NCBI GenBank assembly: GCA_024276995.1
Contig: JAJRWB010000080.1
Coordinates: forward strand, 90,800 to 154,799
Direction: 5' to 3'
DNA: 64,000 nt
Source of the DNA: Candidatus Eiseniibacteriota bacterium
Lineage (GTDB): Bacteria; Orphanbacterota; Orphanbacteria; Orphanbacterales; Orphanbacteraceae
In this document: one piece after another, positions 1 to 64,000 of the stretch
Position numbering within the stretch: position 1 is the stretch's first letter
How the letters are laid out: each line of letters opens with the position of its first letter
Notes under the pieces: model-generated
Databases searched by the model: none
The model's input: the letters and a program-made list of their open reading frames with translations, nothing else
Told to the model about the DNA's origin: nothing
Made by a program: the position numbers and the translations under genes

Positions 1-1796
1 GTGCGGAAGTCGAATGTTTCACCCACCATGATCGCCTCGTAACCGTTCGCCCAGAACGATGCGTGGTCGCTGAATGTCTCGGCCGGCGAGATGAGGAGCG
101 ACCAGTGGAGATCGGGCGCGTACAATTCCCTGAGCGGCGCCGCTTCGTCGAGAATGGAGATCGAATTCTCGTCGGCGATCAGCCTGAGGGGACCGTCGTC
201 CGGGATGCCGATCATGTCGACCTGCACGTCGGCGACGATCTTTCGCCCCTTCTCCCGCTCTTCCATGGCGTAGGCGGCGCTCCCGAGAAGACCGAGTTCC
301 TCCCCCGAGAAGAAGACGAACCGGATCGTCCTTTCGGTGGACAGATCGGCGAGGACACGCGCCGCCTCGAGGACCGCCGCCGCGCCGGTGCCGTCGTCGT
401 CCGCGCCGGGCGCGACGATCATCGGATCGCCCCCCGAGTGGACGATCGAATCGTAGTGCCCCGAGAGGATCACCATCTCCCCCGGTTTCGTCACGCCGTA
501 GTGATCGGCGTACACATTGCGCGAAGGATGAACCATCGGTCCGGGAAGCACGCCCTTCGTCCACGTGTCGCCCCCGTCGCCGCTCCCCATGAGAAAGCCC
601 TCGGTTCCCGCGAGGAGCACTTCGCCTCCGTCGCCGGCGTGGATCGCGAGGGGCGTGGCGAAGAGGACGCCGAGAGGAAGGGGCGCCTCCTCGAAAGAGA
701 GTCCCCTGTCGAAGGAGCGGAATACGTGGTTCACGCCGACCGCATCCGGTCCGCCGAGCCAGACGGTGGAGTCGCCCACGATGTCGGTGGCATAGCCGAA
801 ACGGAGCGGCGCGCGAACACGGTCCCACGACGAGCCGTCCCACACGAGGAGCGCGCTGTCGCTGAACGCGGCGCACCCGAACGTGGTGTCCGAGAAATCG
901 AGCTCGTACACCGTGCTGAATGTCGGCGTCTCCTGGAGCATCCATTCGCCGGCGGAGTAGCGCCAGATTCTCCCGCTCGTGCCGCAGCACCACGCCGCGC
1001 CGCCGTCGAGAAGGCGCACGTCGTTCAGCAGACCGCCGAGCAGGGCGGTCGTGTCCCACGAAGCACCGCCGTCGTCGGTGGAGTAGATCGTCGCATTCCG
1101 CCCGGCGATCATGCCGTGCAGGGAATCGGAGAAATCGACGGACACCAGTTTCTGTTCGCTGAACGGCTCGAGGGCGGTCCAGCCGTTTTCATCGTGGCGG
1201 TAAACCGCCCCGCCGTTCCCCACCGCCCACGCGAGGTTCGGCGAGATCCCCACGATCCCGTAGAGCGCCGTGGGAGCCGTCATCTCCGCCGTCCACGATC
1301 CTCCCCCGTCGGTGGTGACCGCGATGATCGCCGAATCGAGATCTCCCCCCGATCGTGCGACGAACCGGCCGTTCGCCGAATCGACGAACGACAGGCCGTT
1401 CAATCTCCATGTGGAAAGTTCGAACGGATGAAAGTCCGGTTCGTAGCCGAGCGCCTCGAGTCTACCGGCGATATAGACCGCCGCGCTCTCCTGCTGCGTG
1501 GAGAATTCATACCGTGTTCCGAAGGCCTCCAGGCGGCCGACGATGGAATGGAGCGAGTCGGTGTCGATCCGCTCGACCGCCGCCGCCACCGACGAGTCCG
1601 ATTCTTCGCCCTCCTTTCCCGCGGGGCGGTATACCTCGAACGGTAGTCCCGCCGGTGGATGACCTGGGGGGGCGATCCTTTCTGTCGTCGCGCCGAGAGT
1701 CGGCTCGCCGGCGGAGAGGACCGCCGCCGGGATGGTGAGGAATAGGATCGACAGCACGGCGAACGTGCCGCGGGAACAACGGGCGAAGAGATTCAT
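1..1796 (-). CDS. M28-family metallopeptidase with inserted YCF48/BNR-like beta-propeller, 3' end beyond window
   Basis: A secreted zinc aminopeptidase-type protein; about 598 residues are in the window and the C-terminus runs off its left edge. A signal peptide (hydrophobic core about residues 10-28) is followed by the usual M28 N-terminal helix region. About 290 residues then carry four sequence repeats of the type DGGxSW (for example TTDGGGSW, SGDGGDTW), typical of YCF48/BNR propeller blades. The catalytic domain resumes around residue 435 with SGHYDS (zinc His near residue 447), GADDDGTG (bridging Asp) and SGEELGLLGS (catalytic Glu-Glu). The propeller therefore sits inside the peptidase fold rather than at an end. 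The ATG at 1796 follows a perfect -10 hexamer by 9 nt. The gene is divergent from the phosphodiesterase at 1920. Substrate unknown. Confidence 0.85.
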   Translation of the reverse strand, partial: MNLFARCSRGTFAVLSILFLTIPAAVLSAGEPTLGATTERIAPPGHPPAGLPFEVYRPAGKEGEESDSSVAAAVERIDTDSLHSIVGRLEAFGTRYEFSTQQESAAVYIAGRLEALGYEPDFHPFELSTWRLNGLSFVDSANGRFVARSGGDLDSAIIAVTTDGGGSWTAEMTAPTALYGIVGISPNLAWAVGNGGAVYRHDENGWTALEPFSEQKLVSVDFSDSLHGMIAGRNATIYSTDDGGASWDTTALLGGLLNDVRLLDGGAAWCCGTSGRIWRYSAGEWMLQETPTFSTVYELDFSDTTFGCAAFSDSALLVWDGSSWDRVRAPLRFGYATDIVGDSTVWLGGPDAVGVNHVFRSFDRGLSFEEAPLPLGVLFATPLAIHAGDGGEVLLAGTEGFLMGSGDGGDTWTKGVLPGPMVHPSRNVYADHYGVTKPGEMVILSGHYDSIVHSGGDPMIVAPGADDDGTGAAAVLEAARVLADLSTERTIRFVFFSGEELGLLGSAAYAMEEREKGRKIVADVQVDMIGIPDDGPLRLIADENSISILDEAAPLRELYAPDLHWSLLISPAETFSDHASFWANGYEAIMVGETFDFR

Positions 1797-1805
1797 GATG
1801 CGACC

Positions 1806-1811
1806 ATTATA
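1806..1811 (-). promoter_or_regulatory. -10 hexamer TATAAT for the M28 peptidase gene
   Basis: A perfect TATAAT on the minus strand lies 9 nt before the ATG at 1796. The hexamer 17 bp upstream (TGGCGG) is a poor -35. Transcription would start only about 2 nt before the ATG, so the mRNA may be leaderless or nearly so. Confidence 0.4.
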
Positions 1812-1861
1812 ACGGATCGGGAGAATCGCCGCCATCCGCGCCGTGTCCGCGTAGAAGAGGA

Positions 1862-1890
1862 TGGAACGTTCCGCGTCGCTCCGCTATATT
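1862..1890 (+). promoter_or_regulatory. candidate sigma70-type promoter
   Basis: TATATT at 1885-1890 (5/6 match to the -10 consensus) lies 17 bp after TGGAAC at 1862-1867 (3/6). It would start transcription about 25 nt before the ATG at 1920, leaving room for the AGGAGG ribosome-binding site at about 1904-1909. Confidence 0.3.
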
Positions 1891-1919
1891 CGGTGCGGCC
1901 GGCAGGAGGAACGGAAACG

Positions 1920-4124
1920 ATGAAGCGGTACTTGAACACCGGCGGAGCCGTGGGACTCGCCCTCGGCTTCCTGGTCGGCATGCTCGTTTGTGTTTTCGAG
2001 TTTCCCTTCCCGAACTATACCCTCGTGGGCAACGAATTGATCGTGGAACTTCTCAGGCGGTTTCTCTCTCCCCAAGCGGCGCGGGCCGTCGACTCCCCCT
2101 TCCGGTTCCTCCTCCTCTATGCTCTCGGCGGCGCCGCTTTCGGGGCCGTGGCGGGCGGTCTCGCGGCGCTCGTGGTTCCTCTCACCGGACGAAAGCCCTC
2201 TCGACGCGGGCGTGTCGGCATACTCTTCACTCTTGTCGCCACGCTGATCTTGACGGGATACTCCACGCTCTTCGTTCTTCACTTTCGTCTTCCCGACCGG
2301 CAGGGGATTCTCATCACGGCGTTCTTCTTCCTTCTTTCCCTGGCGATATCCGCGGCCCTCTCGTTCGGCGTAAGCCGCCTCGTCCCGCCCGCCGAATCCG
2401 TCCGCGGGCACAGGGTGCTCCCCGCCGTTCTGATTCTTCTCCTCTTGGCGGAAACCCTCTCCATCCGGGGCGCCGTCGCCACCCACGGTCGGGGCGAGGA
2501 AGGGATGGCCCTCACGGGAAAGAAGGTGGTCCTCATCTGTCTCGACGGTCTCGGGTGGGGCGTCATCGAACCGCTCCTGAAAGCGGGGGAACTCCCGGCT
2601 CTCGGCGCGCTCATCGAAAACGGTTCGCACGGGATTCTTCGCTCCACGCTGCCGCCGATCAAGTCGCCGCAGGTGTGGACCAGCGTGGCGACGGATCGCC
2701 TTCCGGCGGACCACAAGGTCTACGATTTCCTCTCCTACTCGGTCGAGCGGGGGAAGTGGGTGACCACCACGAACCGGATTCGAAGGAAACCGGCCTACTG
2801 GGACATCCTCGCCGCCGACGATATTCCCGTGGACGTGCTCTAGTGGTACCCCTCGTGGCCGCCCGATTCGATTCCCGGCGTGATGCTCACCGACAGGGCG
2901 ACGTACTTCACCATTCCCGACCGCGTCTACCCCGGTTCGTATGAACCGTTTCTCGACTCTCTTCTCGCCGATCTTCGGCCGCGGATCGCCTCGCTCAGGA
3001 AGCGGTTCACTCCGTACGATCCATCTTCCGATCGTGACACCGGCGGCGCCGATCTCCGCCGTTCAGCGGTGGAGATCCTCGACCAGACGTGCATCCGCGA
3101 CAAGGTCACCCTCGCTTTCGCCCTGAGAAGGCTTCGAGAGGGGCAAAGCGACGTGATGGCGGTCTACTTCCGGGGCAGCGACGCCATGCAGCACAAGTTC
3201 AGAAAGTACTACGCCGCCGTGCACGATCCGCTGCTCGCGGCGTTTCTTTACGATATAAAGGATTGGGAGAAGGACGAACTCGGGCCGGTGATCGACTCCT
3301 ATATCCGGTTCATCGATGAATCGATCGGCCGGATCGTGAAGAATCTCGATCCGGGCACTACGGTGATCGTTTTGTCCGATCACGACAGCGGTTATCGGTA
3401 TGATCGCCAGATCGTCGTCCGTCCGGGCGCCCTGCTGGAGCGCCTCGGCTGGACGGTGCCGGGAGCAAACGGGATCGACATGAACCGGAGCCGCATTTAC
3501 GGGGTGAAGGACCCGGAAAGAGCGGATGTGATCCGGTTCTATGCCAATCTGAGAGGCCGGGAGGAAACAGGAGTGATCACGCCCGACGAACTCGACCGCG
3601 TCCTTGCCGATGCCGCGTCGACGCTCCGGTCGCTCAGGACGGAAAGCGGCATCCCCCTCTTCCTGGAGGTGACGCCGGGAAAAAGCGCCGGGAGGAAGAA
3701 CGGTGGCGGCGATCTTCTCGCCCGAATCAATCCGGACGCACTGGGTGGGGTTCTCTCCGGGGAGGGAGGGAGTCTCGCGGTGAGCAAGATCGCTTCGCGG
3801 TCGCCGAAATCCGGGAATCACAGGATTTCGGGTATACTCGTTCTTTCGGGAGGCGACATCCGGAAGGGAAAGAGAATCCGGGGCGCCACGATCTACGATA
3901 TCGTGCCGACGCTCTTCTATCTCCTCGGTCTGCCCGTGGCAGCCGACTGGGTGGGGGATCCGATTCTCTCGGCGATCGACGGGGATTTCGTGAAGAGCCA
4001 TCCCGTTCGAGCGATTTCCACGTACGACGATGTTCCTTTCGGCGGCCGGGGCGGCCCGGTGGAAACGGAAGGGGCGGACGAGGCGGTGCGCAGGGAGCTG
4101 CGTTCCCTGGGGTATATACAATGA
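1920..4124 (+). CDS. membrane-anchored type I phosphodiesterase / alkaline-phosphatase-superfamily protein, interrupted by in-frame TAG
   Basis: The N-terminal ~190 residues hold about five hydrophobic membrane segments. The rest is a type I phosphodiesterase/nucleotide pyrophosphatase domain: LICLDGLGW supplies a metal-binding Asp, SPQVWTSVATD carries the nucleophile region, and LSDHDSGY gives late metal ligands. The C-terminus is RSLGYIQ, a variant of the LKALGY ending shared with its neighbours. A TAG at 2841-2843 (codon 308) splits the gene, yet the same frame continues at once with WYPSWPPDS, a strongly conserved family block, and runs a further 426 codons to a TGA. Everything else looks intact. 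TAG is one substitution from TGG, TCG, CAG, AAG or GAG. This is either a recent nonsense mutation or a consensus error. ATG 1920 is chosen because AGGAGG lies 10 nt upstream. Confidence 0.8.
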
Positions 4125-4134
4125 GGATCGAGAT

Positions 4135-6231
4135 ATGAAGCGAATCGCCGTCTGGTTCTTGGCGGCCGGCCTATTCCTACCGCATCCGGCGGCCGGGGCG
4201 CCTTCGATCACGCATCACGTGATCACCGCCGACATCAACCCGAGACGTTCCTTCATCGAAGTGACCGACGGGTTTCACGTGAAGGACCTCGAATCGAGTT
4301 CCTTCCGGTTCAAGCTGAACCGGGGGCTCGAGATCACGAGCCTGAGCCAGGAGGGGAATGCCCTCCGGTGGCGCCGGATCGGCCCGGCACAAGACATGGA
4401 AGGCGCCGCCGTGGTAGTCGAGGTGAATCTTCTCGGAGGGAACCGGAAGGAGGCGGATCTTCGGATCACTTGTTCCGGGGTGATCTACGATTCGCTGACG
4501 CCCCCCGACGAGCCATACGCCCGGTCGTTCGAGCAGACCACGGGGCTGATCGACAAGCGCGGCGCGTTTCTCTCCGGTTCGACTGCGTGGATCCCGACGG
4601 TGGACGGTTCCCTCTTCCGATACCGGCTGCTCGCCACGGTGCCCGGACGGTGGGAATCGGTGAGCCAGGGAAGGATGGAGGCGCGAACCCTCTCCGGTGC
4701 TTCGCGTGTCACGCGATGGGTGTGCGATGATCCGATGGAAGAAGTCTACCTCGTGGCGGGGCCGTACGTTTTCGAAGAGGCGAACCACGGAGACATCAAG
4801 ATCTACGGTTTCCTCTATGATGCGGACGACCGGGAGGATCTCTGGCGAACTTATCTCGAACGCACCAGTGTCTATCTCGATCTTTATAGTACGGTAATCG
4901 GGCCCTATCCTTTCCCCAAGTTCGCCGTGGTGGAAAACTTCTGGCAAACCGGCTTCGGCATGCCGTCGTTCACTCTGTTGGGTGACAAGGTGATTCGCCT
5001 TCCTTTCATACCTTATACATCGTACCGTCACGAGATTCTCCACAACTGGTGGGGGAACGGCGTGTATGTCGACTGGAAATCGGGAAACTGGTGCGAGGGC
5101 CTCACCAGCTACGGCGCGGACCACGCGAACAAGGAGGAACGGAGCGCCGCCGATGCGGTTTCGTACCGGAGAGGGGAGCTTCGCAAGTACAGGAACTATG
5201 TGCAGGAGGCGGAAGACTTTCCACTCTCCCGGTTCACGAGCCGCTCTTCCTCGTCCACCCAGGCGGTCGGTTATTCGAAAGCCACCATGGTATTTCACAT
5301 GCTGCGCATATCGGTGGGCGACGTCTCTTTCCACAAGGCGCTCCAGCGGTTCTTCAAGGAGAGGAAATTCCTCGTCTCGGGGTGGAACGACCTGCGCACC
5401 GCGTTCGAGGAGGAAACGCTCAAGGATCTGGGCGTCTTTTTCGATCAGTGGGTGAATCGCAAGGGGGCCCCCGTTCTCTCCGTCGCCGACGTGAAGACGA
5501 AGAAGGAAGGGGATCGGTACGAGGTAGAGACGGTTCTTCACCAGGAGAAACCGTATTACCAGCTCGAAGTGCCTGTGCGACTCGAAACGGACCTCGGTGC
5601 GGAGGAGACATTCGTCATCCTAGACGGCCCCGGGGCGGACTACCGGTGGAAGGGGGCGGGACGCCCGCTGTCGCTTTCCATCGACCCTGATTTCGATCTT
5701 TTCCGGAAGCTCTACCGCGCCGAAATACCGCCCGCCCTCTCCCAGACGCTCGGTGCCGACTCGACGCTGATCGTGCTCGGCGATTCCTCCCGGGAGGATG
5801 AAGATCGACCGCTCGCCGCACTCGCCGCACAGTGGGCCGAGGGGGGCGGCGCCGAGGTGGTTCACGGGGAAGTGGAGGATCCGCTCTTCCGCAGGCGCAC
5901 TGTCTGGCTTCTGGGCGAAACGGCCTATGGCGGCCGGTTCGTCGAAACTCTCCCGGCCGGCGTTTCGGTGAATGGAACGGTGTGGACCCTCGGGGGAAAG
6001 GAATACGATAGCGCTTCCCTTTCGCTGGTGATCACGGCGCCCCATCCCGAAAACGGCGAGCTGTCGTGGACCCTCTTCCTCCCGGCGTCGGATGATGCGG
6101 TCCCGGCCATCGGCCGGAAGATCCCGCACTACGGGAAGTACGGCTACCTCGTTTTCGATGGTGACCGGAATGTGGCGAAGGGGGAGTGGCCGTCGGGCGA
6201 ATCACCGATGAGAATCGGACTCGATCGATAG
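4135..6231 (+). CDS. M1-like (gluzincin) peptidase, secreted
   Basis: A protein of 698 residues with a signal peptide ending near GAPS (about residue 22). HEILHNWWGN (His299, Glu300, His303) and the downstream WCEGLTSYGA Glu (about residue 321) form the HExxH...E zinc site of M1 aminopeptidases. FGMPSFTLL stands where the family has GxMEN, so the exopeptidase N-terminus-binding motif is altered and classical aminopeptidase activity is uncertain. The ~200 residues after the peptidase domain have no recognisable motif. It starts 10 nt after the phosphodiesterase stop and 11 nt before the next gene, so it is probably cotranscribed. The ATG at 4135 is chosen to give a clean signal peptide. Confidence 0.82.
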   Translation: MKRIAVWFLAAGLFLPHPAAGAPSITHHVITADINPRRSFIEVTDGFHVKDLESSSFRFKLNRGLEITSLSQEGNALRWRRIGPAQDMEGAAVVVEVNLLGGNRKEADLRITCSGVIYDSLTPPDEPYARSFEQTTGLIDKRGAFLSGSTAWIPTVDGSLFRYRLLATVPGRWESVSQGRMEARTLSGASRVTRWVCDDPMEEVYLVAGPYVFEEANHGDIKIYGFLYDADDREDLWRTYLERTSVYLDLYSTVIGPYPFPKFAVVENFWQTGFGMPSFTLLGDKVIRLPFIPYTSYRHEILHNWWGNGVYVDWKSGNWCEGLTSYGADHANKEERSAADAVSYRRGELRKYRNYVQEAEDFPLSRFTSRSSSSTQAVGYSKATMVFHMLRISVGDVSFHKALQRFFKERKFLVSGWNDLRTAFEEETLKDLGVFFDQWVNRKGAPVLSVADVKTKKEGDRYEVETVLHQEKPYYQLEVPVRLETDLGAEETFVILDGPGADYRWKGAGRPLSLSIDPDFDLFRKLYRAEIPPALSQTLGADSTLIVLGDSSREDEDRPLAALAAQWAEGGGAEVVHGEVEDPLFRRRTVWLLGETAYGGRFVETLPAGVSVNGTVWTLGGKEYDSASLSLVITAPHPENGELSWTLFLPASDDAVPAIGRKIPHYGKYGYLVFDGDRNVAKGEWPSGESPMRIGLDR

Positions 6232-6242
6232 GGGAGAGCATC

Positions 6243-7601
6243 GTGAAACATCTGTCCATCGCGGCGGTCGTCGTGCCGGCGCTCCTCCTTTCGTGTGGCG
6301 GTGGAGTGAAGGACCGCCACAATATCGTATTCATTTCCATCGACACTCTTCGGGCCGACCACCTCGGCTGTTACGGCTACTTTCGCGACACCTCTCCCGT
6401 GATCGATTCGCTCGCCTCCGAATCGGTCCTCTTCGAAAGGTGTCTCGCCCCCATGGCGACCACCCTTCCGTCCCACCTGTCGCTCATGACCGGAACGTAC
6501 CCGGTGGAGCACGGCGTGATGGCGAACGTCGGCGACGGGGGGAAGGCGTTCGTGCCCTCTCCGTCGATCCGGACGTTCGCCGAGTTCGCCTCCGAGGCGG
6601 GGTATGCGACGGCGGCGTTCATCAGTGCCACGCCGCTCAAACGCCACTCGGGAATCGCCGCAGGGTTCGACGTGTACGATGAACCTCCGGGAGCCGAGCG
6701 AGACGCGGCCGCCACCACCGACGCCGTCCTCCGTTGGCTCCCGTCGGCCGAGAAGAAACCCTTTTTCCTGTGGGTCCATTACTACGATCCCCACGCGCCG
6801 TACGAGCCCCCCGCCGACCTGGCCGGCTTCTTCAAACCGGGCGTGGAACTGGATGAATACATGAAGGCGAGACGGTTTCCCGACACCATGGTGCAGTTCG
6901 ACGGAAGGTCGTTTCCCACCGTCGACGTGGTCGGACTGTACGACGAGGAGATCCGCTCGACCGACCGTGAACTCGGCAGACTCCTCGACGCCCTTCGCGG
7001 AATGAAGGCGTGGAAGAAGACGATCATCGTCCTCGTGGGGGATCACGGCGAGGGGCTCGGCCAGCACATGCAGTTCCACCACGGACTCGTCTGGGACGAG
7101 CAGCTCCATGTTCCGCTCTTATTCCGCGTGCCGGGCGAACCGCCGGCGAGAATACCGGAGCCGATCTCGATTACCGACGTGATCCCCACGCTGTTCGCCT
7201 ATATCGACGACATACCCTCCGGGTCCTTCCTGGAACAGGCATCCGGCGTGAACCGTCTTTTCGATACGTCCGAACGCTCTCTTCTCAGCCAGTCGAGCGC
7301 CCGGCGGCGGTCGACGAATGAACCTTTCGGGGAGTACGCCCTCACCACGGAGAAGTGGAAGTACGTCTACAACGTGACCGGCGGCGACCGGCTTTTCGAC
7401 CTGGAGTCCGATCCCTACGAACTGGTGAACCTTGTCGACCGAAAACCGTCGGAGGCCGCCGCCCTCAAGATGCGTATCATCGAAGAGCTGGAAGCGGGTG
7501 TGGAAAGGGGCGCGCGTTTCTGGGGGAACGAGACGCCCCGAACCCGCCCGCTCGAACAGAAAACGAAGGCGGAATTGAAGGCGCTCGGATACGTCGACTG
7601 A
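6243..7601 (+). CDS. sulfatase-fold lipoprotein hydrolase
   Basis: A protein of 452 residues. The N-terminus ALLLSCGGG is a lipobox, so it should be lipid-anchored. The alkaline-phosphatase/sulfatase fold is clear: FISIDTLRADHLGCYGY (metal Asp), WVHYYDPHAPYEPP, and VGDHGEGLGQHMQFHHG (late metal ligands). At the nucleophile position the sequence is TTLPSHLSLMTG: there is no C/S-x-P-x-R formylglycine signature, so this is not a canonical sulfatase and probably uses Thr or Ser. The C-terminus AELKALGYVD resembles those of the neighbouring paralogues. Start is GTG 6243, preceded by GGGGAG. Confidence 0.85.
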   Translation: MKHLSIAAVVVPALLLSCGGGVKDRHNIVFISIDTLRADHLGCYGYFRDTSPVIDSLASESVLFERCLAPMATTLPSHLSLMTGTYPVEHGVMANVGDGGKAFVPSPSIRTFAEFASEAGYATAAFISATPLKRHSGIAAGFDVYDEPPGAERDAAATTDAVLRWLPSAEKKPFFLWVHYYDPHAPYEPPADLAGFFKPGVELDEYMKARRFPDTMVQFDGRSFPTVDVVGLYDEEIRSTDRELGRLLDALRGMKAWKKTIIVLVGDHGEGLGQHMQFHHGLVWDEQLHVPLLFRVPGEPPARIPEPISITDVIPTLFAYIDDIPSGSFLEQASGVNRLFDTSERSLLSQSSARRRSTNEPFGEYALTTEKWKYVYNVTGGDRLFDLESDPYELVNLVDRKPSEAAALKMRIIEELEAGVERGARFWGNETPRTRPLEQKTKAELKALGYVD

Positions 7602-7639
7602 AGCCGCCTCTGGCTTCCTTGAGAGAAAGGAGTACGACC

Positions 7640-8239
7640 ATGAAGAGAATCTTTTCAACGGTGCTAATCCTTTCGATACTCATCGCTCTCCTTTCCGGTT
7701 GCGGCCGGAAGGAGAAGAAGGGCGAACACGGCGGCACGATCGTGAAGGCCGCGGGGTACAGTTTCGAGCCGGTGTTTTCCAATTTCGGCGTGGAGATCTA
7801 TGTGAGTCGCGGTTCGAAACCGGTACCGATCGAAGGTGTCGTCGGTTCCGCCACGGTGGAGCAGGAAGGAAAACCACCCCGTTGGGCCGACCTGCGTGCG
7901 GAAGTGGAACGGCTCTTGGTGCCGTATGCCTTTCCCACCATCGCCGGCTACTCGGCGAACGTCCGGTTCAACATCAAGGGGCTGGAGGAGGACCGGGAAA
8001 AGACGGTGGAATTCGCCGCCCCCTTTCGGATGACCGTTCTTTACGGCTACAGCTGTCCGAAGCATCCGGAGATCACCACGCTGAGGCGGGGGAAATGCGT
8101 GAAGTGCGGCGGCGCCGACAAGGTGGAAACGAAGGTGAGATTCCAGTGCAGTGTGCACGATGACGTCTGGTCGATGACGTACGGCGAGTGCGAGCAGTGC
8201 GGAACCACGCTCGTTCTCCGCCCGGTGCCCGAACCGTGA
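7640..8239 (+). CDS. lipoprotein with two heavy-metal-binding (HMBD-like) zinc-ribbon modules
   Basis: A protein of 199 residues. ALLSGCGRK is a lipobox. The middle region is a beta-rich domain without a recognised family. The C-terminus carries two tandem modules of the CPxHPE...GKCxKCG type: YSCPKHPEI...GKCVKCGG and FQCSVHDDV...GECEQCGTT. This pattern matches the short heavy-metal-binding domain found on copper/heavy-metal efflux proteins. A metal-handling periplasmic role is likely but the ligand is unknown. AGAAAGGAG precedes the ATG at 7640. The stop overlaps the GTG of the next gene, so the two are translationally coupled. Confidence 0.75.
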   Translation: MKRIFSTVLILSILIALLSGCGRKEKKGEHGGTIVKAAGYSFEPVFSNFGVEIYVSRGSKPVPIEGVVGSATVEQEGKPPRWADLRAEVERLLVPYAFPTIAGYSANVRFNIKGLEEDREKTVEFAAPFRMTVLYGYSCPKHPEITTLRRGKCVKCGGADKVETKVRFQCSVHDDVWSMTYGECEQCGTTLVLRPVPEP

Positions 8240-9789
8240 CGCTTCGCCGGTATCGGTGTGTTTTCGCGCTGGGACTCGCCTTCCTCGCGCTCTCTTCCGG
8301 GTGCGGGGGCGATTCCCGCCCCACGGGGATGCGCGTCGCCGTGATCGGTCTCGACGGCGCCACCTTCGACCTTCTCGATCCGTGGATGAAAGAGGGGATT
8401 CTGCCGAATCTCTCCCGGCTGAGACGTGAAGGCTACGCGTCGGAGATGGAGTCGGTTCTGCCCGCGCTCTCCGCGCCCGCGTGGACCACCGCTTCCACCG
8501 GGGTGAACCCGGGGAAACACGGGATTTTCGATTTCGAGCTCGTCGACCGGGAGCGGTTCCTCCCGGTACCCGCCACGTCGCTCGACAGGAAGGCGAAAGC
8601 GGTGTGGGAATACCTCACCGAATCGAGACGGCGATCGGTGATCCTCACGATTCCGGTCACCTCTCCTCCCGACGAAATCGACGGGATCATGGTTTCGGGC
8701 TTCCCCTATCTGAAGCCGACCGGTTATACGTGGCCCGCCGACGTGGAGCATCGTCTCGGCGCATGGCGTCTCGACCGGTACGGCGAGTACCTTCCACCGG
8801 GCGGAGAGGAGGCGTTCCTGGCGAATCTCGTCGCCACGCGCGAAGCACGGTTCCGCGCAGCCATCGATTTCTACCGCAACGAGGAGTGGGATCTCTTCTG
8901 GATCGTCTTCATGGGCACCGACAAGGTGCAGCACTTCTTCTGGCAGTTCATGGATCCTTCGGGAAGAGAGGTCGATCCCGTCCTCACGGAGAAGTTCGGC
9001 AACGCGATTCGCGATTTCTGGATCCGAACCGACGAGATGGTGGGCGAGTTTCTCGACGATACCGACACGAACACGGTGCTCTTCGTCCTTTCCGATCACG
9101 GTTTCCGGCCGGTGAACCGTGATTTCCGCGTGCTGAAATGGCTCTGGGACGAAGGATATTGTGCGGTCGATCCGACCCGCTCGAAGGTGCTCTATTTCCC
9201 CCATCTCGGGGGGAGGATGACGGTGAACCGGAGCGACCGGTTCGAACACGGCGTCATCGCGCCGGGCGCGGAGTACGACAGCCTCATCGAAGAGTTGCGC
9301 GGAAAGCTGCGTGCGCTGAAAGATCCGCTCACCGGCTCGGCGGTGGTCGGCGCCGTCTACCGGAGCGACGAGGTCTACTCGGGGCCGTTTCTCGCCGACG
9401 CGCCCGACCTTCTCCTCGTGCCGGGGAAGAACTTCCTCTTCTCCCGGGGATCTCCGATGACCGACGGGTCGGTGTTCGGCCTGCCCGAGTTCACCTTTTC
9501 CGCGTACCACGACCGGCGCGGAATCGTGATGGCCCGGGGACCGCACATCCGCGCCGGGAGCGGCGGACCCACCCCCGATCTTGCCGATATCGCGCCCACC
9601 ATACTGCGTATTCTCGGCGAGACGGTGCCCCGCGATATGGACGGCGACATGATCGAGGGGCTGTTCGATTCCTCTTTCGAAGAGGCGGCGCCGCTGCGGA
9701 AAGGGAACCGGCCGATCCGAAGGAAGGTGCCCGATGCGAAAATCCGCGAGCAGCGAAAGGATCTGAAAGCACTTCCCTACCTCGGCTGA
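8236..9789 (+). CDS. type I phosphodiesterase-family lipoprotein
   Basis: A protein of 517 residues. LALSSGCGG is a lipobox. Phosphodiesterase/AP-superfamily motifs: VIGLDGATFDLLDPW (metal Asp), LSAPAWTTASTGVNPGKHG (nucleophile Thr region), FMGTDKVQHFFW and VLSDHGFRP (metal ligands), and a terminal block DIAPTILRILG. The C-terminus LKALPYLG is a variant of the LKALGY ending of the paralogues. It is the fourth enzyme of this superfamily in 12 kb when the minus-strand gene is counted. GTG start by GTGA overlap with the metal-binding lipoprotein. It converges with the next gene, 12 bp away. The substrate (a phosphoester or sulfate ester of a surface glycan or lipid) cannot be told from sequence. 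Confidence 0.85.
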   Translation: MTLRRYRCVFALGLAFLALSSGCGGDSRPTGMRVAVIGLDGATFDLLDPWMKEGILPNLSRLRREGYASEMESVLPALSAPAWTTASTGVNPGKHGIFDFELVDRERFLPVPATSLDRKAKAVWEYLTESRRRSVILTIPVTSPPDEIDGIMVSGFPYLKPTGYTWPADVEHRLGAWRLDRYGEYLPPGGEEAFLANLVATREARFRAAIDFYRNEEWDLFWIVFMGTDKVQHFFWQFMDPSGREVDPVLTEKFGNAIRDFWIRTDEMVGEFLDDTDTNTVLFVLSDHGFRPVNRDFRVLKWLWDEGYCAVDPTRSKVLYFPHLGGRMTVNRSDRFEHGVIAPGAEYDSLIEELRGKLRALKDPLTGSAVVGAVYRSDEVYSGPFLADAPDLLLVPGKNFLFSRGSPMTDGSVFGLPEFTFSAYHDRRGIVMARGPHIRAGSGGPTPDLADIAPTILRILGETVPRDMDGDMIEGLFDSSFEEAAPLRKGNRPIRRKVPDAKIREQRKDLKALPYLG

Positions 9790-9801
9790 CGGTACGGCGA
9801 C

Positions 9802-11589
9802 TCAGCGAAAATTCACCCGCACCGATATCTTCTCACCGGTGGCGAGGGCCTTCTCGAAGGCGTCGAGCATCCGCCGGTACTGCGTGTTGTCCGGATCGAG
9901 GCGGACCGCTTCGCGCATCGCTTTCACCGCGTCCGCGGTTCTCCCCAGGTTGACGAGCGCCGCCGATGCATTCGCATACGCTTCCGCGCCGGAAGGAGCC
10001 CCTTCGAGAACATCGAGGAAGAGCCGCTCGGCATCTTCCTTCCTACCTTCGCCCACATACACCTCGGCGAGAAGGCTGAGCGCGGGGAAGTAGTCGCCGT
10101 CGAGTTTTACCGCTTCCTCGAGGAGCGGCTTCGCGTCGCCGGGCCGGCCCTGATCGATCGCCAGGCGTGCGTTCCTGCAGAGGATCTTCGCCCGCTGGAG
10201 CGCGTTGAACTCGAGCACCGCTTCGGTGGGATCGGGGAGATCGCCGCCGAGCGGCCCGTCAGGGTGAGAACTCTTGCCGCGCGTGGCGTATCCGAGCGCC
10301 TCGAGCCGCTCGCGCTGCGCTTTGTCCATCGTGCCGGCGAGGCGATCTTCGCCACGGACCTCTTTTTCCGAACGGAGATGCTCCTCCATGACCATGCCGA
10401 GTCGCGCGGCGACGTCGGGGCGGCTTTCGTAGAGATTCTCCCCTTCCGTCGGATCGACGGAGAGATGGTAAAGCTCCTTCGACGGGGCTTCGATAAATTT
10501 CCACTCCCGGTCGCGCACCGATCGGGTCGGTGCCCATCCGTATGATGTGTAGCCGCGAAACGCCTCGGTGTACGCCGTCCGCCCCGGGTCGATGATGCCG
10601 CGCAGGAGAGGCCCCGCGTCGATCCCCTCCATCCCCTCCGGGATATCGAGTCCCGCCAGGCCCGCGAGGGTGGGGGCGATATCGATCGTGGAGACGACAC
10701 CGGTGATCCGCTCCCCCTCGGCCACCTCTCCGGGCCAGCGGAGAATCATCGGGATGTGCGACGTTGATTCATACACGAAGAATCCGTGCTCGTATTCGTT
10801 GTGCTCCCCGAATCCCTCGCCGTGATCGGCGGTGAGAAGGATGACCGTCCTGTCCGACAGGCCGCGCCGGTCGATCCACTCGAGAAGCCGTCCGACCTCG
10901 CGGTCGGTGTACGCCGCCTCGCCGTAGTAAGGCTTCCCCGCATACTCGCTTCGAAAGGGAGGAGGAGGGTCGTAGTTGGAATGGGGATCGAAATAATGGG
11001 CGAAAAGGAAGAACGGCCCGTCGCCGGCGTTCTTCATCCAGGAGATCGCCCTGTCGGTCACCTCGCCGGCCCGCCGCTGCAGCACTGATCCGGCGCCGAT
11101 CCCCTCGTTTCGGAGAGCGGGATCGTACACCTTCCAGTCGTCCGAGAAGCGGTCATCATACTGCTCGAAACCCTGGTCGAGGTTCGCCTGGGCGGCGAGA
11201 ACGGCCGACCCGACCACCGCCCCCGTCCGGTAGCCGGCGGCGCGGAACATCTCCGCCAGCGTGATGAAACGATCGTTCAAGTACGTCTCGTTGCTTCTCA
11301 CATGATGGTCATAAGGATAGCGGCCGGTCATGATCGAACAGATCGAGGGGAATGTGACGGTGGCGGCGGTGACGGCCGACTCGAAGAGCGCCCCCTCCTC
11401 GGCGAGCCGATCGATCGATGGCGTGCGGACCTCGCGCGAACCGTAGCAGCTCAGTGCATCGCGCCGGAGCGTGTCGATCACGATGAGCACAACATTCGGG
11501 CGCCCGTCGTTCGGGGCGCATGCCGGGAAGAAAGAGAGAAGGACGCCGGCGAGGAAGACGGTCCGAAAGATGGAACCGAATACGTTCAT
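9802..11589 (-). CDS. sulfatase-fold lipoprotein with C-terminal TPR domain
   Basis: A protein of 595 residues. FFPACAPND looks like a lipobox. The catalytic part shows LIVIDTLRRDALSCYGS (metal Asp), TFPSICSIMTGRYP at the nucleophile position (again without C/S-x-P-x-R), LFAHYFDPHSNYDPP and LTADHGEGFGEHNEYEHG. The LEALGYATRGK block ends the enzyme domain. About 150 further residues form three or more TPR-like helix pairs (for example AKPLLEEAVKLDGDYFPALS, AVKAMREAVRLDPDN), probably for protein partners. ATG 11589 overlaps the stop of the upstream ABC permease by 4 bp, so it is translated with the exporter, hinting that the exporter moves this enzyme's substrate or product. Confidence 0.85.
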   Translation of the reverse strand: MNVFGSIFRTVFLAGVLLSFFPACAPNDGRPNVVLIVIDTLRRDALSCYGSREVRTPSIDRLAEEGALFESAVTAATVTFPSICSIMTGRYPYDHHVRSNETYLNDRFITLAEMFRAAGYRTGAVVGSAVLAAQANLDQGFEQYDDRFSDDWKVYDPALRNEGIGAGSVLQRRAGEVTDRAISWMKNAGDGPFFLFAHYFDPHSNYDPPPPFRSEYAGKPYYGEAAYTDREVGRLLEWIDRRGLSDRTVILLTADHGEGFGEHNEYEHGFFVYESTSHIPMILRWPGEVAEGERITGVVSTIDIAPTLAGLAGLDIPEGMEGIDAGPLLRGIIDPGRTAYTEAFRGYTSYGWAPTRSVRDREWKFIEAPSKELYHLSVDPTEGENLYESRPDVAARLGMVMEEHLRSEKEVRGEDRLAGTMDKAQRERLEALGYATRGKSSHPDGPLGGDLPDPTEAVLEFNALQRAKILCRNARLAIDQGRPGDAKPLLEEAVKLDGDYFPALSLLAEVYVGEGRKEDAERLFLDVLEGAPSGAEAYANASAALVNLGRTADAVKAMREAVRLDPDNTQYRRMLDAFEKALATGEKISVRVNFR

Positions 11590-12758
11590 CGGTCGAACCT
11601 GAGGAGTCTCGATGCGAGATACGCGAACGCGGCGGCGTAGAGCGTGAGGACCGTGATGTTCAAAGCGACGTCGCCGAGGCTTCCGCCGTAGGAAATCAAC
11701 GTGTGGAGCCCTTCGAGCGCCCACGCCGTGGGGAAGATGTGCGCCAGCTTCTTCATGCCGTCGGGAACGATTTCGAGGGGCCACCAGCACCCGCCGAGGG
11801 CGGATAACGTGAGCGTTACCAGCACGCCGAGAGAGGCGGCGGTGTCCGCCTTTCCGACGACAAGGCCGATGAAGATGCCGATCGTCGCCGCCGTGATGGC
11901 GTAGACGAGAAAGAGAAGCGCGAGTGCCGTAGGATCGTTTCCCCACCGCATATCGAAGAGGAGTGTGCTCACCGCCATGAGGAAGAGGATCTGAACGAGC
12001 GACGTGAGAAGACGCCCCGCCAATTTGCCGGTGAAGATGTCGAGTTTCGACAGCGGACAAGCACCGAGCCTCCTGATGTGGCCCTGGCGCACGTCGACGG
12101 CGATGTCCGCCGCCCCCGCAGTGAGCGCCACGATGAGGACGAACATGACCAGGTTTCCCGGAACCGACAGGAGGTATCCCCGCGGGATCGGCCGCGCGCG
12201 GCTCGCGCTGCGCACTTCGAGTTCGACGAGCGGGGGGAGGGCGGCCACCGAGTCGTACGCCGCCATGAACACGCTGTCGGCGCCGTTCGCCCGGAGCGAA
12301 TCGGGAACGCCCTGAAGGTTGAGGAGCACGCGGATCGCCGCCTTCCGGGCGCTCCACGCGTAGCTCTCCGCGCGCCGCGCCGAGGCGCCCCGCTTCGAGA
12401 CGACTTCCACCGAATCGCGTCCCCCCGAAAGAACGGTTCGCGTCAGTCCCCGCGGAACGACGATCCAGCTTCCCCGCGCTTCGAGAAGAGAATCGCCTTC
12501 GGCGTGCGTTTCCCCCACCCAGGTCCTGTCTTCCAGTTCCTTCGTGAAGGCCTCGCCGAGAAAGAGGGTGTCCTCCATTGCCACGGGGATGGCCGACTTT
12601 TCCGTTGTCTTTGCGTCGTCGCCGAAGTTCGCCCTGCCGAAGGTGTAGATGAAGATGAGCGGCATCACGAAGAGCCAGAGAAGATTCTGCCGGTCCCTCA
12701 GGACGAGGGTGAGATCGGTACGGGCGATAGCGAGAATCTGGAGAAGTCGCACGATCAT
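11586..12758 (-). CDS. ABC-2 type exporter permease (second)
   Basis: A protein of 390 residues with the ABC-2 permease plan: one N-terminal membrane helix (LLWLFVMPLIFIYTFG), a ~170-residue extracytoplasmic loop, then five or six C-terminal helices including a GGCWWPLEIVPDGMKK block typical of DrrB/YhhJ-like subunits. Starts and stops overlap both neighbours by 4 bp. With 12755-14005 and 14002-14931 it makes a heterodimeric exporter. The cargo is unknown. Confidence 0.85.
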   Translation of the reverse strand: MIVRLLQILAIARTDLTLVLRDRQNLLWLFVMPLIFIYTFGRANFGDDAKTTEKSAIPVAMEDTLFLGEAFTKELEDRTWVGETHAEGDSLLEARGSWIVVPRGLTRTVLSGGRDSVEVVSKRGASARRAESYAWSARKAAIRVLLNLQGVPDSLRANGADSVFMAAYDSVAALPPLVELEVRSASRARPIPRGYLLSVPGNLVMFVLIVALTAGAADIAVDVRQGHIRRLGACPLSKLDIFTGKLAGRLLTSLVQILFLMAVSTLLFDMRWGNDPTALALLFLVYAITAATIGIFIGLVVGKADTAASLGVLVTLTLSALGGCWWPLEIVPDGMKKLAHIFPTAWALEGLHTLISYGGSLGDVALNITVLTLYAAAFAYLASRLLRFDR

Positions 12759-14005
12759 CGTCTCAGACTCCGGGGAAAGAGGAACGCCGCGATAATCGCC
12801 GCCGTGGCGCCGGAGAGAGTGAGCACGGCGATGTGGGGCAGCACGTCAATCGTTCCCCCGCCGAGGATCGCGATCTTTCGGAAACCCTCGATCGCCCAGT
12901 AGTTCAGCGTGAAAGGACTCGCCTGCTGCGCCATGCCGGGAAGGGCCTCCCTGGGAATCATGCTTCCCCCCACGATCGACATGCCGAAGATCACGATGGT
13001 GGAGAGCGTGCTCGCCCGCCGCTCGGTCCCGGTCACGGCGAAAATGAGCGCCATCAGTCCCGTGATGGAGATCCCTTCCGCCACCACCATGAGGAACGAG
13101 GCGACCGGATCGCCCATGTGGATACGAAAGACGATACCGCCCACCAGCGTGAGGAGCGCGTGGCTCGCCACGAGAATCGCGAGCGTGGAAAGGAGCTTCG
13201 AGGCGATCACCGTTCCCATCGATGTGGGACTCGAAAGAAGTCTGTCGATCTGTCCCCGCTCCTTCTCCTGGATCAGCTCGCGCATGGCGTTTTGTCCGAC
13301 GAAGAGAAGGCCGAGGGCGACGATGCCCGGGAAAAGAAAGGCGAACAGGTTGATCGGGCCGGAGTTTTTTTCTCCTTCCTCCGGCTCGATCGTCCGCGTG
13401 GTCACGCCGATGGCGGGAGGGAAGAAGAGGTCGCCCGCCGACCGGAATACGTGCCGGAACATCACCGCCGTGGACGCCACGAGCTCGTCGGGCGGCGGCG
13501 CATCGCCGTCGATCATCGACCGGATTTCGCCGAGCGGTTCGTGGAGCAGCTTCGACGCGCCCGAGAGCACGAGGGCGAGCATGTCGGCGAAGCCTTCAGC
13601 GATCTCGGGAAGAATCACTTCACCCGGATTCTTCAGGAGCGTTAACGTCACCGGCTTTCCCGCGAAAACCGAATCGGTGAATCCCGCCGGTATGATGAGC
13701 GCCGCCGACGCGTCGCCGGAGGCGACCTTCTCCTCCGCCGTGCCGGGCTCGGCGAGCCGCATGTCGAACCGCTTCGCCAGCTCCTCGCTTCTAAGACCAC
13801 TTCCAAGGAAGTTGGAGAGAATCCCCTCGTCATGGTTTTCGATGAGCATTTTCACCGGCGGAAGATCGACCGCCGTGCCGGGGCGTAAGGTGATACCGAT
13901 CACGCCCACGAGGACGAGCGGGAAAAGGAGCGTGAGGACCAGGTTCGCCGGGGAGCGCAGCCTCCGGACGACGTCTTTCCGGATCAGCGCGTCGAGCCGT
14001 CTCAA
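12755..14005 (-). CDS. ABC-2 type exporter permease (first)
   Basis: A protein of 416 residues with an N-terminal membrane helix (LVLTLLFPLVLVGVIGI), a ~200-residue extracytoplasmic region and five C-terminal helices; ELIQEKERGQIDRLLSSP is the conserved cytoplasmic loop that follows helix 2 in ABC-2 permeases and probably contacts the ATPase. GGSMIPREALP is the counterpart of the NPR-like block. It is coupled to the ATPase gene and to the second permease by ATGA overlaps. Confidence 0.87.
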   Translation of the reverse strand: MRRLDALIRKDVVRRLRSPANLVLTLLFPLVLVGVIGITLRPGTAVDLPPVKMLIENHDEGILSNFLGSGLRSEELAKRFDMRLAEPGTAEEKVASGDASAALIIPAGFTDSVFAGKPVTLTLLKNPGEVILPEIAEGFADMLALVLSGASKLLHEPLGEIRSMIDGDAPPPDELVASTAVMFRHVFRSAGDLFFPPAIGVTTRTIEPEEGEKNSGPINLFAFLFPGIVALGLLFVGQNAMRELIQEKERGQIDRLLSSPTSMGTVIASKLLSTLAILVASHALLTLVGGIVFRIHMGDPVASFLMVVAEGISITGLMALIFAVTGTERRASTLSTIVIFGMSIVGGSMIPREALPGMAQQASPFTLNYWAIEGFRKIAILGGGTIDVLPHIAVLTLSGATAAIIAAFLFPRSLRR

Positions 14006-14931
14006 TCGCGGATCTCCCTGCCGGTGAGTTTCAGAAAGAGCGACTGGAGGGAGGGTCTGCGTATGGAAACCTCCTCTACGCCGGTGACCTTCCCGAAGAG
14101 GGAGTCGAGGAGACGGAAGACGTCGGGCCCGGAAAGGTCGATCGAAAGAAGGCCGGCGCCGTCTTCGAGCGAAAGGATCGCGGCTTCATCGTGTCCCTCC
14201 AGCGCGCGCCGGATCGATTCACCGGTAAACGAACCGGTGAGGGAGACGACCTCTCCCTCGCCGAGGGAGCGAACGAGTTCGTCGATCGTTCCCTCGACGA
14301 GCACTTTTCCGAAATCAATGATCGATAGGCGGTCACACAGCGCTTCAGCCTCTTCGAGGTAGTGCGTCGTGTAGAGAACCGCCGTTCCCGAGGCGGCGAC
14401 TTCCTTCACGATTTCGAGAAGGGCGATCCGCCCCTGGGGATCGATCCCCACGGTCACCTCGTCGAGAAGGAGCGCCTTCGGTTCGTGGACCAGCCCCGTG
14501 AGGAGATGGAGCCGCCGCTTCATGCCCCCCGAAAAGGTTCGCACACGTTTCTTCGCCTTGGCGGCGAGCCCGGCGCGTTCGAGGAGAGAGTCGATTCTCT
14601 CGTCGAGCCGCTTTCCCCCGAGGCCGTAGATCCGTCCCCAGAAGAGGAGCGTTTCCCTCGCCGTCAGTTCCTCGTAGAGGGTCATCTCCTGTGGGACCAC
14701 GCCGAGCAGACCCTTCGCCTTGCGTTCCTCCCCCTCGAGGGATACGCCGGCAAGGGTCACTGATCCCGAGTCGGGCTTCAGGAGGCCCGAGAGGATCGAG
14801 AGGGTGGTCGTCTTGCCCGCGCCGTTCGGCCCGAGGAGTCCGTAGATCTCCCCCGCGGCGATCTCGAACGAAATGCCGTCCACAGCGAGTGTTTCCCCGT
14901 AGCTCTTTTTCAGGGAAGTCGCTTTGATCAT
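14002..14931 (-). CDS. ABC transporter ATP-binding protein
   Basis: A protein of 309 residues with all ABC ATPase motifs: Walker A GPNGAGKTT, Q-loop VVPQEMTLYEELT, signature FSGGMKRRLHL, Walker B ALLLDEVTVGIDP and H-loop TTHYLEEAE. The ~90-residue C-terminal extension resembles the DrrA/CcmA-type regulatory domain of ABC-2 exporters. The start is uncertain: ATG 14931 gives the standard N-terminus MIKATSLKKSYGE, but a GTG at 14967 in frame is possible and neither has a good ribosome-binding site. Likely first gene of the exporter operon. Confidence 0.9.
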   Translation of the reverse strand: MIKATSLKKSYGETLAVDGISFEIAAGEIYGLLGPNGAGKTTTLSILSGLLKPDSGSVTLAGVSLEGEERKAKGLLGVVPQEMTLYEELTARETLLFWGRIYGLGGKRLDERIDSLLERAGLAAKAKKRVRTFSGGMKRRLHLLTGLVHEPKALLLDEVTVGIDPQGRIALLEIVKEVAASGTAVLYTTHYLEEAEALCDRLSIIDFGKVLVEGTIDELVRSLGEGEVVSLTGSFTGESIRRALEGHDEAAILSLEDGAGLLSIDLSGPDVFRLLDSLFGKVTGVEEVSIRRPSLQSLFLKLTGREIRD

Positions 14932-15034
14932 TTCCCAACTCCGCGTTCGAAAGGTATGATTGATCACGAGAGTAGCACACGCACGGCGACCGGCAACGGC
15001 AAAACGAACGACAAGGATCCGGGAGGAAGAAACA

Positions 15035-15430
15035 GTGCCTCAAGTTGCGACTTTTCCGGGCGGGAAGAAGGTGGACGTCGAGTATCGAGGTTTCACGATC
15101 CGCACCGATCAGACCGTGAAGGCGGGTGGTGAAGGGAGCGCACCGAGCCCGTTCGATCTATTCCTCGCTTCCATGGCGGCGTGCGCCGCATACTATGTCT
15201 CCGATTTCTGCGCCACAAGGGAGATCCCCACCGGCGACATCCGGCTCGAGCAGAGAATCGAGCGGAACCGGGAGAGCGGCGCCCTCGAAAAGGTGATCCA
15301 GAGGATCGTGGTGCCCGCCGACTTTCCCGAAAAATACGAAAAGGCGCTCTGTCGTGCGGCGGGACTGTGCAGCGTGAAGAAGGCGATCACGTCGTCGCCC
15401 GAGTTCCGGATCTCGGTGGAGAAGGAATAG
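15035..15430 (+). CDS. OsmC-family peroxiredoxin-like protein
   Basis: A protein of 131 residues, standard for small OsmC/YhfA-like proteins. The two redox cysteines are visible in ASMAACAAYYVSDFC (peroxidatic region) and AAGLCSVKKAI (resolving). SAPSPFDLFLASM is the conserved turn before the first Cys. GTG 15035 is chosen because GGGAGGAAGA lies just upstream. Presumed to reduce organic hydroperoxides. Tandem with a tiny Zn-ribbon protein 11 nt downstream. Confidence 0.88.
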   Translation: MPQVATFPGGKKVDVEYRGFTIRTDQTVKAGGEGSAPSPFDLFLASMAACAAYYVSDFCATREIPTGDIRLEQRIERNRESGALEKVIQRIVVPADFPEKYEKALCRAAGLCSVKKAITSSPEFRISVEKE

Positions 15431-15441
15431 TGGGATTCAAG

Positions 15442-15609
15442 ATGAAAGGGACTCTTTGCGACCTGAAACGTGAAGAGATCGAGGAGAACTGGAGCGCCGT
15501 GTGCGACCTCGTTCGGAAGCCGAAGTACGTCTGCCGGAAGTGTGCGCGCAGCGCGAAGAACAAGGATCACCTCTGCAAACCGAAGCGGATCGCTCCGGCC
15601 GGAGGGTGA
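15442..15609 (+). CDS. small zinc-ribbon-like protein (55 aa)
   Basis: A 55-residue protein with four clustered cysteines: GTLCDL, SAVCDLV, YVCRKCARSAKNKDHLCKP. The CxxC and following Cys suggest a metal or redox site. It sits 11 nt after the OsmC stop and 3 nt before the ChaN-like gene, so it belongs to the same transcript. ATG 15442 or GTG 15430 are both possible starts. Function unknown; the gene order suggests a partner in redox or metal stress handling. Confidence 0.6.
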   Translation: MKGTLCDLKREEIEENWSAVCDLVRKPKYVCRKCARSAKNKDHLCKPKRIAPAGG

Positions 15610-15612
15610 GCA

Positions 15613-16812
15613 GTGGGATCGCCGCGACGAGGAAGAAAGGGATTGTCCCTTCCGATGGATGCCGCCGGTGCCGCGGTCTTTCTGGTGCTCCTTTCATCCG
15701 CGTGCAACGAGCCGCCACGCGATCCTCCTCCGCTCGGTGAGGAGATGCGCGACCGGCTATCCTCGTGGATCGATGAGAACGGCGCCGATCCGGTGGAGTA
15801 CGTGATCCGCCTTTTCGACGACCACGACGTCGTCTTTCTCGGCGAGCAGCACCGGGCACGGCACGATCCCCTGCTTGTGCAGTCGCTCGTGGCGCCCCTT
15901 CGTCGCGCCGGCGTGCGGATCCTCGCCACCGAGTTCGGCAGACGGGAAGATCAGCCGCTCGTCGATTCTCTTCTCGCGCAATCCTCCTGGAACGAGGATC
16001 TGGCGAGGGAAATCGTCTTCCGTCAAAATGTGTGGTGGGGATACCGTGAGTACGTTGATCTCTACCGGGCGGCATGGGACGTGAACCGCACACTCGCCGG
16101 CGGAGAGCCTCCTTTCCGGATTCTCGGTATCAACGACTCTCCCGATTGGAGTTTTGTTCGCAAGGACGCGGACAGGAATGACCCGGAAGTGATGAGAAGG
16201 GTGTGGCGCGGCGGCGATGAGGAGAAGTGGGCCGGCGTGATCCTCGATGCGGTGGATGCGGGCAAGAAGGTGCTCGTCTATTGCGGGATTCACCACGCCT
16301 TCACCGGATACCGCCAGCCGATCGTAGCGAATGGGAAGTTCGTCCGCTTCGATCCGAATCTTCGCTGCGGCAATCACGTTTTCAACGCCATCGGGAAGAG
16401 GGTGGTCACCATTTTTCTTCACGCGCCGTGGAGAGGTTCGGACGGATACGGCTCTCCCATGGTTCATCCCGCGGACGGCGTCATCGACGCACTTATGCTC
16501 GAGAATCCACGCCCCGTCGGATTCGATGTCGCCGGCGGACCGTTCGGTGAACTGAAGGTGCGCAATGCCGTCTATCGCCACGGGTACGACGACTTCCGCC
16601 TGGCCGATTTCTGCGACGGCTGGATCTACACGAAACCGATTTCCGAGTATGAGGGAGTGGCGCCGATCGCCGGCTGGGTGAACGGATCGAACCTGGAACG
16701 GGCGCGGGCGCAAAGCCCGAACCCCTCGTTCCGGAAGGCTTCCGCTGAAGAGTTCAACCGCGGCCTGACGCGGGATGCCGATATTTCACGGCGATGGGGG
16801 CGTCTGCGGTAG
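15613..16812 (+). CDS. ChaN/Tiki-like haem-binding-superfamily lipoprotein
   Basis: A protein of 399 residues with a lipobox-like LLSSACNEP at about residue 30. VVFLGEQHRARHDPLLVQSL followed by ILATEFGRREDQPL is the conserved GExH...E pattern of the ChaN/EreA/TraB-type superfamily, and KVLVYCGIHHAFTGY provides the late histidine pair. GTG 15613 has GGAGGGTGAG upstream. Haem or iron binding is known for ChaN, but whether it holds here is inference; the proximity to OsmC fits a stress role. Confidence 0.65.
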   Translation: MGSPRRGRKGLSLPMDAAGAAVFLVLLSSACNEPPRDPPPLGEEMRDRLSSWIDENGADPVEYVIRLFDDHDVVFLGEQHRARHDPLLVQSLVAPLRRAGVRILATEFGRREDQPLVDSLLAQSSWNEDLAREIVFRQNVWWGYREYVDLYRAAWDVNRTLAGGEPPFRILGINDSPDWSFVRKDADRNDPEVMRRVWRGGDEEKWAGVILDAVDAGKKVLVYCGIHHAFTGYRQPIVANGKFVRFDPNLRCGNHVFNAIGKRVVTIFLHAPWRGSDGYGSPMVHPADGVIDALMLENPRPVGFDVAGGPFGELKVRNAVYRHGYDDFRLADFCDGWIYTKPISEYEGVAPIAGWVNGSNLERARAQSPNPSFRKASAEEFNRGLTRDADISRRWGRLR

Positions 16813-16815
16813 GCC

Positions 16816-19800
16816 TTACGGAGCGAAAAGCCTCAGCCATCCGTCGACGGCGCGATGGACTTCCTCTGCCGGCGGCCGATGCTCCTTGGGCAGCGCGGCG
16901 ATTCGCCCGAGAACCTCGGCGCGGATCGCGCCGTCGTCGAGAGTCGCCGCCGCGTCGATGAAGCCGTTCTCCTCGAGCCACTCTTCCAGCCTGTCGGCCA
17001 TCCGCTGCTGAAACCCCTTCATCCGGCCGTCGCTCTTCAAGCGCAGAATCGAAAGGAGCCGCCCGGCGTCGCCGCCACACTCCTCCAGGATATCGGTCGC
17101 CGCGCCGATCCACCTGTCGCTGAGAACACCGCTTAGCGCGAGTTCCGCCCGGGAGAGAGGTCGGTTCCTCCCGGCGCGCCACGCACGGGCGAACGCGGCG
17201 GCGATGGCGCGCCGCCCTTCGAGGAACACTTCCTCCTCTCCCGTCACGATCGAGCGCGCGGCGCCTCTGCGTCTCATCACCTCCCACTGGCCGATCGTCC
17301 CGATCCGGGCGCGCAGAAGTCTGTAAAGGAGGTCGAGCCGTTCACGGGTGAGGAAGAAGATGTGCATCTCCCCCACGGGAGCGAACCGGTCGGGCGCGGG
17401 AACGCCGAGCCGTGCGGCGTATTCCTCCTCCGACAGGCCGGACGGATCGGGCGGTTCCATCGCCGCCGGCGGGACGAGCGCTTCGGAAGGGACCGTCGCG
17501 CGGGCGAGGTTGCGCGCGGCGGCGAGATCGACCTCCTTCACCGCGATCCCGGCGTCCGCGGCGATGCGTTTCCAGGCTTCGCAGTCGACCGGATCGCTTG
17601 TCAGGTAAAACACCTGTCTTCCCCCGCGGCACAGGGCGATCACGCTCTTCGCCACCGCCCGGAACCGCTCGGGATCGCTCGTAGAGAGCGCTTCGTCGAG
17701 GAAGATCGGCACTTTCCTCTCCGTCTCCCGGGTCATGGCGTACGAAAGACGCGCAGCGAGAAGGAGCTGCGCACGGGTTGCGTCGGAGAGTTCCTCGAGG
17801 GCGAGTCCCCGGCCGCTCCCGCTCTCGACGGCGCGCAGTTCCCCACCCTGTTCTCCGGAGGAGCGGAAGACGAGTTCGTATTTCTCTCCGGTGAATTCCG
17901 AGAACCGTGCGGACGCCTGCTTCAGCACTTCCGGGCGCGACTCGCGGTCGTATTCATCACCCGCCCGCCGGAGGAGGAATCGCCCCGCCGCCGCGAGAAG
18001 GAGATCATCCCCCTTCTCCCTGAGCGCCTCTTCCGCGCGGGCCGCTTTCGCCTCCGCCTCCTCGAGATCGGCGGAAGCGGTGGCCGCTTCGATCTCGCCC
18101 TTGATTCGTCCGATCGTCTCGCCGAGATCCTTCGCCCCGTCCGCCTCGGTCCGCTCCTTCGCGAGGAGCCGTTCGAGGTCGTCCGCCCCGGCGTCGATGT
18201 ATCGGGGCCGCTCCTTCAACCGATCGGTAAGATCGGCGATCTTCGTTTCGACCCGTCCCTTGTGCTTCGCCGTTTCCCGGTAGTCCTCCAGGAGCGCGAG
18301 TTTCGCGCGAAGATCGGCGGCCGCCTCTTCCCGGTCGGACGGGTCGATCGCCGCGCGTTCGTAGAGGAGATCGATGCTCCGGTTCTGCTCTTCGATTTCC
18401 TCCACCAGCCTCGGGATCTCCCGGTTCGCCATGTCTCTTCTCTCCGAGGCGGCGATGAGGATCGCGCTCTCCTTTCGGATCTTTCCGATCGCCGCGTCGC
18501 AGGCGGCCTCGTCGTCGGGCGCCTCGCCGAGATGATGCTCCACGAAGCGGCGCACCGCCTCGAATTCGGCGGCATGCGCGGTGCGCGCCGTTTCGAGAAG
18601 ACTCTTCGCTTCGGTCATCTTCCTCGCCGCGTCGCACCAGTCGGCGACGAGGCGGGCGACGTAGTGGACGCGAAGATCGGTCGATCGGCGATCGTCTTCC
18701 ATCCCGGCGGCGCCGAGAATGGCCCCTCTTTCTTCCGCCGCCTCCGCTTCTTCTTTTTCCAGGCCGGCGAGCCGTGCCCTGACTTTCCTTTCTTCATCCG
18801 AACGAAGGAGGGCGCGCTCTTTCAGGGCCTGTATCTCGCCCACTTCACGCAAAAGAGACGCGACACGTTCCCGGACCGCCGCCTCGTTCCACCGTTCGGG
18901 CGGCTCGATGCCGGTCCGATCGAAACGCTCCCTAGCGGCGCGCCGCCGCCCGCCGTCGTCCCGGCGGCGCCGCCGGAAAAGAGGAGCGGCGAGAAGCGCG
19001 ACGCCCGCGCCGGCGAGAACGATCAGCCAGGGGGTGAGGAGGAACGCGCCGGCGATACCGAGCGCAAGAAGGAGGAACGCCGGAATCGATGTGGCGGAAA
19101 AGGAGTTTCCGCTCGCCGGCGCATCGCCGGGCGAGGCGATCCAGTCGAGAAGGGAACGGATCGCCTCGTCGAGTGTCGCGGCCGATCGGTCCGTCCCGTC
19201 GCCGGCGGGCGAATCGTCGTCGGCGAGTGTCTTGAGGGCCGTTTCGAGAGCCGACCGTCTTTCCCGGAGGCCGCTGATCTTCTCGATCCACCGATCTGTC
19301 CGGTCGATCAGTTCCGTCGCCTCCTCTTCGAGCCGCTCGGGGGGGATCGATCCGGCGAGCAGCGTTCCGCATCGCTCGAGCACCGCCCCGGCAGCCGCCG
19401 CCTTCTCCTCGCGCGAAGCGATCTCTCTTGCCGCCTCTTTCGCCTTGTCCAGGCGCTGGACATGACTTTCGATTTCCGCATCGTCGACGGCGCCGTGAAG
19501 GAGGGGCGTCCTCTCGAGAAGGTTGTCCGTTTCGGCGATGATCTTCCGTTTCTCTTCGAGTCGCTCCTTCTCCCGGGCGAGGTCGTCCAGGTGATTCCCG
19601 ATCCGTTCGGGAAGCTCCCCGTCGATCCAGTCGAGCCCGGCGGGAAACCGATCCTGGGCGCGTTTCAGCTCCACCATCTCGCGGCGAACCTCCGCCAGCT
19701 CGATCCCCGCCTCGACGAGAGTGATCTCCCTCTTCGCCTCTTCGGCGCGGTCCCAGGACGCCTCCAACTCGGCGAGGCGCTTTTCGTCATCGGCCAGGCG

Positions 19801-20313
19801 GCTCCGCGCGTCGGCGATCCGGTTCACTTCGCGCCGCGCGGCGGCGAGAGCATCCGCCTCGCTCTTCCCGAAGCGGCTGCTCCTCTCCCGCTTCTCCAGG
19901 AGCGCTTCGAGATCGTATCCGCCCTGCATCTGTTTCCGGATCATTCCGGAAAGATCTTTCTCCGTGCTCCCCTTGATATCGAAGAGATCGGCAAGGGCGA
20001 GGGTATAGCAGCGCGCCATGTGGTGCGGAGGGAGGGACGGTGCCGGGACGGGGATTCCGTCTTTCTGCCACGTCACGGCGCTTCCCATTTCCCCGTGGAG
20101 GATCGCGCCGTTGTCGCTCCAGGATGTCGCGACGTCCGCCGGGCGGGGGAGGCCCCCCCCGGGCCAGAGGATCGCCCGGATGGCGCGGCAGAGCGACGAT
20201 TTCCCCGATCCGTTCGGGCCGGAGATCAGGTTGAGTTCTTCCGAGAGATCGTTCAGGACGAATGGATGTTCGATGCCGGGCAGCCGGCGGATTTCGATCG
20301 ATCGGAGCTTCAT
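16816..20313 (-). CDS. YhaN/SbcC/Rad50-like coiled-coil ATPase
   Basis: A protein of 1165 residues. Walker A GPNGSGKSS lies near residue 35; long heptad-rich segments follow. Two hydrophobic helices (around LLLALGIAGAFLLTP and VLAGAGVALLAAPLF) interrupt the coiled coil, as in YhaN-type proteins rather than Rad50, and no CxxC zinc hook is seen. The C-lobe has the signature LEELSDATRAQLLLAARL and Walker B VPIFLDEALSTSD. About 250 further residues form an extra C-terminal domain without recognised motifs. It overlaps the metallophosphatase gene by 4 bp, and the pair should act as a nucleolytic repair complex. Confidence 0.87.
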   Translation of the reverse strand: MKLRSIEIRRLPGIEHPFVLNDLSEELNLISGPNGSGKSSLCRAIRAILWPGGGLPRPADVATSWSDNGAILHGEMGSAVTWQKDGIPVPAPSLPPHHMARCYTLALADLFDIKGSTEKDLSGMIRKQMQGGYDLEALLEKRERSSRFGKSEADALAAARREVNRIADARSRLADDEKRLAELEASWDRAEEAKREITLVEAGIELAEVRREMVELKRAQDRFPAGLDWIDGELPERIGNHLDDLAREKERLEEKRKIIAETDNLLERTPLLHGAVDDAEIESHVQRLDKAKEAAREIASREEKAAAAGAVLERCGTLLAGSIPPERLEEEATELIDRTDRWIEKISGLRERRSALETALKTLADDDSPAGDGTDRSAATLDEAIRSLLDWIASPGDAPASGNSFSATSIPAFLLLALGIAGAFLLTPWLIVLAGAGVALLAAPLFRRRRRDDGGRRRAARERFDRTGIEPPERWNEAAVRERVASLLREVGEIQALKERALLRSDEERKVRARLAGLEKEEAEAAEERGAILGAAGMEDDRRSTDLRVHYVARLVADWCDAARKMTEAKSLLETARTAHAAEFEAVRRFVEHHLGEAPDDEAACDAAIGKIRKESAILIAASERRDMANREIPRLVEEIEEQNRSIDLLYERAAIDPSDREEAAADLRAKLALLEDYRETAKHKGRVETKIADLTDRLKERPRYIDAGADDLERLLAKERTEADGAKDLGETIGRIKGEIEAATASADLEEAEAKAARAEEALREKGDDLLLAAAGRFLLRRAGDEYDRESRPEVLKQASARFSEFTGEKYELVFRSSGEQGGELRAVESGSGRGLALEELSDATRAQLLLAARLSYAMTRETERKVPIFLDEALSTSDPERFRAVAKSVIALCRGGRQVFYLTSDPVDCEAWKRIAADAGIAVKEVDLAAARNLARATVPSEALVPPAAMEPPDPSGLSEEEYAARLGVPAPDRFAPVGEMHIFFLTRERLDLLYRLLRARIGTIGQWEVMRRRGAARSIVTGEEEVFLEGRRAIAAAFARAWRAGRNRPLSRAELALSGVLSDRWIGAATDILEECGGDAGRLLSILRLKSDGRMKGFQQRMADRLEEWLEENGFIDAAATLDDGAIRAEVLGRIAALPKEHRPPAEEVHRAVDGWLRLFAP

Positions 20314-21635
20314 GAGGGGGGCGCCTCCGAATCGTCGGCGCGCTGGGCGAGGAGTTCCTCGAGGGCGTCGATCGCGGCCGCGCGGAGGATCGCGCGAATC
20401 CGGCCGGTCTCGCCCGCGTCCGGCGGCGCGATCACCCCGGCCCAGCGGCGGTGGCCGACGGCGGCGTCCAATGCCCGCGCCCCTTCGCGCAATAGTTCTT
20501 CGCATTCGGCGCCGCCGGAGTCGAGCGCCGTGATCTGTTTCGCCAACCGGGCGGGGAGGTCGAAACCGCGGGCGATTTCGTCGATGTCGAGGATGCTTTC
20601 GCTCCGGTCGATGATCTTCTCGACGAAGCAGTACACCTCTCCGCGCCGATCGATTCGCCGGCGGTTCTCCGCAAGGAACGCGCGGATCGCCCGCCGGTGC
20701 GCCGTCCTTCCGGTCAGTGTGAACCGGCACGCCACGGCGACGGGCGGGCATGCCACACCTCCCACGCGACGCTGGATCGCGCCGAGAGCGCCATGAAGGA
20801 GATCGACCAGGGAGTCGAGAAGCTCCTCGTCGTCGCCGGATATATTTTCCACCGAAAGTTCTTCCTGTTCGTAACGGATCGGGGCGAGAGGAATCTGCGT
20901 CGCCTTTACGGCGCCGGCGCCCTCCGTTTCCACGAGCCACGGCCCATGGGGGCCCGGCTCGCCCGCGTCGAGCCCGGAGAGGGAGCCGAGATAGCCGATC
21001 GGACGGTCGGCGGCGAGCGCATCGAACGACGGCTTGTGGACATGACCGAGGAACCAACCGTCGAGGTCGGTCCCGTCGGCGAGTGCGCTTCGCGGAACCG
21101 GCGCGTATCGGCGGTCGGAACCGTCGAGATCGCAGTGGAGTACGCCGAGGGAAGCTCCCGTTCCCCTGCGGGGCCGCTCGAAGTGATCGAGGGGGTTGCC
21201 GCCGGCGCTTTTCGCCGGGAACGACCAGCCGTGGAGATGGACCGTCGTGCCGTCCCCCTCGATGACGGTGCTCTCCCACCTCCCGCCGGCGCCGAGAAGA
21301 TGGAAGGCGCCGATCCGATCGGCGAGCCGCGAGAGCGCGACGCTGTCGTGGTTTCCCGCCACGGCGTACACCGGGATCCTCGCCTCTAAGAGTTGGGTGA
21401 CCGCCTCTTCCACCGGGCCGAACGCCTCGAACCGATCGTCCATCGAATCGACCAGATCCCCGGCGAAGACCACGGCGTGAACCTCTTTGTCGATCGCCTC
21501 GGCCACCGCTCGTTTGAGTGCCGCGGCGGGGGTCAGATCGGCGGCGCGGAAAGGGCGCTCATCCATGTCGGCGGGGAGCCCCCCCGGCCTCCTACCGATG
21601 TGCATGTCGCCGATAAAGAGGATTCTGCACGCCAT
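20310..21635 (-). CDS. SbcD/YhaO-like DNA repair exonuclease (metallophosphoesterase)
   Basis: A protein of 441 residues. Calcineurin-like motifs are complete: FIGDMHIG (Asp, His), [10 protein letters not shown] (Asp), [10 protein letters not shown] (Asn-His-Asp), GVLHCDLDG and FLGHVHKP (late His ligands). The C-terminal 180 residues correspond to the capping/ATPase-binding region of Mre11-type nucleases. ATG 21635 starts directly with ACRILFIGD; upstream codons are not conserved in type. Partner of the coiled-coil ATPase translated from the overlapping ATGA. Confidence 0.87.
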
Positions 21636-21755
21636 GGGGATCCTTTCGGGGAACAGGCCGGTCGGGCGAATTATGGGGAATGTCGTCGAATCCTTCAAGG
21701 GCAAAAGGAAGCGACCCTCCCGATTCAGCTGCGCGCAGGCGGCAGGGAGGCTATA

Positions 21756-22523
21756 TTGAAAAGTGTCATGGAAGGAAGATCACACGGCCGTTTATCGTCG
21801 AGGCGGCTACGCCGCGCGACGGTCGTCGCGATGATCGCACCGGCGCTCCTCGCGTTCGGTGCCGGCCGTCCTCCTCCCATCGCCGATGGAGAGATGTTGA
21901 AAGAGCGGCTCGAAATGGTGGAGCGTCAGATCGTTCGCCGGGGAATCACCGACGAGTCGGTCCTCGCCGCCATGCGCGCCGTTCCCCGCCACCTCTTCGT
22001 CGGTGAAACGCTCCGGGACCGGGCGTATGATGATTCGCCTCTCCCCATCGGGGAGGACCAGACGATTTCCCAGCCGTACATCGTGGCGCTCATGACCGAA
22101 CTGCTCCGGCCCGGTCCGGGCGGGAAGATTCTCGAAGTGGGCACCGGTTCCGGCTACCAGGCGGCGGTGCTCGCCGGTCTCGTCGATACGGTGTTCACCA
22201 TCGAGATCATTCCCGAACTCGCCGCCGGAGCGTAAGAGACGCTCCGCAAGTATGGCTATGGGAACGTGGTCGTCCGGGCCGGGGACGGCTACCGGGGGTG
22301 GCCGGAGAAGGCGCCTTTCGACGGGATCATCGTCACCGCAGCGCCCGACCACGTGCCCGTTCCCCTTATCGAGCAACTCGCGGATGGGGGACGGCTGGTG
22401 ATCCCCGTGGGGCGGGCGTACCAGAGTCTCATGGTGTTCGAACGGAACGGAGGGAAGCTGACCCGGAGGGATGTCATCCCGGTGCGTTTCGTGCCGATGA
22501 CGGGGGAGGCGATGGAGAATTGA
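21756..22523 (+). CDS. pcm: protein-L-isoaspartate O-methyltransferase, interrupted by in-frame TAA
   Basis: The SAM-dependent repair enzyme for isoaspartyl residues, here with an N-terminal signal-like hydrophobic segment ([15 protein letters not shown]), suggesting export. Family blocks: [38 protein letters not shown], and the SAM motif [20 protein letters not shown] at 22233-22235 (codon 160) falls inside the segment normally reading ELAxxAxETL; the same frame continues with [10 protein letters not shown] through [14 protein letters not shown] to a normal C-terminus and TGA. A single change (AAA, CAA or GAA to TAA) explains it. TTG 21756 has GGGAGG 5 nt upstream; ATG 21768 is the alternative start. 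Confidence 0.82.
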
Positions 22524-22545
22524 TTACCCGCCGGGCCGCGCCGCG

Positions 22546-25317
22546 TCAGCGGAAAGCCTGCTCCTCCAGGATCCCGTACTCTTTCGCCTTCTCCTCGTCT
22601 CCCCGCGCGGACGCGAGAAGCGCGGCGGTACGGAAGACCATCCAGCGCTCTTCGGCCGGATGTTCATGCACCGAACGATATTCCCCCCTCTTCTTCTCGT
22701 AGACGTACCGGGGAGGATCGTTTCGTTCCACCGATTCGAGGAGGGGCCGCAGAAGTTTCTCCGCCTCGTCCGTCTCTCCCGAAACGGCTTCGACGTGGGC
22801 GAGCAGGGCGACGGCGAAATCGTTCCATTCCGCGTGGGCGATCGCCTCTTCGAGATGCTTTTTCGCCTCTTCCATATTCCCGCTGTAGAGTTCGACGAGT
22901 CCCGCGGCCGCCTCGACGTCGGTGTTCACCGGATCGAGAACGGTCGCTTCTTCGAGCTGCGCACGCGCGTCTTCGAGACGCTCTCGCCGGGCGAGGTATT
23001 TCGCGTAGTCCACCCTCAGCTCGACGATGCCGCTTCGCCGCAGGAGCGCCTTCCGGAAGAGGGCATCCGCCTTCTCCGGCCTCCCGTTGAAACCGTACGC
23101 CTCGGCGAGTCCCCATAGCGCATCGGGGTTATCGTCCTGGTATTCGAGGACCCACAGGAACGATTCGCGGGCGAGTCTCAGGTCGCCCCTGCCGAGGTAG
23201 GCGCCGCCCAAGGCGAGTTCGATCTCCCACCGCTGATCTCTCCCGACCGCGTCCCGCCCCTTGAGGAGGATCGCGATCCGATCCGATTGCGAGCCGGTGG
23301 CATGAAACACCGCTTCCGAGCTTGCCCGCCACGGCGCGGCGGCCGTGGGATGACTTTTCGTGGCGAGACCGCCCGCCTCGACGGCGGCGCCGTCCTCACC
23401 GAGAATCGACCGGGTGCGTGCGAGGGCGCAGAGCGCCTCCTCGTCTTCGCCTGATCGGTCGAGCGCTTTCTCGAGAAACGCGACGGCGCTCTCGAGCCTC
23501 CCGTTCTCGATCTCGTCCGAAGCCGCCGCCACGTAGGCCGGGGCGTAGTACTTCGCGATCGACGTATCCGCCACCAATCCGCCCACCAGGGAGATCAGCT
23601 CCGGATCGAGTTCCTCGAGCCTCTCTCTCACGATTTCTCGCGTGTCATACTCGTCCCGCTTCGGACTGTAGATCGAGTTCATCCCCTCGGCGAAGTACTC
23701 CCACTCGCTCGATCCCTGGTACCGCGTGACGAATGTCTTCTTCCCTTCCGCCTCTCTCTTTTTCGCCTTGCGGTACTGTTCCCGGATCAGGCGTTTCTCT
23801 TCGGGCGTCAAGATACTGTGCACCTGGTGGGTCAGCTCATGGAGCACCGTGTTGTACCTGCCGAAAATCGTCCGCTCCACATCCTCCACGCCGGTCACGG
23901 TGTGGAAACCGCCGCAGCCGCGCACGTCGTCCCACAGTCGGGAGTCGTACGAGATTCTCAGGTCGGCCATCAGTTCCTGGTGGGGCGTTTCGGAGAGCTT
24001 CTCGTAGAGCGGCTTGATGTAATATGTCGCCCCCGCACCGACGAGCACCGGGATGAATCTCGCCCACGGTTCGATCGAAAGCGCCACGCGCTTCCGGTGT
24101 CTCGGTGTGAGAGCGTTGTAGTTCACGACGAAATCTTCGATCCCTTCGATTTCGGGCATCGGCGTCTCTTCGAACACCTTCTCGTATTCCGCGCGGTGGA
24201 CGTTGACTCTGAGCTTCTTCTGTTCCATCGCCTTCGCGAAGCCGTTGTGCGCCCTTCCGTAGTCGGGACATCGATCGAGGGACGCGCGAAAGTGGGTGAT
24301 CGCGGAGTCGGACTCCCCCTCGTCCCAGAAGAGCGTGCCGAGGTAGAGATCGGGGTCGGCGAGGTCGGGGTGTTCCCGCCGGATATTGATCAACAGCGCC
24401 CTCGCCACACCGCGCCGCCCCCCCGCGATAAGCCGCGCCGCCTCGTGAAGGGTGGGCGCCGTCGATTCGTCCTCGGCGTCGTCGGGAAACGCCGCCGGGT
24501 AGGCCGCTTCCAACTCCGTGTAGTTCATATCGGAATAGCCATTGCCGAGCATGTAATGGGCTCTCTCGTTATACGGATCCCACTCGAGCGCCTCCCGCGA
24601 AAGGGCGATCGCTTCGCGTGTTTCCCCCAGACGAATCTGCAACGACGCGAGCGTGTTGATCAGGTGCGGTGTCGGGGGGCCCGCCTCGAGAGCGCGGTCG
24701 CCGAGAAGGGCGGCGCCGTCGAAATCGTTCCGCTTGTACGCCACAAGGAGGAGGCCTTCGAGTGCCGCGACGCCTTCCTCCGGGTCGCCCGCCAGGGCGA
24801 GCGCCTCCTCGTAGAAGGACTTCGCCTCCTCGTATCGAAGGAGCCTGTAGAGAAGAGCGCCCCCGGCGAGGCGACCCGCCGCGGAGGCGACCTGTTCGTC
24901 GATCCGCTTCGCGGAGGCTTCGTCGAGGGCGGCGAGATCTTCGCGGGCCGAGAGGATCTTCGCCCGGCGGCGGAAGGAACGATCCGACTCGCCGAATATC
25001 GAAATTGTCGAATCGAGCATTGCGGCGGCCTTGTCGAAATCGTAACGGATCAGGAGGATGTCGATGCGAAGGAGCGCCGCCTTTTCGCGGTCGATGTCGT
25101 CTCCATCGGGAAGCGTCTCCAAGAGGGCGCGGGCTTCGTCGAGGCGCCCGATACGGACCAGCGTTTCGGCGCGTTCGAGCGCGTCGAGGGAGCTGTCGCG
25201 AAGCGTCGCCTCGAACGCCGCCCGACCCGCGCGGACCGGCTCGAGAAAACGCCCCGCCGCGCCGGACGGCGCGAGAATGAGAAGCACGATCATCGATAAG
25301 ATGCGGAGCGGTCTCAC
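22546..25317 (-). CDS. secreted TPR protein with embedded HExxH metallopeptidase domain
   Basis: A protein of 923 residues with a signal peptide (ILSMIVLLILAPSGAAG). About 12 or more TPR-type helix pairs flank a central domain. That domain holds HELTHQVHS (His493, Glu494, His497) and, ~50 residues later, SEWEYFAEGMNSIYSP, the arrangement seen in anthrax-lethal-factor-like/ATLF zincins where the second Glu is a zinc ligand. Conserved SRLWDDVRGCGGFHTVTG precedes it. GTG 25317 is preceded by GGAGG. It converges with pcm. A role in processing envelope proteins is inference. Confidence 0.78.
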   Translation of the reverse strand: MRPLRILSMIVLLILAPSGAAGRFLEPVRAGRAAFEATLRDSSLDALERAETLVRIGRLDEARALLETLPDGDDIDREKAALLRIDILLIRYDFDKAAAMLDSTISIFGESDRSFRRRAKILSAREDLAALDEASAKRIDEQVASAAGRLAGGALLYRLLRYEEAKSFYEEALALAGDPEEGVAALEGLLLVAYKRNDFDGAALLGDRALEAGPPTPHLINTLASLQIRLGETREAIALSREALEWDPYNERAHYMLGNGYSDMNYTELEAAYPAAFPDDAEDESTAPTLHEAARLIAGGRRGVARALLINIRREHPDLADPDLYLGTLFWDEGESDSAITHFRASLDRCPDYGRAHNGFAKAMEQKKLRVNVHRAEYEKVFEETPMPEIEGIEDFVVNYNALTPRHRKRVALSIEPWARFIPVLVGAGATYYIKPLYEKLSETPHQELMADLRISYDSRLWDDVRGCGGFHTVTGVEDVERTIFGRYNTVLHELTHQVHSILTPEEKRLIREQYRKAKKREAEGKKTFVTRYQGSSEWEYFAEGMNSIYSPKRDEYDTREIVRERLEELDPELISLVGGLVADTSIAKYYAPAYVAAASDEIENGRLESAVAFLEKALDRSGEDEEALCALARTRSILGEDGAAVEAGGLATKSHPTAAAPWRASSEAVFHATGSQSDRIAILLKGRDAVGRDQRWEIELALGGAYLGRGDLRLARESFLWVLEYQDDNPDALWGLAEAYGFNGRPEKADALFRKALLRRSGIVELRVDYAKYLARRERLEDARAQLEEATVLDPVNTDVEAAAGLVELYSGNMEEAKKHLEEAIAHAEWNDFAVALLAHVEAVSGETDEAEKLLRPLLESVERNDPPRYVYEKKRGEYRSVHEHPAEERWMVFRTAALLASARGDEEKAKEYGILEEQAFR

Positions 25318-25403
25318 CTTTCCTCCTCCTCGGGCGGTCGCGCGTTCGCGATCATTCGAACAGCATAGGGTAAGGGGCGAATCGGGACAAGGGGGCAACC
25401 GCC

Positions 25404-26186
25404 TCAGCGCCGGCGGGGGAGGAATTCATCGAGCCCCTCCGATTCGAGGCGGTTGCATAGGGCGGCGAAATTCGCCACATCGTCTTCCATCGACGTGGAG
25501 GCGAGCTTCACGAGGCGTGTTCTTACCGGCACGCTCTCAAGACCGATATGGGCGAAGACGTCGTCGAGCGTCGCTTGGTGGTTTTCGGAGTGCAGGAGAT
25601 GGTCTTCGTAGCGCACCCGGATCGCTTCGATCCCCTCGAGCACTTCGTCCTCCTCGCGGTTGTGCTCGATCCGGAGTTTCATGTCGCGGATCAGCCTGTC
25701 GCAGTCGATATCGATGCGGATCGGTTTCACGTGCGAGCGGTCGGTGGTGCTTGAGAAGCCGCGGGCTTCGTAGATCTGGTTGCTCAAGCTCTGCCTGAGA
25801 ATATCTTTTCTTCGTAGATGAATGAATTTCCAGCCCGAACGATGAAGGCCGTGAAGGAACTTCTTATGATCGCGGATCTTCTGATCCCGGGTGAGCTGAT
25901 AGACTTTCACTTTGAAGCCGTATGCGCTCTTCCCGCCGCGCGATGCGCGCCGGGAACACCCCTCGACATACGCTCCTGGGAAAAGGATCCGTCCGTAGAT
26001 TCTCCGGTTGAAGATCTCCCTGTCGCAAAGGAGCGACGGATGGCAGTTCAACAAGCTGACGAGGAGCGTGCTTCCGCTTCTTCCCTGGGCGAAGATGAGA
26101 AACCGTGTGCGCGGCCGCTTCGCACCCGGCAGGAATCGCGCGGCGTAGGCGGTGAACTTCTCGAACCGGCGGGAGGGTCGGCTCAC
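25404..26186 (-). CDS. sulfotransferase-family protein
   Basis: A protein of 260 residues. The PAPS 5'-phosphosulfate loop is visible as FAQGRSGSTLLVSLLN, and FIHLRRKDILRQSLSNQ is the 3'-phosphate-binding region with its conserved Arg and Ser. VRYEDHLL is a second characteristic block. The protein is soluble, resembling Stf0/nodulation-type sulfotransferases that act on glycolipids or glycans. The acceptor is unknown; it is the last gene of the ECF-sigma operon and overlaps the stop of the small membrane protein by 4 bp. Confidence 0.8.
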   Translation of the reverse strand: MSRPSRRFEKFTAYAARFLPGAKRPRTRFLIFAQGRSGSTLLVSLLNCHPSLLCDREIFNRRIYGRILFPGAYVEGCSRRASRGGKSAYGFKVKVYQLTRDQKIRDHKKFLHGLHRSGWKFIHLRRKDILRQSLSNQIYEARGFSSTTDRSHVKPIRIDIDCDRLIRDMKLRIEHNREEDEVLEGIEAIRVRYEDHLLHSENHQATLDDVFAHIGLESVPVRTRLVKLASTSMEDDVANFAALCNRLESEGLDEFLPRRR

Positions 26187-26440
26187 CTCTCTTCCCCGGA
26201 TCGGTCGTCGCTTCTCCGCGCCGCGAGAAGGCGCCGCGCGATCCGTTGCCGCCGGACGACGCGGCCGAGAAGGATCGCACCGAACGCGCCGAGCGAGATA
26301 CCGCGAAAGAGCGAGCCGCCCCGGTTGCCGCCCATGGCGGCGCCGGCGAGAGAGAGGATCCCCGCCAGGAGAAACGCGATGCCCGCCACGACGAGCCAGA
26401 CGTTTCCCCCGCTCTTCCCCCGACGGTGCGGCGTGCCCAT
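26183..26440 (-). CDS. small two-helix membrane protein (85 aa)
   Basis: An 85-residue protein with a basic N-terminus (HRRGKSGG), two hydrophobic helices (VWLVVAGIAFLLAGILSLAG and ISLGAFGAILLGRVV) and a strongly basic tail. No family recognised. It is placed between the OPT transporter (11 nt upstream) and the sulfotransferase (ATGA overlap), so it is cotranscribed. Confidence 0.6.
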   Translation of the reverse strand: MGTPHRRGKSGGNVWLVVAGIAFLLAGILSLAGAAMGGNRGGSLFRGISLGAFGAILLGRVVRRQRIARRLLAARRSDDRSGEER

Positions 26441-26451
26441 GCTCCGGCCCC

Positions 26452-28347
26452 CTACGCCGCCGACCGCGCCTTGCGCGCCAGGAACCAGGTGACCGCCGCG
26501 AAGAAGAGGATCGACACGAGGGAGGAGTCGAGCAGCCGGATCGGCAGTTGAACCTTGAAGAAAATGAGTGTCGCCAGGATCACACCGGTGATCGCCTCGC
26601 CCGCCACCAAGCCGGACGATACGAGGACGCCCCTGTTCTGGGCGCGTTCCGCCTCGTCGACGCCGGTGCGCCGTCGCACGGCGCGGCCGACGAGAAGACT
26701 CAGTAGCCCGCCCACCAAGATCGGCACCGAAAGCGACAGGGGGAGATAGATTCCCACCGCCACCGGCATGACGTGCGCACGGAACGATGAGCCCCGGGCG
26801 AGAAGCGCCCGGTCGATGATGATGATGGCGATTCCGGTGAGCGCCCCGGCGAGGATCATCCCCCACGGGAGCGTGCCTCCCTGGAAGAGGGTCTGTGTGA
26901 GGCTTGCGAAGAGTGTCGCTTGGGGGGCGCGGAGTTGATCGCCGATGCCGTACGCGCTGTGGAGCACGATCAGGATCGGGGCGATGATGAACGCCGGTAC
27001 CACGACGCCGAGCACCTGCGCCCACTGTTGCTTCACCGGCGTCGCTCCCACGAGATAGCCCGTTTTCAGATCCTGGGAGACGTCGCCCGCCGTGCATGCC
27101 GCGCAGCAGACCACGCCGGCGATGCCGAGCACCGAGACGATCCCCGTGAGGCCGCTGGCGCCCAGGAGAAGGAGAAGCCCGGAGGCGAAAAGCACCGTGC
27201 AGATCGTCATCCCTGAAACCGGGTTGTTGCTGCTCCCCACGAGGCCGACGATATAGCTCGACACGGCGACGAAGAAGAATCCGGCCACCGTCATGATCAG
27301 TCCCGCCACGATGCCGACCCACGCGGTATGGGCGAGGTGAATGTAGAGTCCGAAAATGAAGGGAAGAAGAAGAAGGAGGAAGATGCCGAGCTGCTTCATC
27401 GGCATATCTCTATCGGTGCGTGGCACTTCGTCGCCTTTGCGGCCGCGTCTCCCGCCGAACCCCCCGGCAAGACCCTTGCGGATCCCGTGCCGCACGCTCC
27501 AGATCGACCAGAGACCACCGACCACCATGGCGCCCACCCCCATGAATCGGATCTGTTCGTTCCAGATCCCCTCGGCGAAGGCGACGTAATCGGTCACGTC
27601 GCCCATCCCGGTGACGGCGACATACCAGGGTATGGCGACGAGCCAAGCGATCGCCCCGCCGAGGGTGATGAGGATCGCCACGTTCGGCCCGACGATGAAG
27701 CCGACCCCGAGGAGGGCGGGGGAGAGATCGCTTCCGAAGTAGAGCACCGTGTTGCCGGCCCGCGCCGCCCACGCGACCGTCCCCTTGATCAGGGCGATTC
27801 CGCCGACGAGTACCTTGAAGACGACGCCGACTCCCATCGCCTGGAACACCGTGGCAAGCCCGGTGCCCCCCTCCTCGCCCGCCTCGAGAACTTCGGCGCA
27901 TGCCCGCCCTTCAGGGTAGATCAGCTCCTTCTCCTCGATGATCAACGCCCGCCGGAGGGGAATCATGAAAAGGACGCCGAGGGTGCCGCCGAGGGCGCCG
28001 ATCAACGTGACCGGCCAGTAGTGGAAGTTGTGCCACGCCTTCGTCAGCACGAGCGCCGGCACGGTGAAGATAATCCCCGCCGCCACCGATTCACCCGCAG
28101 AAGCGATCGTTTGAACGATATTATTCTCCAGAATAGTTCCACGGCGGAGGATTCCCCTGAGAATACCCATGGAGATCACCGCCGCAGGAATAGAAGCGGA
28201 AACGGTCATTCCGGCGTACAGCCCGAGATACGTGTTCGCGGCGGTCATCACCAGGCCGATGATCAGGCCGAGGCCGACGGCGATGACGGTGGTTTCGGCG
28301 GGGCTCTTCGTCGCCGGCACGAACGACCGGCCGGGGGATTGGCTCAT
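26452..28347 (-). CDS. OPT-family transporter
   Basis: A protein of 631 residues with about 15 hydrophobic segments. Family hallmarks of the prokaryotic OPT branch: an N-terminal TYLGLYAGMTVSASIPAAV block, NNIVQTIASAGESVAAG, IYPEGRACAEVLEAGEEGG, a cytoplasmic linker rich in charge (GRRGRKGDEVPRTDRDMPMK), and CCAACTAGDVSQDLKTGYLVGATP in the C-half. OPT proteins import oligopeptides or metal chelates. ATG 28347 overlaps the DUF3179 gene by 4 bp, so it is coupled to the putative selenoprotein. Confidence 0.88.
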   Translation of the reverse strand: MSQSPGRSFVPATKSPAETTVIAVGLGLIIGLVMTAANTYLGLYAGMTVSASIPAAVISMGILRGILRRGTILENNIVQTIASAGESVAAGIIFTVPALVLTKAWHNFHYWPVTLIGALGGTLGVLFMIPLRRALIIEEKELIYPEGRACAEVLEAGEEGGTGLATVFQAMGVGVVFKVLVGGIALIKGTVAWAARAGNTVLYFGSDLSPALLGVGFIVGPNVAILITLGGAIAWLVAIPWYVAVTGMGDVTDYVAFAEGIWNEQIRFMGVGAMVVGGLWSIWSVRHGIRKGLAGGFGGRRGRKGDEVPRTDRDMPMKQLGIFLLLLLPFIFGLYIHLAHTAWVGIVAGLIMTVAGFFFVAVSSYIVGLVGSSNNPVSGMTICTVLFASGLLLLLGASGLTGIVSVLGIAGVVCCAACTAGDVSQDLKTGYLVGATPVKQQWAQVLGVVVPAFIIAPILIVLHSAYGIGDQLRAPQATLFASLTQTLFQGGTLPWGMILAGALTGIAIIIIDRALLARGSSFRAHVMPVAVGIYLPLSLSVPILVGGLLSLLVGRAVRRRTGVDEAERAQNRGVLVSSGLVAGEAITGVILATLIFFKVQLPIRLLDSSLVSILFFAAVTWFLARKARSAA

Positions 28348-29381
28348 TTTTCCCTTGCGCTCCACAGGTCGGTTTGAGGAAAGAAGCTGCTCCAGGCGAA
28401 CCAGAACGCCTGGGTGGCCGGTATTTCCCTAAGCCGCCCTCCGGCCGATTCCCCGCGGCTCACGTTCCAGAGCGCCCCCGTCCGGTCATCCTTCATGCGC
28501 AGCACGCCGTCATCGACCGAAGGTTCGAAGCGGAGAACGTTGCCCTGGAAGGTTCGATCATACACGAAAGCGGTCTTTTCCGTCGCGATCCAGGCGACCA
28601 CCACCGGCACGCCCCCCACCTCGGTGTTGACCACAGGATGATCGTCGAGGGCGCCGGCGGGAAACGCCGCCTTTCCCGCTCCGATCCGGACACCGACGAC
28701 GAGATCTTTCCCGCCGAGCCTCGAGTCGGCGTTCTTCCGGCCGAAAATGCCGTTCATCGAATCGTCGGTGAAGTACCTCTCGTATGCCGACCCCTCCTCG
28801 CGTCCCCCGTCCTTCAGCAGGACCTTCGTATCGGGCCACGCCTTCTTCCACTCCCGCCACGTGGTCTGCACGCTCGGGAAAACGATGAGCTTCTCTCCTT
28901 CGCGATCACCGGAGATGCACTCGCCGAGCACATGGCTCCACAGCGAGCGACTCTCCCGATCGAACATGATGAGCGAATCTTTCCAGAGTTTTCCTGAAAC
29001 GCCGAAGGTAAGCACGGTGCCCTTCCGCTTCCGCTCATACACGATGGCGGTGTAGCACAAAGGTCACCAAGTCGCGGCGATCGCCGTTCCCCCGAGCACG
29101 TCGTTGACGATCTCATGCCGGTCGAGGTGCCAGGTGGAGTACGCTTTCGCTTCACCGCCCGCGTGGACGCCGATCACCATTTCATCGGGCCGGAGAAAAC
29201 TGTCCGCCTCGGAGGCGGTCACGAAGACGGGGTTGTCGATGGCGGGGATGGCGTCGAAGTCGAGCACGGTGTACATCGGATCACCACGGACGAACACCGT
29301 GTCGCGGACCCCCTCGGCGCGGGGTGCGCCGTGCGGAACAGGTAAGAGAAGAAGGAGGAAAGCGGCTGCGGTTTTCTTCAT
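28344..29381 (-). CDS. DUF3179-family secreted protein, probable selenoprotein (UGA at the first Cys of CPLC)
   Basis: The 345-codon gene starts at ATG 29381 with a signal peptide (KKTAAAFLLLLLPVPHGAPRAEG). It carries the conserved blocks DPMYTVLDFDAIPAIDNP, HEIVNDVLGG and TAIAATW, then TGA at 29066-29064 (codon 106), then PLCYTAIVYERK in the same frame, followed by the normal DUF3179 remainder (SLWSHVLGECISG, FGRKNADSRLGGKD) to a TGA at 28346-28344. Family members usually read TWCPLC here (established knowledge), so UGA replaces the first Cys of a CxxC and would give UxxC, a typical selenoprotein redox motif. A hairpin follows the UGA. A nonsense mutation of TGC or TGT cannot be excluded. 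It is the third gene of the ECF-sigma operon. Confidence 0.78.
29033..29056 (-). promoter_or_regulatory. candidate SECIS-like hairpin downstream of UGA
   Basis: Reading the minus strand from the UGA, 9 nt separate it from TACAC, a 7-nt loop CGCCATC, and GTGTA (29054-29050 pairing with 29042-29038). An outer GC/GC pair closes it with a 3-nt bulge. The loop starts about 15 nt after UGA with a G at its second position, close to the geometry of bacterial SECIS elements. The stem is short (5 bp), so this is suggestive only. Confidence 0.4.
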
Positions 29382-29385
29382 ACGG

Positions 29386-29640
29386 TCAGCCCTTTCCCTT
29401 TCCGCCGCCGCAGATCCGGTCGACGATTCGCTTCTCCATCCCTTCGGGAACGGGCGTATTCTCACGTTCGGCGGCGGCTTGCTCCCGGGCGAGCCGGCCG
29501 ATGAGGCCGATCTGCTTCAGTAAGCGACGGCAGTTCGAGCACATCATCAGGTGGAGCCGGAGGAAGAGCTTTCCGAAGAACCCGGTCGTCTCCATCGATC
29601 CGTCGGAGATCATTTTCGCCGTATCACGACACGACAGCAT
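29386..29640 (-). CDS. zinc-finger (zf-HC2-like) anti-sigma factor
   Basis: An 84-residue soluble protein. MLSCRDTAKMISDGS at the start and LRLHLMMCSNCRRLLKQI further on give the C...HxxxCxxC zinc-binding pattern of small anti-sigma factors that often partner with ECF sigma factors. No membrane segment, so it acts in the cytoplasm. It begins 3 nt after the sigma factor stop. The zinc thiols could sense redox state, which would link to the selenoprotein next in the operon (inference). Confidence 0.8.
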   Translation of the reverse strand: MLSCRDTAKMISDGSMETTGFFGKLFLRLHLMMCSNCRRLLKQIGLIGRLAREQAAAERENTPVPEGMEKRIVDRICGGGKGKG

Positions 29641-29643
29641 CGC

Positions 29644-30225
29644 TCACCCTCTCTCCACTCCCTTCGATTCGAGGCACTCGCGCAATCCGTTTCGCGCGCG
29701 GTAGAGGAGCACGCCGAGATTCGTTCCCGTGACGTCGAGAATCTCGCAGATCTCCATCGTGGGAAACCCCTCCACTTCCTTGAGAACGAAAGCGTTTTTC
29801 TGCTTTTCGGACAGCCCTTCGAGACATTCGCCGATCATGGCGCGAAGCTCGCCGTCGTTGAAGATCTCCTCGACATCCCTCGGCGGGCGGATCCAGTGAC
29901 CGTTCGAATCGAAGCGCGACTCGATCACGTCGTCGATCGAATCGTGGGCCTCGCTCTTCTTCCGCTTCCGTCTCGATTCGGCGATCTTGTTGTAAAGAAT
30001 ACCGAAGAGCCACGTCCGGATGTGGGATCTCCCCTCGAACCGGGCGATATTCTGGACGAACGCGGTGAGCGTCTCTTGGACCGCCTCTTCGGCCTCGTCT
30101 TCCCGGAGTCCCGCCCCGAGGGCGGCGCGAAAGATCTGCTTCCCGTAGGCGTGCACCACGGCAGTGAGTGCTTCTGGGTCCTTCTTCCTTACACGGTCGA
30201 GAAAATCGGGGTCTGAAAAGTTCAA
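29644..30225 (-). CDS. ECF-type sigma-70 family RNA polymerase sigma factor
   Basis: A 193-residue protein with sigma2 (ALTAVVHAYGKQIFRAAL, EAVQETLTAFVQNIARFEGRS, IRTWLFGILYNKIAESRRKRKK) and sigma4 (LEGLSEKQKNAFVLKEVEGFPTMEICEILDV, LGVLLYRARNGLRECLE) regions. Start TTG 30225 is chosen for the GGGGGCGGC just upstream and because it gives the usual ECF length; longer starts up to 30351 would intrude on the divergent promoter region. It probably drives its own operon. Confidence 0.85.
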   Translation of the reverse strand: MNFSDPDFLDRVRKKDPEALTAVVHAYGKQIFRAALGAGLREDEAEEAVQETLTAFVQNIARFEGRSHIRTWLFGILYNKIAESRRKRKKSEAHDSIDDVIESRFDSNGHWIRPPRDVEEIFNDGELRAMIGECLEGLSEKQKNAFVLKEVEGFPTMEICEILDVTGTNLGVLLYRARNGLRECLESKGVERG

Positions 30226-30274
30226 GCCGCCCCCTTCACCCGGATGGCCGAGCGGGTTCCATCGAAACGGAGAA

Positions 30275-30303
30275 AGCGTACCAGCTTCGCCTGTGGGTGG
30301 CAA
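30275..30303 (-). promoter_or_regulatory. candidate promoter of the ECF-sigma operon
   Basis: On the minus strand TTGCCA (30303-30298, 5/6 to -35) is followed after exactly 17 bp by TACGCT (30280-30275, 3/6 to -10). An ECF-type autoregulated promoter might instead lie in the same 134-bp divergent gap but cannot be recognised without a known consensus. Confidence 0.25.
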
Positions 30304-30359
30304 CAGCGCCTCCCATATTTCAGGTGCGCCGGGCGGTGAGGGCTTGTACACTTCGCCTC

Positions 30360-32693
30360 ATGACGATCGAGATCGCCATTCTCTTCGCCATTCTCACCGG
30401 AATGGCTTGGCTCTTTTTCACCGAAAAGCTGCCCGTCGATCTCACCGCGTTCGCAGGACTCGTCGTTCTAGTACTCGCCCGGTTCATCGCCCCGAGCGAG
30501 GCGTTCACCGGATTCGCCTCTCCCGCGGTGATCACCATGCTCTCCATCTTCTTCGTGAGCGGCGCGCTCCTTTACACCGGAGTGGCCGACTTTGTGGGGC
30601 GGCAGGTGCACAGGATGATCGGCGGTAACGAGACGCTCCTCGTCGTGGCGATCATGCTCGTCGCGGGCGGGCTGTCGGCGTTCATGAACAATATCGCCGC
30701 CACGGCGGTGCTCCTCCCGGCGGTGGCGAGCATCGCGAAGAAGACGGGCGTCTCCCCGTCCCGCCTCTTCATCCCCCTGTCGTTCGGCGCGATTCTCGGC
30801 GGCACCACCACGCTCGTCGGCACGCCGCCGAACATTCTCGCGGCCGATATGCTCCGTGAAAGGGGCCTCGAGTCGTTCTCTCTCTTCGATTTCGCCCCCC
30901 TCGGTCTCACGCTCCTGCTGGGCGGCGTCCTTTTCATGATCACTTTCGGAAAGCGTCTCCTCCCGAGGAGGGATATCAGTGAGAGCGCCGGGCCGGAAAG
31001 CGATCTCGCGCACACGTACAGGCTCGAGGAGAATCTCTTCTCCATCCGGATACCGTTCGGTTCCGCCCTCGACGGCATGACGCTGCGCGAGACGAAGCTC
31101 GGTACCGCGCTCGGCGTGCAGGTGGTAAGCATCATCCGGGAAGGGAGACGCGAGCTCGCCCCTTCCGGGTCGTCCACCCTCCTCGGCGGCGACCGCCTCG
31201 TGGTCCAGGGGAAATACGCAGATGTCCAGAATCTTTTCCGCGTGCAAGGGGTGGCGATCGCCGACGCCGAGCCCGACGATCTCAGCCGCGCCGAGGGAAG
31301 GGTGAGCGGGATCACGGCGCGGGTGAGGGCCGACTCGATGTTCGAGGGGAAGACGCTGAGACAGCTCCGTTTTCGCGAGAAACTCGGTGCCGTGGTGATC
31401 GCCATACGCAGGGGCGGAGAGTTGATCGATACCGAACCGGCCGACGTCCGGCTCAGAGAAGGGGACGAGCTTCTCGCCATCGGAACGCTCGTCCAGCTCG
31501 AAGAGGTGGCGCTCCAGGGAGGATTCGAAGTGGCCCGCATGGGACGCTCCACCTTCGAGGACTTGAGGGGGCATCTCTTCCAGATGGCCATTCCGGAAGA
31601 CTCCGCCCTGGAAGGGGAGACCATCGCGAATCTCGGCATGTCCCGACTGATGGGGCTGACCATCGCGGGGATCCGCCGCGACGGAAAGACACGCCTCGCC
31701 GTGGCGCCCGAGGAGAAACTCCGCGCCGGGGATCGCCTTCTCGTGACGGGGAAGCCGGAGCGGATCCGCTCCCTTCTCAGCCTCGGCGGCATCGAGGTCG
31801 ACCGGAACGTGACCGAATCGCTCATCCTTTCCGATGAAATCGGTCTCGTCGAGGCGACGCTGGCGCCCCGTTCGATGGCGGCGGGCAAGACGCTGGTCGA
31901 TCTCGATTTTCATGAACGCTTCGGCCTGCAGGTGCTCGCCCTCTGGCGCGAGGGGAAGCCGATCCATTCCGGCCTCTCGCGCCTGAGGCTCCGCTTCGGC
32001 GACGCGCTCCTCATCCAGGGACCGTGGAGTCGGATCCGCGTGTTCGGGAGGAGCGGCGATTTCGTCACCCTTTCGCCGCAGGCGCAGGAACCGCGCCGCT
32101 CGAAGAAGGCGCCCTTCGCCGTGGGCGCCCTCGTCCTGATGGTCGCTTTCGTCGTGGCCGGCTGGCAGCCGATTCACGTGGCCGCCTTCACCGCCGCCAC
32201 GCTCGTGGTCCTTTTCGGCGCCATCACCATGGAAGAGGCCTACCGAGCCGTCGAATGGCGCGCCGTCTTCCTCGTGGCGGCGATCCTGCCGGTGGGGATC
32301 GCCATGGAGCGCACCGGCGCGGCGGCCCTTCTCGCACGCACCGTGACCGACATCGCCGGCCCGTACGGGCCGTACGCCGTACTCGCCGGGCTCGTTCTCC
32401 TCGCGAGCGCCCTGAGCCAAGCGCTCGACGGGGCCCCCGCGGTGGTGCTTCTCACGCCGGTGGCGCTCCAGGTGGCGGAAGAGATGGGCATCTCCGACCG
32501 ATCGGTGATGATGGGCGTCAGTCTGGCGGCGTCGGCGGCGTTCATGACCCCCTTCAGTCACAAAGCGAATCTCCTCGTCATGGGCGCCGGCGGCTACCGC
32601 GTTTCCGACTACCTCCGTGTCGGCACGCCGCTGACGATCCTCCTCCTCGCCCTCCTTGTCGTTCTGGTGCCGGTGTTCTTCCCGTTTCATTAA
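30360..32693 (+). CDS. SLC13/DASS-type permease with four internal RCK_C (TrkA-C) domains
   Basis: A protein of 777 residues. The N-half has about six membrane helices with SAFMNNIAATAVLLPAV and GGTTTLVGTPPNILAA, the paired SNT-like motifs of the SLC13 fold. A soluble ~370-residue middle holds four RCK_C-type repeats, recognised by recurring (L/M)xGxTLxxLxxxxxxGLxVxxIxRxG and LRxGDxLLxxG patterns. The C-half has the mirrored helices and DGAPAVVLLTPVALQV. Such proteins are annotated as sulfate or anion permeases. ATG 30360 follows TACACT by 7 nt, so it may be leaderless. Divergent from the ECF operon. Confidence 0.88.
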   Translation: MTIEIAILFAILTGMAWLFFTEKLPVDLTAFAGLVVLVLARFIAPSEAFTGFASPAVITMLSIFFVSGALLYTGVADFVGRQVHRMIGGNETLLVVAIMLVAGGLSAFMNNIAATAVLLPAVASIAKKTGVSPSRLFIPLSFGAILGGTTTLVGTPPNILAADMLRERGLESFSLFDFAPLGLTLLLGGVLFMITFGKRLLPRRDISESAGPESDLAHTYRLEENLFSIRIPFGSALDGMTLRETKLGTALGVQVVSIIREGRRELAPSGSSTLLGGDRLVVQGKYADVQNLFRVQGVAIADAEPDDLSRAEGRVSGITARVRADSMFEGKTLRQLRFREKLGAVVIAIRRGGELIDTEPADVRLREGDELLAIGTLVQLEEVALQGGFEVARMGRSTFEDLRGHLFQMAIPEDSALEGETIANLGMSRLMGLTIAGIRRDGKTRLAVAPEEKLRAGDRLLVTGKPERIRSLLSLGGIEVDRNVTESLILSDEIGLVEATLAPRSMAAGKTLVDLDFHERFGLQVLALWREGKPIHSGLSRLRLRFGDALLIQGPWSRIRVFGRSGDFVTLSPQAQEPRRSKKAPFAVGALVLMVAFVVAGWQPIHVAAFTAATLVVLFGAITMEEAYRAVEWRAVFLVAAILPVGIAMERTGAAALLARTVTDIAGPYGPYAVLAGLVLLASALSQALDGAPAVVLLTPVALQVAEEMGISDRSVMMGVSLAASAAFMTPFSHKANLLVMGAGGYRVSDYLRVGTPLTILLLALLVVLVPVFFPFH

Positions 32694-32757
32694 ACACCGA
32701 TTTATTTTGTAACCCGGTTGACGGCAACCTGTTGGCAATGTTTGTCACCTTTGCTCC

Positions 32758-32786
32758 TTGTCAGGGAAGCGGTCGATCCTTATCGT
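32758..32786 (+). promoter_or_regulatory. candidate sigma70-type promoter of the cytochrome island
   Basis: TTGTCA (32758-32763, 5/6) and TATCGT (32781-32786, 4/6) are separated by 17 bp, about 125 nt before the GTG of the NapC-like cytochrome gene. The rest of the 218-bp gap (32694-32911) shows no gene. Confidence 0.35.
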
Positions 32787-32911
32787 ATGCGCGAGAGGTC
32801 GCGGCACCGATCCGTGCCGTGGAAGCAAACGATGACACCATCGATTACGGGGTCGCCGTTCACCCGGCATGACGAATCCGGTCCCGGATCTCGAACAGCT
32901 GAAGGAATGGT

Positions 32912-34447
32912 GTGATCTTGAGTGACGAACAGAAAGTGAAGCGCTTCGTCGTACCCCGCTACGCGATCAACAAACTGAGTTTTGCCGGTTTCGTGATGCT
33001 CCTGTTCACCGCCGGAACGATGGTCGTCGCCCTCGCCCTGGCGGCGATCATCGGCGAATCGAATCCCTACATGGGGATTTTCGTGTACATGGTACTTCCC
33101 TTCTTCCTTCTCATCGGAATGGGGCTGATTCTGATCGGCATGTACTTCACCCGGCGGAAGGTGAAGCGGCTCGGCGACGAGGCGATACCGAGAAGACCGC
33201 GCATCGATCTGAGCAAGAGCGCTCACCGGAACACGATGTACATGATCATTGCGGGTGTGCTCTTCTATATCGTGCTCAGCGTCGTGGGGAGCTACGGTGC
33301 CTACCATCACAGCGAATCGGTGGAGTTTTGCGGCGAGACGTGCCACGTGGTGATGGAACCGGAGCGTGTGGCGTACCGCAACTCGACGCACGCGCGGGTG
33401 GCGTGCACCGCGTGTCACGTCGGACCGGGCGCGGGCTGGTACGCGAAATCGAAGCTCTCGGGCGCGTACCAGGTGTACGCGGTGTTGACCGACAAGTTTC
33501 CCCGCCCGATTCCGACGCCCATCGACAATCTGCGACCCGCGCAGGAAACGTGCGAACAGTGCCACTGGCCGGAGAAGTTCTTCGGCGCCCAACAGAGGAT
33601 TTTCGACCACTACATGTATGATAAGGAAAACACGTACTGGCCGATCAACATGCTGATCAAGACGGGCGGTGGAAGCCCGACCACGGGCCACACGTCGGGA
33701 ATCCACTGGCACATGAACATCCAGACGGAAGTGGAGTACATCGCCCGCGACGAGAAGCGGCAGGACATCCCGTGGATCCGGATCACGGATCGCCAGACCG
33801 GCAGGGTGACGATCTACCAGAACGATGACGATCCGCTCACCGACGAGGAGATCGCCGCGGCCGTGCCGCGGAAGATGGACTGCATGGACTGCCACAACCG
33901 GCCGAGCCATAAGTTCCGGTCGCCCACCTACGCCGTCGACTATGCCATCAGCACGGGGGCGATCGACCGGTCGATCCCCGAGATCAAGAGGGTCGCCGAG
34001 CAGGCACTCATCGGGGACTATGCCACAAGGGAAGAGGCGGAACACGGCATCGCCAACACGATTCTCACGTTCTATCTGAACAACTATCCCGACTTCAACC
34101 GCGAGAATATCGGGCTGATCGACCAGGCGGTGGCTGCGACACAGTACCAGTACAGCCAGAACTTCTTCCCCGAAATGAAGGTCCGCTGGGACGAATATCC
34201 GGACAACATCGGCCACTTCATCTCCCCGGGGTGCATGCGCTGCCATACCGGGAGTCACAGGAGCAGCGACGGCCGCGAACTGACGCGCGACTGCAGGGCG
34301 TGTCATGCGATCATCGCTCAGGGGACGGGGGACCGGGCGCAGATGGCCGTCAATGAAGAGGGTCTCGATTTCGAGCACCCCGAGGATATCGACGACGCGT
34401 GGAAGGAGATCGGCTGTTTCGAGTGCCACACGGGAACGCAGCCGTAA
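32912..34447 (+). CDS. membrane-anchored NapC/NirT-like multihaem cytochrome c (7 haem motifs)
   Basis: A protein of 511 residues with three hydrophobic helices in the first ~130 residues (AGFVMLLFTAGTMVVALAL, IFVYMVLPFFLLIGMGLILIG, MYMIIAGVLFYIVLSVVG), then a periplasmic domain. FCGETCHVVMEPE is a CX3CH motif followed by ACTACHVGPGAGWYAKSKLSG, the pair known from NapC-like cytochromes of metal-reducing bacteria. Further motifs: CEQCH, CMDCH, CMRCH, CRACH, CFECH. It should take electrons from the quinol pool and pass them to periplasmic cytochromes. GTG 32912 follows GAAGGAATGG. First gene of the island, probably cotranscribed with the next four. Confidence 0.85.
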   Translation: MILSDEQKVKRFVVPRYAINKLSFAGFVMLLFTAGTMVVALALAAIIGESNPYMGIFVYMVLPFFLLIGMGLILIGMYFTRRKVKRLGDEAIPRRPRIDLSKSAHRNTMYMIIAGVLFYIVLSVVGSYGAYHHSESVEFCGETCHVVMEPERVAYRNSTHARVACTACHVGPGAGWYAKSKLSGAYQVYAVLTDKFPRPIPTPIDNLRPAQETCEQCHWPEKFFGAQQRIFDHYMYDKENTYWPINMLIKTGGGSPTTGHTSGIHWHMNIQTEVEYIARDEKRQDIPWIRITDRQTGRVTIYQNDDDPLTDEEIAAAVPRKMDCMDCHNRPSHKFRSPTYAVDYAISTGAIDRSIPEIKRVAEQALIGDYATREEAEHGIANTILTFYLNNYPDFNRENIGLIDQAVAATQYQYSQNFFPEMKVRWDEYPDNIGHFISPGCMRCHTGSHRSSDGRELTRDCRACHAIIAQGTGDRAQMAVNEEGLDFEHPEDIDDAWKEIGCFECHTGTQP

Positions 34448-34451
34448 GAAA

Positions 34452-34477
34452 TTATCCGATAACCGGATAAGGTTATC
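34452..34477. promoter_or_regulatory. two overlapping, mutually exclusive inverted repeats
   Basis: TTATCCG (34452-34458) pairs with CGGATAA (34464-34470) over a 5-nt loop, while GATAACC (34458-34464) pairs with GGTTATC (34471-34477) over a 6-nt loop. The arms overlap, so only one hairpin can form in RNA. As DNA it is an array of alternating GGATAA/GATAACC half-sites. It begins 5 nt after the stop of the NapC-like gene and could be an operator or an attenuator. There is no T-run, so it is not a simple terminator. Confidence 0.5.
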
Positions 34478-34493
34478 AGAACCGTGGAAAACA

Positions 34494-34522
34494 TTGACGT
34501 CCCCGACGATTTGGTCAAGAAT
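34494..34522 (+). promoter_or_regulatory. candidate internal promoter before the 9-haem lipoprotein
   Basis: TTGACG (34494-34499, 5/6) lies 17 bp before AAGAAT (34517-34522, 4/6), just downstream of the overlapping inverted repeats. A repressor or activator bound to those repeats would sit at about -40 to -80. Confidence 0.3.
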
Positions 34523-34619
34523 CCGACGGAGGAACGCCCCGGCACGGCTTGTTACTCGTTCGGAACCGTCGATCCCGCGGGATGATCGATCCCGGGATGG
34601 TGGAGAAGGAGGAAGGATC

Positions 34620-36332
34620 ATGACTCGGAGCCACCTTCAGGCTGTAATCCCGATTGTGACGGCGTGCGTCATTCTTGCCGCCGGGTGCGGAGACGACAAG
34701 AAAATCGTCGAGGTCGCCGCCACGTCGCCGATCGAGGTGGACGTGGTCGTCTCCTCCGATTCGATCGATACCGGGGTGAAAGTGACCGTCCAGGCGGTCG
34801 CCACGGTGACCGGATCGGAATCGAAACTGGACAACCTGGCCTACCACTGGGTGGCCACGGGTGGGGCGTTCGCCGACGCCGACGTCGACAGCACCGTCTG
34901 GACCGCCCCGGACAGCAGCTCTCTCTATACATTAAGTGTAACCGTTACCGATGGAGAGGTGGTGGGCATCGGCACGGCGGACATCCAGGTGGGCGAATAT
35001 GTTCCCGCCGACAGCCCGTTCTACAGGGGGGCGTCGTACTGTTCCCTGTGCCACTCCCAGGACGAGGGCGACTTGGACCAGTATCTCGCATGGTCGCAAA
35101 GCGCCCATGCCGGCGCGATCGGCGCCCTCGAGGAGATCGGCCAGGAAGAGAATAGTTACTGTCTCGGCTGCCATACCGTGGGATCGGAAGGGCTGAATGC
35201 GGATGCGAACGCCGACAACGGCGGCTACGATGAAACCGCCGTCGATCGCCTAGCCGGTGTTCAATGTGAAAACTGCCATGGTCCTGCGAGCGATCATCCC
35301 GGAACGGACGGCGCGCTCGGCTCGGTGGAAATCAGCTTTGCGGCGGATCTGTGCGGCGCATGCCATACCGGCGAACACCATCCCACCTTCGACGAATGGG
35401 AGCAGTCGGCGCACAGCGGTACGGTGGAAGGATATGCCCAGCAATCGACATCGTGCGCCAAGTGCCACAACGGCTACACATCGGTGGAGTATCTCGACTC
35501 CGACGATCCCGACAACTTCGCCGACCCCGAAGAGGTTCCCTCGGAAGAACTCGCCGTGACGTGTGTCGTCTGTCACGACCCCCATGGAAACGACAACCCG
35601 GCCATGCTCCGAAACGCATCGGTCAACGATGCGGTTCTCCCCAACGCCGTGTATGTCGAATCGGCCGGCGCGGGGAGACTCTGCATGGCGTGCCATAACG
35701 GGCGTCGCACCGAGGAGGATGTGGCCGAACAGCTCTCCGGCGGATCGTCCCATTTCGGCCCTCACCACGGTGTGCAGGGCGACATGCTCGCCGGTGTGAA
35801 CGCGTACGAAGAGATCGACACGACGTTCACCTTCGCCTCGAGCAAGCATATTCTCGTGGAAGATGCGTGCGTCACGTGCCATACCCATCCCCACGAAGGG
35901 GACTTGGAGAACGGGATCGCCAACTTCACCGGCCACTCGTTCGCCCCCACGGTGGAGGCGTGCGAACCGTGCCATGGGACGCTCACCGATTTCACCGACG
36001 TGGTCGCCAAAGAGGACTTCGACGGCGACGGCGATGTGGAAGGAGTGCAAGACGAGGTGCAGGGATTGATGGATCTGCTCGAGGAGACGATCACCGATCT
36101 CGATCCTTCCACGCAGGCCGATTTCGAGGCGGATTTCGAAGGGGCGATCGGCGACACGGCGATCAGCACCCTCGCCCAGCGCAAAGCAGGCTACAACTGG
36201 GCGTTCGTCGCGTTCGACGGGTCGAAGGGCGTCCACAACACGACCTACGCCGTACAGTTGCTGCAGCAGAGCATCGAGTCTCTCGACACGGGGAAGCTGG
36301 CGAAGGCTTATATGCTCATCGACGGGAAGTAG
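34620..36332 (+). CDS. nine-haem cytochrome c lipoprotein with N-terminal Ig/PKD-like domain
   Basis: A protein of 570 residues. ILAAGCGDD is a lipobox. Residues ~40-130 form an Ig/PKD-like beta domain (YHWVATGGAFADADVDST, LYTLSVTVTDGE), common on cell-surface proteins. Nine CXXCH motifs follow: CSLCH, CLGCH, CENCH, CGACH, CAKCH, CVVCH, CMACH, CVTCH, CEPCH, with additional His residues for bis-His ligation. The last ~120 residues are haem-free and acidic (FDGDGDVEGVQDEVQ resembles a calcium-binding or dockerin-like loop). Likely an outer-membrane or surface cytochrome feeding or receiving electrons through the barrel encoded next. ATG 34620 preceded by GGAGGAAGGATC. Confidence 0.85.
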   Translation: MTRSHLQAVIPIVTACVILAAGCGDDKKIVEVAATSPIEVDVVVSSDSIDTGVKVTVQAVATVTGSESKLDNLAYHWVATGGAFADADVDSTVWTAPDSSSLYTLSVTVTDGEVVGIGTADIQVGEYVPADSPFYRGASYCSLCHSQDEGDLDQYLAWSQSAHAGAIGALEEIGQEENSYCLGCHTVGSEGLNADANADNGGYDETAVDRLAGVQCENCHGPASDHPGTDGALGSVEISFAADLCGACHTGEHHPTFDEWEQSAHSGTVEGYAQQSTSCAKCHNGYTSVEYLDSDDPDNFADPEEVPSEELAVTCVVCHDPHGNDNPAMLRNASVNDAVLPNAVYVESAGAGRLCMACHNGRRTEEDVAEQLSGGSSHFGPHHGVQGDMLAGVNAYEEIDTTFTFASSKHILVEDACVTCHTHPHEGDLENGIANFTGHSFAPTVEACEPCHGTLTDFTDVVAKEDFDGDGDVEGVQDEVQGLMDLLEETITDLDPSTQADFEADFEGAIGDTAISTLAQRKAGYNWAFVAFDGSKGVHNTTYAVQLLQQSIESLDTGKLAKAYMLIDGK

Positions 36333-36378
36333 GCGATGCGCTCGGCGCGGCGGTTCGATGCCGCCGGGAGATAAGGTA

Positions 36379-37710
36379 ATGCGAAACACCCTCCCGAATG
36401 GAGTCCGCCCGGTGCACAGGGTCGGACGGCTCTTCCTCCCGGCGGTGCTTTCCCTCCTCGTTCCGGTCGTGAGCCGGGCCGATGCCCCGCCCGCGAACGA
36501 CCTGTCGTGGTGGCTCCGGCTTCGCTCGACGGGATACGCCTTCCAGACGGTCGACCCGTCGAATTCCGGGACAGACCGCTTCGGTGCGTACCAGGGCGTG
36601 GAGGGGGGGGTGAGGGGACTCGCCCGGGGGCGGGTCACCCTTCGCGTCTCCGGCAGGCTCGCCGATGATTTTCGTCTTTCGGAAAGAATCACCGATCGCG
36701 CCCGGCTCTACTCGGCCTACATCGATGCCGCCCTCCCCGGGCATACCCGCGCGCGGCTCGGGAGGCAGTTCGTGCAGCAGGAGGCGACCGGACTCACCCT
36801 GGACGGCCTCTTCCTCGGTGTCCGCAAGGGCCGCCGATGGGAAGGTTCGATCTGGGGAGGTGTGCGCGCCCCGCTCATTACGGAATACCGCGACAGGACG
36901 GGCGATTTCGGTGAAGATCCCGCCGTCGGGATCCGACTCGTCGCGCGGGGTGGGCGTGGGGCGAGAATCGCCCTCGGTTACGCCTACCGGGAGCGCGACG
37001 GCATCGTGTCGTCGAGGCCTATCGGGGCGGGTGTCTGGTGGACCCCCTTGAAAAGCGTACGGGCGACGGGGCGCGCCGCCTACGATCTCGCCCGTGAAGT
37101 GTGGGATCGCGCCGAGTTCCGCGTCCGCTGGAAGCCGGTGCGCACCGGCATCGCACTGGCGGCGCAATACGTCGACCGGAGCAATCGCGCCGACGCCGCC
37201 TCCTGGTTCTCTCGCTTCACCGGCGTGGAGCGCTCGCGCCTCGGTAGGGTGACGGCGCGCTACGACCGGAAGGACCGGTTCGGGGGCGAGATCGAGTACT
37301 CCGGCGCCTTCGTCGGTGAACGGACCTCCACGCGGCTCGGCGGGGCGCTCATCGTGCCGGGCGGCAGGGTCGGCTATTCCGCCAGGCTCGGCGACGCCGG
37401 CGAAGAAAGCTCGGTGTACGGCGATTTCTCGATCGATCCGCTCCGGTGGCTTCGCCTGGCCGGTGGGGCGAGGATCAGCACGTATGCCCTCTTCGAAGAC
37501 GCGCCGTCCGACGAGGAGCGGGACCTGACCACCGCGTGGGCACGGGTACGACTCGTCCCCGCGCGGGGAAGCGCTCTCACCGTGGAGGCGCAGAGAGTGG
37601 AAAACCCGGCCTACTCGGAGGACTACCGGTTCCTCGTCGGTCTCGACTTGACCGCCGGGGGCGGCGATCTTCCCTCGGGTTGGAACCGGAGGGGAGGTGT
37701 GGCCCGATGA
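36379..37710 (+). CDS. outer-membrane beta-barrel protein, candidate cytochrome conduit porin
   Basis: A protein of 443 residues with a signal peptide (LFLPAVLSLLVPVVSRADA). The whole mature sequence is alternating hydrophobic/polar strands with periodic aromatic and glycine residues (for example WWLRLRSTGYAFQT, RARLGRQFVQQE, ARIALGYAYRE), typical of porin-like barrels. No MtrB/PioB signature can be asserted, but it is flanked by multihaem cytochromes and overlaps the next one by 4 bp, the gene order of porin-cytochrome complexes. It would sheath a periplasmic cytochrome through the outer membrane. ATG 36379 is chosen over 36358 for GGGAGATAAGG. Confidence 0.75.
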   Translation: MRNTLPNGVRPVHRVGRLFLPAVLSLLVPVVSRADAPPANDLSWWLRLRSTGYAFQTVDPSNSGTDRFGAYQGVEGGVRGLARGRVTLRVSGRLADDFRLSERITDRARLYSAYIDAALPGHTRARLGRQFVQQEATGLTLDGLFLGVRKGRRWEGSIWGGVRAPLITEYRDRTGDFGEDPAVGIRLVARGGRGARIALGYAYRERDGIVSSRPIGAGVWWTPLKSVRATGRAAYDLAREVWDRAEFRVRWKPVRTGIALAAQYVDRSNRADAASWFSRFTGVERSRLGRVTARYDRKDRFGGEIEYSGAFVGERTSTRLGGALIVPGGRVGYSARLGDAGEESSVYGDFSIDPLRWLRLAGGARISTYALFEDAPSDEERDLTTAWARVRLVPARGSALTVEAQRVENPAYSEDYRFLVGLDLTAGGGDLPSGWNRRGGVAR

Positions 37711-38591
37711 ACGGGAAACTTCCCGCCCTCCCGATCGTACCGTTCCTCCTCATTGCAGGGATGACGTTTGCCGACACGGACGGCGCCGGCCCTCTTCCCC
37801 CGGTTCACGGTATCCATTTCGAAATGGAAGTGTCGTGCGAGACATGCCACGAAGGGGCGCTCACCTCTCTTTCAGGTGTCGATCGACTTCTTCCCCGAAA
37901 GGATGTCTGCGCCGACTGTCACGACGTGGACGATACCGGCGAATGCTCGATGTGCCATTCGGGTGTCGCACCGGCCCGGCCGCTCGAGGGGAAGAGCGCC
38001 AGCGCGGTGAACTTCCCCCACGCCGTGCACGTCGCCCGGGAAATGACGTGTGCCGGATGTCACGGCGGCACCGACGGTGCGGAGCCGTCGATCCCGTCGA
38101 TGGCCGCGTGCCGTTCGTGTCATGCCACCGTTTCGGGATTGGAAGGGTGCTCGTCGTGCCACGGGGAAGGGGAACGACTCGTCCCCGGCACCCACGACGC
38201 CGGCTGGCTCTGGTACCACGGCGCGGAATCGCGTTTCGACCAGAGCAGCTGTGACAACTGCCACACTCAGTCCGATTGCCAGAACTGTCACGCCGGCGAC
38301 AACGTGAGACCCCGCAGCCACAGGCTGAACTACGAATGGGATCACGCCCTCGACGCCAGGGGAAACGAGTTCGAGTGCTCGTCGTGTCATGGGGAGCCTT
38401 CGTTTTGCCGCTCGTGCCACCTGGAGAACAACGTGCTGCCGTCGGACCACTCCCGCGGCGATTGGCTCGTGCCGGGTGACGGCGGTCGACACGCCGAAGA
38501 GGGGCGTTTCGATCTCGAAAGCTGCATCGCCTGTCACGATACCGATGGGTCGATCCCGGTCTGCGCCCGGTGTCACGGGGAAGGGGAATGA
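37707..38591 (+). CDS. twelve-haem periplasmic cytochrome c
   Basis: A protein of 294 residues with a cleavable signal (LPIVPFLLIAGMTFA). Twelve CXXCH motifs give about one haem per 22 mature residues: CETCH, CADCH, CSMCH, CAGCH, CRSCH, CSSCH, CDNCH, CQNCH, CSSCH, CRSCH, CIACH, CARCH. Many upstream His residues (for example IHFEMEVS, FPHAVHVA) can serve as distal ligands. The compact haem wire fits the MtrA/OmaB role inside the barrel. Translationally coupled on both sides (ATGA overlaps). Confidence 0.87.
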   Translation: MNGKLPALPIVPFLLIAGMTFADTDGAGPLPPVHGIHFEMEVSCETCHEGALTSLSGVDRLLPRKDVCADCHDVDDTGECSMCHSGVAPARPLEGKSASAVNFPHAVHVAREMTCAGCHGGTDGAEPSIPSMAACRSCHATVSGLEGCSSCHGEGERLVPGTHDAGWLWYHGAESRFDQSSCDNCHTQSDCQNCHAGDNVRPRSHRLNYEWDHALDARGNEFECSSCHGEPSFCRSCHLENNVLPSDHSRGDWLVPGDGGRHAEEGRFDLESCIACHDTDGSIPVCARCHGEGE

Positions 38592-39193
38592 TGAGGAAGC
38601 GAACCGTATCCGTCTCTCGGTCGTTTACGCCGATCTCCGGGGGATCCTGGGCGGGCGCGGCAATCTTTCTTCTCCTCGCGCTCGCCGGTTGCTCCGAGAG
38701 GAATCTCCCCACCGAAGTGGAGAGTCACGGCAGTGACTGGAACAAGATCTCCTCGTCCGATTTTCACGGGAACCGGGTCGTTCTCTTCGGGCCGGATGGG
38801 TGCGAGGCGTGTCACGGTGGCGACTGGCGCGGGCGTGGCGAGGCACCGAGCTGTTACGAGTGCCACGAAGGACCGGGCGGACATCCGAGCCGGTGGATGG
38901 ACGAATCGTCCACCAGGTTCCACGGCAAGGCGGTCGAACAGAGCGGTCCGTCGCCCTGCGCCGCATGTCATGGCGACGACTTCAGGGGCGGTTGGAGCGG
39001 CGTGTCTTGCGATACGTGTCACGGCTCCGGTCCGAGCGGTCATCCCGACGGCTGGGTCGACGTGAATTCTCCGGCGTTTCACGGCATCGAGGTCGAAGGC
39101 GGCGGGATCGACGACTGTACGAGATGCCACGGATCGACCCTCGCCGGCGGAACGAGCGGCGTCGGTTGCGGAGATTGCCACCCGGGGTTCTGA
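38588..39193 (+). CDS. six-haem cytochrome c lipoprotein
   Basis: A protein of 201 residues. LLALAGCSE is a lipobox. Six motifs: CEACH, CYECH, CAACH, CDTCH, CTRCH, CGDCH. The sequence shows three internal repeats of about 55 residues, each opening with a [S/P]xxFHG block (SSSDFHGNR, SSTRFHGKA, NSPAFHGIE) and carrying two haems. Likely the exterior or periplasmic partner of the conduit. Ends the run of overlapping cytochrome genes. Confidence 0.85.
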   Translation: MMRKRTVSVSRSFTPISGGSWAGAAIFLLLALAGCSERNLPTEVESHGSDWNKISSSDFHGNRVVLFGPDGCEACHGGDWRGRGEAPSCYECHEGPGGHPSRWMDESSTRFHGKAVEQSGPSPCAACHGDDFRGGWSGVSCDTCHGSGPSGHPDGWVDVNSPAFHGIEVEGGGIDDCTRCHGSTLAGGTSGVGCGDCHPGF

Positions 39194-39229
39194 AGGCCGG
39201 CACAGGGTGGAGCTGCAGGGGGGCGCCCT

Positions 39230-40784
<1,555 letters not shown>

Positions 40785-40792
<8 letters not shown>

Positions 40793-42122
40793 GCCGAAGG
40801 GTGCGACGATTCTCGTGGCCGACGACGAGCAGGTGATCCGGGAGTCGCTTTGCGCGTTCCTATCGAGAGAAGGGTACGCCTGCCGCACGGCCGCAACGGG
40901 CGACGAGGCGATCGCCCTATTCGACGAAGATCCGTTCGACATCGTGATCACCGATATCCGCATGCCGGGCGCCACCGGGATCGAGGTGATGCGTCACGTG
41001 AGAGAGAAGGCGGCGGATACGATCGTGCTGCTCATCACCGCGCACGCGTCGCTCGAGACGGCGATCGAGGCGGTGCGCGAGGGAGCGAGCGACTACCTCT
41101 CGAAGCCGATCCGTTTCGAAAGCGTCGTCATCCGTGTGAGGAGCCTTCTCAAGTTGAGGGATCTGGAATGGGAGAACCGGGTTCTCCGTCTCGAGAGCCG
41201 CCGCGTAAGGCGTCCTCCGGAGATTCTCGGGGAGAGCGGCGCCATCGAGGAAGTTCGCGTGGCGGCGGGGCGGTTTGGTGGGGCGGCGGGAAACGTGCTG
41301 ATCGAGGGGGAGAGCGGAAGTGGCAAGGAACTGGTCGCCCGAGCGATCCACCGCGCGTCGGCGCACCGCTCGGGGGCCTTCCTGCCGGTGAATTGCGGTT
41401 CGATCCCCGACACCCTTCTCGAGTCGGAACTGTTCGGCCATACGAAAGGGGCGTTCACCGACGCGTCCGCCGACAAGCCGGGTCTCTTCCATGAGGCGAG
41501 GGGGGGGACGCTCTTTCTCGATGAAGTGGCGGAGCTTCCCTTGGCGGTGCAGTCGAAACTCTTACGGGCGATCGAGACGAAGGCGGTGCGCCCCCTCGGG
41601 GCGACCCGCGAAATGCCGGTTGACGCGCGCATCGTGGCGGCCACGAACCGCAATCTGAAAAGCGAGGTGGACGAGGGACGGTTCCGGGAGGACCTCTATT
41701 TCCGTTTGAATGTTCTTCATATCTTCGTTCCTCCCTTGCGGGAGAGGGTGGCGGACATCCCGGTGCTCGTGAATCACTTCATCGAGCTGTTCGGGAAGGA
41801 GATCCGCTCCGCCGCCACCGGTATTTCGCCCGCGGCGATGCGCCTCCTGCAGTCGTATGAATGGCGCGGCAACGTGAGGGAGTTGCAGAACGTTCTCCAG
41901 AGGGCGCTGATCACCTCGACGCGGCCGGTGATCGATTCGGCGCTGATCGGCTCGCTCCTCGGCGGCGCCGACGCCCCCCCCAGAGACCTGAGAAAGGCGA
42001 TCCGGCAGTACGAATCGGCTCACATCCGCCGCGTACTCGAGGAGATGGGCGGCGACAAGCCTTCCGCCGCCGAGGCTCTCGGCATCAGCCTCGCTTCGCT
42101 CTACGCGAAGCTGAAGGAGTGA
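40785..42122 (+). CDS. NtrC-family response regulator (receiver, AAA+, Fis-type HTH) with GAFTDA variant
   Basis: A protein of 445 residues. Receiver: VADDEQVI acidic pair, VITDIRMPG phospho-Asp, ITAHASLE and YLSKPIRF Lys. AAA+: Walker A GESGSGKE, Walker B GTLFLDEV, arginine-finger region EDLYFRLNVL. The sigma54-contact loop reads KGAFTDAS instead of GAFTGA. The HTH near the C-terminus is KPSAAEALGISLASLYAKLK. It should activate promoters, classically with sigma54. Two identical-plan palindromes lie 28-75 bp after its stop. Confidence 0.9.
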
Positions 42123-42149
42123 CCCGGCGAGCGGCGAGGCCGCCCATTG

Positions 42150-42165
42150 TTCCAAGGCGCTGGAA
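42150..42165. promoter_or_regulatory. palindromic operator TTCCA-N6-TGGAA, copy 1
   Basis: TTCCA (42150-42154), spacer AGGCGC, TGGAA (42161-42165). It has the same arm sequence and spacer length as copy 2, 32 bp away centre to centre (about three helical turns), in the gap before the orphan receiver and 8-haem cytochrome genes. Fits upstream activating sites for a dimeric Fis-type regulator such as the adjacent NtrC-family protein. Confidence 0.55.
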
Positions 42166-42181
42166 TCGTGGAAGCCCCTTT

Positions 42182-42197
42182 TTCCAGAACTTTGGAA
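42182..42197. promoter_or_regulatory. palindromic operator TTCCA-N6-TGGAA, copy 2
   Basis: TTCCA (42182-42186), spacer GAACTT, TGGAA (42193-42197). Second copy of the palindrome. The distance to the GTG at 42361 (about 165 bp) suits enhancer-type sites. No convincing sigma54 -24/-12 element is seen downstream: TTGCA at 42285-42289 has GG one base too far upstream. Confidence 0.55.
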
Positions 42198-42360
42198 TTC
42201 GAACGATCCGGAATGTCATAACTCGACGTATTTCAATCTAATACGATTTCCGGGATTCTTCTGTTTCCGGTCCGGATCCTGCTATTGCACTCCCGTGCAG
42301 TTGTGTGGAGACGCAAGTATTGGAGTGGGTAACAGATTTACCTGAGGTAGAGACGGGAAA

Positions 42361-42753
42361 GTGCCGAAGATGATCTTAGTAGAGTCGGATAGCGGAGTAT
42401 CGGATTGTGTAATCCGGTACTTTCACGACCGATTCGAAGTGGTCCGCAGCAAGTCGCTCGTCGACGCACTCTCTCTCATCGAGCGGGAGGGCGCCGACGT
42501 TCTCCTCGCCGATCTTTCCGCCGAACCGGAAAGAGACGCGGAGCGGATCGGAAAAGTGAGAGAGGATCATCCCCGGCTGAAAGTGGTTCTCACCTACCTG
42601 GCCACCCCGGAGGGGAAGGTTTGGGATGGGGATTCTACGGCGTTCGCCGACTTGGTCGTGCGGAAACCGTACAGGGTTTCGGATCTGGGCCGAATGATAG
42701 CTGCCCTCGACGCCGGGTCGTCCGGTCGAGGGGGCGAAACAGACGGAGGTTGA
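42361..42753 (+). CDS. stand-alone receiver-domain protein
   Basis: A protein of 130 residues, essentially one CheY-like domain: ILVESDSGVSD (acidic pocket), DVLLADLSAE (phospho-Asp), VVLTYLATP (Thr) and VVRKPYRV (Lys-Pro). No output domain. It lies 3 nt before the 8-haem cytochrome gene and downstream of the twin palindromes, so it is probably transcribed with the cytochrome under the haem-sensing system and may act as a phosphate sink or an intermediate for another kinase. Start GTG 42361 (or ATG 42370). Confidence 0.8.
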   Translation: MPKMILVESDSGVSDCVIRYFHDRFEVVRSKSLVDALSLIEREGADVLLADLSAEPERDAERIGKVREDHPRLKVVLTYLATPEGKVWDGDSTAFADLVVRKPYRVSDLGRMIAALDAGSSGRGGETDGG

Positions 42754-42756
42754 GTC

Positions 42757-43926
42757 ATGAAGAAATGGTTGGCATTCCTGGCTGCGGTCCTTCTTGTGGG
42801 ATTCGTGTCGGGATGCGGCGACGACGGGGACAACCCGGCGGACACGGATCAGACTCCCGATCCAGCATATGTCGGGTCCGCGGTCTGCATCGACTGCCAC
42901 AAGGATCTCGATCCGGATCTTGTGGAAGCGTATCTGGAATCGGGGCACCCGTACAAGCTGAACAAGGTGGTCGACGGCCAGCAGCCCGACTATCCGTTCA
43001 CTCCTGATTTCAACCCGCCCGCCGGCTTCAGCTGGGAGGACGTGACATACGTTATCGGCGGCTATCACTGGAAAGCGCGCTGGCTCGACTCGTAAGGCTA
43101 CATTATCACCGGCACGGACGTGCAGTGGAACTTCCTCGTTCCCGATGGGGGAGGTTGGGTCGACTACCACGCTTCCGACTCGCTCGGCACCAAGCCGTAC
43201 GACTGCGGCAAGTGCCATACCACCGGCTGGCAGACACTCGACGAAAACGGCGGCGTACACCAGGATTCTCTTCCCGGCATGGCGGGCACCTTCTCCGAGC
43301 CCGGGATCACGTGCGAGGAGTGCCACGGCATGGGAGCGGTTCACGCATACACCCAGAAAGCCGCGGACATCCAGATCGATGATTCCGCCGAATTGTGCGG
43401 CCGGTGCCATACCCGCGATTCCCAGCGGCGGATTGAGGCGAGCGGCGGATACGTCCGTCACCACGAGCAGTATGACGAGTACCTGACGACGAAGCACAGG
43501 GAGGAAGGGCACACGTGTCTCACGTGCCACAGCCCCCACGCCAGCTCGACGAATGACGATATCGCCAAGGGAGATGGCGTGACCAAGACGTGTGAAAGCT
43601 GTCATTCGGAAGAGGCCGCGACGATCAAGCACAATGCCGTCCCGGAATGTGTCGATTGTCACATGGCGAACACGACGAAATCGGGCGCGGCGTACACCGA
43701 GTACAAGGGTGACATCTCGGGCCACATGTGGAAGATCAACACGGACCCGGTCACGAAGGACAGCATGTGGTACGAGGAGGACGGCAAGACCTTCGCGAAA
43801 GGTTTCATCACCCTCGATTTCGCGTGTTACGGCTGTCACAGCGACGAGAACAGCGTGGGCGGCACCCTCGGGCACTCGATGGATATCGATTCGCTCTCTT
43901 CCTATGCGAAGGGAATGCATGACTGA
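42757..43926 (+). CDS. eight-haem cytochrome c lipoprotein, interrupted by in-frame TAA
   Basis: The gene has a lipobox (GFVSGCGDD) and eight CXXCH motifs: CIDCH, CGKCH, CEECH, CGRCH, CLTCH, CESCH, CVDCH, CYGCH. A TAA at 43093-43095 (codon 113) separates the first haem from the rest, but translation in the same frame continues with GYIITGTDVQWNFLVPDGGG directly after WKARWLDS; the joined sequence reads like one conserved family block. TAA is one change from AAA, CAA or GAA. The haem ligands and the remainder are intact. If the stop is real only a one-haem fragment is made. GGAGG precedes ATG 42757. Terminator hairpins follow the gene. Confidence 0.82.
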
Positions 43927-43937
43927 TTCGGACCGAT

Positions 43938-43976
43938 CCGGCCCGGGCGGCGCGATCCGCCGCCCGGCCGGTTTCT
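43938..43976 (+). terminator. Rho-independent terminator after the 8-haem cytochrome gene
   Basis: A 13-bp GC stem (arms 43938-43951 and 43959-43971, one bulged C) with a 7-nt loop is followed by TTTCTC. It starts 11 nt after the stop codon. Confidence 0.75.
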
Positions 43977-43984
43977 CACCTTCA

Positions 43985-44027
43985 GGAAAGCGCCGGGGAC
44001 CCGCTACGGGCGTCTCCGGCGCTTTCC
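43985..44027. terminator. second long hairpin, possibly bidirectional terminator
   Basis: GGAAAGCGCCGG (43985-43996) pairs perfectly with CCGGCGCTTTCC (44016-44027); inner pairing CCG/CGG is also possible. The A and T tracts lie inside the stem, as in bidirectional terminators. It isolates the TetR gene from upstream transcription. Confidence 0.55.
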
Positions 44028-44060
44028 CCGAGTTACTCGACGGAAAGGATCGCCGGCGCC

Positions 44061-44066
44061 TTGACA
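44061..44066 (+). promoter_or_regulatory. consensus -35 TTGACA of the tetR promoter
   Basis: A perfect TTGACA lies 64 nt before the TetR ATG. The best -10 at 18 bp spacing is the weak GATTGT (44085-44090), immediately next to the palindrome at 44093, so the repressor would block polymerase. Confidence 0.4.
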
Positions 44067-44092
44067 GCGACACGGGAATCGCGAGATTGTAG

Positions 44093-44110
44093 TTAGTAAT
44101 TGCTTACTCA
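44093..44110. promoter_or_regulatory. TetR-type operator TTAGTAA-N4-TTACTCA
   Basis: An imperfect palindrome with a perfect AGTAA/TTACT core and 4-nt spacer. It is positioned over the expected transcription start of the tetR-family gene 21 nt downstream, as for autoregulated TetR repressors. Confidence 0.5.
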
Positions 44111-44130
44111 TTCGCGAGGCGGGGGCGATC

Positions 44131-44796
44131 ATGAAGGGGACGAAAATAGAGGTGGGCAGGATGGGCGGACCGGGAAGAGCCGGCAGACTCACCGGTAGTG
44201 AGCGCCGGCGCCAAATCGTGCGGGTCGCGGCTTCTCTCTTCGCCGAGAAGGGGTTTGTCGCCACCACCACGAGAGAGCTCGCCGCCGCGTGCGGTGTGAG
44301 TGAGGCGGTGATCTACAAGCATTTCAGCGGCAAGGAGGAGCTTTTCGAAACTGTTCTCCGGCAGAAGATGGCGGAGGTGGATGTCTCGCCGTATCTCGAG
44401 TCCCTCCCTTCCGACATCTCCCTTCTCGACGCGTTCCGGGCGGTGGCGGGCCGGATCCTTGATATCGGACTCGGCGACCCGTTGATCCAAAAACTCCTCC
44501 TCGCGGCGACGATCGCCGGCAGCCCGGAGGCGCAGAAGCTCTATCTCAGCTGGCGGCAGCCGTTTACCGATTTTCTCGAAAAACGGATTCGACGGGGGAT
44601 CGATCAGGGCGAGGTGCGGCCCGTCGACCCGGTGCTCACGGCCAGGGCGTTCATCGGCCTGGTGAACGACTGCGTTCTGAACTGCAATCTTTACGAGCGT
44701 TTCGGTTTCGGCGACTTCAACAAGGAGAACTCGATTTCGAATAATGTGCCGATTTTCGTGCGCGGCATCGCGGTGGATGGGAAGATCGGTTCGTGA
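44131..44796 (+). CDS. TetR/AcrR-family transcriptional regulator
   Basis: A protein of 221 residues. The N-terminal HTH domain is clear: RRRQIVRVAASLFAEKGFVATTTRELAAACGVSEAVIYKHFSGKEELF. The ligand domain (about residues 75-215) has no recognisable specificity. It stands alone between two cytochrome clusters; the palindrome upstream suggests autoregulation and perhaps control of the cytochrome operon starting at 44978. GAGGCGGGGG precedes ATG 44131. Confidence 0.87.
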   Translation: MKGTKIEVGRMGGPGRAGRLTGSERRRQIVRVAASLFAEKGFVATTTRELAAACGVSEAVIYKHFSGKEELFETVLRQKMAEVDVSPYLESLPSDISLLDAFRAVAGRILDIGLGDPLIQKLLLAATIAGSPEAQKLYLSWRQPFTDFLEKRIRRGIDQGEVRPVDPVLTARAFIGLVNDCVLNCNLYERFGFGDFNKENSISNNVPIFVRGIAVDGKIGS

Positions 44797-44856
44797 TCAA
44801 GGAGGAGGGGTTCACCCGGAGGATGTGAGATTTCTTCTCCGGCGGCCTGTTTCCCC

Positions 44857-44885
44857 TTGCCTTGAATAGTTGCCGCCGTTATTTT
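44857..44885 (+). promoter_or_regulatory. candidate promoter of the CbcL-like operon
   Basis: TTGCCT (44857-44862) and TATTTT (44880-44885) are 17 bp apart. A second pair, TTGGCT (44914-44919) with TAATAT (44937-44942), also has a 17-bp spacer. Either would serve the ATG at 44978. The 181-bp gap is locally AT-rich and holds no gene. Confidence 0.3.
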
Positions 44886-44977
44886 GTTGTAGTATTCGTG
44901 CAGGTTAATGAGTTTGGCTGCGCGGTTAAGAATATCTAATATATCGGACCTCCCGGCGGGTCGGATGAGAGTGGCGA

Positions 44978-46897
44978 ATGTCCCGCTTGTCTTCTATTGC
45001 TTTAGCCGGTCTTCTCTTATCGGTCGTTTCCCTTTTCGCCTTGCCCGCCAAGGGGCTGGCGGAGACGATCTCGTCGGCGGAATGCCTCGAATGCCACGGC
45101 GTTTCCGGCGATGAGGATATCCCCTTTGTCGCCGACTCGATGCTCACGTCGTCGGTGCACGCCGATCTCGAGTGCGTCGAATGCCACGCCGGCATCGAGG
45201 AACTTCCTCACGAGGAGGTTTCGCCGGTGGAATGCGGCGACTGTCACGAAGATGAAAAACTGGAATACACGCGTCACGGCAGGGGGACCGTGGGGAAGAC
45301 GGAGGATCTTCCGAAGTGTACCGATTGTCACGGCACCCACCATATCCTCCATTCAACGGACAAGGAGTCGCCGACCCATTCGATCAACCTCCCGGAAACG
45401 TGCGGGAAGTGCCACGCCGACCTCGATCTCGCGAAGAAGCACGATATCCGTGTGAAGCGGCCGGTCGAAACGTACGAGGCGAGCGTCCACGGGAAGACGA
45501 CCCACATGGGAATCCACGTTGCGGCGACGTGCACCGACTGCCACTCCCGCACCGGTTCGGGCCACGATATCTGGCCCCAGGGCGACACCGAGTCGAGCGT
45601 GAATCATTTCCGCATTCCCTTCACGTGCGGCAAGTGTCACGGCAGCATCGAACAGGACTACTGGGAGGGGGTTCACGGTCAGCTCGTGCTGCGCGGCGAC
45701 ACCGACGCGCCGGTGTGTACCCACTGCCACGGAGAGCACGGCATCCTCCGCGCGGACGATCCACGAGCGGGCGTGAGTCCGGCGCGCATCGCCGAGGCGA
45801 CGTGCGTCCCGTGCCACGAGTCGGCGTTCCTCAACGAGAAGTACGGCATTCCCGCCGGGACACTCGTGTCGTTCGTCGATTCGTATCACGGCCTGAAAAG
45901 TCGCGCGGGAGACAAGGAGGTGGCGAACTGTGCGAGCTGCCACGGCTCGCACAGGATCCTGCCGAGCAGCGATCCCGAGTCGTCGGTCAATCCGGCGAAC
46001 CTCGAGAAGACGTGCGGCCATTGCCATCCCGGGGTGACCGAGTCGCTCGCGTCGACGAAGATCCATGGGGGAGGGGTGGGGCGGAACACGGGATGGACCC
46101 GCGTGGTGTCGCGCATTTACATCGTGGCGATCTGGCTGATTATCGGCGGAATGGTGCTCTACGTGGCGATCGATTTTCAAAAGCACGTCCGGTTGAGGAT
46201 GAACCTCCCGCAGGTGAAAAGGATGACACCCGGCGCCGTGGCGCAGCATTGGATCCTTCTCATCTCCTTTACCGTGCTCGCCTTTTCCGGTTTCGCCTTG
46301 CGGTATCCGGAATTCGGTCCGTTCAGTACGCTCTTCGGCTGGGACGGCGGCTCGCATTTCAGGGGAACCCTCCACAGGAGCGCCGCCGTCTTCTTCCTCT
46401 TCAGCTGTGCGTGGCACCTCCTTTACCTGGTGACCCGTTCGGGAAGCCGGTTCCTCAAGGATATCGCTCCAGGCCTGCGGGATTTCCGTGAATTCGGCGA
46501 AATGATGGCGTTCAACCTCGGGAGAAGGAAGGAACGGGCCCGGTTCGGCCGCTTCAGCTACGTGGAGAAGGCGGAATACTGGGCTCTCGTCTGGGGGGCG
46601 GTGATCATGGCTATCACCGGCATCCTCCTCTGGTTCGATTACCTGTTCATCCGGTTCCTTCCGAAGGGATTTCTCGATGTGATGCTCGTGGTGCATCATT
46701 ACGAGGCGTGGCTCGCCACGCTCGCCATCCTCGTATGGCATATGTACTCGGTGATCTTCAACCCGGCGGTGTTCCCGGGCAACCCCTCGTGGCTCACGGG
46801 GCGGATGCCGGTGGAGATGTATGCTCACGAACACCCCGGCGACGCCGCGACGCTCGACGAAAAGAGGGGCGATGGGCAAGAGGGCGGAACGATCTGA
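44978..46897 (+). CDS. CbcL-like fusion of 11-haem cytochrome c and b-type membrane cytochrome
   Basis: A protein of 639 residues. Signal peptide (SIALAGLLLSVVSLFALPAKGLA), then a periplasmic region with eleven CXXCH motifs (CLECH, CVECH, CGDCH, CTDCH, CGKCH, CTDCH, CGKCH, CTHCH, CVPCH, CASCH, CGHCH). About five membrane helices follow (from IYIVAIWLIIGGMVLYVAI) with paired histidines in AQHWILL, LHRSAAVFFLFSCAWHLLYL and VHHYEAWLATLAILVWHMY, as in HydC/FdnI-type dihaem b cytochromes. Geobacter CbcL has the same fusion and oxidises menaquinol for metal reduction (established). Two nt separate it from the next gene. Confidence 0.85.
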   Translation: MSRLSSIALAGLLLSVVSLFALPAKGLAETISSAECLECHGVSGDEDIPFVADSMLTSSVHADLECVECHAGIEELPHEEVSPVECGDCHEDEKLEYTRHGRGTVGKTEDLPKCTDCHGTHHILHSTDKESPTHSINLPETCGKCHADLDLAKKHDIRVKRPVETYEASVHGKTTHMGIHVAATCTDCHSRTGSGHDIWPQGDTESSVNHFRIPFTCGKCHGSIEQDYWEGVHGQLVLRGDTDAPVCTHCHGEHGILRADDPRAGVSPARIAEATCVPCHESAFLNEKYGIPAGTLVSFVDSYHGLKSRAGDKEVANCASCHGSHRILPSSDPESSVNPANLEKTCGHCHPGVTESLASTKIHGGGVGRNTGWTRVVSRIYIVAIWLIIGGMVLYVAIDFQKHVRLRMNLPQVKRMTPGAVAQHWILLISFTVLAFSGFALRYPEFGPFSTLFGWDGGSHFRGTLHRSAAVFFLFSCAWHLLYLVTRSGSRFLKDIAPGLRDFREFGEMMAFNLGRRKERARFGRFSYVEKAEYWALVWGAVIMAITGILLWFDYLFIRFLPKGFLDVMLVVHHYEAWLATLAILVWHMYSVIFNPAVFPGNPSWLTGRMPVEMYAHEHPGDAATLDEKRGDGQEGGTI

Positions 46898-46899
46898 CC

Positions 46900-48099
46900 A
46901 TGAAACGGTTCCCGGACATACGCCGCGGGCCGGTCCTTCTTCTCGCGATCCTGGTGTGGGTCTCCGGCCTCGATGCCCGGGAGCGCGCCGTGGAGATCCG
47001 GTCGCGCTGCTACGATTGCCACCTCAATCCCTCGCCGCCACAAGGGACCGATCGAGGCCCGCTGATTGACGAGAGCGTCTTCAAGGCGTCCGTTCACGGT
47101 AGCCAGCGGTGCGAGAACTGCCATCGATCGGTGATCTCCCTTCCCCACGAGAAAGATCTCCCGCCGGTGAGCTGCACCGACTGCCACCGTGTGGACAACA
47201 CCGTGGGGGCGCCGAAGCTGCGAAGTTACAGGGAGTACGAACAGTCGGTTCACGGCAGGCTCGTGGCGGAAGGCGATCCGAGGGCGCCGAGGTGCCAGAA
47301 CTGCCATGGCGATCACGATATTCTGAAACCGGCGGAGTCGGCGTCCCACGTGAACAAGTTGCACATCGCCTCCACGTGCGGCCAGTGTCACTTCGAGGTC
47401 GAGAAAGCCTATGAGGCGAGCATTCACGGCAAGACGCTGATCGAGGGGAATCTCGCGGCGCCGGTGTGCACCGATTGCCACGGCGAGCACGATATTCTCA
47501 GGCCTGGGGAGGAAGGTTCCTCCGTCTCGCGCGACCAGGTGGTGAACACGTGCGCCGTCTGCCACGAGGATATCGTGAAGATGAAGATGTTCGGGCTGAC
47601 CACCGCGACGGTCGAGTCGTATCGTGAAAGCTATCACGGTGTGGCGTACAAGTTCGGGTCCGACGCGACGGCCACGTGCATCGAGTGCCATGGCCATCAC
47701 AAGATCCTCGCCCCGGAGAATCCCGCCTCGCCCGTGAACGAGGCGAACATCCCGAAAACGTGCGGCCAGAAGAACTGCCACAAAGGCGCGGGGCCGGGAT
47801 TCGCGAAGGGGAAGGTTCATGTGAGTTTCGAGAAGACTCCCGAGAAATACGCCCGCGAGGGGCGTGACCGGACTTTCGCGAAAGTGTTTCACATTGTGGA
47901 GCTGGCCTTTATCAGTCTGACGACGAGCGTCATATTCGGAATGATTCTCTACATGGCTCTCGATCTATACGATAAGTGGGTGCGGCGGAAGAGGAGGTGG
48001 ATCCTCTTCCTTTCGGTGACCACCGCCCCTCTCGCTTTGACATTCTGGATCGTCTGGAAGGTGGTGCTCTCGTTCATCGGGAAACTCCACGGAGGATGA
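46900..48099 (+). CDS. nine-haem cytochrome c with C-terminal membrane helices
   Basis: A protein of 399 residues. Signal sequence (VLLLAILVWVSGLDA). Eight CXXCH motifs (CYDCH, CENCH, CTDCH, CQNCH, CGQCH, CTDCH, CAVCH, CIECH) plus one CX4CH (CGQKNCH). The repeat pattern SVHGxxxxEGxxxAPxCxxCHGxHDI also occurs in the upstream CbcL-like protein (VHGQLVLRGD...CTHCHGEHGI), so the two periplasmic parts are paralogous. Two helices near the C-terminus (FISLTTSVIFGMILYMALDL, LFLSVTTAPLALTFWIVWKVV) anchor it to the inner membrane. Confidence 0.85.
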   Translation: MKRFPDIRRGPVLLLAILVWVSGLDARERAVEIRSRCYDCHLNPSPPQGTDRGPLIDESVFKASVHGSQRCENCHRSVISLPHEKDLPPVSCTDCHRVDNTVGAPKLRSYREYEQSVHGRLVAEGDPRAPRCQNCHGDHDILKPAESASHVNKLHIASTCGQCHFEVEKAYEASIHGKTLIEGNLAAPVCTDCHGEHDILRPGEEGSSVSRDQVVNTCAVCHEDIVKMKMFGLTTATVESYRESYHGVAYKFGSDATATCIECHGHHKILAPENPASPVNEANIPKTCGQKNCHKGAGPGFAKGKVHVSFEKTPEKYAREGRDRTFAKVFHIVELAFISLTTSVIFGMILYMALDLYDKWVRRKRRWILFLSVTTAPLALTFWIVWKVVLSFIGKLHGG

Positions 48100-48111
48100 G
48101 AAACAGGGATC

Positions 48112-49119
48112 ATGGCTGACCACGAACACCACGAGCTGAGAGAATACATCCGCCGGCGCACGGAGCAGGCTCTCGATGAGGCGCTGAAACCCCAGCCGCC
48201 GTTCCCCGAGTACGCGCGGCGCGCCATCGTGGAAGAGGTCTACCAGGCGGGGGAGGAGGAGATCGAGTACAACCTTCGTCGCCTGGTGAAGCGTGCGAAG
48301 AGGAACCAGAAGAGACTCGCCCGTGAAGCGGAGCGGAGGAAGGCGCGGGTCCGCGCGATTCCCCGCTTCAGCCTCTACTTCCGGATCCAACATGTGATGA
48401 TCGCCGCGAGTGTGCTCACGCTGATCGTCACCGGCGTGCCGATCAAGTTCCACAACACGCCGATCGGTGCGGTCGCCGCTTCGCTCGGAATCGTCCACGC
48501 CATGGGGATCACGCACAGGATCGCCGCCGCCGTCATGGCGCTGGGAAGTCTGCTTCACATCCTTTGGATCATTTTCACCCGGAACGGATGGCGCACTTTC
48601 CTCGATCTGATTCCCCGTCCGAAGGATCTGTTCGATCTTATCGGCATGCTGAAGTTCCTCCTCGGCGTGAGCCGAGAACGCCCCCGTTTCGGAAGATTCA
48701 ACTTCATCGAGAAGTTCGACTACTGGGCGGTCTACTGGGGCGTGGTGATCATGCTCGGGACGGGCACCCTTCTCGCGTTCAACACGTACTTCATGAACCA
48801 GATCGGTTCGTACTCCATGAGGATCGCGACGCTGATCCATTCCGACGAGGCGTTGCTCGCTTCCCTGGCGCTTCTGATCTGGCACATGTACTGGGCCCAC
48901 CTCAACCCCGACAAGTTCCCGATGAACCGGACGTTCCTCACGGGAACGATGAGCGTCGAAGAGATGATCGAGGAGCATCCGGCCGAGTTGGAGGAGCGCG
49001 TCTATCGGGGGGAAATCCCCTTCGATGCGGTGAAGGACTACCCGGAGTGGGCCGCGCTCCATCCGAGGGCGCGGGCGGACCGCCGGGAAGCGGCGGGCCG
49101 TCAAGGAGGGGAATCATGA
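48112..49119 (+). CDS. cytochrome b561-like dihaem membrane subunit
   Basis: A protein of 335 residues. About 85 charged cytoplasmic residues are followed by four or five membrane helices with candidate haem-b histidines in RIQHVMIAASVLTLIVTG, ITHRIAAAVMALGSLLHILW and LIHSDEALLASLALLIWHMYWAH. GRFNFIEKFDYWAVYWGVVIM closely resembles GRFSYVEKAEYWALVWGAVIM in the CbcL-like protein, so the b domains are related. It is a stand-alone b subunit for quinol oxidation, working with the flanking c cytochromes. The stop overlaps the next ATG by 4 bp. Confidence 0.83.
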   Translation: MADHEHHELREYIRRRTEQALDEALKPQPPFPEYARRAIVEEVYQAGEEEIEYNLRRLVKRAKRNQKRLAREAERRKARVRAIPRFSLYFRIQHVMIAASVLTLIVTGVPIKFHNTPIGAVAASLGIVHAMGITHRIAAAVMALGSLLHILWIIFTRNGWRTFLDLIPRPKDLFDLIGMLKFLLGVSRERPRFGRFNFIEKFDYWAVYWGVVIMLGTGTLLAFNTYFMNQIGSYSMRIATLIHSDEALLASLALLIWHMYWAHLNPDKFPMNRTFLTGTMSVEEMIEEHPAELEERVYRGEIPFDAVKDYPEWAALHPRARADRREAAGRQGGES

Positions 49120-51182
49120 GCCGGTTCTTCCGTGACTTCTTCCGCCTCATCGGGAGGTACCGGCGCGGGCTGTTCATCACCGTGACCGTTCTTTTCGGCG
49201 TCTACTGCGTTCTCCTTTTTACCTCGTACCGCCTGTCGACGAACTCGGAGTTCTGCGACAACTGTCACTACGAGGAATCGTTCGTCCAAAGCTGGAAGGA
49301 GTCGGCCCATTCCGACGTCGAATGCCACACGTGTCATCTTCCCCCGACGTTCGGCGCCAAGGTCGATCGGAGCATGAAGGCGATCGACGCGGCGTGGCGG
49401 TATGCCTGGGGACTCCACACGAAGATTCCCCGCGCCGAAATCGACGACCGGACGTGCCTCCAGGAAGGGTGCCACGACGCCCGGCTCATCGAGGGGCCGG
49501 TGGAGTTCGTCAAGGGGATCCTTTTCGACCATGCGGGGCACATGGGGAAGGATATCCGGGGAATGACGCTCCATTGCACGTCGTGCCACTCCCAGATCGT
49601 GCAGGGGTCCCACATGGAAGTGACCCGGGAGACCTGTTTTCTCTGCCACTTCAAGAATCTGCCCGAGGGGGAGGCGATCGCCGGGTGCAGCTGCCATGAC
49701 GCGCCGGCCGACACGGTCGTTCACGAGGGATTCCGGTTCAAGCACACCCAGTATCTCGGCCTCGGCGTGGTGTGCGAGGAGTGCCATGTGAGCGTCACGT
49801 CGGGCGAGGGGAACGTGCCGAAACGGACGTGCATGACGTGTCACAATGCACGCCTCGATGCGTACGACGACAAGGCGTTCCTTCACAGGAAGCATGTGGC
49901 GGAGCATGACGTCAACTGTTCCGACTGTCACGAGGCGATCGAACATGGAGACATGAAACTCGTCCGGTCGCTCGAGACGACGTGCACATCGTGCCATACC
50001 GGGTCGCACGACACGCAGCGCGACCTGTTCATGGGGATCGGCGCCCGTGGGGTGGAGCCGTACCCGAGCATCATGTTCAAGGCCCAGGTGGGGTGCGACG
50101 GCTGCCACAGAGGTTCGCAGAGCGGACGACCGGGAGGCGGGAAGGTCGCCACGGTGGCGGGGGAGTCGTGCGTCCTTTGCCACGGCCGGGGCTTCGACAA
50201 GATGCTCGACGACTGGAAGGAGACGGTGGACGACTACATGGCCCGCATCGCGCCGCTCGAGCGGGAGGGGCGCGCCGCATGGAAAAGGGCATCGTCGGCA
50301 CGGAAGGAGAAGGCACGCGAGCGGTACGAGCAGGCGGAGTACAATCTCGACTTCCTGCGCCGGGGGCACGGCGAGCACAACCTGGTCTATACGAAGCTGA
50401 TCCTTCTCCAGGTGCAGGACGATCTGAACGCCATGCTCGATACGCTCTCGCCGGGTCGCAAAAAGGAAGAGATGCTGGCGTTTCGGGAGGACGATCTTCG
50501 CGGAAACTGCACGAAGAGCTGTCACGCGAACCTGAGAAAGACGACGATCGTCGAGTTCGCCGGGATGAAGATGACCCACAACGACCATGTGTATAAGCAC
50601 AACATGGAGTGCACCTATTGCCACGACAATTCGCTCACCCACGGCGCCGTCAAGCTCACCCGCGAGAATTGCCTCGGTTGCCACCACAGCCAGGAGAACG
50701 TGGAGTGCATAACCTGCCACGCCCAGCAGGAACGGATGCTCGCCGGAACCGGGGGGTTCGGCATCGAGGAGACACCTTCGCTGATGGAAGACGTGGCGTG
50801 CGAGGATTGCCATACCGACCTGCACGGCGGAAACAACCGCAAAGCGACGCTCGCCGCGTGCGCCGACTGTCACGAAGAAGGGTACGAGGAGATGGTAGCC
50901 GACTGGCAGTCCGAGACGGAGCCGGTTGTTGACGAAATCCGATCGTCTCTCGATGATCTCCGCCCGCTTATCGTCTCCGCGCGCTCACGCGGCATCCCCG
51001 CAGACTCGATCCGCGCCGCGCAGAAGCAGATCAATATCGCCCGGGCGCGCCTCGAGCAGGTGGTAAACGACAAGAGCCGGGGCGCCCACAACGTGGAGTT
51101 CGCCGGCCTCCTGCTCGACGCAGCCCGAACGGATCTTTCCACGGCGAGGAGGCTGGTCGGAAAAGGTGCCGCCGGGCGTTAG
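49116..51182 (+). CDS. NapC-anchored giant multihaem cytochrome c (15 CXXCH plus CX4CH and CX3CH)
   Basis: A protein of 688 residues. A single N-terminal helix (LFITVTVLFGVYCVLLFTSY) is followed by NapC/NrfH-like EFCDNCH and HTCH motifs, then a long periplasmic part. Fifteen canonical motifs: CDNCH, CHTCH, CTSCH, CFLCH, CEECH, CMTCH, CSDCH, CTSCH, CDGCH, CVLCH, CTYCH, CLGCH, CITCH, CEDCH, CADCH. In addition CLQEGCH (CX4CH) and CTKSCH (CX3CH) probably bind haem; a CSCH is doubtful. A haem-free helical insert (about residues 365-455) and a helical C-terminal tail separate haem clusters. It likely carries electrons across the periplasm from the b subunits. Confidence 0.86.
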   Translation: MSRFFRDFFRLIGRYRRGLFITVTVLFGVYCVLLFTSYRLSTNSEFCDNCHYEESFVQSWKESAHSDVECHTCHLPPTFGAKVDRSMKAIDAAWRYAWGLHTKIPRAEIDDRTCLQEGCHDARLIEGPVEFVKGILFDHAGHMGKDIRGMTLHCTSCHSQIVQGSHMEVTRETCFLCHFKNLPEGEAIAGCSCHDAPADTVVHEGFRFKHTQYLGLGVVCEECHVSVTSGEGNVPKRTCMTCHNARLDAYDDKAFLHRKHVAEHDVNCSDCHEAIEHGDMKLVRSLETTCTSCHTGSHDTQRDLFMGIGARGVEPYPSIMFKAQVGCDGCHRGSQSGRPGGGKVATVAGESCVLCHGRGFDKMLDDWKETVDDYMARIAPLEREGRAAWKRASSARKEKARERYEQAEYNLDFLRRGHGEHNLVYTKLILLQVQDDLNAMLDTLSPGRKKEEMLAFREDDLRGNCTKSCHANLRKTTIVEFAGMKMTHNDHVYKHNMECTYCHDNSLTHGAVKLTRENCLGCHHSQENVECITCHAQQERMLAGTGGFGIEETPSLMEDVACEDCHTDLHGGNNRKATLAACADCHEEGYEEMVADWQSETEPVVDEIRSSLDDLRPLIVSARSRGIPADSIRAAQKQINIARARLEQVVNDKSRGAHNVEFAGLLLDAARTDLSTARRLVGKGAAGR

Positions 51183-51221
51183 GAACCGGCGTATTTCCGT
51201 CGTCCGAGGACCAATTGCCCC

Positions 51222-51251
51222 TTGGCATCCCGGGCCGCTCCGTTCTACACT
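51222..51251 (+). promoter_or_regulatory. candidate sigma70-type promoter
   Basis: TTGGCA (51222-51227, 5/6) and TACACT (51246-51251, 4/6) with an 18-bp spacer, 53 nt before the acetyltransferase ATG. Confidence 0.35.
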
Positions 51252-51304
51252 CTCGATCAGGAATCCGCACTCTATCCACCGGAAGCGGGAGGGAAAACGA
51301 GACG

Positions 51305-51865
51305 ATGGAACGGCCGTTCTTCGTGCACGAAAAGGGAATCTGCGACTCGGACGACGTGGGGGAGGAGACGAGGATTTGGGCGTTCGCCCACGTGATGAAG
51401 GGGGCGAAAGTCGGGTCTCACTGCAACATCGGGGAGTGCTCCTTCGTCGAGACCGGCGCCGTCGTGGGCAGTCATTGCACATTGAAGAACGGTGTGTCGG
51501 TGTGGGACCGGGTTACGCTGGAGGACTACGTCTTCCTCGGTCCGAACGCGGTGCTCACCAACGACCTTCTCCCGCGTTGCCGCGTGAAGAAAGAGGCGGA
51601 TGAGTTCGCGCCTACCCTCTTTCGCGAGGGATCGACCGTCGGGGCGAACGCCACCATCGTCTGTGGAGTCACCGTGGGGAAAAACGCGATGGTCGGCGCG
51701 GGATCGGTGGTCACCCACGACGTTTCCGATCACGCCCTCGTCTACGGCAATCCGGCGCGCCAGCACGGCTGGGTTTGTGAGTGTGGACGGCCGATGGAGC
51801 CGGGCGAGGATTGCCGCTGCGGGAAGAAGTACCGTCTCCGGGCGGGGAAGATCGAAGAAATCTAA
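51305..51865 (+). CDS. left-handed beta-helix acyltransferase (WbpD-like) with C-terminal zinc ribbon
   Basis: A protein of 186 residues. Hexapeptide-repeat residues run from about 20 to 140 (AFAHVMKGAKVGSHCNIGECSF, NAVLTNDLLPR, VGANATIVCGVTVGKNAMVGAGSVVT). The pattern, including NDLLPR and GNPARQHGWV, fits the acetyltransferases that modify UDP-3-amino-sugars for surface polysaccharide. The tail CECGRPMEPGEDCRCGKKY gives a CxC...CxC zinc ribbon often seen in this subfamily. GGGAGGGAAAACGAG precedes ATG 51305. Confidence 0.85.
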   Translation: MERPFFVHEKGICDSDDVGEETRIWAFAHVMKGAKVGSHCNIGECSFVETGAVVGSHCTLKNGVSVWDRVTLEDYVFLGPNAVLTNDLLPRCRVKKEADEFAPTLFREGSTVGANATIVCGVTVGKNAMVGAGSVVTHDVSDHALVYGNPARQHGWVCECGRPMEPGEDCRCGKKYRLRAGKIEEI

Positions 51866-51867
51866 CG

Positions 51868-53217
51868 TCACAATGCCCGCAGCGCCCACCTGCCGCGGCG
51901 GAACCACGCCGCGAGCGTGATCGCTCTGAGCATGCAGCTCAGGGCGATCATCCACCAGATTCCGACGGGACCGAACCCGAGGGGAAGGGCGATCAGCCAT
52001 GCCGCCGGGATCCGGAGCGCGTTGAGAAGGGTCGAAATCACCGTGGGGGGAAGAGTGTCTCCCGCCCCGGAAAACGCCCCATACAGAACCACCTCCACCG
52101 CCATGAGACACTGGCACGTCGCCAGGATCCTGAGGAAGACGGCCCCTTCGGCGATCACCTCGGCGTCGGTGGTGAAGCGCGCGAAGATCCACTCCGGGAA
52201 TGCGATGAAGGCGATCGATACGAGGGCGCCGAAGGCGACGCCCATGAGGGAAGCGGTCCATGCCGCCTCCGCCGCCCTGCCCGGTTGCTTCGCCCCCAGG
52301 TTCTGTCCCACCAGCGTGGAAGCGGCAATCGAAAGCCCGTGTGCCACCAGGTACGTGATCCCTTCGAGCCGGTTTCCGACGCCGAGCACCGCCACCGGCA
52401 CCGTGCCGAAACGCGCGAGAAACGACGTCAGGAAGAGATAGACCACCGTGAAGAGGACGGTGATCGCCGATGCGGGGGCGCCGATGCGGATGATAGTCCA
52501 CCATGTCGCCGGGTCGAATCGCTTCGCTTCCCGCGCGTCGATCGGGATGGCCGCCCCGCCGCCGCGAAAGTGCGCCAAGTAGACCGTCACGATCGCTCCC
52601 TGACTGATCAGCGTGGCGACCGCCGCGCCGCGGATTCCCATTTCCGGAAAAGGGCCGACACCGAAAATCAGAAGCGGATCGAGCAGGGTGTTGAACACCA
52701 GTCCGCTTCCGGTGATGAAGAGCGGTGTCTTCGTGTCGCCCGCCGCGCGAAGCACCGATTCGAGGAAGAACGCCGCGAAGAGGAGAACGCCGCCATAGAA
52801 GAGCATCGAGAGATAGGCGAAGCCGAGATCGCTCACCGCGGGCGTCGTGCCGAGAAGGCGGAAGAGGAGGCGCACCACCGTTGCTCCCGAGAGGAGGGTC
52901 ACCGCCCCGGCCCCCGCCACCAGGATGGCGGCCTGGACGACGACGCGTCCTGCGAGATCGGGACGCCCCGCACCGATGCGTCGGGCGATGAGCGCCGTCG
53001 AGCCGATACCGATGATCTCGCCGATCGCCATGAGCGACCACGAAGCGAACTGGGCCGGTCCGCTCGCGGCGAGGGCGTCCGGCCCGAGCCGGCCGATCCA
53101 GACGGCGTCGATAATGCTGAAACCGGTGTAGAGAAAGAAAGACGCCACCACCGGCCAGCCGAGCCGCGCCACCGAGAGGACCACGGGCCCCTCGAGGATA
53201 TGTCTTCTCCCCGTCAT
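51868..53217 (-). CDS. MATE-family multidrug/Na+ antiporter
   Basis: A protein of 449 residues with about 12 hydrophobic segments in two homologous halves. MATE landmarks: LGWPVVASFFLYTGFSIIDAVWIGRLG at the first two helices, IGIGSTALIARRIGAGR, VLRAAGDTKTPLFITGSG, and LVGQNLGAKQPGRAAEAA with GAFSGAGDT in the second half. ATG 53217 gives the usual start; a TATACT lies 6 nt upstream and there is no ribosome-binding site, so the message may be leaderless. Converges with the acetyltransferase gene (2 bp). Confidence 0.9.
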   Translation of the reverse strand: MTGRRHILEGPVVLSVARLGWPVVASFFLYTGFSIIDAVWIGRLGPDALAASGPAQFASWSLMAIGEIIGIGSTALIARRIGAGRPDLAGRVVVQAAILVAGAGAVTLLSGATVVRLLFRLLGTTPAVSDLGFAYLSMLFYGGVLLFAAFFLESVLRAAGDTKTPLFITGSGLVFNTLLDPLLIFGVGPFPEMGIRGAAVATLISQGAIVTVYLAHFRGGGAAIPIDAREAKRFDPATWWTIIRIGAPASAITVLFTVVYLFLTSFLARFGTVPVAVLGVGNRLEGITYLVAHGLSIAASTLVGQNLGAKQPGRAAEAAWTASLMGVAFGALVSIAFIAFPEWIFARFTTDAEVIAEGAVFLRILATCQCLMAVEVVLYGAFSGAGDTLPPTVISTLLNALRIPAAWLIALPLGFGPVGIWWMIALSCMLRAITLAAWFRRGRWALRAL

Positions 53218-53223
53218 CCGTTG

Positions 53224-53229
53224 AGTATA
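53224..53229 (-). promoter_or_regulatory. -10 hexamer TATACT for the MATE gene, leaderless geometry
   Basis: TATACT on the minus strand ends 6 nt before the ATG at 53217, so transcription would begin at or next to the start codon. No good -35 is present. Confidence 0.4.
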
Positions 53230-53342
53230 GTGGGTGGTCCGGGGGGGGTGAAAGGGCTTTACATGACCGTACCGGGCGGTAAGATCGTTGGAAACCGTCA
53301 ATCCGCCCCCCCCCGATGCACCGGAAGAAGGAGGCCGTTTCG

Positions 53343-55562
53343 ATGAGGCGAATTCAGGGCATCGCTGCGATCGTGTTCGCGACGGCGGTGCTGCAGGCGA
53401 TACCTTTGCGTGCGGCGCGCGCCTTCGACGGCGACCGGGCGAAGGCGCTCGACGCCGAGATCTCGTCCGATCGGTTTGAAGGGAGGAAGAGCGGCCTCGC
53501 CGGGGGGACGAAAATCGAGCAGTTCGTGGCGGAGCGTTTCGAGGAGTACGGTCTCGAGCCGGCCGGCCCGGATGGATCGTTTTTTCAAGAGTTCCCTCTC
53601 CTCGTCACCGAAGAGCGGGGGGGGAGCATGGAACTCCTCGACGATCCGTTCGGCGCGGTCAAGTTCCTCCTGGGCGACGACTTCACGCTGATCACCAACT
53701 CGGGCAGCGGCGACGTGACCGCCGAGGTGGTGATCGTCGGGCACGGTCTTTCCGATCGAAAGAAGGGGTGGGACGATTACGGCGACATCGACGTGGAAGG
53801 AAAGATTGTCCTCATCGTTCGCGGCGCTCCCGAGAACGGGTACGACTGGTCGGAGAAAACCGGCCGTGATTCGACGCTGAACGAGGCGCTCGACAGGGGC
53901 GCGGCGGCGGTGCTGTGGATTCGCGGCGACCGCGCGGTGAACGGCGCGGCGATCCACGAAGGGGTGTACGACCCCGACGTCCCCCTCGCATACGTCGGCG
54001 AAAGGGTGGTCGACCATATCCTTTACAACTCGGGAACCAACCTCGAGCAGTACAAGAAGAAGCTGAAAGACGCCCCCCGGCCTTTCCCCACGGGGAAGAG
54101 GCTCCACTTCCGCGCCGACGTGAAACTCCTCGGCGAGAAAACGGCGCGGAATGTTCTCGCCCTCCTTCCAGGGACCGATCCGGTCCTTGCCAGCGAAGTG
54201 ATCGTCGTAGGCGCGCACATCGATCATATCGGGATCAACGGCAACGGTTTCATCTACAACGGTGCGAACGACAACGGTTCGGGCGCGTCGCTCCTGCTCG
54301 AAATGGCCCGTTCCTTCGCGGCGCACCGAGAGCGATCGAGGCGTACGATCCTCTTCGCCGGCTTCGCGGGAGAGGAGCAGGGGCTCCTCGGGTCGACATT
54401 CTTAACCGAGAACCCGATCATCGCCGTGGGGGACATGGCGGCGATGTTCAATTTCGACATGGTGGGCCAGGGAAACGGCGATGTCGGCGTCGGCGGCGGG
54501 GAGTACTTTCCGGAAATGTGGAACGCCTTTCGGCGGTCTCTCGACGAAGAGAGTTCGAAGAAGCTCAAGACCGGCCGGGCGTGGAGCGGGGAATCGAGCG
54601 ACCACGCGCCGTTCCGGAACAAGGGGGTTCCCGTTTTCAACGTGTGGGCGGAAGGGGATCATCTCTTCTATCACGGCTTCGAAGACGACGCCGACTGGAT
54701 CGACGAGGAGGTGATCGGTTCGGTGGGAGCGATCGGGGAGAAGCTGATCGGTTTCGCCGCCGACTGGGATCGGCCGCTCATCCCCGCGCACAGGTCGGGC
54801 GCGGCGCTGCTGAACGGGTCGAAGCAGATCGATTTCGACGGCACATCGGGGAAGGAATCGCCCTTCCGGCCGGTCGCCTCGGTGCGCTGGTACACGGCGG
54901 ACCGGATCGGCAAGCACGGTTTCGTGCTCGACGTGGCGGACGACCGCGCCGCCGCGGCGGAGGGAGATTCATTCGCCCTGGCGGCCACCCTCGACGACGT
55001 CTCTTCCGCCGCCGGCGACGGGAAGCGGTCGCTCATTCTCGGCGTCGAGGGCGATGCACTCGAAGAACTCGCCGAGGACCGTGTCCCCCTGCTCGACGTG
55101 TTCGGCATCTGCCTCGCCCGCTGGCCCGGCTTCGAACCCGCCCCGGCCGGCGGCGACAGCGCGCGCATCCGCGAGGAGAAGGAGTTCTTCGAGCGTCTCT
55201 CCGAGCGGGGCGTCGCTTTCCTGGTGGGTCCCGATCCGATCTGGAACGATCGCCTGCCGGAAGGGGGACTCCGTCTCGTCCGGATCTTCCCCTCCAGGGG
55301 CGATTCGATCGCCGACATTTCCGCCTATCCCCGGAAATCGACGCGCTTCATCGTTTCCCTCGATCGCCCGATCGACGCGAAGGAGGTCGGTCGGCTGATC
55401 ACTTCACTCGAATGGTCGCGTGTTCACCTCGATATCATGCCGTGGCTCACGGAAGAAGGTGTTGCGGGGGTGATCGAGTTCCTCGACCGCCTTTCCGAGG
55501 AGCCGGGGATGACGCCGAAGATCGTGCGGGGGATCCTGGGGAAGAATCTCTACCGCCGTTGA
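53343..55562 (+). CDS. M28-family peptidase with PA domain and extended C-terminal domain
   Basis: A protein of 739 residues. Signal peptide (IAAIVFATAVLQAIPLRAARA). Residues ~100-240 match a PA (protease-associated) insert (VVIVGHGLSDRKKGWDDYGDIDV). The catalytic domain shows VVGAHIDHIG, NGANDNGSG, AGEEQGLLGS and SDHAPFRNKGVP, a complete set of zinc ligands. The last ~200 residues end in GMTPKIVRGILGKNLYRR, resembling the tail of membrane dipeptidases (M19) although the M19 metal ligands are not evident. ATG 53343 has AAGGAGG upstream. Confidence 0.87.
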   Translation: MRRIQGIAAIVFATAVLQAIPLRAARAFDGDRAKALDAEISSDRFEGRKSGLAGGTKIEQFVAERFEEYGLEPAGPDGSFFQEFPLLVTEERGGSMELLDDPFGAVKFLLGDDFTLITNSGSGDVTAEVVIVGHGLSDRKKGWDDYGDIDVEGKIVLIVRGAPENGYDWSEKTGRDSTLNEALDRGAAAVLWIRGDRAVNGAAIHEGVYDPDVPLAYVGERVVDHILYNSGTNLEQYKKKLKDAPRPFPTGKRLHFRADVKLLGEKTARNVLALLPGTDPVLASEVIVVGAHIDHIGINGNGFIYNGANDNGSGASLLLEMARSFAAHRERSRRTILFAGFAGEEQGLLGSTFLTENPIIAVGDMAAMFNFDMVGQGNGDVGVGGGEYFPEMWNAFRRSLDEESSKKLKTGRAWSGESSDHAPFRNKGVPVFNVWAEGDHLFYHGFEDDADWIDEEVIGSVGAIGEKLIGFAADWDRPLIPAHRSGAALLNGSKQIDFDGTSGKESPFRPVASVRWYTADRIGKHGFVLDVADDRAAAAEGDSFALAATLDDVSSAAGDGKRSLILGVEGDALEELAEDRVPLLDVFGICLARWPGFEPAPAGGDSARIREEKEFFERLSERGVAFLVGPDPIWNDRLPEGGLRLVRIFPSRGDSIADISAYPRKSTRFIVSLDRPIDAKEVGRLITSLEWSRVHLDIMPWLTEEGVAGVIEFLDRLSEEPGMTPKIVRGILGKNLYRR

Positions 55563-56159
55563 GCGCTCGACACACCGAAAAAGACAAAAAAAGAAACGGA
55601 ACCGGGTGTCGGCGCAAGGGACGGGCGAGGCGGGTTACCACTTCGGGCCGACGATTTTCCGGTTCCGTATTCTATTTTACGAGGGGAAGAAGCGCCTCCG
55701 TATGGAGTCAGCTCTACTCTGTAGTGACCGACCCTCCCCCGGCAGAGAGATTTGGTCCAGAGAGAAGATCCAACAGACTTGCTTCTCCCCCTATTCCATT
55801 CTTTGCAGACATGGAATCCTAATGCAGGATCGATGCCAGATGGGCCCAAAACTGATATATTTTTGTGTATCGTAAGAAGTTGTAATAAATGGGGTTAAGA
55901 AATAGAATCTCGAATCGCAACGATTCGGTCGCGCGAGGCGCCCACGACCTGACAAGATGGCAAGTGGGTTTCACTCACTTCGACAGATTTTCAATAGATT
56001 ATCAGAGTATTTTATAAGAAAACGCTTCGCAGGGCGCATCTGGGGGAAGGGGTCGGGGGGACGTGGGATACACGTCCGAACTGCCTTGCAAGGCGGGACC
56101 GGCCGCGTCGAGATGGAGGAATGCGTCGAGAAAGCATGGCGGGACGGTACGTTACGGGA
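55563..56159. other. 597-bp gap without convincing gene, AT-rich in the middle
   Basis: No open frame here has family motifs or plausible codon use. The stretch around 55790-56030 is clearly AT-richer than the rest of the window. Hairpins seen: CGAATCG-CAA-CGATTCG at 55912-55928, ATTCCAT/ATGGAAT around 55795-55820, and the nested structure listed separately. No tRNA-like fold or transposase remnant was recognised. Confidence 0.5.
55597..55667. repeat. nested inverted repeat (9 bp outer, 6 bp inner)
   Basis: CGGAACCGG (55597-55605) pairs with CCGGTTCCG (55659-55667), and inside it GTCGGC pairs with GCCGAC. It begins 34 nt after the M28 peptidase stop. The apical loop is long (about 35 nt). 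Could be a terminator-like structure or part of a small RNA. Confidence 0.4.
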
Positions 56160-56193
56160 CGAAAAGAGGGCGGTCCGGATGAGGACCGCCCTC
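56160..56193 (-). terminator. Rho-independent terminator of the ALDH gene
   Basis: Minus strand: GAGGGCGGTCC, 6-nt loop, GGACCGCCCTC (56193-56166, perfect 11-bp stem), then TTTTC. It lies 8 nt after the dehydrogenase stop. Confidence 0.85.
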
Positions 56194-56201
56194 CCGGAAT
56201 G

Positions 56202-57710
56202 CTACAGGTCGAAATGAACTCCCTGGGCGAGAGGAAGCTCGCGGCTCCAGTTGAGCGTGCACGTCTGGCGGCGCATGTACGCCTTCCACGAGTCGCTTCC
56301 CGCCTCGCGTCCGCCGCCTGTGTCCTTCTCGCCGCCGAAGGCGCCGCCGATCTCCGCGCCGCTCGTGCCGATATTCACGTTCGCGATGCCACAGTCGGAG
56401 CCGCGGTGGGAGAGGAATGTCTCGGCGCTGAGAAGGTTGGTCGTGAAGATCGCTGACGAAAGTCCCTGGTCGACACCGTTCTGCATGGCGATCGCCTCGT
56501 CGAGATCTCCATATTCGAAGAGATAGAGAATCGGGGCGAACGTCTCGTCGCGCACGATCTTCATATCCTTGTGAGCCTTGATGATCGTCGGTTCCACGAA
56601 GTTGCCGGGACGGTCGCACCGCTTCCCGCCGACGAGCACCTCGCCCCCCTCTTCCACCGCCTTCGCGATCGCCTCTTCCATCTCCTTCACGGCGCCTTCA
56701 TCGATGAGGGGACCGACGTGGGTCTTCTCGTCGAGAGGATCGCCGATGGTGAGCGACTTGTACGCCTTGATGAGACTTTCCGCCGTGCGATCGAATACGG
56801 ATCGCTCCACGAAGAGGCGGCGCGTGGAAGTGCATCGCTGCCCGGCGGTGCCGACGGCGCCGAACACCACGGCGGGAAGGACGAGCGCCGGGTCGGCGTC
56901 GGCGGTGACGATGATCGCGTTGTTGCCGCCCAGCTCGAGGATCGAACGGGCGAGCCTGCCGGCGACGACCTCGCCGATCCGCCGGCCCATGCGGCAAGAG
57001 CCGGTGGCCGATATAAGCGGGATGTTCCTGTCGTGGAGCATCCGCTCGCCCACCTCGGAGCCGCGGCCGACGACGAGGTTCATCACCCCTTCGTGACCGT
57101 TGTCGGCGAAGACGCGGTTGGCGATCTTCTGCATGGCGATCGCCGTGAGCGGTGTCTTCGAGGATGGTTTCCAGATCATCGTGTCACCGCAGACGGCGGC
57201 GATCATCGCGTTCCACGCCCAGACGGCGGCGGGGAAATTGAACGCCGTCACGATGCCGACAATGCCGAGAGGATGCCATTGCTCATACATCCTGTGACCC
57301 GGCCGCTCGGAGTGCATCGTCAGCCCGTAGAGCTGCCGGGAGAGCCCGACGGCGAAATCGGCGATGTCGATCGCCTCCTGGATCTCGCCTTCCCCCTCGG
57401 AGAGGATCTTCCCCATCTCGTACGAGACGAGCATGCCGAGATCCTTCTTGTGATCCCTCATGGCGAGGCCGAGCTGGCGGATCACTTCGCCCCGTGCCGG
57501 GGCGGGCGTCATCCGCCACGTTTCGAACGCCTTGCCGGCGCGCTTCACCACGCGGTCGTAATCGTCGGCCGACGCCTGACGGACCACGGCGATCCGCTCG
57601 CCCGCGGTCGGACAGAAGCTCTCCAGCTCGCCGCCGGAACCGAACCACTCGCCGTCGCTCGCTCCCGGGTTCATCTCCTCGATACCCAGTCGGGTCAGAA
57701 AGTCTCGCAT
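56202..57710 (-). CDS. ALDH7-type aldehyde dehydrogenase (alpha-aminoadipic semialdehyde dehydrogenase-like)
   Basis: A protein of 502 residues. Motifs: FNFPAAVWAWN (substrate/NAD entry), KPSSKTPLTA, ILELGGNNAIIV (general base Glu), GTAGQRCTSTRRLFV (catalytic Cys), and the ALDH7 signature tail GAFGGEKDTGGGREAGSDSW followed by YMRRQT. ALDH7 enzymes (antiquitin/AmaB) oxidise alpha-aminoadipic semialdehyde in lysine breakdown; the exact substrate here is inferred from family only. ATG 57710 follows AGGATAGCC; a TACAAT -10 lies ~70 nt upstream. No neighbouring lysine genes, followed by its own terminator. Confidence 0.88.
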   Translation of the reverse strand: MRDFLTRLGIEEMNPGASDGEWFGSGGELESFCPTAGERIAVVRQASADDYDRVVKRAGKAFETWRMTPAPARGEVIRQLGLAMRDHKKDLGMLVSYEMGKILSEGEGEIQEAIDIADFAVGLSRQLYGLTMHSERPGHRMYEQWHPLGIVGIVTAFNFPAAVWAWNAMIAAVCGDTMIWKPSSKTPLTAIAMQKIANRVFADNGHEGVMNLVVGRGSEVGERMLHDRNIPLISATGSCRMGRRIGEVVAGRLARSILELGGNNAIIVTADADPALVLPAVVFGAVGTAGQRCTSTRRLFVERSVFDRTAESLIKAYKSLTIGDPLDEKTHVGPLIDEGAVKEMEEAIAKAVEEGGEVLVGGKRCDRPGNFVEPTIIKAHKDMKIVRDETFAPILYLFEYGDLDEAIAMQNGVDQGLSSAIFTTNLLSAETFLSHRGSDCGIANVNIGTSGAEIGGAFGGEKDTGGGREAGSDSWKAYMRRQTCTLNWSRELPLAQGVHFDL

Positions 57711-57778
57711 GGCTATCCTGTTCTCCTTGAATTCCGTCGGTTCCGCGCCCGCCGGGACGACGCACACATGATCATCCT

Positions 57779-57784
57779 ATTGTA
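57779..57784 (-). promoter_or_regulatory. -10 hexamer TACAAT upstream of the ALDH gene
   Basis: TACAAT (5/6) on the minus strand gives a leader of about 60 nt to ATG 57710. No strong -35 at 16-18 bp. Confidence 0.3.
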
Positions 57785-57818
57785 GCAGCGCTCCCCCGGA
57801 AAGCCCACCCCTGGAGGG

Positions 57819-58920
57819 CTATTCCGGTTTCGCTTTTTCCCATTCGGCGATGATCGCCTCGTACGCGGGATCACCGTGGAGGGAAGCCGGGTCGGGGTCC
57901 TTCGAGATGGTGGTGGCGGAGAGGGGAAAACCGAGATCGACGAACCGGTTCAGGTATTCGATCGCCCGGTCTCGATCGCCCGAGGAGGCGGCATTGCACG
58001 CCATGGTATAAAGGGTCCTCGCCGAGAATCTTCTCGTCGATCGCCGGCGCCCGCTCGTAGTACGGACGCGCTCCCTCGTAGTCGCCCGTTCTTCGAAGGA
58101 GGAGGCCGAGATCGATCAGGGCGCCCGCCACCGACGGATCCTCCTCCCCCAGGCGCCGCCGGCGAATATCGGGCGACTCTTCCAGGAGCGGCTTCGCCTG
58201 GTCATAGAGACCGGGGCTGTAATAGACCTTCCCTATGGTCTGCAACAGCTGCGCCCGGATCGCCGGCTGATCGTGAAGCCCCTTTTCGATCTTCTCTTTG
58301 CCTTTGTCGAGGATCTCCCTCGCGGTGATCGTGTTCCCCCGGTTTTCGCCCGGCTTGCAGGGAGACGATCACCGTGGACGCCGCCAGGGTCAGGGCCACA
58401 AGCGCGACGAGGGCCGACCGCGCCTTATGTCTCAGGATCAGTTTCTTCAGCTGATAAGCCGTGCCCGGGCGGTGCGCCTGCACCGGCCGGCCCGCCAGGT
58501 GCCGTTCAACATCGGACGCGGACTCCGATGCCGACGGGTACCGCCGGACGCGATCCTTCTCCATCGCCCGCATCGTGATCCGGTCGAGTTCGCCGGGCAG
58601 TTCCTTTCGCCATTTTCCGGGGTCGATCCTTCTTCGGGCCGCGATGTCGGCGGCTTCCTTTCCGAGAGACGTGATCCTGGTGCTCGGCTTCGGCGGCTCC
58701 ACGTCTCGAATGATGCGGTGGATCTCGGCGATGCCCGCGGAGCACAGTTCCGCCGCGTCGAACGGCGGCATGCCCACGAGCAGCTCGTAGGGCAACACGC
58801 CGAGCGAGTAGACATCGCTTGTCGTGTCGATGTTGAGATCGGTCATCTCCGCCTGCTCGGGACTCATGTAGGCGGGCGTGCCGACCGTGCCGAGAAGCTC
58901 GAGAATCCGAAAGGGACCGT
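57819..58920 (-). pseudogene. degenerate Ser/Thr protein kinase-TPR gene
   Basis: Minus-strand pieces in different frames add up to a decayed PASTA-less kinase with C-terminal TPRs. First: GTPAYMSPEQAEM (activation-loop end), DVYSLGVLPYELLVGMPPF, AMEKDRVRRYPSASESASDVERHL and a membrane helix SALVALVALTLAASTVIVSL. After a frame change: VYYSPGLYDQAKPLLEES and LGEEDPSVAGALIDLGLLLRRTGDYEGA. After another: AIEYLNRFVDLGF and GDPAYEAIIAEWEKAKPE (normal family C-terminus). The whole N-lobe, the glycine loop, catalytic Lys and HRDLKP are missing, and the TPR array is shortened. At least two frameshifts and one 5' deletion make it non-functional. Confidence 0.75.
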
Positions 58921-59147
58921 CCTTTCGAATTCGACACCGGCGCGAAACAAGTCGAGGAGGCCTACGGGGAGTACGACGTCGCCCCTCGGGAAGGTTCCCT
59001 TTGTATTCCTCAGGAGTATAATCGGATCGTCGATCTGGATTATGGACAATGGGCCGTCGCGCAGGATAACGCCGAGCCATCTGAGTCGGGCGTACGGCAT
59101 CGGTTCCTGGACCCGGCCCCGGCCGGCCGGGAAGAAACGAGCGTAAC

Positions 59148-60581
59148 TTGACTTTGGAAATACCCGCCGCCGCCGGCCTGATCGCGCCGCTCTTCCACAT
59201 CCTTGGACTCTTTCACTCGATTCACGCCGTCATGCACGTGCGCACTTCCCGGGGGGCGATCGCCTGGGCGATCGCTCTGGTGACATTCCCCTACCTCGCG
59301 ATCCCGCTCTACTGGATCTGCGGCCGGAGCCGCTTCAGCGGGTACGTGGAAGCGCACCGGGCGGGCAACAGGAAGATCCGGGAGATCGCCCTTCGCGCCA
59401 GGGAGGCGATGTCGCGTCATTCCGTCCGCGGCGCGGATCGGCCCGCCGGACTGGATTTCTACGAACATATCGTGGGGCTTCCGTGCACCCGCGGCAACGC
59501 CGCCCATCTCCTGATCGACGGGCCGGACACCTTTCGGGCGATGCTGGACGCCATCGCCGCGGCAAGAAAGTATGTTCTAATCGAGTTCTTCATCGTCCAC
59601 GGCGATAAACTGGGCAACGCATTCAAGGAGGCCGTTATCGCCAAGGCCCGCGAGGGAGTCCGGATCTATTTCATCTATGATGAAATCGGCTCGAACCGCC
59701 TTCCGCGTTCCTACGTTTCGGAACTGCACGCCGCGGGTGTGCAGGCGCGGGCCTTCGGCTCATCCCGAGGATGGCGGGGCCGCTTCCAGATCAATTTCCG
59801 AAACCATAGGAAAATCACCATCGTGGACGGAGAGGTCGCTTTTGTCGGCGGGCTCAATATCGGTGATGAGTACATGGGGTGGAGCAGCCGGTTCGGGCAT
59901 TGGCGGGACACGCATCTGAAATTAGGTGGACCCGCCGTTCTCGGTATTCAACTCGCGTTCCTGGAAGACTGGTACTGGGCCGGACAAACGGTTCCGGACC
60001 TCTCGTGGGATGCGCATCCCGCGCCGGAGCACGACCAGATCACGCTGGTGCTGCCGTGTGGTCCCGCGGATGAGTTCCAGACGTGCGAACTCTTCTATCT
60101 CGAAGTGATCCAATCCGCCAAGGAGCGCATATGGATCACCAGCCCGTATTTCGTGCCGGACCTGCCGGTGGCGCGGGAGTTGCAGCTTGCGGCGCTTCGA
60201 GGTGTCGACGTCAGGATCATGTTGCCCGACAAACCGGACCATCTTCTGGTCTATCTTTCCACGTTCACATACATCCCCGACATGATCAAAGCGGGGGCAA
60301 AGCTGTATCGGTACGAAAAGGGATTCCTCCACGAGAAGGTATTGCTCGTCGACCGCGAACGCGCGGCGGTGGGAACGGCAAATCTCGATAACCGCTCCTT
60401 CTATCTCAACTTCGAGATTCTTGTCGTGCAGTACGACGAATCTTTCACGCGGGATGTGGAGAAGATGCTCTTGAAGGACTTCGCGAATTGCCGCGCCGTC
60501 ACGGCGGTCGACTTCGAGGGCAAGCCGTTCTGGTTTCGCCTTGCCGCTCGGGTTGCGCGTCTCCTCTCGCCCCTGCAATAG
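59148..60581 (+). CDS. cls: cardiolipin synthase (phospholipase D family)
   Basis: A protein of 477 residues. Two N-terminal hydrophobic segments (LIAPLFHILGLFHSI, AIAWAIALVTFPYLAIPLYWI), then two HKD motifs: NHRKITIVDGEVAFVGGLNIGD and FLHEKVLLVDRERAAVGTANLDNRS. ITSPYFVPD is the conserved block between them. This is the bacterial ClsA architecture that condenses two phosphatidylglycerols. Start TTG 59148. It converges with the HDOD gene 22 bp away. Confidence 0.92.
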   Translation: MTLEIPAAAGLIAPLFHILGLFHSIHAVMHVRTSRGAIAWAIALVTFPYLAIPLYWICGRSRFSGYVEAHRAGNRKIREIALRAREAMSRHSVRGADRPAGLDFYEHIVGLPCTRGNAAHLLIDGPDTFRAMLDAIAAARKYVLIEFFIVHGDKLGNAFKEAVIAKAREGVRIYFIYDEIGSNRLPRSYVSELHAAGVQARAFGSSRGWRGRFQINFRNHRKITIVDGEVAFVGGLNIGDEYMGWSSRFGHWRDTHLKLGGPAVLGIQLAFLEDWYWAGQTVPDLSWDAHPAPEHDQITLVLPCGPADEFQTCELFYLEVIQSAKERIWITSPYFVPDLPVARELQLAALRGVDVRIMLPDKPDHLLVYLSTFTYIPDMIKAGAKLYRYEKGFLHEKVLLVDRERAAVGTANLDNRSFYLNFEILVVQYDESFTRDVEKMLLKDFANCRAVTAVDFEGKPFWFRLAARVARLLSPLQ

Positions 60582-60603
60582 CGGCGGGTCTGCCCCGCGC
60601 CCC

Positions 60604-61455
60604 TCAGCTGATCAGTTTCTCCAGCTCCCCCGCCCGTTCGAAGCTCTCTTCCACGAGTTTCTCGATGCGCTCCGTCGGGATGGCGAACCGTTCGCTGACG
60701 CCGGTCACGAACCGGTCGACCCCCGTGTTCTCGTCGTCGTCGAGAATGCACGAGACGATCCGGACCGCGGGAGGACATCCGCCGTTCATCTCCATCGTGC
60801 CGTGATGCTCTCCCACCGCCGACGTGAGATTCTCCGAGAATTCCCACTCGCCGCACAGCCACGTCGCCACCTCGGCGTGATCCCACTCCAGGTGTTCCCG
60901 TTCGATCGAGGCGAGATCCTCGCTGCCGGTCCGCCACCTATCGAGAATCGGCGCATACTCGTCCGGCCGTTCTCCGGCGAGATAAGGGATTGCCATGTCT
61001 TGCAGAAGACCGCCGGTGAAGCTTTCGAGCTGGGACGCCGGGTGAAGGGTCGCCGCGAGACCCCTGGCGAGAGTGGCGCGGCGTACGCTCGCCCTCCAGA
61101 ACCTGTTGTGATCGAAACAGGAGGACGTTTTCTTCGGCAGAATGCTTCCCACGGAGATGGAGAGCACCAGCGATTCCACTGAGGACATGCCGAGCATGGC
61201 GACCGCCTGGGACAGGTTGTTCACCTTCGCTCTCGATGCGAATGCCGCCGAGTTGATTGTCTTGATGATCTTCACGGAAACTCCGGGGTCGGTGGCGAGA
61301 ATCTCCGCGACCTCCGTCGCGGTGGATGAGGGATCCCGGATCTTCTCGATCGCTTTCATCACGACCGCCGGAAATGTCGGAAGAACGAACTCTCCGAGTA
61401 CATCCTTCAGCCGTTGCTTCCGATCGCCGGTCTTTCGTTTCAAGATTCTGAACAT
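60604..61455 (-). CDS. HDOD-domain signalling protein
   Basis: A protein of 283 residues, almost entirely one HDOD domain: LPTFPAVVMKAIEKIRDPSSTATEVAEILATDPGVSVKIIKTINSA and NNLSQAVAMLGMSSVESLVLSISV are characteristic, and GGLLQDMAIPYLA replaces the catalytic HD. No attached GGDEF, EAL or receiver domain. HDOD proteins act as non-catalytic signal or gene regulators. ATG 61455. Confidence 0.87.
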   Translation of the reverse strand: MFRILKRKTGDRKQRLKDVLGEFVLPTFPAVVMKAIEKIRDPSSTATEVAEILATDPGVSVKIIKTINSAAFASRAKVNNLSQAVAMLGMSSVESLVLSISVGSILPKKTSSCFDHNRFWRASVRRATLARGLAATLHPASQLESFTGGLLQDMAIPYLAGERPDEYAPILDRWRTGSEDLASIEREHLEWDHAEVATWLCGEWEFSENLTSAVGEHHGTMEMNGGCPPAVRIVSCILDDDENTGVDRFVTGVSERFAIPTERIEKLVEESFERAGELEKLIS

Positions 61456-61536
61456 CGTCTATCTTCGCCCCCAATCGAGTAAGTGTTGCCGCAAAAGGAA
61501 AGTATCGCCGGTTCGCCCGCCTGCGGGTTGAGAGCA

Positions 61537-62640
61537 TCAGTCCGCCCTCCGGGCCATCTTGTTGGCGAATATGCTCAAGAGACCGCCCAGCGCGACATAT
61601 CCGAGTACGACCTCGATCATGGCGACAACCTGGGCGGGGCCCGATGCGGGCAGTACATCTCCGTATCCGAGCGTTGTGAGGGTCACGACACTGTAGTAAA
61701 ACGGCGAAAGTGCCGTTTCGTGATTTCCGTAGTCCACGTCGACGACAAATGCGTACAGGAAGGCGAAGACCACCGTAATGAGCATCGTCCAGAGGCTCCA
61801 CCGACCGACACTGCGGCCGCAGTCCGACGAAAGCCGCCAGATCCTGTACACGATCTCCGATCGGGCGTCGCGATTTCGAAACTCGTGCAGATAGTTCTCA
61901 TCGAGAATATGGCGTCGGACGAGGTACGCTCCGCAGAAGTCGACATCGCGGATGTCCGCCCCGACCCAACCGGCGGATGCATAGCCGTGAATACCTTTCA
62001 GGTGCGCCCGGCGCATGTCGGACTCGTCGAACCCGGCGTGCGACACTTCGCTCCCCGTGAAATCGACGCCGCGAAGGTCGGCGCCGACGAGATTCGCACC
62101 GGTCAGATCCGCATCGCGGATCCGCGCTTCCCTCAGATCGGCGACGCGAAGATCCGTACGGATGAGTTTCGACCGTGTGAACGTGGCGCCGTTCATCTTC
62201 ACTGCGAACAGGTTCGCCTCGGTCAGGTCGCACCCGCCGAAGCCGACCCTTTCCGCGACGCACTCGCTCAGGTTCGCCCGTGTCAGGTCCGCGCTCATGA
62301 ATTCGCATTCGCTGAGGTCTGCCCGCGAGAGCGTTGTGTCGACGAACCGCGCCCAGGGAAACCGGCAGCCCTTCAACACGGCTCCGGTCAGGTCGGCTTC
62401 CGAAAAGTCGCACCCGGAGAAGTCGAGCCCGGAGAGATCCTCCCCGGCAAGACGGATTCCACGAAAATCCTTCGGGTTCTCACGATCGTCCGGGCGCCCT
62501 TCCCGTAACCGGCGCAGGATCGCTTCGGCCCTTGTGCCCCCTTCCGGATCCTCGTCGGTCCATCGGCCGCGTAAGCGCGCCGATTCTTCCCGCCACATCG
62601 TCTCCCTGGTCTCGGGAGTATTCAACAGGTCGTTACCCAT
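61537..62640 (-). CDS. two-helix potassium channel with N-terminal pentapeptide repeats
   Basis: A protein of 367 residues. Residues ~65-240 are pentapeptide repeats (A/C-[D/N]-L/F-x-x: for example LSGLDFSGCDFSEADLTGAVL, ADLREARIRDADLTGANLVG), forming a right-handed quadrilateral helix. The C-terminus has two membrane helices (WTMLITVVFAFLYAFVV and VVAMIEVVLGYVALGGLLSIFA) around the selectivity filter TTLGYGDVLP. GGGGGACCTG lies upstream of ATG 62640. The repeats presumably regulate or scaffold the channel; ligand unknown. Confidence 0.87.
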   Translation of the reverse strand: MGNDLLNTPETRETMWREESARLRGRWTDEDPEGGTRAEAILRRLREGRPDDRENPKDFRGIRLAGEDLSGLDFSGCDFSEADLTGAVLKGCRFPWARFVDTTLSRADLSECEFMSADLTRANLSECVAERVGFGGCDLTEANLFAVKMNGATFTRSKLIRTDLRVADLREARIRDADLTGANLVGADLRGVDFTGSEVSHAGFDESDMRRAHLKGIHGYASAGWVGADIRDVDFCGAYLVRRHILDENYLHEFRNRDARSEIVYRIWRLSSDCGRSVGRWSLWTMLITVVFAFLYAFVVDVDYGNHETALSPFYYSVVTLTTLGYGDVLPASGPAQVVAMIEVVLGYVALGGLLSIFANKMARRAD

Positions 62641-62952
62641 CAGGTCCCCCGCCGGCGAACGACTTTCCTCGGAATCCCTGGTCCATAGATCGGTTGTCGG
62701 ACCGATTTGCTGAAGGTGACCACCGCGGGTACCCCTGCCCGATCTCCGTTCACCACGACGGTTTATCGCGTTACCGTCCATTGTACTGGTGGTCCGCCCG
62801 CGCGCGTCGTTAAGGCGCCACATTCCATTCGGTGAACGCCTGCCCTAGGGGCACCGTGCAACTGATGGCTGCGCGGATCGAATCGATCCTCGCCTGGTCG
62901 GCGGTGTGGTTCGCCCTCCTTCTCACGGGCGAACATTCGAAGTCGGTGTAGA
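62641..62952. other. 312-bp gap without convincing gene
   Basis: Several short frames cross this stretch but none has recognisable motifs or a ribosome-binding site. It separates the channel gene from the terminator of the metal-permease operon and must contain the channel promoter; no strong -35/-10 pair stands out. Confidence 0.4.
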
Positions 62953-62971
62953 GCCCTCCGTTGAGGAGGGC
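62953..62971 (-). terminator. hairpin ending the metal ABC permease transcript
   Basis: GCCCTCC and GGAGGGC arms (7 bp) around a 5-nt loop, starting 2 nt after the stop of the small frame at 62974. No T-run follows, so it is a weak or Rho-assisted terminator. Confidence 0.4.
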
Positions 62972-62973
62972 CG

Positions 62974-63177
62974 TCAAGTGCTTGCCACATAGGTGCTTGC
63001 TGAAGATTCGTCGTGTCCGTCGCTCTCGTGTTCCAGCACGACGAGAAAGCCCCGCGCCGGACACGTGGGGAGGGAAGATTTCCACAAGCAGTGGAAGAAA
63101 GAAATTGTTCCGGCCCACACGCCCGGCTGCTCGATGCTCGTTAGCGTAACCTGCTCCGCGGGGTGGATAGCGCCCAT
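62974..63177 (-). CDS. hypothetical small protein (67 aa)
   Basis: The ATG lies 2 nt after the stop of the metal permease, and the stop is directly followed by a hairpin, which supports a real final gene of that operon. The sequence (starting GAIHPAEQVTLTSIEQPG) resembles no family I know. A different frame over the same DNA (62810-63118) is also open, so the call is weak. Confidence 0.3.
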   Translation of the reverse strand: MGAIHPAEQVTLTSIEQPGVWAGTISFFHCLWKSSLPTCPARGFLVVLEHESDGHDESSASTYVAST

Positions 63178-63179
63178 GA

Positions 63180-64000
63180 TTATCCCTGCGAAGGCTTTCT
63201 TGTCGCGACGGCTCCGACTTTTCCTCCGCGTGCCAACATGAGCGCCGATAGGCAAATGCCGAAGACGACGACGATCGTCGCGCCTGTCGGCAAGTCGAGC
63301 AGGTAGGAGGCGATCGCTCCCGACACGGCGATCACCGATCCGAGCGTCCAGCCGGTGGCGAGAGGCCGACGCGCATGGAGGAGATTCGCCATCACCGCAG
63401 GCACCACGAGGAACGTGAACACGAGGAAGACGCCGGCGATCTGCACCGAGCGGGTCACCACAAGGCCGAGAACAGCATAGAAGAGGAAGTCCCAGAGCCT
63501 CAGGTTGATTCCCCTTTTCCGCGCCTTTTCCGGGTCGGCGGTGACGAGGGCGATCCTTTCGTGGCAGCGGAAGAGGAAGAAGCCGAGGGCGGCGTAAAGG
63601 ATCGCCGTCTGGACGACGTCGGCCCACTTTACCCAGAGGATCGATCCGACGAGGAGCGCCTCTGTCTCCTCGGCGCCGTGCGGGACGCGGGTGAGTACGA
63701 GCATCGATGCGGCCGCCGCCACGACGTAGGCGATGCCGATGAATGCCTCCTGGGGAACGGTGCGGCTTTGCCCGCGGGTGAGGGAGATCACCCACGCGGC
63801 GAGAAGCGCGGCGATAAGGCCGAAGAGCCCGGAGAGGGGAGTACCCACCTCCACTCCGAGTAGCACGCCGAGCGCCGCACCGAGTGCGGAGGTCTGCGCG
63901 AGGGCGATGTCGACGAAGATCACTCCCCGCCGGACGACGTGCAACCCGAGTTGAACGTGGATCCCGATGAGCACCAGGCAGATCGCGATCGGCGCGCCCA
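63180..64000 (-). CDS. metal (Zn/Mn/Fe) ABC transporter permease, 5' end beyond window
   Basis: About 273 codons are present; the frame is open to the right edge, reading GAPIAICLVLIGIHVQLGLH, so the N-terminus lies outside. ABC-3 family features: GLHVVRRGVIFVDIALAQTSALGAALG, SLTRGQSRTVPQEAFIGIAYV, and about seven membrane helices, as in ZnuB/MntB. The start of the gene and its ATPase and binding protein should be further right. Metal specificity is not visible. Confidence 0.88.
   Translation of the reverse strand, partial: GAPIAICLVLIGIHVQLGLHVVRRGVIFVDIALAQTSALGAALGVLLGVEVGTPLSGLFGLIAALLAAWVISLTRGQSRTVPQEAFIGIAYVVAAAASMLVLTRVPHGAEETEALLVGSILWVKWADVVQTAILYAALGFFLFRCHERIALVTADPEKARKRGINLRLWDFLFYAVLGLVVTRSVQIAGVFLVFTFLVVPAVMANLLHARRPLATGWTLGSVIAVSGAIASYLLDLPTGATIVVVFGICLSALMLARGGKVGAVATRKPSQG

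What the first reader, a model, noticed from the sequence alone, without database searches (positions are those of the whole stretch)
28344..29381. Probable selenoprotein: DUF3179 with UGA at the first Cys of its CPLC motif
Seen: an in-frame TGA (29066-29064) between TAIAATW and PLCYTAIVY, with all flanking DUF3179 blocks intact on both sides, and a hairpin about 10 nt downstream with a G at loop position 2. Known: the family normally has Cys there, and bacterial Sec usually replaces the Cys of a redox CxxC. Inference: the protein is made as UxxC. I know of no described DUF3179 selenoprotein. Three other in-frame stops in this window are TAA/TAG at unremarkable positions, so UGA at exactly this codon is unlikely to be chance.
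Basis: partly seen in the sequence, partly recalled or inferred. Interest (0 to 1): 0.87.

Follow-up and report, generated by a model that had tools for sequence, protein, structure and literature searches.

The report
DUF3179 selenoprotein gene, known family
This gene encodes an exported protein whose internal "stop" codon is very probably read as the rare amino acid selenocysteine; the evidence is strong, but selenocysteine-containing members of this protein family are already on published lists, so it is a new example of a known kind.

Summary
The minus-strand gene 29381-28344 encodes a full DUF3179 protein (PF11376, E 4e-84) whose only internal stop is TGA at 29066-29064, the first position of the family's CPLC motif. 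Reading it as selenocysteine is well supported. (1) The genome has SelB, tRNA-Sec(UCA), SelD, SelA and two further standard Sec genes; SelA, though, reads in two frames, as if one base were missing. (2) In the 80 nearest public homologues the column is TGA in 66, Cys in 14. (3) A bacterial-type SECIS hairpin follows at fixed register: 97% paired in 63 distinct Sec sequences, with compensatory changes, 38% in Cys ones, and stabler than synonymous recoding predicts. Locally it sits in an ECF sigma / anti-sigma / DUF3179 / OPT-transporter cluster shared with a same-family relative. New here: confident models show two similar all-beta domains whose best structural matches are Rieske-fold proteins, without Rieske cluster ligands. 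Function is unproven; an exported selenol/thiol redox role is most likely.

The parts
28344..29381 (-). DUF3179 selenoprotein gene (345 residues if UGA106 is read as Sec; signal-peptide-like N terminus MKKTAAAFLLLLLPVPHGAPRAEG)
   Evidence: PF11376 E 4.1e-84 across the TGA; translation; the signal peptide is judged by eye
29064..29066 (-). In-frame TGA, Sec codon 106 of the UPLC motif
   Evidence: TGA at the same column in 66 of 80 relatives
29031..29050 (-). SECIS upper hairpin: 7-bp stem (positions 17-23 with 29-31 and 33-36, A32 bulged) and loop CGUGU at 29043-29039
   Evidence: fits the bacterial SECIS model quoted in PMC13188914
29386..29640 (-). 84-aa zinc-finger-type anti-sigma factor (motif HLMMCSNC); NF052368 antisigmaE E 1.4e-12, 47.2 bits, slightly under its cut-off of 50
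   Evidence: counterpart in L063
29644..30351 (-). ECF-type sigma-70 factor (the true start is probably near residue 42 of this ORF, where conservation begins)
   Evidence: PF04542 and PF08281, TIGR02937 over its cut-off; 78% identical in L063
26452..28347 (-). OPT-family oligopeptide transporter; its ATG overlaps the DUF3179 stop (ATGA)
   Evidence: PF03169 E 2.6e-100; 77% identical in L063; overlap read

Best explanation
The gene is a genuine bacterial selenoprotein gene of the DUF3179 (PF11376) family. SelB with Sec-tRNA(Sec) binds the hairpin just downstream of UGA106 and inserts selenocysteine, giving a full-length protein with a U-P-L-C motif where Cys homologues have C-P-L-C. The N terminus looks like a signal peptide, so the protein probably acts outside the cytoplasm. 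The Sec is probably the reactive residue of a selenol/thiol redox reaction, with Cys109 as partner, on a tandem of two all-beta, Rieske-like domains and not on a thioredoxin fold. Shown here by computation: the reading frame, the Sec machinery, the SECIS covariation, the Cys/Sec alternation and the domain duplication. Inferred: actual Sec insertion, export and redox function; the Rieske-like fold assignment is probable. Co-expression with the ECF sigma factor, anti-sigma factor and OPT transporter is inferred from gene order only.
For: PF11376 match spans the TGA. SelA, SelB full length over the TIGR00475 cut-off, tRNA-Sec with TCA anticodon at 71.2 bits and SelD with its own in-frame TGA are in the genome, and a peroxiredoxin carries the known TxxU motif. 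Column U in 66 and C in 14 of the 80 nearest loci, Sec forms in ten named phyla, 4 label changes on the tree against 13.1 for shuffled labels. SECIS: 97.1% of pairs form at fixed register in Sec sequences, 37.8% in Cys ones, 25-46% when slid; synonymous-recoding z for the apical region -2.06 versus 0.01, p 2e-7. In the first survey 11 genomes have TGA at the motif: nine carry intact SelA, one is this genome, one is an 82%-complete assembly. Sec is kept where the second Cys is T, A, V, Q or E, which points to the first position as the reactive one. Models with pLDDT 92-93.
Against: The assembled SelA carries an apparent one-base frameshift: taken literally, the organism could not make Sec. An assembly error is more likely, since SelB, SelD(Sec), tRNA-Sec and the TGA genes are intact, but that is not shown. 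The window's own hairpin departs from the family register by a bulged A32 and scores modestly against synonymous recoding (z -1.7). No protein-level evidence and no assay exist. A redox role rests on the motif alone.
Confidence: 0.93

Rival explanations
1. Pseudogene: the TGA is a nonsense mutation that truncates the protein at residue 105.
For: The gene has a stop. The genome's SelA is frameshifted as assembled. Decayed DUF3179 copies with TAA/TAG do occur elsewhere (G011, G051).
Against: TGA at the same codon in 66 of 80 homologues over ten named phyla; no other lesion and the same GC3 after the TGA; SECIS covariation. Of 103 single-base routes to a stop in this gene only 24 give TGA.
Confidence: 0.04
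2. UGA is read as something else (a reassigned code, UGA=Trp or Gly, or plain readthrough).
For: None found.
Against: The gene itself ends in TGA, the homologous residue is Cys and not Trp or Gly, and Sec machinery with a tRNA-Sec is present.
Confidence: 0.01
3. Sequencing error: the true codon is TGC or TGT.
For: A single-base difference; the assembly is in 81 contigs and SelA shows an apparent indel.
Against: Relatives of the same family (G004/L063, 57-60% identical; G005, 55%) have the TGA too, and the hairpin after it belongs to Sec versions, not Cys versions.
Confidence: 0.02

Closest known systems
DUF3179 domain-containing selenoprotein (PF11376, UxxC/T), listed in PMC9312934 and PMC13188914, credited to Zhang & Gladyshev 2007 (Olavius algarvensis deltaproteobacterial symbiont)
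   Same: Same family and same UxxC motif.
   Different: A different, unnamed bacterial lineage; linked locally to an ECF sigma / anti-sigma pair and an OPT transporter. The 2007 paper itself was not readable here, so its sequences were not compared.
Cys-form DUF3179 proteins (haloarchaea, Nitrosopumilaceae, Chloroflexota, Gemmatimonadota and others)
   Same: Same family by sequence, about 30-45% identity, CPLC at the site.
   Different: TGC/TGT in place of TGA, and no SECIS hairpin at the register.
Bacterial SECIS elements
   Same: Loop of 5 nt with G at position 2 followed by U, upper stem of 7 bp, 20 nt between UGA and the loop: inside the published limits.
   Different: The window's copy has a bulged A in the 3' arm.
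Rieske-fold proteins (NirD-type nitrite reductase small subunit, Rieske ferredoxins)
   Same: All of the 50 best re-aligned structures, for the whole model and for the first half alone, are Rieske-fold chains (best Z 9.0 for the second half, 7.8 for the first).
   Different: No CxH...CxxH cluster motif, no sequence-profile match, and Z in the range where a common arrangement can score; NirD likewise has the fold without a cluster (own knowledge).

Membership tests
DUF3179 (PF11376) | Match over the curated cut-off along the whole profile | tested here: met
   282.9 bits against a cut-off of 27, profile 2-292/292
DUF3179 (PF11376) | CPLC-type motif in the N-terminal half | tested here: met
   UPLC at residues 106-109
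Bacterial selenoprotein | In-frame UGA aligned with a Cys of homologues | tested here: met
   66 U and 14 C in 80 loci
Bacterial selenoprotein | bSECIS: 3-9 nt loop, 4-16 bp upper stem, G in the first two loop positions, 16-37 nt spacing | tested here: met
   model from PMC13188914
Bacterial selenoprotein | SelB, tRNA-Sec and SelD in the genome | tested here: met
Bacterial selenoprotein | Intact SelA in the genome | tested here: inconclusive
   SelA homology covers the whole profile but in two frames; intact in relatives G001-G004
Bacterial selenoprotein | Sec shown in the protein | not testable with these tools
   needs mass spectrometry or 75Se labelling
Rieske [2Fe-2S] protein | CxH ... CxxH cluster-binding motif | tested here: not met
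   the only Cys/Sec residues of the protein are 106, 109 and 155; no CxH or CxxH in the translation
Rieske fold | Structural match to solved Rieske domains | tested here: inconclusive
   Z 9.0 (93 residues, 3.3 A) and 7.8 (93 residues, 3.2 A) for the two halves, all top rows Rieske-fold; Foldseek E 5.7e-3 at best for the whole and 0.13 for the first half; hhalign probability under 6%
Thioredoxin-like redox protein | Thioredoxin fold around the CxxC/UxxC | tested here: inconclusive
   the confident model is nearly all beta with the motif just after a beta strand, and no thioredoxin-fold chain was among the rows shown; the list is not exhaustive

The most novel reading that the evidence does not exclude
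DUF3179 proteins are tandem Rieske-fold domains that have no iron-sulfur ligands and carry a Sec/Cys pair in a hairpin turn of the first domain: a redox selenoprotein on a Rieske-like scaffold, exported, and in this lineage controlled by its own ECF sigma / anti-sigma pair.
Probability: 0.35. Interest if true: 0.45.

Novelty: new member of a known kind. Interest (0 to 1): 0.27.

Why it matters
Standard pipelines truncate this gene at residue 105, so it is a clear case for annotation. It adds to a selenoprotein family of unknown function that is widespread in uncultured lineages (ten named phyla in a sample of 80 loci), and it gives two leads on function: a probable tandem Rieske-like fold and one candidate regulatory context. 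It does not open a new kind of biology.

Tried and rejected
A single-protein scan of genome contigs found nothing and the broad alignment was too diverse to search with; the narrower alignment A2 worked. Viral contigs gave one relative, not pursued. Sequence searches of solved structures gave only chance hits to hemoglobins and the like. Two alignment attempts failed on ranges with stops. I first thought that UPLC sits where Rieske proteins have CPxH, with His89 in the place of the CxH histidine, so that Sec would be at a cluster-ligand position. The aligned ranges (model 76-178 against residues 4-99 of ferredoxin 1vck) put UPLC before the first cluster loop, and hhalign against 31 Rieske domains gave no support, so I dropped it. 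Ranges give ends only, so the exact register remains untested. The Zhang & Gladyshev 2007 paper is not held. tRNA-Sec family hits below the cut-off are presumably other tRNAs and were ignored. The sigma / anti-sigma / OPT cluster was sought in the fetched loci: it holds as a whole only for the same-family relative L063/G004; G005 keeps the sigma factor, and its short contig ends soon after DUF3179.

Full report
Observation. The minus-strand frame 29381-28344 is open from ATG to a terminal TGA with a single internal stop, TGA at 29066-29064, codon 106. The read-through product matches PF11376 (DUF3179) along the whole profile, on both sides of the TGA, E 4.1e-84. GC at third positions is the same before and after it.

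Sec machinery. The assembly that holds the window (G000, 3.76 Mb, 96% complete) has SelB, 640 aa, over the TIGR00475 cut-off; tRNA-Sec with TCA anticodon, 71.2 bits against a gathering score of 47; SelD, which carries its own in-frame TGA in the motif KAGUAAK; and SelA. A peroxiredoxin in the genome also has an in-frame TGA, in DFTPTU, the known TxxU form. The one blemish is SelA: its homology covers the full profile but in two frames, with one base apparently missing near a short C run. SelA is intact in same-family relatives G001-G004. I take this as probably an assembly error; it cannot be proved here.

Homologues. In a first survey of 193 genomes, DUF3179 copies occur in 28. TGA stands at the motif in 11 genomes (UPLC, UPVC, UPLT, UPLV, UPLQ, UPLE) and Cys or another residue in the others that could be read. 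Of the 11, nine have intact SelA, one is this genome and one (G005) is an 82%-complete assembly. Cys-form genomes have SelA in part only. Among 80 loci from public genomes, 66 have U (64 UPLC, 2 UPLA) and 14 have CPLC. On a tree the labels need 4 changes against 13.1 for shuffled labels; Sec forms come from Chloroflexota, Poribacteria, Nitrospinota, Tectimicrobiota, Krumholzibacteriota, Rokuibacteriota, Verrucomicrobiota, Planctomycetota, Fidelibacterota and Bacillota. The nearest, L063 (57-60% identical depending on the range aligned, same taxonomic family as this genome), is UPLC too.

SECIS. With the U of UGA as position 1, a stem 17-23 / 29-35 with loop 24-28 forms in 97.1% of cells over 63 distinct Sec sequences, with several compensatory pair types (21-31 as U-A, C-G, A-U, G-U; 20-32 as C-G, G-C). 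In 14 Cys sequences it is 37.8%; slid registers give 25-46%. Against synonymous recoding that keeps the protein, the apical region is stabler than expected in Sec genes (mean z -2.06) and not in Cys genes (0.01), Mann-Whitney p 2e-7. The sequences are related, so the p value overstates independence, but the contrast is plain. The loop is CGUGU in 50 of 67 Sec sequences. The window's hairpin keeps the loop and the upper three pairs, and forms the lower four with a one-base shift past a bulged A32. It meets the published model: loop 3-9 nt, upper stem 4-16 bp, G in the first two loop positions, 16-37 nt spacing.

Context. Upstream on the same strand are an ECF sigma factor (29644-30351) and an 84-aa anti-sigma factor with an H-x3-C-x2-C motif (29386-29640); downstream an OPT transporter whose ATG overlaps the DUF3179 stop. 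The same order is found in L063, with 78% identity for sigma and 77% for OPT. G005 keeps the sigma factor upstream. More distant Sec relatives do not share the cluster. Co-transcription and regulation are inferences.

Fold and function. The protein has a signal-peptide-like N terminus (by eye). The two halves are homologous: 31% identity and E 1e-36 as profiles; only the first keeps the Cys/Sec motif. AlphaFold models of the whole (pLDDT 92.1, pTM 0.89) and of the first half (93.3, 0.89) are nearly all beta. For both, all 50 rows shown by the structural aligner are Rieske-fold proteins: NirD-type 3c0d at Z 9.0 over 93 residues for the second half, ferredoxin 2qpz at Z 7.8 over 93 residues for the first. 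Foldseek alone is weaker (best E 5.7e-3 and 0.13), and sequence profiles give no link. I rate a tandem Rieske-like fold probable, about two in three. The cluster motif CxH...CxxH is absent, so it is not a Rieske iron-sulfur protein. Invariant residues in the alignment include His89, Glu90, Asn93, Asp94 and Sec/Cys106-Pro-Leu. The second Cys may be T, A, V, Q or E while Sec is kept, so the first position is the likely reactive one. A redox role is the usual inference for UxxC proteins; it is not shown.

Known or new. DUF3179 (pfam11376, UxxC/T) is in the selenoprotein tables of PMC9312934 and PMC13188914. The 2022 review credits Zhang & Gladyshev 2007, the Olavius algarvensis symbiont paper, which is not held here. 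NCBI records use 'DUF3179 domain-containing (seleno)protein'. Only three held papers mention DUF3179 at all, and none of the ten that hold both 'Rieske' and 'selenoprotein' looks, by title and abstract start, to be about such a protein. The finding is therefore correct but not new in kind; the fold suggestion is, as far as the held papers go, not described.

Noticed in passing
L004 (G000:C12:30000-46000), about G000:C12:39050: SelA of the window's own genome is split between two frames by an apparent one-base deletion near a short C run; either an assembly error or a recent loss.
   Followed up: partly
L014 (G000:C49:5158-6081): SelD of the same genome is itself a selenoprotein (KAGUAAK).
   Followed up: yes
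L145:347-724 (G000:C64:50246-50623): AhpC/TSA peroxiredoxin with in-frame TGA in DFTPTU, the known TxxU form.
   Followed up: yes
L048:4229-4819 (G000:C14): Second DUF3179 paralogue in the genome with Asn-Pro-Leu-Ser at the motif, 33% identical; G001 has SPLT and G156 SALT, so a Cys-less branch of the family exists.
   Followed up: partly
window:28344-29381: DUF3179 is an internal duplication of a Rieske-like domain; the second half has lost the Cys/Sec motif.
   Followed up: partly
window:25404-26186: A sulfotransferase-like ORF (PF13469, just over its cut-off) lies downstream of the OPT gene on the same strand.
   Followed up: no
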